From IMG/VR virus record IMGVR_UViG_3300042988_001306, positions 1-32,099 of that record: DNA of 32,099 bases; one strand, given 5' to 3'. This document shows positions 1-32,099 of the stretch, in pieces. A model generated the notes under the pieces. That model saw only the letters and a list, made by a program, of their open reading frames with translations, was not told the origin of the DNA and ran no database searches. Every line of letters begins with the position of its first letter. Positions within the stretch are counted from its first letter, which is position 1. This DNA is from a virus. The position numbers and the translations under genes were made by a program.

Positions 1-2
1 AG

Positions 3-1208
3 GTCGAGGCGAGCCTGTTTTCGCCCGTGTCGCAACTGTCGCCAGTCTTCCCCGTCATGCGGAAGGTGGTGATCGAGGAGATCGCCCGAGAAGCCGAGAC
101 CGTCAATCTAGTCGGAGCCCCCAAGGTCGGCAAGTCGTTCATCGCATGCGATCTGGCGGTGAGCGTTGCCACCGGGACCAAGTGGCTCGGGCTATATGGG
201 TGCGAGATCGGCAATGTCCTGTGCGTCGATATGGAGCTCCACCCCGAGACCTTCATGGACCGTCTGCGGGCGGTTGTCGATGTGCGCGATGTTTCGGACG
301 CCGTGAAGTCGGAGGCCATGAACCGAATCCACCTGGCGTCCATGCGCGGTAAGGAGCCGAGCGGGGAATATCTTAAATATTGCCAGGCCAACGGCAGCAA
401 GCGTCCCCGCTACTGCGACATCGAATACATCCTATGGTACTTGGAAAACAACATTGAGGCCGGGTCATTCAAGCTGATTATCCTCGACGCTCTGTACCGC
501 ATGTTGCCTGATGGGACGCAGGAGAACGACAACAGCGACATGACGATGATCTACAACAGGTTGGACCGGCTTGCCCACACCATGCACTCAGTCATCGTCG
601 TGGTTCACCACTCGTCGAAGGGCGAGCAGTCCGGCAAGTCGGTCACCGATGTCGGCTCCGGTGCAGGATCCATCAGCCGTGCGGCCGATACCCACATCAC
701 GCTTCGTCGGCACAAGCAGGACCGGACGGTGATCCTCGATGCCGTCACCCGCTCATTCGACACCGGCGGACACCACAAGCAGTGCTTCAAGAAGAACGGG
801 GCTCAGTTCGTCCACGACTCGCAGGCCGACCCAAACGAGTACCACAAGGCGGGTGACGAGCAGGCCAGGCAGGCGGCCGATCCGCACCAGGCGATGCTGG
901 AAATCTGGCCAATCAACAGCGACAAGCGCCACAAGAAGGATGTTTTGATCTCGCTGTTGAAGGACGGCGGATGCTCAGACGCAGGCGCCAAGCAGGCGAT
1001 TAACACGGCCGTCGGAAACGGGACGGCCTTCGCGTTCCAAATCGGGGTTCGGACCTTCTACAGCCGACGCTCGCGGGATGCGGTGGTCGCGTCCCTGCTG
1101 GCCGAGGGAAGGACCTTCAAGGCGATCACCGAAGAGACTGGAGCGGGCCGGGCCGACATAATGCGGGTCAAGTCAATTCCTGGCAACACGTTAGGCGTCG
1201 GGGCTTGA
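3..1208 (+). CDS. RepA-like AAA/RecA-fold replicative helicase (5' end at window edge)
   Basis: The protein is a RecA-fold ATPase of the RepA/AAA_25 kind found in phage and plasmid replication. Counting from the GTG at 27, a Walker A motif GAPKVGKS sits at about residues 30-37, a Walker B-like IILDALYR strand near 150, and a sensor-like VVVHHSSKG segment near 190. The C-terminal 100 residues look like a winged-helix tail. It probably unwinds DNA or loads replication proteins at the phage origin. The frame is open to the left edge, so the GTG at 27 is unlikely to be the real start. If the molecule is circular, an in-frame ATG at 32087 adds about 13 residues. It is the first gene of the plus-strand operon. 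It could instead be a DnaB-like or Sak4-like recombination ATPase, but the VVVHHSSKG segment favours RepA-like. Confidence 0.8.
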   Translation, partial: VEASLFSPVSQLSPVFPVMRKVVIEEIAREAETVNLVGAPKVGKSFIACDLAVSVATGTKWLGLYGCEIGNVLCVDMELHPETFMDRLRAVVDVRDVSDAVKSEAMNRIHLASMRGKEPSGEYLKYCQANGSKRPRYCDIEYILWYLENNIEAGSFKLIILDALYRMLPDGTQENDNSDMTMIYNRLDRLAHTMHSVIVVVHHSSKGEQSGKSVTDVGSGAGSISRAADTHITLRRHKQDRTVILDAVTRSFDTGGHHKQCFKKNGAQFVHDSQADPNEYHKAGDEQARQAADPHQAMLEIWPINSDKRHKKDVLISLLKDGGCSDAGAKQAINTAVGNGTAFAFQIGVRTFYSRRSRDAVVASLLAEGRTFKAITEETGAGRADIMRVKSIPGNTLGVGA

Positions 1209-1254
1209 CACCAGACGATCCCCGGCATAGAAGCCGTCCCACCAAGGAGCCACC

Positions 1255-1524
1255 GTGCCCCCCCAGATCAAGACCAACAAGACCCGCAACGAGATCAACC
1301 GGGCCAACTACCTCCGAAACGCCGAAGAGCGGAAGCGGAAGCGGATGGAGCGGTACTGGGCGGCGAAGCTGCTTGAGATCGACCAGCAGATGGATTGGCA
1401 TGAGCTTCCGCCGGTCCCCGAGTCCACCGGCTGCGGGTCGTGGTCGGTAGAGCGCAGCTATCTGTCGCCGTTGGAGCTGCTGATTCGTGCAGAGGCTGAA
1501 GAGCTTGGCCTGGTCGAAGTCTGA
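1255..1524 (+). CDS. Small basic hypothetical protein
   Basis: This is an 89-residue protein that I do not recognise. The start is GTG at 1255, supported by an AAGGAG ribosome-binding site at 1243-1248. The N-terminal third is strongly basic and charged (Lys/Arg-rich, with NAEERKRKRMERYW near residues 22-35), which suggests a nucleic-acid-contacting helix. The C-terminal half is acidic (LLIRAEAEELGLVEV). It lies 46 bp after the helicase gene and 23 bp before the next gene, within the early operon. A role in replication is plausible from position only. Confidence 0.6.
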   Translation: MPPQIKTNKTRNEINRANYLRNAEERKRKRMERYWAAKLLEIDQQMDWHELPPVPESTGCGSWSVERSYLSPLELLIRAEAEELGLVEV

Positions 1525-1547
1525 ACACACACAACAGAGGACTGGCA

Positions 1548-1750
1548 ATGAAATATACCTTAGCCCGCCACAACATCGAGATCGCCGTGGATCCCAAGCA
1601 TCCCGGCATGGTGTTTGTTCACATCCACAGTAATTGCGGCTTCCACTTCTGCGCCGCGCTGAATGTGATGGAGGCCAGGGAGCTGGCCTCCGCGCTCGAA
1701 CAGGCAGCCGACGAGGCTGTCGCCAACGGCGTGGTGCTCAAGGAGAACGA

Positions 1751-1754
<4 letters not shown>
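1548..1754 (+). CDS. Small hypothetical protein
   Basis: This is a 68-residue protein with an ATG start and an AGAGGA-type ribosome-binding site a few bases upstream. It has an N-terminal beta-rich part (KYTLARHNIEIAVD; VFVHIHSNCGFHFCAAL) and an amphipathic C-terminal helix (EARELASALEQAADEAV). Its stop overlaps the start of the resolvase gene by ATGA at 1751-1754, so the two are probably translationally coupled. The family is not recognised. Confidence 0.6.
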
Positions 1755-2250
<496 letters not shown>

Positions 2251-2254
<4 letters not shown>

Positions 2255-2526
2255 TTGCCAGCCTGACCAACGTCGAGGCCGAGGTCCGCAAGGCCGGGCC
2301 GGGCGGCATTTCATCGCAGTGTTTGCGCGAGCGTCTGGACGGCGGGGTTCACGTTGTCGCGGCAAACTTGCGATGTCTTGAGGCACTTGGGCTGGTTTAT
2401 TCCGGCAAGGGCGGATGGATCCACGAGGTCTACCGCGCGGATCGCAAAAAGAAACAAGTCGGCTTTACCCGCCGGCCAATAACCACCGTCCACGCCCCGC
2501 GCCGGCAAAGGGCGTCCGAGCTATGA
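2251..2526 (+). CDS. Winged-helix-like small protein
   Basis: This is a 91-residue protein starting at GTG 2251, overlapping the resolvase stop (GTGA). The segment from about residue 10 to 60 (EVRKAGPGGISSQCLRERL, then NLRCLEALGLVYSGKGGWIHEVYRA) has the helix-turn-helix plus wing pattern of a winged-helix DNA-binding domain. A basic tail follows (RADRKKKQ, RRQR). It probably binds DNA as an early regulator or replication accessory. It ends in an ATGA overlap with the DUF3310 gene. Confidence 0.6.
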
Positions 2527-2786
2527 GCGATCCACAGGAAGTACTTGGAAATATCTGCATGCGGAATGCGGATTCTGTCAACCATCCCGGCCACTACAAC
2601 CAAGGCGGCATAGAGTGCATTGACGCTATCGTCGCGGCGCTCGGACATGACGGCGCCATCGCGTTTTGCCAGGGGCAAGTACTTCGCTATGCATGGCGCG
2701 TCGGCCGGAAGGGCCCGGCTGCCGAGGACTTCCGCAAGGCGGAGTGGTATGCCCGCAGGGCGGCGGAACTGCTGGAGGGGAAATAA
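2523..2786 (+). CDS. DUF3310 phage protein
   Basis: This is an 87-residue protein with the DUF3310 signature: VNHPGHYNQGGIECIDAI near residues 19-36, then a helix ending LRYAWRVGRKG and a final FRKAEWYARRAAEL helix. The family is common in phage replication modules and its biochemical role is not settled. The ATG at 2523 overlaps the preceding stop. This is the last backbone gene before the cassette array, and its stop lies 15 bp before the first attC half-site. Confidence 0.8.
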   Translation: MSDPQEVLGNICMRNADSVNHPGHYNQGGIECIDAIVAALGHDGAIAFCQGQVLRYAWRVGRKGPAAEDFRKAEWYARRAAELLEGK

Positions 2787-2800
2787 CATGCCTGCTCTGG

Positions 2801-2830
2801 TGCCGGCTCCGGTGCATCGACTTGTTGGGC
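2801..2830 (+). repeat. Truncated attC half-site (right arm only), left boundary of array
   Basis: The segment carries the right inner arm CCGGCTCCGGTGCATC, the spacer GACTT and the outer box GTTGGGC (2824-2830). It matches the right halves of the complete sites. No matching left arm is present upstream in the end of the DUF3310 gene or the bases after it. A GGAGG followed by ATG at 2788 precedes it, as in the loop of the site at 4954-5041. Confidence 0.7.
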
Positions 2831-2869
2831 TGCTTCACCAACCACAGAAAGCGATACCAAGGATAACCA

Positions 2870-3175
2870 ATGAGCTTCAAATGCGGTATTTGCGGGCACT
2901 GGAACTGCTACGCTGGTCACTTCAAGCACCCAACCAGGTTGTTCGCGTCCATGCCACATCCGTATATATTGGGCAAGGACTGCATGTTTGAGCACGATTT
3001 GCCCGATGAAATGTCAGACCGCGAATACGCGGACTGGCGAGAGGAATCAGTGCTCGTTGACGGAGTGCGCATGGGTCCCGTGTTTCCGCCCAACGCCAGA
3101 GATCACCGGGCGCCCGAAGGGCGCTCCGGTGCATCGACTTGTTGGGCGGGTTCTGGTCAGGAGTTGCAGCCATGA
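2870..3175 (+). CDS. Cassette 1: zinc-ribbon-like small protein with attC-encoded tail
   Basis: This is a 101-residue protein. The N-terminus has a possible metal-binding cluster CGICGHWNCYAGH (residues 5-17), and an acidic middle follows (DLPDEMSDREYADW). Residues from about 73 onward (PNARDHRAPEGRSGASTCWA) are encoded by the attC repeat. The frame continues past it and stops at 3175, overlapping the next ATG (ATGA). The start is chosen at ATG 2870 with AAGGA eight bases upstream. A competing frame from ATG 2788 overlaps the first part but looks less protein-like. Function is unknown. A metal-stabilised binding protein is the most that can be inferred. Confidence 0.65.
   Translation: MSFKCGICGHWNCYAGHFKHPTRLFASMPHPYILGKDCMFEHDLPDEMSDREYADWREESVLVDGVRMGPVFPPNARDHRAPEGRSGASTCWAGSGQELQP
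3088..3147 (+). repeat. attC-like site 1 (60 bp)
   Basis: Outer boxes are GCCCAAC (3088-3094) and GTTGGGC (3141-3147), a perfect inverted pair. The inner stem pairs GAT-CACCGG-GCGCCC (3101-3115) with GGGCGC-CCGGTG-ATC (3119-3135), around a GAA loop. T3125 and C3132 are left unpaired on the right arm, 6 bp apart. Class 1 integron attC sites of the aadA type have the same 60-bp length, box types and pair of extrahelical bases, read from the opposite strand. Confidence 0.85.
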
Positions 3176-3498
3176 GCGGTTTTATCTGCGATGAATGCGG
3201 CTGGCACGGGAACAATCCGGCATCAGTCGTGATCCCAATGTACGGCACTAGAGATGAGGCGATTGATGTATGTCCGAAGTGTCGCTGCGTAAAATCATCG
3301 CTGTCTGTATGTTGCGAAGAACCTGGTTGCAAAAATATAGCGTCATGCGGAACGCCAAACCAGACTGGATACAAGCGTCATTGCCACCTGCATCCGCCCA
3401 ACGCCGAAGATCACCGGGCGCCCGAAGGGCGCTCCGGTGCATCGACTTGTTGGGCGGCTTCTTCTAACGCCGGAAACACGAACCAGGATAATCCATAA
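3172..3498 (+). CDS. Cassette 2: cysteine-rich zinc-ribbon-like protein with attC-encoded tail
   Basis: This is a 108-residue protein. CDECGWHG near the start and CPKCRC near residue 38 form a plausible four-Cys zinc ribbon. A second Cys/His-rich cluster follows (CCEEPGCKNIASCG, then HCHLH). The last 35 residues are mostly encoded by the attC site (PNAEDHRAPEGRSGASTCWA). The start is the ATG at 3172 that overlaps the preceding stop, with a CAGGAG ribosome-binding site upstream. The stop overlaps the next start as TAATG at 3496-3500. Function is unknown. Metal binding is an inference from the Cys spacing. Confidence 0.65.
   Translation: MSGFICDECGWHGNNPASVVIPMYGTRDEAIDVCPKCRCVKSSLSVCCEEPGCKNIASCGTPNQTGYKRHCHLHPPNAEDHRAPEGRSGASTCWAASSNAGNTNQDNP
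3396..3455 (+). repeat. attC-like site 2 (60 bp)
   Basis: The site has GCCCAAC (3396-3402) and GTTGGGC (3449-3455) boxes with an inner stem and two bulges identical to site 1. It differs only in the left unpaired spacer (GCCGAA instead of GCCAGA), which lies outside the stem, so the fold is unaffected. Confidence 0.85.
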
Positions 3499-3728
3499 TG
3501 AAATCAAAAATCATAGATCTTTTATGCGGGGCATCATACACCAGGTATGATATAGATGCTGGACATAGCTACCAGCACCGTCTAGTCGATGACGAAATCC
3601 ATGCCAGGGCAGTCATCGACATCCTGGAACGTGCAGGGATCGAGCTGCCCAACGCCAGAGATCACCGGGCGCCCGAAGGGCGCTCCGGTGCATCGACTTG
3701 TTGGGCGCCTAATCAGGATAAACCATGA
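3498..3728 (+). CDS. Cassette 3: small hypothetical protein with attC-encoded tail
   Basis: This is a 76-residue protein of which about 50 are cassette-specific. These look mainly helical (KSKIIDLLCGASYT; DDEIHARAVIDILERAGIEL). The final 26 come from the attC site and the next leader. The start is ATG 3498 in a TAATG overlap with the previous gene, with CAGGA upstream. It stops at 3728 in an ATGA overlap with the next gene. The coding sequence is clearly more AT-rich than the phage backbone. The family is not recognised. Confidence 0.6.
   Translation: MKSKIIDLLCGASYTRYDIDAGHSYQHRLVDDEIHARAVIDILERAGIELPNARDHRAPEGRSGASTCWAPNQDKP
3647..3706 (+). repeat. attC-like site 3 (60 bp)
   Basis: This copy is identical base for base to site 1, with GCCCAAC (3647-3653), the bulged inner stem, and GTTGGGC (3700-3706). 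Confidence 0.85.
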
Positions 3729-3958
3729 CCCTTTTCGATCGGATAAAAAATTTCGACGATGCGCATTGGCTTAGGGACTATGGCGACGCCCCCAAATATC
3801 AGATTATAGCCATTGATGAAATGAACGAATCAGAGCGCGTAGCATGGATGCGTTCTGCCATGACTTTATTGTGCCGGCTTCTCAAAGATGAAGCCGCAGC
3901 GCCCAACGCCAGAGATCACCGGGCGCCCGAAGGGCGCTCCGGTGCATCGACTTGTTAG
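3725..3958 (+). CDS. Cassette 4: small hypothetical protein ending in attC
   Basis: This is a 77-residue protein. The first 58 residues are cassette-specific and acidic-helical (FDRIKNFDDAHWLRDYGDAP; DEMNESERVAWMRSAMTLL). The remainder is attC-encoded and ends at TAG inside the right outer box (GTTAGAT). ATG 3725 overlaps the previous stop and has CAGGA upstream. The family is not recognised. Small acidic proteins of this kind in phage accessory loci can be inhibitors of host proteins, but nothing here proves that. Confidence 0.6.
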   Translation: MTLFDRIKNFDDAHWLRDYGDAPKYQIIAIDEMNESERVAWMRSAMTLLCRLLKDEAAAPNARDHRAPEGRSGASTC

Positions 3959-3960
3959 AT
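3901..3960 (+). repeat. attC-like site 4 (60 bp, hybrid outer boxes)
   Basis: The inner part is identical to site 1. The left box is GCCCAAC (3901-3907) but the right box is GTTAGAT (3954-3960), so the two outer boxes no longer match each other. The right box instead nearly matches the left box of the next site (ATCTAGC, 4195-4201), as expected when the box travels with the following cassette. Confidence 0.85.
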
Positions 3961-3985
3961 TCCACCACCCACCGGAGAATACACC

Positions 3986-4240
3986 ATGCAGACCGCGTTA
4001 TGCTACGACCTTGACATGTCAGATCCATACACCAGAAAAGGCGTGCAAGCATACAGCGAAGCTATGCGCTGTGTGATGATTAAGGGGATTGGATACGTGT
4101 TTATTAAAAGGCGGATGGAAATTACACAAGACATTGCGCTGCATATTGCGGAATTGCTCGCTGAAATTGGACCGATTCCGCACGACGCCAAGGAATCTAG
4201 CGCCAAGATCAGCGGGCATGCGCCCACGGAGGATAAATGA
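3986..4240 (+). CDS. Cassette 5: small hypothetical protein
   Basis: This is an 84-residue protein starting at ATG 3986 after a CGGAGA ribosome-binding site. Residues 13-55 look helical (SDPYTRKGVQAYSEAMR; ITQDIALHIAELLAEIG) and the tail is polar. The gene runs into attC site 5 and stops in its loop at 4240, overlapping the ATG of a 16-codon reading frame. The sequence is AT-richer than the phage backbone. No family is recognised. Confidence 0.6.
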   Translation: MQTALCYDLDMSDPYTRKGVQAYSEAMRCVMIKGIGYVFIKRRMEITQDIALHIAELLAEIGPIPHDAKESSAKISGHAPTEDK

Positions 4241-4289
4241 ATACTGAAAACGCTAATGGCGCATGCTCCGCTGCATCGCCTTGTTAGGT
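4195..4289 (+). repeat. attC-like site 5 (95 bp, diverged, long loop)
   Basis: Boxes are ATCTAGC (4195-4201) and GTTAGGT (4283-4289). The inner stem pairs GAT-CAGCGG-GCATGCGCC (4207-4224) with GGCGCATGC-CCGCTG-ATC (4258-4277): 18 base pairs, with T4267 and C4274 bulged exactly as in the 60-bp sites. The stem sequence differs from the others on both arms in a compensating way. The 33-base loop contains GGAGG and an ATG (4237). Confidence 0.85.
4237..4287 (+). CDS. 16-codon reading frame inside attC site 5 (possible coupling leader)
   Basis: ATG 4237 follows GGAGG at 4228-4232 and overlaps the stop of cassette 5 (ATGA). It encodes M-N-T-E-N-A-N-G and eight more residues, and stops at TAG 4285-4287 inside the right outer box. 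That is 14 bases before the methylase ATG, which has only a weak ribosome-binding site of its own. It may be a leader that couples methylase translation to the upstream gene, or a remnant of a longer gene start like that of cassette 7 (M-N-N-E-N). Confidence 0.35.
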   Translation: MNTENANGACSAASPC

Positions 4290-4301
4290 TGCGAATCCTT
4301 T

Positions 4302-4970
4302 ATGAAACCAACACCCTTCTACGAGCAAGACGGCATCACCATCTATCATGGCGATTGCGCACAAATTTTGCCATTCCTTGATCCGGTTGACCTGCTGCTG
4401 ACCGACCCGCCGTATGGAATTGGCGCAGACAGGAACCTTCGTGCAAACAAAAGGCACGGAAGCGCAAAGGCCGCAAGCCGCGACTACGGCGAAGGAGGAT
4501 GGGACGCAGCGCCACCGCAAGACTGGATGTTGCAGATGGCACGATCAAAAGCCAATAAAGCGGTTATATGGGGAGGTAACTATTTCAACCTTCCGCCGAC
4601 TAGATGCGTCTTTGTGTGGGACAAAAACAATGGCAGCAATTGCTATGCCGATTGCGAATTGGCATGGACCAACATGGACATGGCGGTCCGCAAGTTCAAG
4701 TGGACTTGGCACGGCATGATCCAGGAACATATGGGAGCAGCAAAAGAAGAACGACACCACCCAACACAAAAACCGCTAGCACTAATGGTATGGTGCATTG
4801 AGAAGTGCGGGCCTTCAACTATTATCGACCCATTCATGGGGTCAGGCACTACCTTGGTTGCAGCCAAGAGCCTAGGCAAGCGTGCCATCGGCATCGAACG
4901 CGAATTGAAGTATTGCAAGATTGCAGTTGAACGGTTAAGGATGAGGCTGCCGCGCCCAACGCCAAGCTAA
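4302..4970 (+). CDS. Cassette 6: beta-class DNA adenine-N6 (or cytosine-N4) methyltransferase
   Basis: This is a 222-residue methyltransferase with catalytic motif IV DPPYG at residues 35-39 and the AdoMet-binding motif DPFMGSGTT at 176-184, preceded by HHPTQKPLALM. The order IV then I places it in the beta class. It methylates an exocyclic amino group (N6-A or N4-C) in duplex DNA. The target-recognition region between the motifs is short (about 130 residues), as in solitary phage methylases. No partner nuclease is in the window, so protection of phage DNA from restriction is the likely role. The start at ATG 4302 is preferred over the in-frame ATG at 4263, which lies inside the attC stem. 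The stop TAA lies in the left arm of attC site 6. Confidence 0.85.
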   Translation: MKPTPFYEQDGITIYHGDCAQILPFLDPVDLLLTDPPYGIGADRNLRANKRHGSAKAASRDYGEGGWDAAPPQDWMLQMARSKANKAVIWGGNYFNLPPTRCVFVWDKNNGSNCYADCELAWTNMDMAVRKFKWTWHGMIQEHMGAAKEERHHPTQKPLALMVWCIEKCGPSTIIDPFMGSGTTLVAAKSLGKRAIGIERELKYCKIAVERLRMRLPRPTPS

Positions 4971-5041
4971 CCGGGCCGGGAGAAAAACCATGAACAACGA
5001 GAACAACGCGATTCCGGCTCCGGTTGAGCGCCTTGATGGGC
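4954..5041 (+). repeat. attC-like site 6 (88 bp, diverged, long loop)
   Basis: Boxes are GCCCAAC (4954-4960) and GATGGGC (5035-5041). The inner stem pairs GCT-AACCGG-GCCGG (4966-4979) with CCGGC-CCGGTT-AGC (5014-5029). The bulged bases are T5019 and G5026, again 6 bp apart on the right arm. On the complementary strand they are A and C, exactly the bases of the classical aadA attC. The loop contains the start of cassette 7. The right box pairs perfectly with the left box of site 7 (GCCCATC). Confidence 0.85.
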
Positions 5042-5424
5042 GTGCCTTGGATGTCTTGGAGACGTGCAGAGCCTACGAGTATTACTACGACGCCTATTAT
5101 GGTCCGGATGCGCCATTCTCTGATCAGCGCCCCGAGCCATCCAGTGTCGCGGAGGCTTTGCAGGATTTATGCCAGGCTGTGCCAGGCGTTATTCGGGCGC
5201 TGGAAAGCCAGCGAGACGAAGCCGTGAGATTACTTCGGGCGTTGGTCGGAGAACATGGTTTTATGCAATATTCTATGACCCTTAATCATCATGAAGAATG
5301 CACGGCATTCCTCGCGGGCTTGCCGCCCATCGCCAGAGATCACCGGGCGCCCGAAGGGCGCTCCGGTGCATCGACTTGTTGGGCAGATTCACCAATCACA
5401 GAAACCAATACCAAGGAGAAATAA
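4990..5424 (+). CDS. Cassette 7: acidic helical hypothetical protein with attC-encoded ends
   Basis: This is a 144-residue protein. ATG 4990 lies in the loop of attC site 6 after GGGAGA, so about the first 17 residues (including IPAPVERLDG) are encoded by that site. The middle is acidic and aromatic (YEYYYDAYYGPDAPF), then helical (SVAEALQDLCQAVPGVIRAL; RDEAVRLLRALVGEHG). The C-terminus reads through attC site 7 in the same frame as the other cassettes (ARDHRAPEGRSGASTCWA) and stops at 5424, one base before the next ATG. The family is not recognised. Confidence 0.6.
   Translation: MNNENNAIPAPVERLDGRALDVLETCRAYEYYYDAYYGPDAPFSDQRPEPSSVAEALQDLCQAVPGVIRALESQRDEAVRLLRALVGEHGFMQYSMTLNHHEECTAFLAGLPPIARDHRAPEGRSGASTCWADSPITETNTKEK
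5325..5384 (+). repeat. attC-like site 7 (60 bp)
   Basis: The inner part is identical to site 1. The left box is GCCCATC (5325-5331), complementary to the right box of site 6 (GATGGGC), while the right box is GTTGGGC (5378-5384). The mismatched boxes around one hairpin and the matched boxes around one cassette are the pattern left by cassette exchange. Confidence 0.85.
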
Positions 5425-5425
5425 C

Positions 5426-5602
5426 ATGCTTGCCCTGGCGATCGTATCAACATGTCTCATTGCTCTGTTTATGGCGGCGCAATCCATTGCTACTGGCGCA
5501 AAGGATGGAATTGTCGGTTTCATTGGAGCGTCAGTTGTGAACGCAATGCTATTGGGACCGGCAATCGTCACCATATGGCTTATGTACGCGAGGCTGCCAT
5601 GA
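5426..5602 (+). CDS. Cassette 8: small two-helix membrane protein
   Basis: This is a 58-residue very hydrophobic protein with two predicted membrane helices (about residues 2-20, LALAIVSTCLIALFMAAQS, and 28-53, ending VTIWLMYARL), joined by a short Gly/Asp/Lys turn. The start is ATG 5426, with AAGGAG at 5412-5417. The leader resembles that of cassette 1 (shared TTCACCAA, CACAGAAA and ATACCAAGGA blocks). It stops immediately before the terminal half-site. It could be a holin-like or superinfection-exclusion protein. Topology is the only evidence. Confidence 0.6.
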   Translation: MLALAIVSTCLIALFMAAQSIATGAKDGIVGFIGASVVNAMLLGPAIVTIWLMYARLP

Positions 5603-5603
5603 C

Positions 5604-5627
5604 GCCCAACGCCAGAGATCGCCGGGC
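5604..5627 (+). repeat. Truncated attC half-site (left arm only), right boundary of array
   Basis: GCCCAAC (5604-5610) is followed by GCCAGAGATC and GCCGGGC. This matches the left half of the 60-bp sites with one change (CACCGG to CGCCGG). No right arm or GTTRRRY box follows before the next phage gene. Confidence 0.7.
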
Positions 5628-5651
5628 ATCCACAACCACGAAGGGAACCCC

Positions 5652-5846
5652 ATGACCGCCTGGGTCTGTCAGCAGCCCCTCCACCCCTGCCCCATCTGCG
5701 ACGGGGAGGACCTAGCAGCCCGCACGGAGCCCGGCGGCCGGGTCCACATCGCCTGTCGTCGGTGCGGATTCGCCGGCCCACCGGCTGACGCCCTGGTCGG
5801 GGCCTGCATCGCATGGGACCAAACCCCTTCCAAGGAAAACACGTGA
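5652..5846 (+). CDS. Lar-like zinc-ribbon protein
   Basis: This is a 64-residue protein of the Lar (restriction alleviation) type. It has CPIC at residues 13-16 and CRRCGFAGPPADALVGACIAW further on. This is the usual arrangement of Cys-x2-Cys pairs, Cys-Gly-x2-Gly-Pro, and a final helix ending in Ala-Trp. Some Lar family members reduce type I restriction of incoming phage DNA, but many small phage homologues are uncharacterised. ATG 5652 has an AAGGGA ribosome-binding site. It is the first backbone gene after the array and ends in a GTGA overlap with the next gene. Confidence 0.65.
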   Translation: MTAWVCQQPLHPCPICDGEDLAARTEPGGRVHIACRRCGFAGPPADALVGACIAWDQTPSKENT

Positions 5847-6007
5847 TTATTTGGCTCGTCTTCGGCCTCATCCTCCTCGTCTGCGTCGCCGGACTGATCT
5901 GCGCCATCGCCGGCGAGACCCCCGGCCGGCCCCGCTGGTTGAGCTGGCTGCGCGAGCGCGACCGGCGCGAACGTGAATCCAAAAAGAGCGATAGGTGGTC
6001 GCTGTGA
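5843..6007 (+). CDS. Small single-pass membrane protein
   Basis: This is a 54-residue protein starting at GTG 5843 (GTGA overlap with the previous stop). An N-terminal membrane helix (IIWLVFGLILLVCVAGLICAI) is followed by a strongly basic cytoplasmic tail (RERDRRERESKKSDR). A longer start at 5813 would read through the Lar-like gene and is less likely. Function is unknown. Confidence 0.55.
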   Translation: MIIWLVFGLILLVCVAGLICAIAGETPGRPRWLSWLRERDRRERESKKSDRWSL

Positions 6008-6300
6008 GAACCTCCTACACCATGGGCGAGGCCTCCAGGCGCGACCTGGCGCAGCAGGACCTCGATGCCGTCAACCGGGAGAAGGTGCTCGACGTCCTCC
6101 GGGACGCCGGCCAGCCGTTGTTCGTGGCGGACATCGCCAGGCGGACCGGCATGGGGCCGTCTGCTGTCGGGCGGGTCCTGGCCAAGAGCCCGCGAACTTT
6201 CCATGCGGAGCAGTGGACCCGGTGGCAGATCCTGGTGAGCCCGAACCGGGACCTGGCCCGGTACTGGCCGGCGTGGCAGGGCGCAGGAGGCGCGGCATGA
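6004..6300 (+). CDS. Winged-helix DNA-binding protein
   Basis: This is a 98-residue protein. The start at GTG 6004 overlaps the previous stop (GTGA), as elsewhere in this operon. Residues 20-60 form a recognisable winged-helix pattern: NREKVLDVLRDAG, VADIARRTGMGPSAVGRVLA (helix-turn-helix), then a beta hairpin. It probably acts as a small phage regulator. It ends in an ATGA overlap with the next gene. Confidence 0.6.
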   Translation: MRTSYTMGEASRRDLAQQDLDAVNREKVLDVLRDAGQPLFVADIARRTGMGPSAVGRVLAKSPRTFHAEQWTRWQILVSPNRDLARYWPAWQGAGGAA

Positions 6301-6782
6301 CCGTCGCGCCGCCAGCCTGCGCCATCCTCTGCCCGGGGCCCAGCCTGTCCCGCTTCCCGGTCGGTCTAATCCGGCACCACCAGATCATCGCGGTCAACGA
6401 CGCCAGAGAGCTCTGTCCGCACGACTACTGGTGCGCCGGGGACGCGCACACGTTCTACAAGAACAAGCTCCATCCGAACACCAAGGTCGTCCACTGCACC
6501 GCCGAGCCAATGCCGGATGCCCCAACCCGGCACATCTCCTGGTCGAGCCTGGGTGCCAGGCCGGAGCACTACTCGATGGTGACGGCGCTTCGCCTGGCGA
6601 AGCACCTGGGCTTCGAGTCCGTCGCCGTCTTCGGCTGCGACTGGGCGGGCTCCAAGTACTTCAACGGAATCGAGGACACCAAATGCACCCACGCCGGCCG
6701 GTGGAAGGCCGAGCGAGAGGCGTGGGAAGCCCTCGTAGCGACGATCGGGATCCCGGTCGTCCGCTACGGGCCGATCGGTTAG
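6297..6782 (+). CDS. MptE/DUF115-like protein (putative nucleotide-binding)
   Basis: This is a 161-residue protein. The N-terminal Rossmann-like start CAILCPGPSL, followed by IIAVNDAREL and DYWCAGDAHTF, resembles the DUF115/MptE-like group and related phage transferases, which use a GPSL turn and an N/D-rich second strand. A second strand-helix unit (LGFESVAVFGCDWAG) and a C-terminal GIPVVRYGPIG follow. It may modify a sugar or nucleotide, but the substrate cannot be read from the sequence. It is the last plus-strand gene, and its stop TAG overlaps the stop of the convergent minus-strand gene. Confidence 0.45.
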   Translation: MTVAPPACAILCPGPSLSRFPVGLIRHHQIIAVNDARELCPHDYWCAGDAHTFYKNKLHPNTKVVHCTAEPMPDAPTRHISWSSLGARPEHYSMVTALRLAKHLGFESVAVFGCDWAGSKYFNGIEDTKCTHAGRWKAEREAWEALVATIGIPVVRYGPIG

Positions 6783-9079
6783 GGAACGGCCACGCCGTAC
6801 GACCGGGAATGCGTTGCAACGATGCCGTATGACAGGTCTGGGGCCACGCGGACTACATCGTAGAATGAGATCGTGGCCACGCTGTTCGGAGTTCCGGTAG
6901 TCATATCCTTGACATACATACGGGTTTCGCACGCAATATCCAAATAGCCGTCCGTTATCTGCGTGTCGTCATTGACCTTGTATCCCACGCTATGTTCTAG
7001 GGCCCAATTTGAGACATATTGATTATATGTTGACACAATGCCGATGATATTCTTGTTGTAAAACCCGATTGGCAGCCATTCCCCCTGCCCTTCATAGAGC
7101 CTAAATAGACGGGTCGAGGTTATGGACGAGAATGTGATCTTGCCGCCCGATATGCTCAATCCATTGACGACAATGGCCCCCTCTTTCGCTGAAAAGACAG
7201 GGGCGGGTTTGGTTTTTATGATGGATGGTATGCATCCGATAGTAGATGGCGCATCCGTCATATAGTGTCGTGCAATGGAATACGGATACCTGGGGTATGC
7301 TCTTTCTTTCGTGTAGAGCGCAGCCATTATGATTGAACTGGGGTAATAGTATTTATTATAGGTATGATAGATATGACTGCTACTACCATAAACATCGTAT
7401 ATATATTCTGGTTCCCCGGGCTTCCGCCCTTCCGGCACCTGGCTATAGTCTAGTCGCACCCGATACTGCACACACCACCGCTTCCGCGTTTGAAACTTAG
7501 ACACAGAGGGAAAATAGGTATTGAATGGATGGACATCGAATGTCCAGTATTCATGCCCGAGGACTTTGTTCAGCGGGGCATAAAGCGTTGGATCAAAACT
7601 GTCTTGTACGATGTCCCCGGAAGGGGCCGCGACAAGTGTTGCAGGCAACCACCCAAATGGAAACTCTGCCCGCCACAGGTTGTCTGATGGGTCAAATACC
7701 CAGTGATGAATTCTGTATTCAACGCGAAAGTCTGGGATAAACCGACGTGTGGTCGGCCACGGCCAAGAAGGATCCGTGCGCGCGACACCGTTCACCGCCC
7801 ACATCAAGTCATACGGCCAGCCTGTTTCTGGGTAGATGCCACCGCGGTCAACAAACACATGCCCGACATATTCTTGATCCATGTACGGATAATCCATGCC
7901 AAAATACGGAACCGTTGACCCGGCGGCTTGATTTATGTCATTCTGGATGCCTTGCCACGGGCCGAATACGGGCACGCCTGTAGATTCATACGGATAGACT
8001 GCGGTTCCACCATTCTTTATTATTGACACGGTTGCCCTTGCGATCTGCGGCCGGACAACATCGTTTGTTTCAAGTCCGCTCCCAGATTCGACTTCTGACT
8101 GGTCAACTATGAATTCATTGCTGAATTGTGTTGATACGGTCTGTAGCCCTAACCCATCTAAGAAAGAATAGTCTCCCGTACTCTTATCCTCTAGTTCTAC
8201 TTTTGCTGAAATATCTCTTGGCCACTGATAGAACATTCCTTTCGCGTTCGGTAGGGCAAGTCTATAGGTGTCTAGTGTCGGGCTCGGGTGCTGCCATGTC
8301 CATACCGTCAGGCCCCGGTTGTACGAACTTGTCACCCACTCATACCCCATTTGCTCCTTCACCTTCACAGAATCATACAGACCAACGCTCCGCGCCCACC
8401 CGTTGATAGCGGACTGATTGAATATCTGTTGCCAGTAGAACGAACTTCCGGGGTAGTTGAATGCGTCCTCATGATATTCTGTGACATACCCGAATTGATC
8501 TGGTCCCGTAGTCTCCGAGCACTGAATGTGCGTAGCGACACCTGACGCAGCCGCGTACTTGTTTTCTTTGAATTGAAGCCTCCGTCCAAGACCACCGGCC
8601 GTGGCAATAACTCCCCACGACAGTTGAGGAAATACGCATAGGTCGGTCACATAGGAACCAGACCATTGATTCGTGTCCTCGTTGTACCAATATGGCGTAA
8701 GTTGCCTGGTCGCGTATTTGTTCGGCGCCGCACCTCTCCAGAAACCAGCGTAGAACAACATCGGACGGCTCTTCACGATCTTACAGTTTATGTACTTATT
8801 CGCCAATGCGATGGGGTAATACGGGGGCGTGCCCGTGACAAAAGCGCCGACAAAAAATGGAGGCGTGCGGTCCGCCTGAGAGACAAGAACATATTCTCCG
8901 TCCGGGCGGACTTCAAAATATGAACCATTCCCGTTGATCGACACATAACATGTCAGATCAGAGGCCGAATACTGTATTGCACACGATAGCGTCTCCGCGT
9001 TGTCCACCTTTGTTACAGTAGCTACGCACGCCAGATCTACAGGCTGCTTGGTCGTCTCAATGAACGATCTTGATAGCAT
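6779..9079 (-). CDS. Large phage structural protein, probably distal tail or receptor-binding
   Basis: This is a 766-residue protein rich in Tyr, Trp, Pro and Ser/Thr, with no recognised domain. The start ATG at 9079 sits two bases after the stop of the preceding gene. An in-frame Met 24 codons upstream would overlap that gene. The beta-rich, aromatic composition and the position at the very end of the tail module are typical of a baseplate, tail-tip or receptor-binding protein. Codon use is visibly less GC-biased than in the neighbouring structural genes, which suggests recent acquisition. Confidence 0.55.
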   Translation of the reverse strand: MLSRSFIETTKQPVDLACVATVTKVDNAETLSCAIQYSASDLTCYVSINGNGSYFEVRPDGEYVLVSQADRTPPFFVGAFVTGTPPYYPIALANKYINCKIVKSRPMLFYAGFWRGAAPNKYATRQLTPYWYNEDTNQWSGSYVTDLCVFPQLSWGVIATAGGLGRRLQFKENKYAAASGVATHIQCSETTGPDQFGYVTEYHEDAFNYPGSSFYWQQIFNQSAINGWARSVGLYDSVKVKEQMGYEWVTSSYNRGLTVWTWQHPSPTLDTYRLALPNAKGMFYQWPRDISAKVELEDKSTGDYSFLDGLGLQTVSTQFSNEFIVDQSEVESGSGLETNDVVRPQIARATVSIIKNGGTAVYPYESTGVPVFGPWQGIQNDINQAAGSTVPYFGMDYPYMDQEYVGHVFVDRGGIYPETGWPYDLMWAVNGVARTDPSWPWPTTRRFIPDFRVEYRIHHWVFDPSDNLWRAEFPFGWLPATLVAAPSGDIVQDSFDPTLYAPLNKVLGHEYWTFDVHPFNTYFPSVSKFQTRKRWCVQYRVRLDYSQVPEGRKPGEPEYIYDVYGSSSHIYHTYNKYYYPSSIIMAALYTKERAYPRYPYSIARHYMTDAPSTIGCIPSIIKTKPAPVFSAKEGAIVVNGLSISGGKITFSSITSTRLFRLYEGQGEWLPIGFYNKNIIGIVSTYNQYVSNWALEHSVGYKVNDDTQITDGYLDIACETRMYVKDMTTGTPNSVATISFYDVVRVAPDLSYGIVATHSRSYGVAVP

Positions 9080-9081
9080 GA

Positions 9082-9450
9082 CTAAAGCAAATATCCGGGA
9101 ACGAGGAACTGTTGGTCTCCGCCGCCGGTTCCGGTCGGGTATGTGTCCCACCCGATACAGAAGACCAGTTGGTCAACAAACATATCGTGCGGAACCAAAG
9201 ACCTTCCCGCGTTCAAGATCAGCGCATACATATTAGTCTCTATGTTCTGCGCAACCCCGACATAATCAGGAACGCTCGTGGGGGTCGGCAGGCTGACCAG
9301 CGGGATGCTTGTCGGCGTCGTTGTTGACTTCTGAACGCCCTCAAATCCATACCCCGGTGACAATGTCTTCCCTTTATGGATTCGCCAGACGCCCAGAGGA
9401 GGACGGGCGAACCAATGCTGCGGATATGGACCTAGAGGACGGTCAGACAC
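9082..9450 (-). CDS. Small hypothetical tail-module protein
   Basis: This is a 122-residue protein. The start is GTG 9450, which overlaps the end of the preceding gene by 8 bp and has AGGGAG about ten bases upstream. A longer frame to 9519 would lie mostly inside the upstream gene. It is Pro/Gly/Thr-rich and beta-like (PTPTSVPDYVGVAQNIETNM; WDTYPTGTGGGDQQFLVPG). It is probably a small tail-tip or fibre-attachment protein, by position only. Confidence 0.5.
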   Translation of the reverse strand: MSDRPLGPYPQHWFARPPLGVWRIHKGKTLSPGYGFEGVQKSTTTPTSIPLVSLPTPTSVPDYVGVAQNIETNMYALILNAGRSLVPHDMFVDQLVFCIGWDTYPTGTGGGDQQFLVPGYLL

Positions 9451-12010
9451 GGAACACGCTCGCTCCCTGGAAGTCGAGTTCCGTCCAGTCGGTGTACCAG
9501 TAGGTCTGACCGGACGCATTCTCGTATGATATCTTGGTGACTGGAGTGCGAATGGTGTGCTTCTCCCCGGCGACGGTCAACTCATCGATCGTTTCGCCAA
9601 GTTGAGGGTAGTTGGCCGTCCCGCTCTCAAGCGGGAAGGACCCTTGCATGCCGAAGTCCTTGATGGCGAACCGGACCGTCCGCCGCTCCTGTCCATACCA
9701 CGACCAGGCCATGGCGTGAAGCTGGGCCAGCGCCGCACGGTCATCGCGTAGAATGCCGGGCGTGTGCGTGCCGGAGGGCCCTGGGAGCGTGCCGCCCCCA
9801 GCCCTATACCTGGGTTTGTGACGAGCCGGGTTGCCCGTGCCGCCTGGGTCATAGAGCATTCCCCAGACCGCGCTCGGCGAGGCGAGCCATAGATGCAGGT
9901 TCGGATGATGAATGATAAGGACCCGACGGGGGTTTGGGTCGTCTTCCTTTTTCCCCTCAGAGGTCGTCACCTGCGACACGGACCGATACCGGACATAGTG
10001 CGGTAGCTCCAGCGTCACCGACATCTGAAGTTGTCCCCAGGAATAAACCCCGCCAAGGGGCGGGAGGAACTGCCCCGATGGGAACGCCACCCATTCGTTC
10101 GGCTTTGACGTCGGATCCCCCGTCGGGTTGGCAATGGCTTGAAAATAGAGAGGACCAGGCTTTGACGCAATGTCTCCAACTACCCACCCCTGTCCCGAAG
10201 AGTAGGTGCCGCGCATCCGCCCGCCGCCATACCTTGTGCCCTGGTTCATGTCAGCTTCATTGCAGAACCGGATCGTCTCTGCCCCGACCTGGAGGGAGAG
10301 CATCGAGAAGGTCTGCACTTCATTGATATGAATGACGTAGTCGTTCGCCCCGGGCGTAATATGGATGAGCGGAATGGCCCCCATCAACGGCGGCTGCCCC
10401 TGCTCCGTTGTCTCGTCGGCCCGGTATGGAGCCGGCTTGTCGTAGAAGTAGCCCTGAAGAATGGGAAGCGTGTTGCTGATGCCCGTCGCAATCGTGGACG
10501 TGTCCTGAACATCGTCCAGTCGCGGGACCTTGACCGTCCCGTCGTCGTTGCACCTGTAATCAACCCGATTCCAATACCACACCCCGTCTTCAACGTACTT
10601 GCATACGAAGTCCCAGCCTCGGGGGAACCAGAATGAGCAATAGAGGTGTTCAAACCGGGTGTTGATGCGCGCGACCTGGGACGCCTTGTAGAAGGCGACG
10701 GTCTCTTCCTTCGTCCACCTGGGCGCCAGGCTGCCGTGCTCCCCGCTCAGGGTCGCAAGGACGCGGATCCGCTCGCCGCGGGTCTCCAGCGCATCGACCC
10801 GGTGCTGCTCGCGTGACCCGAGCTCGAAGTGGTCGTCGATCCACCGATGGTCGCCGGTGAAGTCGAAGTCCTTCGCCACGCCGGACGACTCGGCGCCCTT
10901 GACGGTCACGGATGTCGTGCCGCCGCCCGTTCCTGGGGGAAACTGCTGATAGGTGTAGGTGATGTCGTCGTACAACTGCGGATAGATGGTGAGGTAGAGT
11001 TGGACCGCGCCGTCTGCGGCCTCGGTCCACGACGGAAAGGCCACGCCCCGGCCACGCTGCCGGCGCAGCACCCGGCCGATGAAGTCGTACACGTTCTCGG
11101 TCGGAGAGACCGTCCAGGCAGTAGACGCCTCCGAGAGCATCTTGATATCGCCGCCGGGGGCGATCTTGAGGCTGATGACGGGTTCGCCCTTGGGCCGGTT
11201 GACCCACAGGGCGTTCTCGATCACCTCGTCGTCCGTCCACTTCCCGGCCTTGTCCGACGGCCAGGTGTGGAACTGCGAATAGGACGTGCCCATGTCTTCG
11301 GAGATGTGAAACTCCTCGGTGTCCCACTTGTTCCCGCGGACCTTGCCCTCAGACCCAACCGTCACGTTGTAGCCCGGGTGCCCGAGCGCGGCGATGAGGT
11401 TCTTGTTCGGCTCCGTGTTCGACTTCGGCGGGATGTAGACGTCCGACACCGTGGCGTTCGGCACGTCTGCGGAAATGTTGACCGCCATTCCATGCCGGGT
11501 CATGAACCACTTCCGGGCTCTGGCCAGCGGATCCCAACAGAAGTAGAGCCGTTCGCCGGCCGGCATGGGGGAGGCGCCCCAACCGCGATCCATCTGGTAC
11601 TCGCAGAAGCCGATCCAGCAGGTCGCCCAGCTTTGATCCTTGGTGAGATCCGCGTCCCCGTTCGCCTTCTGGATCTTGACCCATTGGTTTGTCAGGACCG
11701 GCAGCTTCGTCACATGCGTCGCCGGATCCCATTCTTTCCCAGGGCTGGGCGTCTGCGACGGATCAGCCCCGACGATGGCCTGGTCGATGAGCCCGTACCG
11801 GAAGCGGATCGTTGCCTCCCCAACCTGGGGGAGGCAACATCGAGTCATAGAAACGACGTCGAAGCCCGCCGTGGTCTCGGTCCACATCGGGAGCTTCTTC
11901 CAGTCCTTCGACGACTTGTTCGCATCGGCTTTGCCGTCCTGCCACTTCTCCAGGGAGAGCACCCGGAAGCGGGGCCAGATGATGGACTTGGCCGGGTCGA
12001 GGGTAATCAT
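9443..12010 (-). CDS. Large tail-tip/baseplate candidate
   Basis: This is an 855-residue protein with an ATG start two bases after the preceding stop. It has no clear signature, but it is long, beta-rich and has many Trp/Tyr. It lies downstream of the tape measure and one small gene, where siphophages encode distal tail and tail-associated (hub or lysin) proteins. A segment near residues 640-680 (SSGQGWVVGDIAS, PGPLYFQAIANPTGDPTSKP, NEWVAFPSG) resembles the small carbohydrate-binding-like modules found in phage fibres and baseplates. A hub or central tail-tip role is inferred. Confidence 0.5.
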   Translation of the reverse strand: MITLDPAKSIIWPRFRVLSLEKWQDGKADANKSSKDWKKLPMWTETTAGFDVVSMTRCCLPQVGEATIRFRYGLIDQAIVGADPSQTPSPGKEWDPATHVTKLPVLTNQWVKIQKANGDADLTKDQSWATCWIGFCEYQMDRGWGASPMPAGERLYFCWDPLARARKWFMTRHGMAVNISADVPNATVSDVYIPPKSNTEPNKNLIAALGHPGYNVTVGSEGKVRGNKWDTEEFHISEDMGTSYSQFHTWPSDKAGKWTDDEVIENALWVNRPKGEPVISLKIAPGGDIKMLSEASTAWTVSPTENVYDFIGRVLRRQRGRGVAFPSWTEAADGAVQLYLTIYPQLYDDITYTYQQFPPGTGGGTTSVTVKGAESSGVAKDFDFTGDHRWIDDHFELGSREQHRVDALETRGERIRVLATLSGEHGSLAPRWTKEETVAFYKASQVARINTRFEHLYCSFWFPRGWDFVCKYVEDGVWYWNRVDYRCNDDGTVKVPRLDDVQDTSTIATGISNTLPILQGYFYDKPAPYRADETTEQGQPPLMGAIPLIHITPGANDYVIHINEVQTFSMLSLQVGAETIRFCNEADMNQGTRYGGGRMRGTYSSGQGWVVGDIASKPGPLYFQAIANPTGDPTSKPNEWVAFPSGQFLPPLGGVYSWGQLQMSVTLELPHYVRYRSVSQVTTSEGKKEDDPNPRRVLIIHHPNLHLWLASPSAVWGMLYDPGGTGNPARHKPRYRAGGGTLPGPSGTHTPGILRDDRAALAQLHAMAWSWYGQERRTVRFAIKDFGMQGSFPLESGTANYPQLGETIDELTVAGEKHTIRTPVTKISYENASGQTYWYTDWTELDFQGASVFRV

Positions 12011-12011
12011 G

Positions 12012-12440
12012 TTACTTTGCCCCGACCCGAACGGTGACGAAGGTCCACTTGCAGATGACCGCGGCCTTGAACGACCCGCTCACCCCGGCGATGTACGTCC
12101 CGGCGACGACCTGGGGCTGCACATCCATGCACTTCGCCAGGTTGATCGTGAAGACGGTGCCACCCGCCCATAAGCTCAGTTCCTTCGTGTTACCCTTCTC
12201 CTGGATCATCAACCGGGCCAGGGCCACGCCGGCAGCGTAATCCGCCACGCCGGTTGATGTCTGGGCGACAAAGGGACGAAACTGCTTGAACCGCCGCCGC
12301 CACCGGCGCCCGTCCACACCGAAAGTCGTCAGCTCTTCCTCGATGGGCTCGTTGACGTCCACCGGGAACCCGGTGTCCGACTTGAAGGTATGGAACGTGA
12401 GGGAACCGAACTTTGCCGGTTCCGTTGCAGATGCCGGCAT
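12012..12440 (-). CDS. Hypothetical tail protein between tape measure and tail tip
   Basis: This is a 142-residue protein that overlaps the tape-measure stop as TAATG. The N-terminal segment FGSLTFHTFKSDTGFPVDVN and the later strands GTVFTINLAKCMDVQPQVV and FKAAVICKWTFVTVRVG suggest an all-beta protein. The position directly after the tape measure is where distal tail or tail-completion proteins usually lie. The family is not identified. Confidence 0.5.
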   Translation of the reverse strand: MPASATEPAKFGSLTFHTFKSDTGFPVDVNEPIEEELTTFGVDGRRWRRRFKQFRPFVAQTSTGVADYAAGVALARLMIQEKGNTKELSLWAGGTVFTINLAKCMDVQPQVVAGTYIAGVSGSFKAAVICKWTFVTVRVGAK

Positions 12441-14506
12441 TAATGAGCCCCTTCACCCTGAGCCGTTGGGCTCGGTTTATTCGCCGCCGCCTGGCGGACC
12501 GCCTGGGCGGTATCCCTGAGCGCAGACGTCAAGGCGTTAGTCTGGGTTTCAAGCCCGCCAACCGCACCGGAGTCCCCGCGCACGGAGCCGATCGTCTCCC
12601 GGGTTTCGGCAACGTCTTCCAGTGACTCTTGCACGGTGCCAAGGCCAGGAATGCGGGCGATCATCTGCCGTGTGTATGCGTCCCATTCGCCACGGCGGAC
12701 GCCCCGACTGATCCCCATCTTCCGGCGCTTGGCCCGTTCCTCCTCCATGACTGCCGCGGAGCCTTCCGCGGAAAGGGACGTATTGAGCAAATCCTGCTGT
12801 GTATTGATGCGCTCATCTTCCGCAAGCGCGAACTCGGCGGTCGGTCCGCCTCGGCCGGACCGCACCAACCGTCCAGCCGCTCCGGCGATCTTCGACCCCT
12901 TCCGCCCTCCTGGGAGGACGTAGCGGCCGACATCGGTCAGCGCTCCTTGAAGACGTTGCTGGCGCTCCGGGTCGAAGGTGGCTTCCGACATCTGCTTCAG
13001 TATGTCGGACTGGAGCTCGAACGGATTCTCGTACTTGGAAAGCTGGAGCCCGGTGCCGCTCTGGTCCAAATAGGCCTGGAGATCCGCGGATTCCTTGCCC
13101 GACATGCCGAACCGTGAGGCGCCCTGGGCGATGCTCTCCGCGGAGATCCGACCCTGGGATGTGGTGATGGCCCCGGCGATCTCTCTCTGCTTGGCCGCGC
13201 CCATGCCGCCGGTCTTGGTCATGGCGCGGAGGGCTTCGGCCTTCTGCTCGTCCGTCATCTTGGACTGAGAGATCATTGCGACGCCCAGGTCGCTGACGCC
13301 GGCCTCTGTCGCCTTCCGCATCTCCACCGCGACGCCGCGGCCGGCCTCCGCCTGCCCGGCAACGGCGGCCCGGGCTTCCTTCGTCACCTCCATCAGCGTC
13401 GTGGCGCCCTTGACGATGGCCGTCGCCATCAGCGCCAGGCTGCCTCCGAGCTTCTCGGCTCCGCTTCCCTGGGAAAAGAGCTTACCCGCGTCCATGGCCG
13501 CGAAACCGAACTGACCCGAGGCGAAGTGCCCGGCGATGCCGACGCCCTGCATCGCCCCACCGCGGAACTGGGCTTGCCGCTCCCGGCGCTCATCCTGCCG
13601 TTCTTTCCGCTCCGCGTCTGCCTTCTCTTGGGCTTGCTTGTCAGCTTCGGCGACGACACGCTTCCGCTCGACTTCTTCCTTGTACTGTTCAAGCCGCGTC
13701 TTCGGTGCCGGGCGGTCGTCGATCGGGGGGACTGGCGCATAGCGGCGGCTCTTGAACTCGCCGGCCATCGTCTTGTACTTTTCGGTCAGCGCAGCGTTCG
13801 CGATCTCGTCGCCCTCCAGCTGTTTCTGCGCCTTCTCTGTGTTCTGCCACTGTCTTACCTGCCCAAGTACCGCAGACCGGCTGGACCCGGGCGGCGGGGC
13901 GGCTGGGGCGGCTGGAGCCGTGGCTGCCGGGGCTGCGGCTACTGGAGCTGGGGCTGGGGCGGCTGGGGCGGCTGGGGCGGCTGGAGCTGGGGCTGCTGCG
14001 CGCGTAGCGGCTGCCTGCGCCTGCGCGGAGACCCGCTGCGCCCGCGCAACCGCCTGGACCATCTGCTGAACGGTCGCCTGTGTCTTCGCCTGCTTCTTTG
14101 GGGAAGACGACGCTACCGCCTCAAAATGTTTGGCCCGCGCCTTAGATAACGCTTGCTCAAGCTCAAGCTGAGACGCGCGCGCCTGTTTCTGTTCCAAATC
14201 CGCCTGCGCCTGCGCCCTGACCTGAGCGGGGGCGTTGGCATCTAACGACTGCACCCGCGCCTTCGCTGCGGCGACGTCCTGAACAACCGCATGCGCATGC
14301 GCCGCAGCCCGGGCCTCCCGCAGTGCCGCCATGTGCATGCGCATGCCGCCGCTATCACCAAATGGGACGCGCCCGGGCGTCGCCGCCCGCTTCTCCCACG
14401 ACTCCAGCCGCTCTTTCGCCTGCCTCAACTCCTTCACGAGCCCAGACAACTGCGGGGAGATGCCGGCGCCGAACTGGATCTTGACCTCTGCGCTGTTGTC
14501 CGGCAT
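12440..14506 (-). CDS. Tail tape measure protein
   Basis: This is a 688-residue protein with long Ala/Gln/Lys/Arg-rich coiled-coil stretches (residues 20-170 and 265-310), an Ala-Pro linker (about 170-205), and a Gly/Ala-rich segment (GAMQGVGIAGHFASGQFGF, then LMATAIVKGATTLMEV) that may be the membrane-active part. Composition, length and position make it the tape measure, which sets tail length and is ejected on infection. At about 0.15 nm per residue it would specify a tail near 100 nm. It is the best candidate because no other coiled-coil protein of this size is present. Confidence 0.75.
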   Translation of the reverse strand: MPDNSAEVKIQFGAGISPQLSGLVKELRQAKERLESWEKRAATPGRVPFGDSGGMRMHMAALREARAAAHAHAVVQDVAAAKARVQSLDANAPAQVRAQAQADLEQKQARASQLELEQALSKARAKHFEAVASSSPKKQAKTQATVQQMVQAVARAQRVSAQAQAAATRAAAPAPAAPAAPAAPAPAPVAAAPAATAPAAPAAPPPGSSRSAVLGQVRQWQNTEKAQKQLEGDEIANAALTEKYKTMAGEFKSRRYAPVPPIDDRPAPKTRLEQYKEEVERKRVVAEADKQAQEKADAERKERQDERRERQAQFRGGAMQGVGIAGHFASGQFGFAAMDAGKLFSQGSGAEKLGGSLALMATAIVKGATTLMEVTKEARAAVAGQAEAGRGVAVEMRKATEAGVSDLGVAMISQSKMTDEQKAEALRAMTKTGGMGAAKQREIAGAITTSQGRISAESIAQGASRFGMSGKESADLQAYLDQSGTGLQLSKYENPFELQSDILKQMSEATFDPERQQRLQGALTDVGRYVLPGGRKGSKIAGAAGRLVRSGRGGPTAEFALAEDERINTQQDLLNTSLSAEGSAAVMEEERAKRRKMGISRGVRRGEWDAYTRQMIARIPGLGTVQESLEDVAETRETIGSVRGDSGAVGGLETQTNALTSALRDTAQAVRQAAANKPSPTAQGEGAH
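13887..13995 (-). repeat. Ala-Pro linker repeat in tape measure
   Basis: Imperfect tandem copies of GGCTGGGGC/GGCTGGAGC on the plus strand encode alternating Ala and Pro in the tape-measure protein. Such low-complexity DNA is prone to expansion or contraction by slippage and would alter linker length in frame. Confidence 0.8.
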
Positions 14507-14508
14507 GC

Positions 14509-15117
14509 CTACGCTCCAACCCCGACGGCGCGAGCGGAGGTCCCCGTCTTGCGGTAGCGGGCCGCGCCATAGGCCCGCGCCTCCATGGAAAGAGCATACC
14601 GGCCGGCCTTGCGCCCGCCGGTGCGGGCCACGGTCCGACCCGACATCAGCTTCTCGATCGTGTCCCGGAAGAGCACCTGAAGCTGGTCCTGCTCCTCCGG
14701 GGGGAGCTCATGCCGCAGCACCGTCCCGACGATCGAGTGCCGCGGGCCGGGGTAGGGGATGGAGATCGTGACCGAGTGCGTGCCGGTGAACCCGCCCTTG
14801 CTGATGACCCGCTTGATCTTCGCCCCCGACAGGGCCGAGACTGCCAGGTCACCAGACCAGATCAACGGATTGACCGCCTGGCCGCCGCGCGCGAGCTTCT
14901 TCCGGCCCCACCGAGGCGTAACGGTCCAGCCAAGCCGACGGGCCTTTCCGGTGAACCGGGTCGGCAGATACCGATCGATCCACATCTCTGCGCAGGCGAT
15001 CATCGCCCCGCGGATGATCGCATTCTGGTCGCTCTTGCTGAAAAACGGGAAGTCGGCGTTGGCCTTGAGCTCGTCGAAGACCTCACCGAGCGTCGCACGT
15101 TTGATCTTGGCGGCCAT
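14509..15117 (-). CDS. Hypothetical tail-module protein
   Basis: This is a 202-residue basic protein that I do not recognise. It has an N-terminal helical part (TLGEVFDELKANADFPFFS) and a central beta part (THSVTISIPYPGPRHSIVGTV), then a Gly/Arg-rich tail. It lies between the tape measure and another unknown and is transcribed with them. Tail assembly chaperone genes are often found here, but no slippery sequence or frame fusion is seen. Confidence 0.5.
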   Translation of the reverse strand: MAAKIKRATLGEVFDELKANADFPFFSKSDQNAIIRGAMIACAEMWIDRYLPTRFTGKARRLGWTVTPRWGRKKLARGGQAVNPLIWSGDLAVSALSGAKIKRVISKGGFTGTHSVTISIPYPGPRHSIVGTVLRHELPPEEQDQLQVLFRDTIEKLMSGRTVARTGGRKAGRYALSMEARAYGAARYRKTGTSARAVGVGA

Positions 15118-15130
15118 GGATCATGCCTTC

Positions 15131-15748
15131 TCAAGCCATCGGCTGCTCAGGCGTTCCCCACCCCATCACAGAACTGATGATCCGGCTCACCAGGAAATCG
15201 TCCAGAAGGCCCAGCGGCAGAACCGCTTCCTGGGGAAGATGATTCGAGGCGGACAGGAACAACGCCGCCCATTCGGCCAAGACATCGTCAGGGACCGACT
15301 CGCCGTCCTGCCTCTCGACTTCGGCGCGGGCGACGTTGGCGAACTCGATCAGCTTCGCCTGGAGCGGGGTTGGGATGCGCTTCCCGCCCGGGCCCCACCG
15401 CTGGGGCAACACCGGCGCGCCCGTCCGGCCATGGAGAATGACCGGAACGAGCCACTGCCGGCGCTGCGAGTCCAACGCCACCCAAGCCGGCGCCGTGGTG
15501 CCGTCGGCCAGGGTGATCGTCCCATCATCGTGGATCTTCCTCGCGAGCCCGCGCGGGTCATCCCCGACGACCTGCGCCTTCCATCCAGGAATAACGTCCA
15601 CCCAGAAACCACCCGGCCAGTTGAGGAGGTAGTCATCAACCGGCGCCGCCAGCGTGCCCGCGCCGTCGCGCAACCGCCCGACCGACCAGGAGTCATCGCC
15701 CCAGGCCGGCCGACGGTACGTTCCAGTGGTGTCCAGGTAGGTGATCAT
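15131..15748 (-). CDS. Hypothetical tail-module protein
   Basis: This is a 205-residue protein starting at ATG 15748, four bases after the tail-tube candidate. The first half is beta-rich (DDYLLNWPGGFWVDVIPGWKA, split by turns), and the second half is helical (PLQAKLIEFANVARAEVE; VPDDVLAEWAALFLSASNHL). It occupies the slot of a tail assembly chaperone or a tail-tube accessory protein. Function is not determined. Confidence 0.5.
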   Translation of the reverse strand: MITYLDTTGTYRRPAWGDDSWSVGRLRDGAGTLAAPVDDYLLNWPGGFWVDVIPGWKAQVVGDDPRGLARKIHDDGTITLADGTTAPAWVALDSQRRQWLVPVILHGRTGAPVLPQRWGPGGKRIPTPLQAKLIEFANVARAEVERQDGESVPDDVLAEWAALFLSASNHLPQEAVLPLGLLDDFLVSRIISSVMGWGTPEQPMA

Positions 15749-15751
15749 GGC

Positions 15752-16684
15752 TCAGATGGTCTTGCTGGCGGTGAGGACGAGCGGGTTGACGTCGTTGTAG
15801 GTGGCGAACATCGCCCGCAGCTTGGCGACCACCGCCTCGGCCGGCCGGCCGGCGAGTTGCTCGACGGTGTAGCGCCCGACCGGGCCCTGGGAGGCCTTGG
15901 TCATCAGGAAGCTAATGCCCTTGCCGTTGAGAAGTTGGGTCGCGTTGTCGAACTCGCGCAGGAAGAGCTCGAACGAGGTGGCAACCACCTTGCCCGCGAT
16001 GCCTTCCGCCGCCGGAGCAGGGAGCCACGCAACCGGGTTGATGATGTCGGCGCTGACCTCGGGGGCCGACCGGACGAGTTGGCCCGTTGATGCGTAGACC
16101 TTGCCGTCCGCCGGGAGGCGGGTGAACTGGTGCCCGAAGCTAAGGTTGACCGACCGGACGCCATCGATCGCCGAGCCGTCGATCTTGATCGGGCCGACGG
16201 TGTTGATGATCGGCTCGGCGGACAACGTCGGCACCTCGCCGAGCACCCCGACCTTGATCGGGTCGTCGGTCGTTGCCGTGCCCTGGAGGATCTCCAAGAC
16301 GCAGTTGGCCATCGCCATCTGCCCTTGTGCCACGGAGATCGAATCGATGTACGCGAAGCCGACGGCATTCGTGTTGAAGTTGATCTGGGAGTCGTCGGTG
16401 GCGGTGACGCTGCGCCGGAAGTCCGCGAACTTGCAGAGCCAGGCCGCGAGGGAGGTGATCTTCAGCCCGTCCACGGTCAGCAGGTCAAGCGCCCCGCGCG
16501 CGGGGGTGCTGAACCGGATCCGGGGCTCGCCGCTGGTGCGGACCAGCACCGAATCGAAGCGGTTAGCGGAATGCTGAAGTCGCTGGATGTCGCTGACCGC
16601 GGCGAGCTCCAGCGTCACGTCGGTGACGGCGAGCGTGGTTGAGTTGAGGGTGAGCGGGCCGAAGACGGCGGGATCGATGCTCAT
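15752..16684 (-). CDS. Putative major tail tube protein
   Basis: This is a 310-residue protein, all-beta in character, with many short Val/Thr/Ser strands (LTLNSTTLAVTDVTLELAAV; VGPIKIDGSAIDGVRSVNLS). It lies between two small connector-type genes upstream and the chaperone/tape-measure region downstream, the normal position of a major tail protein. The ATG at 16684 overlaps the upstream stop. The assignment rests on gene order and fold impression, not on a known motif. Confidence 0.5.
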   Translation of the reverse strand: MSIDPAVFGPLTLNSTTLAVTDVTLELAAVSDIQRLQHSANRFDSVLVRTSGEPRIRFSTPARGALDLLTVDGLKITSLAAWLCKFADFRRSVTATDDSQINFNTNAVGFAYIDSISVAQGQMAMANCVLEILQGTATTDDPIKVGVLGEVPTLSAEPIINTVGPIKIDGSAIDGVRSVNLSFGHQFTRLPADGKVYASTGQLVRSAPEVSADIINPVAWLPAPAAEGIAGKVVATSFELFLREFDNATQLLNGKGISFLMTKASQGPVGRYTVEQLAGRPAEAVVAKLRAMFATYNDVNPLVLTASKTI

Positions 16685-17094
16685 GGGGGGTTGACTCCGT
16701 AGTCAAGGTGGAGGTCGATGCTGACCACCTGCTGATCCATCTGGGGCTTCGGCTCGGTCGAAAGACCGGTCTCGAAGTCCTGGAAGAGAAAGCCGGTGGA
16801 CTGCGCGAGGAGTTGTTGCCCGAGCGTGCGGGCAAGCTCCTCTAGTTGTCCGACGTCGAGCGCCGTCGAATGGAGAGTGACGGTCAGGCGCCCGCTGATG
16901 AGACCGCCGGCGCCGCTGGCCCAGTACCGCCGCTTCTGGCTCGACTCCGCGAGCACCGCAATGCTGGTCGTCACGGGGGTCGCGAAGTCATAGCTTGGGT
17001 AGTGGATGGCGTCTTGCCCGGGGGTCCAGGCAACGCACGCGACCAGCTGGGTCCGAAGCTGGGTGATGGTAGCTGTGGCGTTGGTCCAACTCAT
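16681..17094 (-). CDS. Putative tail terminator/neck protein
   Basis: This is a 137-residue protein starting at ATG 17094 in an ATGA overlap with the upstream gene. The N-terminal helix (ATATITQLRTQLVACVAW) is followed by strands and a second helix (LDVGQLEELARTLGQQLLAQ), the alpha/beta arrangement seen in small tail-terminator (gpU-like) proteins. Its position just before the tail-tube candidate agrees. It could equally be another head-tail joining protein. Confidence 0.45.
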   Translation of the reverse strand: MSWTNATATITQLRTQLVACVAWTPGQDAIHYPSYDFATPVTTSIAVLAESSQKRRYWASGAGGLISGRLTVTLHSTALDVGQLEELARTLGQQLLAQSTGFLFQDFETGLSTEPKPQMDQQVVSIDLHLDYGVNPP

Positions 17095-17456
17095 GGCGCA
17101 CCGTGCCGGTCGGGCTTGCCCTTGAGGACGTGGGTCGAACGCATGGTGTAGATCCTCTGACCCTGGGTCTGCACCGCGTCGCCGGTGACGACCCACACCT
17201 GGCCGACGCTGGTCTTGACCCTGTCCCCGAGCAATAGCGCCGACTGGTCATCCGGGACCTTGAGAAATGCGTCTTGCGGCTGGGTCGTCTGGTCCCGGTC
17301 GTTGTCCTGCATCCACGGCGCCGACCGGGCCAGGTGGATGCTACCGACCAACGGGGCGTAGGTCGTGCTCGGCGGCCGGCACCAGGTCAGACCATCGTTT
17401 GCCAGGGAGGTCAGAGCCGCCCGGACGCCGGTCGCGATCGATGCGCTCAGGCCCAT
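17091..17456 (-). CDS. Putative head-tail connector/closure protein
   Basis: This is a 121-residue protein. The N-terminal helix (SASIATGVRAALTSLANDG) and the C-terminal strands (LLLGDRVKTSVGQVWVVTGD; GQRIYTMRSTHVL) suggest a small beta-barrel connector, such as a head-closure or stopper protein. It lies upstream of the terminator candidate. The call depends on gene order. Confidence 0.45.
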   Translation of the reverse strand: MGLSASIATGVRAALTSLANDGLTWCRPPSTTYAPLVGSIHLARSAPWMQDNDRDQTTQPQDAFLKVPDDQSALLLGDRVKTSVGQVWVVTGDAVQTQGQRIYTMRSTHVLKGKPDRHGAP

Positions 17457-17507
17457 GCGAGGATCCTACGCATGGCGGAAGAAATGCAACCGGAGAACGC
17501 CGCCCGG

Positions 17508-18002
17508 CTACTTGCCGCGGGCTCGTTGGATGGCGCGGTGGACACCGTAGGCCTCCTGCACCTTCCGGTGCTTCTCCTTGGCCCTTACCACGTCGTCGTC
17601 GGTCTCGCACCGCTCCACGTCTTCGGCGTAGAGCGTCGCGGCGCGAGTGGCCTTCTTCCAGGTCTGGCCGCGGATGAACGCCCAGACCGCCGCCAGGATT
17701 CCGCCGGCGCCGGAGCCGAGGCCGAGCAGACCAAGGATTCCGCCGCCGGCATCGGGAACCGGATCGGGGAGCGAGACCACGGCGGCCGACGTAGCGCCCG
17801 CGACGATGGCATAGGAGGTGCGCTGCCCACCGCCGGTCAGGGGGCGCGTGACGACCTCCCCCCGCTCCCAGGACCCTGCGGTGCTACGCTCAGAGACGGA
17901 GGAGCAGCCCAAGAGAACAAGGACGAGACCCGTAACCACGACCGACGCCAACAGCGACACGACGAGATACCCCCAAAAATCATCCCGGGGTTCGCTACTC
18001 AT
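17508..18002 (-). CDS. Lipoprotein with second membrane segment
   Basis: This is a 164-residue protein. The N-terminus has a hydrophobic signal segment ending in a lipobox, LVLLGC followed by Ser, so the mature protein should be acylated on Cys. A second hydrophobic Gly-rich segment lies near residues 90-115 (GGGILGLLGLGSGAGGILAA). The tail is charged and helical. The ATG at 18002 overlaps the end of the TM/coiled-coil gene by 8 bp. The pair could be a spanin-like or other lysis/membrane unit. The second membrane segment is unusual for an outer spanin. Confidence 0.5.
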   Translation of the reverse strand: MSSEPRDDFWGYLVVSLLASVVVTGLVLVLLGCSSVSERSTAGSWERGEVVTRPLTGGGQRTSYAIVAGATSAAVVSLPDPVPDAGGGILGLLGLGSGAGGILAAVWAFIRGQTWKKATRAATLYAEDVERCETDDDVVRAKEKHRKVQEAYGVHRAIQRARGK

Positions 18003-18438
18003 GGTCTGCATCCTCCGGCGTTCGTCCGATCCGCTTCGTCAGTGCTTGGGTTGCGATGCCCGCCATGCACTTCCGCTCCTTCATCGCCCGGGCCTGGCCG
18101 TCGAGAGCCTGCGCCACGGCATTGATCGAGGATAGAGCTTCCTGCATGAGGCCGCGCAGTTCATTCGCATGGTCCCGCGACTCCTTCAAGAGCTCGGCGG
18201 AGTGCTCCCTTGACTCATCGACCCGAGTGGTCTCCAGTTGCCGCACCCGGCGTACCAGGTCGGCGTTGGCGATGTTCACCGCCGCGATCTGGTCCCGCAG
18301 GGCGGACATCTCCCCCGACCGGGACGACCGCAACGCCCGCCACAGGGCGGCGATGGCCGACACGCATGCCCCGAGTAGGGCGGCGCCGATGCCGATGGCC
18401 GTCGGGGACAGGTCGGCCGATCCGGGCGGAGGTTCCAT
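17995..18438 (-). CDS. Membrane-anchored coiled-coil protein
   Basis: This is a 147-residue protein with one N-terminal membrane helix (AIGIGAALLGACVSAIAALW) and then a long charged coiled coil (DQIAAVNIANADLVRRVRQLE through SINAVAQALDG, residues about 45-115). This is the topology of inner-membrane spanins and of some holin-associated proteins. It overlaps the lipoprotein gene. No endolysin is recognised nearby, so a lysis role is only suggested by topology and pairing. Confidence 0.5.
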   Translation of the reverse strand: MEPPPGSADLSPTAIGIGAALLGACVSAIAALWRALRSSRSGEMSALRDQIAAVNIANADLVRRVRQLETTRVDESREHSAELLKESRDHANELRGLMQEALSSINAVAQALDGQARAMKERKCMAGIATQALTKRIGRTPEDADHE

Positions 18439-18440
18439 GC

Positions 18441-19808
18441 CTACTTCACCCGGACCAGTTGGATGACAAGCCGGCCCTTGGCCTCGGTCGCGCCGACCTG
18501 GGCCGTCGTGACTTGGAGCTTCAGCGGGTTGGCGTTGGTGAACCGCTTGCGGGCGGTCGGGGCGGCGGCGCCGGCCATCATCACGCCGCCGTCCGTGGCC
18601 GGCGCGTAGGTCGTCGCCAGCGTCAGCTCGGAGAGCGCATCAGCGGTGCCGGCCAGGACCTTGACCTTGGCGGCGGTCGTTGAGGTGCCGGCCCAGGCCG
18701 AGGGAACCAGCATGCTGGTCACGGCCACCCACTCTTCGCCGCTGTTCGGTGTGAAAACGGTCGTGGTCGCGGCTGCGCTCAAATCGATCTCGGACGACAC
18801 GACGTTGTGCGCCAGGTTGACGGCGTTCGGCACCACCTGCCGGGCTTCGACAGACCCCTTGGACGAATACTTCAGCGCCTCAGTGACACCAACATACTGC
18901 GTCACTTCGCAGTCGTTGGTGGTTCCGTTGCCAACATACTTAGTGATAAGCATCGACCCGATATTCCACGCGCCGTTCGCCCTGAATTGCGAAATCTGCC
19001 CTGAAACATAGTCGCCGTTTTGCAGGTTCGTCGGCGCGGCGTTGGTCCCGCGAGATTTGCGCTGCGTCAACCCGCAAGAACTGTTGTCATCCGATGCCTG
19101 TTCCAGTATCTGGGCCGCCGTGTTGCCCGTTGAAACGATGTGCGTGACACCTGCGGGGGCAGCCGTGCCGATGCCAACCTTGCCGTCTTTGGTCACGCGC
19201 AATCCGGTCTGCGGGGTCGCCGTGTCCCCCTTGGTCTGCAAGACCACGTCACCATCGCCCAAGGCGCGAAGCACCGCGGTGCCATCCGGATTGCCCCACT
19301 CATTGGTCTCAATGCTGAACGGATAGACGGCAACGCCGTTCCAGAAGCAGTTGACGTAGGGACGGGACTTCAGCGTTGCCTTGTTGCGGTCCAGCACTGT
19401 CCAGGCGATGCTGCCGAAATAATCGTTCTCGACACCACCTGTCCCGGTTGTCGTCGTGTAGGCGCGGAACCCGACCCAGTAGGAACCGCCGACACCCGCC
19501 GTCGATTTGGCGACAGCGCCGACGACGCACGATGCGCCATCCCGGTAGGCAAGCCACTTGATCGATCCCGTCAGCGTCGGGATGATCGCGGGAACATCGC
19601 CGACGATCTGCCGGCCGTTGGTGGTGTCGGTGTTGACGACGACGGTCGTCCCATCGGCCTTAGTCACCTGCACGGCGGCCGTGCTGTCGGTCGCAGGCGT
19701 CAGCTTGGTGTGGTTGCCGGGCGCATCCCGGTCGGTCAGATCAGCATGGCTCCCGGTGCCAGCCGCGGGAACCGAAGACGCCTGCGGGTCGAAAAGTCCG
19801 ATAGCCAT
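18441..19808 (-). CDS. Fibre/tailspike-like protein
   Basis: This is a 455-residue Thr/Gly/Ala-rich beta protein. The segment VLQTKGDTATPQTGLRVT followed by KDGKVGIGTAAPAG is the repeat style found in phage fibres and tailspikes (KVGIGT-P motif). The C-terminus is beta-rich (VVSSEIDLSAAATTTVFTP). It probably forms a trimeric surface-binding fibre. It belongs to a block of adhesin-like genes between the capsid and connector genes. Confidence 0.6.
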   Translation of the reverse strand: MAIGLFDPQASSVPAAGTGSHADLTDRDAPGNHTKLTPATDSTAAVQVTKADGTTVVVNTDTTNGRQIVGDVPAIIPTLTGSIKWLAYRDGASCVVGAVAKSTAGVGGSYWVGFRAYTTTTGTGGVENDYFGSIAWTVLDRNKATLKSRPYVNCFWNGVAVYPFSIETNEWGNPDGTAVLRALGDGDVVLQTKGDTATPQTGLRVTKDGKVGIGTAAPAGVTHIVSTGNTAAQILEQASDDNSSCGLTQRKSRGTNAAPTNLQNGDYVSGQISQFRANGAWNIGSMLITKYVGNGTTNDCEVTQYVGVTEALKYSSKGSVEARQVVPNAVNLAHNVVSSEIDLSAAATTTVFTPNSGEEWVAVTSMLVPSAWAGTSTTAAKVKVLAGTADALSELTLATTYAPATDGGVMMAGAAAPTARKRFTNANPLKLQVTTAQVGATEAKGRLVIQLVRVK

Positions 19809-19817
19809 GGTAGATCC

Positions 19818-20171
19818 TCACCAGCAGACGGTGCAGATGGCGCGATGGGCGGTGTCTGAACGAATGCTCCAACGCTGCGCGAAGTCGTCCGCTGGAATGG
19901 ACGCTCCGGTCCCCGCTGGGATCACGATGCCGTGGCTCGCGAAGTCGTCGGCGGTGACCGCGGCCGACCCGTCCCTGGGGGAAGCGACCTGCACCTTCGG
20001 GCGCGAGGCGCCGGCCGCGGTCAGCCCTCGGATCTCCACGGCGCAGACGCGGACCAGGGCCGACATCCCGGAGGCGTGAAGCAGGGCGAGGATGTTCGTC
20101 CCCGTGGGAGTGGTCGGGACATCGATGCCGATCGACATCGAATGCCCGGTGAGCGTGATAGATAGACTCAT
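19818..20171 (-). CDS. Hypothetical virion-associated protein
   Basis: This is a 117-residue beta-rich protein in the adhesin block. It has strands such as SITLTGHSMSIGIDVP and SALVRVCAVEIRGLTA, and ends in ICTVCW. It may be a small fibre-attachment or decoration protein. The family is not recognised. Confidence 0.5.
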   Translation of the reverse strand: MSLSITLTGHSMSIGIDVPTTPTGTNILALLHASGMSALVRVCAVEIRGLTAAGASRPKVQVASPRDGSAAVTADDFASHGIVIPAGTGASIPADDFAQRWSIRSDTAHRAICTVCW

Positions 20172-20185
20172 GGCAACCTTTCAGT

Positions 20186-20467
20186 CTACTCGTCGGTGTC
20201 AATGTCAATCGGGCCGGCTTCCGCATCCAACGTCGCGATTGCGGCCTCGATCTGGGGAATGAGCGGAGTGACGGCCGGCGACCCAACCGGGTTGCCGTTC
20301 GCGTCGAACGTCACATTCTGCACGAGAAGGCGGATCGGACGGCGCACCGTTAGCTCCCCGTCCTGCTCCGTCACCCGCTCGCGCATGATGCGGATGACGT
20401 ACTGATCCGGGTCAGAGAGATCGATCAGGATCCGCCGGGTCCGGTCCCGGGTGATGGGGTCACTCAT
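20186..20467 (-). CDS. Small acidic hypothetical protein
   Basis: This is a 93-residue protein. The N-terminal half carries the strands RRILIDLSD and QYVIRIMRERVTEQ, and the C-terminal half is an acidic helix plus tail (PQIEAAIATLDAEAG, ending IDIDTDE). The ATG overlaps the stop of the LamG-like gene by 8 bp. It could be a fibre chaperone, because small acidic proteins commonly follow fibre genes. Confidence 0.45.
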   Translation of the reverse strand: MSDPITRDRTRRILIDLSDPDQYVIRIMRERVTEQDGELTVRRPIRLLVQNVTFDANGNPVGSPAVTPLIPQIEAAIATLDAEAGPIDIDTDE

Positions 20468-21428
20468 AGATGATCGTCAGGTCGGTGCCTGCTCCTGTCG
20501 TGGTGATGGTGAGCCCGTTTTCGAACTCGACGCCGAACTCAAAAGAGGCGGACACGGAACTCGTTTCGAGAACGGACATCGTGCCGCTCGCCGCGCCCAC
20601 CGAGTCGTAGATGGTGCAGAGCGTGCCCTTGCTGCCCACGATGACGCGGACCAGCTTCCCAGCCCCGCGCTTGAGGATCTGCGTCGTGACGGCGCCACTG
20701 ACGCGCGCCTGCACCGGGTTCACGAGGTAGTGCCCAAGCCGGAAAATCGACATCGTCCGAACCGAAATGCTGATGTCCGTTGCGCCGCTCGTCTTGGCGT
20801 TCGTGACATTCGCCGGGAGCACCATGGAGTTCAGCAAGCCGCTGGCGTTGCTGCTCATGCGGTGGATCAGCACGTCGTCGATGAAGAATGAGATCACGGA
20901 CGACCCGTAGATGATCTCATAGACATGCCAGTTTGTGTCAAGCGCGACGCTAGCGCCGTTGTCGCCGGCGAAGCTGCCGCTATTGACCTTCGTTTCGGTC
21001 CCGCTCTTGTTCGCTACGACCGAGAAGGTCGTTCCGTCGAGCTGGAAGTATACCCCGTAGGTGTCGTCGCCGAAGGCGCCCCACCGGCGGATGTTGCCGG
21101 CCGTTCCGGTGTCTCCGAGCTTGATGTGACCGCGGTACATCTGACCGACGCCGGCCACATAGCGGGCCTTCCTGTTGCTCTTGCACGCCGCGCTTCCGTT
21201 GGTGGCGGTGCTGGTCGTCAGGGCGAGGATGTTGTTCGCCTGCGCCACGGCGCCGCCGTTGGCCGTCGTCTCGGTCCAGAAGTTGGTGTCCAGCGTCGAG
21301 CCCTCGAAGATCGGGCCGACGATGCGATATCGCTGGAAGACGGCGAGCTCGTTCGTTGTGTTGACATTCACCGACTTCGGTGATGTCGTCACCTTGTCCT
21401 GGAGGCGTTGCTTATTGATGAGCGCCAT
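20460..21428 (-). CDS. LamG/concanavalin-like domain fibre protein
   Basis: This is a 322-residue protein with a concanavalin/LamG-like beta sandwich at about residues 45-215. Typical strands are TYGVYFQLDGTTFSVVANK, WHVYEIIYGSSVISFFIDD and VLIHRM. A short virion-anchoring N-terminus and a beta C-terminus (LTITTTGAGTDLTIIYE) flank it. Such domains bind carbohydrates or exposed surfaces. It is the second gene of the adhesin block. Confidence 0.6.
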   Translation of the reverse strand: MALINKQRLQDKVTTSPKSVNVNTTNELAVFQRYRIVGPIFEGSTLDTNFWTETTANGGAVAQANNILALTTSTATNGSAACKSNRKARYVAGVGQMYRGHIKLGDTGTAGNIRRWGAFGDDTYGVYFQLDGTTFSVVANKSGTETKVNSGSFAGDNGASVALDTNWHVYEIIYGSSVISFFIDDVLIHRMSSNASGLLNSMVLPANVTNAKTSGATDISISVRTMSIFRLGHYLVNPVQARVSGAVTTQILKRGAGKLVRVIVGSKGTLCTIYDSVGAASGTMSVLETSSVSASFEFGVEFENGLTITTTGAGTDLTIIYE

Positions 21429-21441
21429 AGATCCTCATTTC

Positions 21442-23826
21442 TCAGCACACGTCATAATCGGTGGCACTCACCGCCTGGAGGACGATCGCCTCTCCGGGGG
21501 CAAGCGTGATGTCGGCGGACGAGCCGTCGAAGGTGACGCCAGAGCCCGGGCGCACGATCAGGTTCCCGGTTCCGCGGTTCTTGATCGTCTTGCGAAGCCC
21601 GTAGCTTTGCGTGCCGAACGGGGACCCCGAGGTCGAATAGTGCCCCAGGACGGTGAAGACGTGCCCGCCGGTGCCGGTGTATCTGGCGTGAGGGTTGTTC
21701 CCGGGGAGTGTCTGCGACGTTGAGTAACTTTCAACCGTTACCCATTCCCCCTTCGTGTAGATCGGGCACGCGAACTCGAACCCCGAGCTGGTCCAGTGCG
21801 ACGTTCCGCCGTTGAACCGCCAAGAATATGAGTAGCTGGGGTCAACGATCGCCTCAGCGGTGTCGTCATTCCACTGCAAAAGCAATGATCCGAGCCAGTC
21901 GCCGCCGCCGAAGGTTCCAGTGAATGTGAAGAAGTCGTAGCTGAACAGCGGCCCCGCCAGTTCGTTCACCGGGTCATACGTCTCATATGTCGATAAATCC
22001 GCCACCGGTGTCTTGCGCATCCGGCACTTCACGTCCAGGGTCGGTGTCGTCCCGCTACGGGTCAAATCAAGAGCGGTCTGATCGAAGGTCTCGGCGTCGT
22101 TCACCGCCCGCAGCTTGAAGTTGATCCCGTCGAACCACCACTCCCACCGCTTCTCGTCTACCCCTGCGCTCTCATTGTACCATGGCTGACGGATGGATCC
22201 GGAAGCCGCCCGGAGGGTAAGGGGGCCAGTGAATACCGTGGGGCCGTTCGTGACCCCGTCCGAGTTGTTGCTCCCGCTCGACTGGACCTTGCCCGTCGTG
22301 ATCCAGGAGGCTCCGGTTGCAGCGGCGAGGAACAGTCCATCGCCATAGCAGCAGGAACTCCAGTTGCCGCTGACCGGGGCGGTCCTGGTCGTCCAGGTGA
22401 TGCCCTCCGGGCTAGTCATGATCGGGAAGGCCGCGTCCGTGGTCGCCACCGCGACGAACTGGCCGCCGCCGTAGCAGACCCCGCGCCAGTCGCCATTTAC
22501 TGTCGTCCGGGCCGTCCAGGTGACGCCATCCGGGCTGGTCATGACCCGATCGGCCGCGCCCGTAGAGGAAACGGCGACGAAGAGCCCGTTGCCGTAGCAG
22601 ACGCTGCGCCAGACGTTGTAGGCCGTCCCGGTCTGGATGGTCCAGAGGATGCCGTCGCTCGACGTCATCACGCAACTGGTGTTGCCCGAGCTTCCGACAG
22701 CGACGAACCGGCTGTTGCCGTGGCAGACGCCGTACCAATTGATGTCCGCGGCACTGGTGCGGGCCGTCCAGGTGATGCCATCCGGGCTGGTCATGACCCG
22801 GTTGCCGGATCCCGAATTGGAAACCGCGACGAACAGGCCGTTGCCGTAGCAGACGCTGTACCAGTTGTTGTCCGCGGCACTGGTGCGCGCCGTCCAGGTG
22901 ATGCCGTCCGGGCTGGTCATGACCCGGTTGCCGCTGCCGCTGGTCGAGACGGCGACGAACAGGCCGTTGCCATAGCAGACGCTGCGCCAGGTGTTGCTGG
23001 CCGCCGCGGTCCGCATGGTCCAGTTGATGCCATCCGGGCTGGTGGCCACGGATCCGCTGCCGCCGACGGCGACGAAGAGGCCATTGCCGTGGCAGACGCC
23101 GTACCAAACGACAACGGCTGACGGGCTGGTGCGCGTCGTCCAGGTGACCCCGACATCCAGCTCTGCTATATCCAGCAGCGTGCGGGCGGCCTCTGCATCA
23201 TCCGCAGCGAGCAGATCCAAGCCAAACTCCGTCGCCTCTGTCAGCCGGTCACTGAGCCCAAGGAACTCGCGCATCACCCCGCCATCGAAGACGATATCCG
23301 CCGTGCCGCCGGTATAATCCGTCGTCGGTTCAATCGTCGCCGCGGCGTTCAGCCCCTCCAAGGTGGCGCCCGCCGGGACGACGATCCACATCGATTCATC
23401 CGCCCGGGTTTGCACAAACGACCCTAACTGCTCGTGCGAACCGCCGGTCTCGAAGATCACGGAAACATCAGTGGATGTCGGAGCCCCGGTCCAGAAGACC
23501 GCCATGTAGTCGATCGGATATGGCGGGTTGATGGAGCTCGGCATGCGAATGCGATAAAGCGCATTCTTGGCGATGTTGTACGGTGTTTCCGCCGCCGGGC
23601 GCACCCGGTATTGCGCGAGGCTCGGATCGTCGCCGGCGGCGATGGTGTCGGAGACTTTTCCGACGGTCAAAGACCGCCAGTAGGTATGGAAATCGTCCCC
23701 GTCAACCTTCGCGAGTACCTGGTCCACCGTCCCGCCGGAAGGGACGAAGCCCCTCCCTGCGGACTCGATCCGGGCGAGGATCTGATCGCCGGTAAGCGTT
23801 GGCGAGGTGCCGAAGACTGGAATCAT
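21442..23826 (-). CDS. Fibre protein with a seven-bladed beta-propeller
   Basis: This is a 794-residue protein starting at ATG 23826 (ATGA overlap with the upstream gene). Residues 1-220 are an N-terminal part with DQILARIESAGRGFV and DQVLAKVDG segments. Residues about 225-510 hold six full copies and a seventh partial copy of a repeat of about 40 residues with the core W-Y-x-VCYGNGLFVAV and SPDGITWTART. The opening GVTWTTRT strand can close the last blade, giving seven blades. Residues 530-794 form a fibre-like C-terminal part ending VLQAVSATDYDVC. It probably forms a host-surface-binding fibre. The repeat region should be able to recombine and change blade number. Confidence 0.65.
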   Translation of the reverse strand: MIPVFGTSPTLTGDQILARIESAGRGFVPSGGTVDQVLAKVDGDDFHTYWRSLTVGKVSDTIAAGDDPSLAQYRVRPAAETPYNIAKNALYRIRMPSSINPPYPIDYMAVFWTGAPTSTDVSVIFETGGSHEQLGSFVQTRADESMWIVVPAGATLEGLNAAATIEPTTDYTGGTADIVFDGGVMREFLGLSDRLTEATEFGLDLLAADDAEAARTLLDIAELDVGVTWTTRTSPSAVVVWYGVCHGNGLFVAVGGSGSVATSPDGINWTMRTAAASNTWRSVCYGNGLFVAVSTSGSGNRVMTSPDGITWTARTSAADNNWYSVCYGNGLFVAVSNSGSGNRVMTSPDGITWTARTSAADINWYGVCHGNSRFVAVGSSGNTSCVMTSSDGILWTIQTGTAYNVWRSVCYGNGLFVAVSSTGAADRVMTSPDGVTWTARTTVNGDWRGVCYGGGQFVAVATTDAAFPIMTSPEGITWTTRTAPVSGNWSSCCYGDGLFLAAATGASWITTGKVQSSGSNNSDGVTNGPTVFTGPLTLRAASGSIRQPWYNESAGVDEKRWEWWFDGINFKLRAVNDAETFDQTALDLTRSGTTPTLDVKCRMRKTPVADLSTYETYDPVNELAGPLFSYDFFTFTGTFGGGDWLGSLLLQWNDDTAEAIVDPSYSYSWRFNGGTSHWTSSGFEFACPIYTKGEWVTVESYSTSQTLPGNNPHARYTGTGGHVFTVLGHYSTSGSPFGTQSYGLRKTIKNRGTGNLIVRPGSGVTFDGSSADITLAPGEAIVLQAVSATDYDVC
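22310..23152 (-). repeat. About 120-bp tandem repeats encoding propeller blades
   Basis: Seven units share DNA blocks such as CCATCCGGGCTGGTCATGAC and CCGTAGCAGACGCTG on the plus strand. Units 2 and 3 (roughly 22770-23000) are most alike. This indicates recent duplication of blades within the gene. Confidence 0.8.
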
Positions 23827-24644
23827 GGCGTCGTCTGCTGGCGGATGATGGTGTGCGTGCCCTTGACCACGGCGAGCTTGTAGCCCGAGTAGGTGATCCC
23901 GGTGCCGGACGGGGTCGTCAGCACCACATCGTAGAGGAAAGTCTTGGACGGGATGCTGCCGTCCGACGCACTGACCACGGCGCCAACCGGCGCGGTCTTC
24001 CAGCCGATGGCGACCTTGCGCTCGGTCTTGCTGGTGATGACGGCGGTGAACTCGTAGGCCACAGACGAGCTCGGCAACTGCCCGGCAGGGGTCTGCTCGC
24101 GGGCCTTGGCCGCCACCGTCCATTCGACCCCACCGATGTCCGACAGGTCGGCGAACTGGTAGATCAGCTTCCCGGTGGAGTCGAGGATCCGCAGCTGATC
24201 CACGCCGATCTGGAACTCGGCCTGAATCGACTTGCCTTCCACCGAACTGATGTCCTGCACCTGGGCGCCGCTGTTGTACCCGCTGACCGGCACCGTGATG
24301 GGCGAGGCCATGCTGGCCAAGAGCAGATAGGCCGAGTCGATGTCATAGTCCGTGGAATTGAACCCGATCGAATACGGGTTAGCCAGTTCGTCCGCCGGGG
24401 GCGTGATGAGCGCATGGTATTCGCCGGCGAGCGGCAGGACGAACTCGAAGGCGAAGACCCCGGTCGAGCCGATGGGAAGGAAATCCCACGTCGGCTGCGT
24501 GACCAGCGGGGTCGCCTCCTGGTAGAAGACGATGGTCCAGCCGGCGGCCAGGAAGGCGGCCTTGTCCGCGTAGACGATCGGAGTGCCGTCGGCCTCTTCC
24601 AGCCTGACCGGAACGCTGACCGTCTCTCCAGCCTTCCAGACCAT
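23823..24644 (-). CDS. Virion protein with BppU-like N-terminal domain
   Basis: This is a 273-residue protein. The start is ATG 24644, with GGAGG seven bases upstream. The N-terminus (WKAGETVSVPVRLEEADGTP, then IVYADKAAFLAAGWTIVF) resembles the Ig-like N-terminal domain of baseplate upper proteins. Further beta domains follow (VEWTVAAKAREQTPAG; FLYDVVLTTPSGTGITYSG). It is the first gene after the capsid and may anchor the fibre proteins encoded next. The comparison is a pattern impression, not a proven homology. Confidence 0.5.
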   Translation of the reverse strand: MVWKAGETVSVPVRLEEADGTPIVYADKAAFLAAGWTIVFYQEATPLVTQPTWDFLPIGSTGVFAFEFVLPLAGEYHALITPPADELANPYSIGFNSTDYDIDSAYLLLASMASPITVPVSGYNSGAQVQDISSVEGKSIQAEFQIGVDQLRILDSTGKLIYQFADLSDIGGVEWTVAAKAREQTPAGQLPSSSVAYEFTAVITSKTERKVAIGWKTAPVGAVVSASDGSIPSKTFLYDVVLTTPSGTGITYSGYKLAVVKGTHTIIRQQTTP

Positions 24645-24661
24645 ATGGCCTCCAACGCCGC

Positions 24662-24689
24662 CGCCCCAGGTTCCGGGCAACCTGGGGCG
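24662..24689 (-). terminator. Strong hairpin after the major capsid gene
   Basis: An 11-bp perfect inverted repeat, CGCCCCAGGTT with AACCTGGGGCG, surrounds the 6-base loop CCGGGC. It lies in the 98-bp gap after the capsid stop. A second inverted pair, CTTGGCC/GGCCAAG, is at 24693-24723. No U-run follows on the minus strand, so it may attenuate or stabilise the capsid transcript rather than act as a classical terminator. Confidence 0.55.
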
Positions 24690-24742
24690 AATCTTGGCCT
24701 ACGGGGCATCCGGCCCGGCCAAGGGTCTGACTGGAGGCGGGG

Positions 24743-25786
24743 TCAGATGCCCTTGATGAGCGACCCGGCGACGGGCAGCAGGATGTTCATGTCGATGTAC
24801 TCGCGGCAGCGCAGCACGTCGGCATTGATGTCCGGCCGGGGGTAGCTCTCCAGATACAGCCCGCGGATCGAGTCCGCGACCTGAGTCGTGGTCAGCTGGT
24901 TGAAGGTGGCCGCCAGGTCGTACACGAAGGTGCGGCCCAGGGCAACCTCGCGCACGTCGTTCGGATTCCGCGACTTGCGGAAGACGAAGGCATAGCCGGT
25001 GGTGCCGGTGGCAGTGACCGCGTTCCAGATGAACGACAGGTCCTTGTTCGCCTGGCCGTCGCCGTTGTTGTCAACCACGCCGGGGGCCACGATCACCTCG
25101 TCCAGCCCGAACAGGGAGGCCAGATCGGCGGTCGGGATCTCCAGCGCCGGGGCGCTCGCGCCCTTGCTGCCTGCCCAGCCGAAGTTGGCACGGACGGCGG
25201 TGCGGACCTGGGCGTTCTTGCACAGGTTGACGTAACCCTCGTAGCCGATCACCATCGCGTTGCCGGGCTGGCCGGTCTGCTTGGCGATCTTCAGCTTGGC
25301 GGTCTGGACGTCATCCAGCGGCAGGCCGGTCGAGCTCGAACCGCCGGCCCAGACGGCCGAGGCGGTGACCAGGTTGGTCGCAAAGGTGCTCTCGCCGGTG
25401 GCCGAGAAGATCGCCTGCGACAGGGCGTAGTCGCGAGAGCGCAGCACGGTGTGGACCAGCTTGCGGGTGATGATCTCCCACGCGCGGTCGCGGCTCAGGA
25501 TCTCGTAGTCCTCGAAGGACAGGGCTTCCTCGATGCCCGCCTCCTTGCACTCGTAGGTGTTCTGGCCGAGCTTCGACTGGATGGTCGCGAACCCGGTCTT
25601 GGGTGAGTGCTTGATCGAGAGGGCCTGGGCGTCGGTGAAGAGGAACGACGGGATGGCGCCGATCCGCTTCTGGATGACCATGGGGGTCAGGATCTTGTGG
25701 GCGACGTAGGCCTCCTCGGGCATCCCCTCCTGGTAGATGGGGCCCAGCAGGTCGAGGCGCGGGGTCGCGGTGCCGGTGTTGATCAT
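24743..25786 (-). CDS. Major capsid protein (lambda gpE-like)
   Basis: This is a 347-residue protein, close to the 341 residues of lambda gpE. The N-terminal arm, the P-domain-like region (VAHKILTPMVIQKRIGAIP; EAGIEEALSFEDYEIL) and the C-terminal DVREVALGRTFVYDL and YLESYPRPDINADVLRCREY segments fit the HK97 fold of the gpE group. It assembles the icosahedral head shell. It follows decoration and protease/scaffold genes, as in lambda-type head operons, and is followed by a strong hairpin. Confidence 0.8.
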   Translation of the reverse strand: MINTGTATPRLDLLGPIYQEGMPEEAYVAHKILTPMVIQKRIGAIPSFLFTDAQALSIKHSPKTGFATIQSKLGQNTYECKEAGIEEALSFEDYEILSRDRAWEIITRKLVHTVLRSRDYALSQAIFSATGESTFATNLVTASAVWAGGSSSTGLPLDDVQTAKLKIAKQTGQPGNAMVIGYEGYVNLCKNAQVRTAVRANFGWAGSKGASAPALEIPTADLASLFGLDEVIVAPGVVDNNGDGQANKDLSFIWNAVTATGTTGYAFVFRKSRNPNDVREVALGRTFVYDLAATFNQLTTTQVADSIRGLYLESYPRPDINADVLRCREYIDMNILLPVAGSLIKGI

Positions 25787-25801
25787 GGTTCAGTGGTCCT
25801 T

Positions 25802-26149
25802 TCAGCCAGCGGTGAACTTGACCTCGACGCTGTCGCCAGAGGCACCGGCGCTGAGCGCGATGCCGACCTTGACGGAGCCGGTCGAGACGGTGGAGACGCA
25901 GCCGCTGGCCGCCTTGTAGACCGCATCGCCGACGGCGATGGTGGCGGAGCAGATGATGCGGGCGGTGCCGGCTTCGGGGAAGCGGACGGGCACCTGGGAA
26001 CCGGAGGCGGCAGTCATCTGGGTGACGCCGATCCAGTCATAGTTGGCGTCCAGGCCGCACAGGGTGCCGTCGGCCTTGACGAGCTTCCACTCGGTCAGGG
26101 CGGCACCGGCGGTGATGGACTTGCCGGGGGCGTTGGTCTGGGTAGCCAC
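25802..26149 (-). CDS. Capsid decoration/cement protein (gpD or DUF2190-like)
   Basis: This is a 115-residue protein, similar in length to lambda gpD. It starts at GTG 26149. The pattern APGKSITAGAALTEWKLVKA, then ARIICSATIAVGDAVYKAAS and VGIALSAGASGDSVEVKF is that of small beta-barrel cement proteins, with a VGD turn and a G-x-AL strand. It stabilises the expanded head. The position between protease/scaffold and capsid genes matches lambda C-D-E order. Confidence 0.7.
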   Translation of the reverse strand: MATQTNAPGKSITAGAALTEWKLVKADGTLCGLDANYDWIGVTQMTAASGSQVPVRFPEAGTARIICSATIAVGDAVYKAASGCVSTVSTGSVKVGIALSAGASGDSVEVKFTAG

Positions 26150-26152
26150 GGC

Positions 26153-26626
26153 TTACTTCTCCTCGGCGTCGGGGTAGGCCGCCCGAGCCGCGCGGCGAAG
26201 GGCGAAACCCTTCAGGTTGGGGTCCTTGGTGGCGAGCAGACGCATGGCGTCCGTCAGCGTCTTGGGGGTGTCGGTGCCGGTGTTGGGCTTCTTCTCGTCG
26301 CCTGACACGGCCTTGGTCCCCTTGGCGGCCGACCGGGCGGCCAGCGACAGCTGGTTCGTCAGGTCCTTCTCGCCCTTCTTCTCGGTGGGGTCGGTGCCGT
26401 AGTCGTCGGCCCTGGCGCCCTTCGACTCGTATTCCGTGAGCTTGGCCTTGGCGGCGTCGAGCTCGGCCTGGAGAGCCTTGATGGTGGTGTCGCGCTCGTC
26501 GATCTCGGCGGCGTGCACCTGGTGGGTGATGGCGACCTCGTCCTTGCCCTCGGCGACGCACCGAGCGACGAGACCATGGAACTTCTCGGGGGTCTTCCCG
26601 AGCAGAGCCTTGAGCTGGTCGCTCAT
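26153..26626 (-). CDS. Probable nested scaffold protein (internal in-frame start)
   Basis: An internal ATG at 26626 (Met206 of the protease) begins M-S-D-Q-L-K-A-L-L and is preceded by AAGGAAG at a good Shine-Dalgarno distance. The product would be a 157-residue coiled-coil protein sharing the protease C-terminus. This is the arrangement of lambda C and Nu3, where the inner start makes the scaffold in excess over the protease. Confidence 0.5.
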   Translation of the reverse strand: MSDQLKALLGKTPEKFHGLVARCVAEGKDEVAITHQVHAAEIDERDTTIKALQAELDAAKAKLTEYESKGARADDYGTDPTEKKGEKDLTNQLSLAARSAAKGTKAVSGDEKKPNTGTDTPKTLTDAMRLLATKDPNLKGFALRRAARAAYPDAEEK

Positions 26627-27241
26627 AGAGGCTTCCTTGGCAACCGGAGTGATGGGCTTCTGCTTGGCAGCAGCGACTCGGCCGGTCTCCGAATCTGCCC
26701 CGAACGTCACGATGCTGGCCTCGTACATGCTCCCGCCCCGAAGGACGAAGAGCGGCATGTCCCCGTCACCCGAGAAGGTCCGGCCATTGACCTCCGCGGA
26801 GGCGCCGGCCTTCACCGGCTCCCACTTCCCGCCGTCGCCGGTTTCCGCGCCGATGCTGGCTTGGAGCGGAACTCCCGAGCGGATGAGCGCGGCCTTCCGA
26901 ACAGCGTCCTTGAGGACGTTCGCCTCGAACTCATTCTTGGGCTCCACGAGGTGCAGGTCCGCCTCGACGCCGGCGGCATCGACGGTGAACCGGTCCCAGT
27001 AACCGATCTCGACGTCGGTGTCGTGGTCGGAGAGGGCGATGATCCGCGGGTTCTTGGCCCGGAAGGAGGCAAGGTCCACGACCAGGCGGACGGGCTGCGG
27101 ACTGCCCTTCGGATCCAGGTTCAGGCCCGGGACGACGCAGACCATCTCCGAGCCGGCATTGAGCCGCCAGCGGCCGTGCGGCGGGGCCGCGCCGGTCGAT
27201 GCTGGGACCGACGTCAGTTCAGCGATCAGCTTCGCGCCCAT
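26153..27241 (-). CDS. Prohead maturation protease with C-terminal scaffold region
   Basis: This is a 362-residue protein. Residues 1-180 look like a prohead serine protease: ALSDHDTDVEIGYW contains a candidate catalytic His73 and GVPLQASIGAE contains a candidate Ser129. Residues 206-362 form a scaffold-like part with a long coiled coil (EIDERDTTIKALQAELDAAK) and a charged, Ala/Lys-rich tail. The start ATG 27241 lies within the end of the portal gene (23-bp overlap). The protease processes head proteins during assembly. The exact peptidase family is uncertain. Confidence 0.7.
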   Translation of the reverse strand: MGAKLIAELTSVPASTGAAPPHGRWRLNAGSEMVCVVPGLNLDPKGSPQPVRLVVDLASFRAKNPRIIALSDHDTDVEIGYWDRFTVDAAGVEADLHLVEPKNEFEANVLKDAVRKAALIRSGVPLQASIGAETGDGGKWEPVKAGASAEVNGRTFSGDGDMPLFVLRGGSMYEASIVTFGADSETGRVAAAKQKPITPVAKEASMSDQLKALLGKTPEKFHGLVARCVAEGKDEVAITHQVHAAEIDERDTTIKALQAELDAAKAKLTEYESKGARADDYGTDPTEKKGEKDLTNQLSLAARSAAKGTKAVSGDEKKPNTGTDTPKTLTDAMRLLATKDPNLKGFALRRAARAAYPDAEEK

Positions 27242-28865
27242 TGCGCTCCCCCCTTTCGTCGCGGTTGTCAGGCTTCTCCTCGACCGGCGGGGACGCAGGG
27301 GCCTCGGTCTCGAACCCAAGGAAGAACATGGGGGAGACCGCGAACTCCGGGAAGGCGGCGTTGTGCTTCTGCGCCAGTTCAGCCGCGAAGCCGAGCTCGA
27401 CGAACCGCTCCTCCATGATGTCGCGCCAGTGCGGCCCGTGGACCCGATGCCGGGTCGTCAGCCCCTTGAGCAGCCCGCGCTCCTGCGCCTCGTACTCCGC
27501 GCCCTCGTCGGGCCAGGAGATCTGTTCCCAGGAGAGCTCAAGCTTGTCCCACTCGTCATTCGGGGGCAGGGCCCCGGAGAGAATCAGCCCCGAGACGAGC
27601 CAACGATAGATGTTGGCGAAGACGGGGCCGAAGAACTGCTCCTGCCAGATCGAGACCCGATCCCGGGCCATCTGAACGAGGGCGCGGTTGACTGACCAGG
27701 ACAGGCCACGGACGTCGTTGTAAACGAACTCGTAGGGCAGCCCGGCGTTGGCGCAGAACTGGCGCACCAGTTCGAGCATGAACGGCACCGCATCCTTGTT
27801 CGGCCGCTGCGGATTGACCGGGACGTACTTCATGCCCCGTGGCAGATCGAGGATGGCGCCGGCGACGGTTGGCTGCCAATCAACCTGGGCGCCGAGGGAC
27901 GTATTGGCGACCCCACCGCGCATCGTCTGCGATGGGTCTGCGACCGAGTCCTGCGGCGTGAACGGGGTGGAACTGCCCAGGTCATCCGGCTGATGCTCGA
28001 TGGCGCCGTAGATCTGACTGCCTTGCTCGGCGGCGATGATCTCGGACTCCTTGAACGAGTCCAACCGCTCCCAGTCATCAAGGCTTGCGACCACCATGGG
28101 GACACCACGGGTCTGCGAGAACCGATTCCGGTTGGCGACCCACTCCACGACGTCGGCGGGGTAATCGTCCTGCTCGCCGGTGCCGTAGTCCACGGCGCCG
28201 GAGGGGCCGTAGGGCGCGAGGTGGAACGCGATCGGACGGCCACGCTCGTCCATTCGCACCCCGTCGATCTCCCGCTCCGAGGTGCTGCCGCCGTTGCTGA
28301 TCTGCTCGGACTCGATCGGCTGAATCTTGAGTCCGTCGAGCTTGAGCACCGCAGCCTCACCGTCAACGGCGAAGCTACGAACGAAGTCGTACTGCCAGCG
28401 GTATCCAGACCGCAGCCCGCGGATGTCGATGCCGTCCCGGTCCCGGGACATGAGGTCGTGGACGACCCGGGCGGCCAGGCGGTTCCACTCGGTGTCGCTG
28501 GTGGTCGGCCGGTACTTGACCCCGCGGCCGACCACGGCGCAGGTGAAGGCGTCGTTGAGGACGCGGAAGGTGTCCGCGTTCCGGTCCATGTCGCGACTGG
28601 TCTCGCGCAGCATGCGCCGCGACCACTGATCGACGTGCTGGTCGCCGCTGCCGCCGTATGGGGTCTGGACCCGACTGCGCGGGTTCATCGCCGCCCGGTA
28701 GCTACCGCGACGGGCCTGGATCGCCTGCCGCTGGACCGTGACGATCTCCTTGACCCGTGCGTGAAGCGCCGAGGCCGCCGTCAGCGGGTTCTCGACCCGC
28801 TTGACGCTGGTGTGCTCCCGCGCCGGGGCGGGCGCCGCCTTGGTCCGCTTCGCCTTACCCGCCAT
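27219..28865 (-). CDS. Portal protein (lambda gpB-like)
   Basis: This is a 548-residue protein, near the 533 of lambda gpB. Recognisable portal features include the Asn/Arg-rich N-terminal part (RETSRDMDRNADTFRVLNDA), IQPIESEQISN in the wing region, the PLPYEF-type segment AGLPYEFVYNDV, and SWSVNRALVQMARD with IWQEQFFGPVFANIYRWLV in the stem/clip region. It forms the dodecameric ring at the packaging vertex. It overlaps the upstream small gene by 11 bp and the protease gene by 23 bp. Confidence 0.85.
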   Translation of the reverse strand: MAGKAKRTKAAPAPAREHTSVKRVENPLTAASALHARVKEIVTVQRQAIQARRGSYRAAMNPRSRVQTPYGGSGDQHVDQWSRRMLRETSRDMDRNADTFRVLNDAFTCAVVGRGVKYRPTTSDTEWNRLAARVVHDLMSRDRDGIDIRGLRSGYRWQYDFVRSFAVDGEAAVLKLDGLKIQPIESEQISNGGSTSEREIDGVRMDERGRPIAFHLAPYGPSGAVDYGTGEQDDYPADVVEWVANRNRFSQTRGVPMVVASLDDWERLDSFKESEIIAAEQGSQIYGAIEHQPDDLGSSTPFTPQDSVADPSQTMRGGVANTSLGAQVDWQPTVAGAILDLPRGMKYVPVNPQRPNKDAVPFMLELVRQFCANAGLPYEFVYNDVRGLSWSVNRALVQMARDRVSIWQEQFFGPVFANIYRWLVSGLILSGALPPNDEWDKLELSWEQISWPDEGAEYEAQERGLLKGLTTRHRVHGPHWRDIMEERFVELGFAAELAQKHNAAFPEFAVSPMFFLGFETEAPASPPVEEKPDNRDERGERNGREADR

Positions 28866-29166
28866 AGCCGACTCCGGTGTCGGGGCGCCCGTAGTTGCCG
28901 CCGTCGATCCTCACGGTGGGCTGGAAGCGCGGGATGCCGATCCGGTTGACGACACCCTCAAGCCGGTTGAGCTCGTTGAACAGGAACCCGCCGGGGTTCA
29001 GCATCTGAAGGATCGGCCCGGGGTCGAAGCTCGTCGAGTCGGAAGCTACCCGGCCGGATGACACGAGGGTCTGGAGTCCCTGAATGTGGAGAGACAACCG
29101 CTGGAGTGCGAGCGTGGGATTGCTCGTCCTGTAGGTGATCCAGTCCTCGTATCCCGTACCGGGCAT
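28855..29166 (-). CDS. Small protein at the head-to-tail joining (gpW) position
   Basis: This is a 103-residue protein between terminase and portal, where lambda encodes gpW. The sequence has an amphipathic helix (TSNPTLALQRLSLHIQGLQT) and a Gly/Asn-rich tail ending GGNYGRPDTGVGYGG. It is longer than gpW (68 residues) and no clear homology is visible, so the name rests on position. A conserved-looking 7-bp dyad lies just upstream of the ATG. Confidence 0.5.
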   Translation of the reverse strand: MPGTGYEDWITYRTSNPTLALQRLSLHIQGLQTLVSSGRVASDSTSFDPGPILQMLNPGGFLFNELNRLEGVVNRIGIPRFQPTVRIDGGNYGRPDTGVGYGG

Positions 29167-29171
29167 GCCGA

Positions 29172-29197
29172 CATTCTAGACGGTCTGTTTTAGAATG
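29172..29197 (-). promoter_or_regulatory. Inverted repeat upstream of the portal-region genes
   Basis: CATTCTA (29172-29178) and TAGAATG (29191-29197) form a dyad with a 12-base centre in the 141-bp gap after the large terminase gene. On the minus strand TTGCAT and TAGAAT fall 16 bases apart, a weak -35/-10 like pair. It may be an operator or promoter for the head genes. The rest of the gap (29198-29307) shows no gene or other clear signal. Confidence 0.4.
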
Positions 29198-29307
29198 CAA
29201 CCCCCAAAGCGTCCACGATCACGACGGGGTGTCTGGAATGGCGACAGAACGACGAAGTGACAGTTTTTGTCGTAGCGTTTCGCATCTCCGCCGCGGCGGG
29301 CCGCCGG

Positions 29308-31482
29308 TCAACCCTCCGACCGGAAGCCCCAGCCATACCGCCGCTCGACCCGGTACAACCCGCGACCGGAGATCGGGCCGACCCGCTGCCTCGGCGGCGG
29401 CTGATCCCGGCGGGTAAGGGGGGATTCGACCCGTCTCGGCTGCGGCTGCTCCTCCGCCTGCGCGGGATCGGGGGCCGCGCGGATCGCCCGCTCCTCCGCC
29501 CGATCGACGGTCTCTGGCGTGCGGGCCTCCACGACCTTCCGGTGCTGCACCTGCACCTCCGCCGTGCGCCGATCCGTCTCGCGCATGTCCCGGACGAAGC
29601 CGAGCATGAGCGCATAGGCATAGATGCAGCAGTCGAGCCAGTCGTGCCGGCCGGCCGACCGCTGGATGATCTTCTTGAAGGTCTTGGGGTCGAGGCCGGT
29701 CTGCTCCGCCACGAGGTGCCGGAAGTAGTGCGCATCCTGCGCCCCGAGCCCGTGCGGGATGACGCTGGCGCCGGCCTGGCCGACAGGACGGCGAAGCGCG
29801 GCGTGGAGCGCATCCCGCACGTTGTCCACGTTGATGTTGAACAACCCGTCGCGGATGAAGACCATGCCCTCAAGGTCACCAGGCTCGGGCTTGGTCATCT
29901 GCGTGTTGCCCTTGACCGCGCGCCACGGAGACGCAGACCCCTGCGAGCGCAGCCAGGGTAGCAGCCAGTCCGCCCGGTCGCCGGTGTCGAGACCGACCAG
30001 CACCAACTGGCTCTGCCCCGCGCAGCGATTCAGCACGATGTTCACGCGGTCGAGCAGGGAATGCAGTTCCGGCTGCGACATGGCCGCATGGTCCGGCCGG
30101 CCGTACTCGTAACCCCATGCTTGATGGTATGTGGTCTGGTCCCGGTTGAAGGTCAGGAGCGACCAGTAAATCCGGTCGTGCTGGACATCCACGCCAGCGA
30201 CCGCCCAGGGCGCGTCCGGCGCCTGGTCGGCGACCCGTCGAGAGTAGAGGTAGTCGGACCCGACGTGCTCGCGGTCGGTCTGGATGAGCGCCGGGCCCCA
30301 CTGCGTCGCGCTCGACCGCAACACCAGGCCTTGCCACCGCAGCTGCGTCGTCAGGCCTTCCCGGTCGCCGGTGTAGTTGCGGCACAACTGGTCGCGCCAG
30401 AAGGACCGCATCGGACCGTGGTCGCCATTCCTCTTGGCTAGTTCGGCTCGAAGATGTTCAGCCGCCAGGGTTGGCATGTCGCGCAGGCTGCTATCGAGCG
30501 CAGTCCACAGGAGGCCAAAGGACATGGTGACGGGGACTTTCCCAACCACGATCCCGTCCTTCCCCACCGTCTGGCCGTCGTGGACCAGGCGCCAGGTCCG
30601 CAACGCCGCCTGGCGCTGCGGCTCCGTCCAGAGCCCGTCACAGTGCGGGCACGAGTACCGAACGCCGGAGTCGTCCCGGGCCATGACCGTCGCCTCATCC
30701 TGCGGGTCGTACTGCACCCGCTCCCATTCCAGCGGCTGATAGGTCCCACAGTAGGGGCATGCGAAGTACAACCGACTGCGGGTGCTCTGCTGGTACATGC
30801 CGAGGATGATGCTGGCATCTTCGCCTTCCGACTCGTCATGCTTTACCGTAGATGTATAGATCCGGCGCGCTTGCCGACCGAAACTGTCCGCACGCTTCCC
30901 GACCAGCTCGACCCGGTGCGCGGTCTGGAACGAGTCCACCTCGTCTACTAGCACCGTAGGAGCAGTGACCGACGCCTGCGCCGCCTCGCTGGCACCGCCG
31001 CCGGGGATGAGGTAGAGCATGCCGGCCCGGTTGCCGCTGTCGGGGTCGCGAAAGACGACGAACCGCGGGGTCTGACCACCGCGGCCGCCCTGGCCCTTCT
31101 CCGGCAGCCACGCCGCGGCACCGGCGCCGAGGATCGACGGGTACACCTTGCCCGTCCAGGCCTCGGCGATCTTCTGCTGGGTCGGCTGGGAGTAGACGCA
31201 CGAGTTGCGGAGCGCGATCACCTGCCGCAGCATGGGAACCAGGACAAGAGCCAGGCTCTTGCCCGTCTGCACCGCACCGACGCCGACCAAGCTATGCCAG
31301 TCGTTGTCGAGCTCCCGGATCAGGGCCGCATGGACCGGGTCGAGGTCCGGGATGTAGGGCTTGCCCATCATCGGGCCGTCCGGCAGCAGAAGATCCTCCG
31401 CGACCTCCCGATGCGAAACGCCCCGAGGCGGAGGGCGCAGAACCGCCAAGATCCGCCGCAGCACCGCAGAATCAGCCGGCAT
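29308..31482 (-). CDS. Terminase large subunit (lambda GpA family)
   Basis: This is a 724-residue packaging motor. The N-terminal ATPase has the Walker A-like GAVQTGKS and the Walker B-like VLVDEVD. A Cys4 zinc ribbon (CPYCG and CPHCDG) separates the lobes, as in GpA proteins. The C-terminal RNase H-like nuclease has VAGVDVQHDRIYW, VLVGLDTGDRADWL and a C-terminal HDWLDCCIYAY. It translocates DNA and cuts at cos-type sites in relatives. The start at ATG 31482 overlaps the small-subunit stop. The tail beyond the nuclease (about 100 residues, Pro/Arg/Gln-rich) is longer than usual. Confidence 0.9.
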   Translation of the reverse strand: MPADSAVLRRILAVLRPPPRGVSHREVAEDLLLPDGPMMGKPYIPDLDPVHAALIRELDNDWHSLVGVGAVQTGKSLALVLVPMLRQVIALRNSCVYSQPTQQKIAEAWTGKVYPSILGAGAAAWLPEKGQGGRGGQTPRFVVFRDPDSGNRAGMLYLIPGGGASEAAQASVTAPTVLVDEVDSFQTAHRVELVGKRADSFGRQARRIYTSTVKHDESEGEDASIILGMYQQSTRSRLYFACPYCGTYQPLEWERVQYDPQDEATVMARDDSGVRYSCPHCDGLWTEPQRQAALRTWRLVHDGQTVGKDGIVVGKVPVTMSFGLLWTALDSSLRDMPTLAAEHLRAELAKRNGDHGPMRSFWRDQLCRNYTGDREGLTTQLRWQGLVLRSSATQWGPALIQTDREHVGSDYLYSRRVADQAPDAPWAVAGVDVQHDRIYWSLLTFNRDQTTYHQAWGYEYGRPDHAAMSQPELHSLLDRVNIVLNRCAGQSQLVLVGLDTGDRADWLLPWLRSQGSASPWRAVKGNTQMTKPEPGDLEGMVFIRDGLFNINVDNVRDALHAALRRPVGQAGASVIPHGLGAQDAHYFRHLVAEQTGLDPKTFKKIIQRSAGRHDWLDCCIYAYALMLGFVRDMRETDRRTAEVQVQHRKVVEARTPETVDRAEERAIRAAPDPAQAEEQPQPRRVESPLTRRDQPPPRQRVGPISGRGLYRVERRYGWGFRSEG

Positions 31483-31918
31483 AGGATGCCGCCAAAGATT
31501 CGAGCATATCGCGCACCGCCTCGTCCGCAACCCGCATCGCGGCATCGGCGCTTCCCGCATGGCGAGGCTCTTCCGCCAGGCGAGACTTGATCGTGGTCGA
31601 AAGCCGCAGGAGGTGGGCCCGCAGCCGCTGAAGAATCTCCTGCTGCGCCTCCACCACTTCGGCCTTGGTCAAGAGCTCGCCTTGCTCCTTCTTCAGCTGA
31701 ATCTCCTTCAGCTGTTGCGTGAACTTTGCTTCCAGCGTCTTATACTTGTCGTAGTCCGCCGGGTTCACGAGCGTGAGGTCGTCGGACTCGCTCCCGATCC
31801 GCGGCAGCATCTTCGGGGCGTCGATCGACCCCATCCTGATCGCCCGGCCCGCGCGCCGCGCGTTCGACTGGGCATATTCGTGGTCTTGGAGCTTCGGGTT
31901 TCCGGGCGGTCTGGCCAT
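31472..31918 (-). CDS. Terminase small subunit-like protein
   Basis: This is a 148-residue protein immediately upstream of, and overlapping, the large subunit. The N-terminus is basic (YAQSNARRAGRAIRM), and the middle is a long coiled coil (TLEAKFTQQLKEIQLKKEQG; EVVEAQQEILQRLRAHLLRL) as in small terminases of the Nu1/DUF1441 type, which bind the packaging site and oligomerise. The start at ATG 31918 lacks an obvious strong ribosome-binding site. An inverted copy of the iteron (CCATATC) sits eight bases upstream. Confidence 0.65.
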   Translation of the reverse strand: MARPPGNPKLQDHEYAQSNARRAGRAIRMGSIDAPKMLPRIGSESDDLTLVNPADYDKYKTLEAKFTQQLKEIQLKKEQGELLTKAEVVEAQQEILQRLRAHLLRLSTTIKSRLAEEPRHAGSADAAMRVADEAVRDMLESLAASYAG

Positions 31919-31977
31919 ACCGGGACCATATCACCGCTTCGGGGAAACGCCACCGGGTCGTATCAGATGGCTGCCGT

Positions 31978-32029
31978 GATATGGTTGGTGATATGGTCGC
32001 GATATGGTCGCGATATGGTCGTGATATAA
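31978..32029 (+). repeat. GATATGG iteron array in the divergent intergenic region
   Basis: GATATGG occurs at 31978, 31990, 32001 and 32012, with a variant GATATAA at 32023, so spacing is 12, 11, 11 and 11 bp, close to one helical turn. Further TATGG copies occur at 32032 and 32041, and an inverted CCATATC is at 31926-31932. The array lies between the small terminase gene (minus) and the probable start of the helicase gene (plus). It could be a replication origin, a terminase-binding (cos/pac) site or an operator. Confidence 0.75.
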
Positions 32030-32086
32030 AGTATGGCTCGTATGGTGTTAGTATAGGCCCATAGTTGTGCGGGATTTTATTCCGCG

Positions 32087-32099
32087 ATGCCGGCGGCTC
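32087..32099 (+). CDS. Probable true 5' end of the helicase gene across the sequence ends
   Basis: ATG 32087 begins M-P-A-A and, if the right edge is joined to position 1, continues in frame without a stop into the helicase gene. A hairpin GCGGGA/TTCCGC with a TTTTA loop (32069-32085) ends one base before it. No clear ribosome-binding site is visible. The join is an inference from reading-frame continuity. Confidence 0.45.

Follow-up and report, generated by a model that had tools for sequence, protein, structure and literature searches.

The window analysed here is a complete, linear IMG/VR record of 32,099 bases. A comparison of the two record ends showed nothing in common longer than 10 bases and no terminal overlap. 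On the minus strand, a 25-kb block of virion genes runs from 31918 down to 6779 and encodes the small (TerS) and large (TerL) terminase subunits, a lambda-type portal, a protease, decoration and capsid proteins. The plus strand (3-6782) encodes a RepA/DnaB-like helicase, a RuvC-like resolvase, a nucleotide-kinase family protein, a DNA methylase and a small winged-helix protein (5995-6300), and also carries a cassette array. The short repeats investigated in this study sit at the upstream edge of the minus-strand block, where the terminase/late operon begins (Table 1).

An earlier note on this DNA had placed the repeats next to the RepA-like helicase gene. In the linear record, the helicase lies at the opposite end and its reading frame is cut, and the proposed adjacency presumes circularity and passes over a gap of unspecified length. 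Because the best family matches of the helicase begin at profile positions 331-516, i.e. about 330-515 residues into the profiles, its N-terminal stretch is absent from the record. The C-terminus of the helicase was folded in search of a DNA-binding domain; the model was of low confidence and uninformative, with just sub-threshold TrpR-like hits. Rfam and tRNA scans gave zero hits.

Table 1. Features at the repeat locus and in related prophages. Positions are those of the window, except in the last row, where they refer to the prophage loci.
Feature	Position	Strand	Remarks
RepA/DnaB-like helicase (AAA_25)	3..1208	+	ORF open at record start
TerL, GpA (lambda) type	29308..31560	-	PF05876 1.1e-23, PF20454 4.3e-23; upstream limit is that of the longest ORF, true start may differ
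TerS	31472..31918	-	match to phrog_57 (lambda gpNu1 family) limited to its C-terminal part
Inverted copy, GTGATATGGT	31925..31934	-	exact 10-mer match
IHF-like motif TATCAGATGGCTG	31961..31973	+	differs from WATCARNNNNTTR at one position; lies between inverted copy and array; weak, post hoc
Array copy 1, GTGATATGGT	31976..31985	+	
Array copy 2, GTGATATGGT	31988..31997	+	
Array copy 3, GCGATATGGT	31999..32008	+	
Array copy 4, GCGATATGGT	32010..32019	+	
Array copy 5, degenerate GTGATATAAA	32021..32030	+	11 bp after copy 4
AT-rich tail	32031..32057	+	TATGG at 32032 and 32041, TATAGG at 32052; phasing loose
Prophage 11-bp array loci (L182, L192, L201, L203, L208, L222, L230, L232, L234)	about 1100-2000		

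Two further repetitive elements were observed in the record. A large gene of the virion region (22310-23106, minus strand) contains five to seven imperfect 126-bp repeats, corresponding to a domain of tandem repeats, each about 42 residues long. The cassette array at 2769-5630 (plus strand) is integron-like, with attC sites between small ORFs and without an integrase. Five attC sites carry an exact GTGCATCGACTTGTTGGGC (2812, 3129, 3437, 3688 and 5366), one is altered (3942), and partial or diverged sites are found near 4240, 4950 and 5604. Full-length copies follow each other at steps of 250-310 bp, their R''/R' boxes read GCCCAAC and GTTGGGC, and a DNA methylase gene is among the cassettes. 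All three sites that were tested fold as long attC-like hairpins (z -4 to -6.6). Phage attC sites in clusters have been described by Qi et al. 2023 (PMC9892861). An attC-like sequence ending in CCTTGTTGGGCGG was also seen between TerS and TerL of the closest relative, L160 (933-993), where it folds less convincingly (z -2.4).

A phased GATATGG array upstream of TerS

On the plus strand, GATATGG starts at 31978, 31990, 32001 and 32012, with start-to-start steps of 12, 11 and 11 bp, and a variant, GATATAA, follows 11 bp beyond at 32023. The 7-bp word is thus arranged head to tail with 4-bp spacers, giving an 11-bp unit of one helix turn; Tandem Repeats Finder reports 31975-32027 with period 11 and 4.7 copies. 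Four of the five array copies retain the 7-mer, while the sequence of the spacers and the spacing (12, 11, 11, 11) vary. An inverted 7-mer occupies 31926-31932 on the minus strand, 8 bp ahead of the TerS start codon (6-8 bp for the end of the inverted 10-mer), and is separated from array copy 1 by a 41-bp gap. The 10-mer GTGATATGGT has three exact and two one-mismatch copies in the 32-kb record, and all five, one of them inverted, lie within 95 bp at this locus.

No 7-mer reached a count of four inside 50 bp in any of 2000 local (181 bp) or 60 whole-record dinucleotide shuffles, and elsewhere in the record this density is reached solely by low-complexity coding DNA near 13.95 kb. Similarly, the score for word pairs at 11/22 bp was 29, compared with a shuffle mean of 0.45. 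The 35 bp at 32028-32062, on the right of the array, have an AT content of 0.57 against about 0.34 in the neighbouring kilobases; this flank lies outside the most AT-rich stretches of the record.

The four copies and one variant listed in the earlier note are accordingly present, as is its inverted copy where the small terminase gene begins. Its 11-12 bp steps hold for the phased copies, of which the first step is 12 bp; the TATGG copies at 32032 and 32041 are off phase (7 and 9 bp). The region, called divergent in that note, is indeed upstream of TerS, but the record stops at 32099 and the partner gene is outside view.

Apart from this locus, the word itself appears to be of no wider distribution than expected. 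A scan of IMG/VR for 11-bp triple arrays found GATATGGNNNNGATATGGNNNNGATATGG in three further viral contigs whose base composition is quite different, whereas the reversed control word GGTATAG, with the same composition and spacing, was found in six. Sharing of GATATGG is therefore at background level, and the candidate idea of an element common to phages was rejected. A scan of genome contigs for arrays of the word returned at least 119 stretches, mostly with 12-bp steps, and a literature search on GATATGG in phages found nothing relevant. Among viral sequences, the 52.8-kb contig IMGVR_UViG_3300006919_000075 contains at least 20 near-perfect 11-bp copies of GATATGGACTC (L008 10040-10144 and L010 1-125).

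The small terminase subunit and arrays at related loci

The profile match of the window TerS to phrog_57 starts at position 63. All six comparator TerS proteins, from lambda, two Roseobacter phages, Klebsiella KA2-1, Escherichia Alux-21 and Pseudomonas Presto, match the same family from positions 6-13, and in an alignment with the comparators the helix-turn-helix region is absent from the window protein. Likewise, no helix-turn-helix was seen in its N-terminal 50 residues, and an AlphaFold model, built from the single sequence and of modest confidence, has no ordered N-terminal domain. According to a review, a helix-turn-helix domain is common to all TerS proteins. Judged from sequence and model, the window TerS apparently lacks the DNA-binding domain of its family.

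Searches for close relatives with TerS, the helicase, TerL, the portal and the major capsid protein gave none, or fragments only. In an alignment-guided scan, the best relative was L160, whose TerL is 30% identical over residues 32-651. By inspection, the L160 TerS has an apparent helix-turn-helix at its N-terminus, and there is no repeat array in the 163 bp ahead of its gene.

A short-period repeat before TerS was found in 4 of 19 comparator regions (CRP-811, Presto, RcCronus and S-LBS1); at a stricter threshold the count was 2 of 19 versus a background of 4%, which is not significant. In Roseobacter phage CRP-811 (L006 32440-32559 and 1-200), GC-rich repeats phased at 10-21 bp lie upstream of TerS and are missing from its relatives CRP-406, -823 and -831. 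In Synechococcus phage S-LBS1 (L159 1340-1530, at the record end), the 9-bp repeats CCTAACCTA and GGTTGGGCA occur in both orientations between the primase-polymerase gene and TerS, and a stretch of about 120 bp occurs twice near the record end.

Nine prophage loci with GpA-type terminases, related through TerL, have 3-4 tandem 11-bp repeats between the replication genes and the terminase operon. These arrays sit downstream of phrog_4300, and in L182 and L201 downstream of a primase. In L182, L201, L208 and L234 the repeats are direct, as in the window, but they consist of other words (GTCAAAGTTGC, GTCGTATTGTG) and are placed about 1.3 kb before TerS instead of directly at it. The flanks of the prophage arrays are conserved, with a hairpin formed by ACCGAAAAT..TTTTCGGT and with GGGTAAAAAGT, while the repeat word is GTCAAAGTTGC in some and GTCGTATTGTG in others. 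Going by the sequences, it is as if the word and its binding protein had been exchanged together; conserved flanks with lineage-specific words are what is expected for a co-evolving protein and site.

Possible functions of the array

It is very probable that the array binds some protein. The head-to-tail layout of 7 + 4 bp suggests that a single protein would be bound cooperatively along one helix face. We infer the existence and type of this protein, its cooperativity, any looping and any part in regulation, replication or packaging. Among the possible uses, an operator that controls the terminase/late operon is ranked first, by a margin too small to separate it from an origin and a packaging site, which are ranked equal to each other.

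The operator is our favoured reading, held tentatively. A phage-encoded protein, most simply of the winged-helix or ribbon-helix-helix type, would bind the direct repeats and polymerise along one face of the helix, and the inverted copy at the TerS start would be occupied too, perhaps via a loop. The bound protein would repress or activate transcription of the minus-strand terminase/virion operon and would also control genes transcribed the opposite way, past the record end. Control of divergent transcription had been named last in the earlier note; it fits at least as well, with the second gene outside the record. The statistical significance of the array, its confinement to one locus and its place at the edge of the 25-kb block support an operator, as do the nine prophage loci with their lineage-specific words, and the winged-helix protein encoded in the record counts in favour as a candidate regulator. 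Direct repeats of a 7-bp half-site with 4-bp spacers are typical of head-to-tail winged-helix proteins (Pho-box type). Pho-box type and excisionase filament sites share the direct orientation and the 11-bp unit with the window array, whereas their repeat words are unrelated to GATATGG. A possible -10-like TATGGT overlaps the inverted copy exactly 6 nt ahead of the TerS ATG and could be a promoter element of a leaderless TerS transcript. No Shine-Dalgarno-like motif was found upstream of TerS, whereas roughly two in three of the remaining genes that were inspected have one. Against an operator, a sigma-70-like promoter scan of 31300-32099 gave no consensus match, direct tandem repeats are less usual than palindromes in phage operators, none of the proteins of the record is tied to the repeats, and the 11-bp arrays of the prophages, being near primase genes, fit an origin equally well.

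If the 11-bp unit had been expanded by replication slippage, the array would be a functionless minisatellite. Such arrays do arise, since tandem 11-bp arrays of any given 7-mer have a background of several per viral collection and one viral contig holds at least 20 near-identical copies of GATATGGACTC. However, slippage cannot make an inverted copy of the 10-mer 41 bp off, for which we estimate a chance of about 1e-4 by composition, and the irregular first step and differing spacers around a 7-mer kept in four of five copies also argue against it. This explanation is therefore considered unlikely. A replication origin has somewhat better prospects but is still doubtful. Here the repeats would be iterons bound by an initiator that melts the AT-rich DNA on their right for loading of the RepA/DnaB-like helicase. 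The short, helically phased direct repeats with a mildly AT-richer flank, in a record that encodes a RepA-like helicase at its other end, resemble the iteron origins of plasmids and phages, and short tandem arrays occur near primase or polymerase genes in other phages (S-LBS1 and the L182/L201 prophages). Typical iterons are longer than 11-bp units. In L009, GATATGG repeats lie near two TTATCCACA boxes, but this match is at background frequency. In contrast to known iteron origins, no initiator gene was recognised in the record (the sequence searched ends at 32099), and the helicase, the start of which is missing, is not adjacent in the record. Neither an exact nor a one-mismatch DnaA box was found near the array, and allowing up to two mismatches to TTATCCACA gave zero matches in 30288-32099. 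Other stretches of the record are more AT-rich than the flank, and the GC-skew analysis suggested in the earlier note as a check showed no turning point at the array. Of the origin proposed in that note, the helical phasing stands, while adjacency to the helicase is not seen in the linear record.

Packaging was the other use proposed in the earlier note, and it is no more probable than an origin. The array would be a cosB/pac-like recognition site whose repeats are bound by the terminase, directly or via a helper, with cutting of the concatemer nearby. The terminase is of the lambda GpA/gpNu1 type, and the array lies 8-110 bp upstream of the gpNu1-family TerS gene, a position equivalent to that of cos in phages with such terminases. 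In lambda, the three cosB repeats to which TerS binds lie between cosN and nu1 (PMC4856287); nu1 starts at 191 and its product also matches phrog_57. Achromobacter phage Mano has a terminase of the same type, and a cohesive end predicted by PhageTerm is annotated 81 bp upstream of its TerS. In lambda (R3-I1-R2-R1), as in the window, several repeat copies precede the TerS gene by no more than about 190 bp. An IHF site lies between the lambda copies, and the IHF-like motif in the 41-bp gap echoes site I1 between R3 and R2; with 18 such matches in 32 kb, one would fall in the gap by chance about 2% of the time, and the match is weak and post hoc. On the other hand, lambda has only a few R sites, which stand apart from each other and are bound by a winged-helix domain apparently missing from the window TerS, lambda bases 1-190 show no 11-bp periodicity, and no counterpart of cosN is recognisable here. 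The position fits a cos region, but the window TerS seems to be without the helix-turn-helix region of its family, L160 retains this region and yet has no array before TerS, and 15 of the 19 comparators have no short-period array. It is conceivable, but very improbable, that TerS has lost its DNA-binding domain and that a separate phage protein coats the GATATGG array and recognises the packaging site, tying packaging to transcription or replication.

Significance of the array

Arrays of phased repeats are already known as a kind of phage control element, and the sequence found here is new. The novelty beyond the ordinary is small and lies in the combination of a phased array with a TerS that seems to be without a DNA-binding domain. 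Given this apparent lack, the array offers a natural point from which to study how such a terminase finds its own DNA. Short phased arrays mark control sites of phage genomes, and deciding among the three uses, operator, origin or packaging site, would settle how a small phage with a lambda-type terminase couples its late genes with replication and with packaging.
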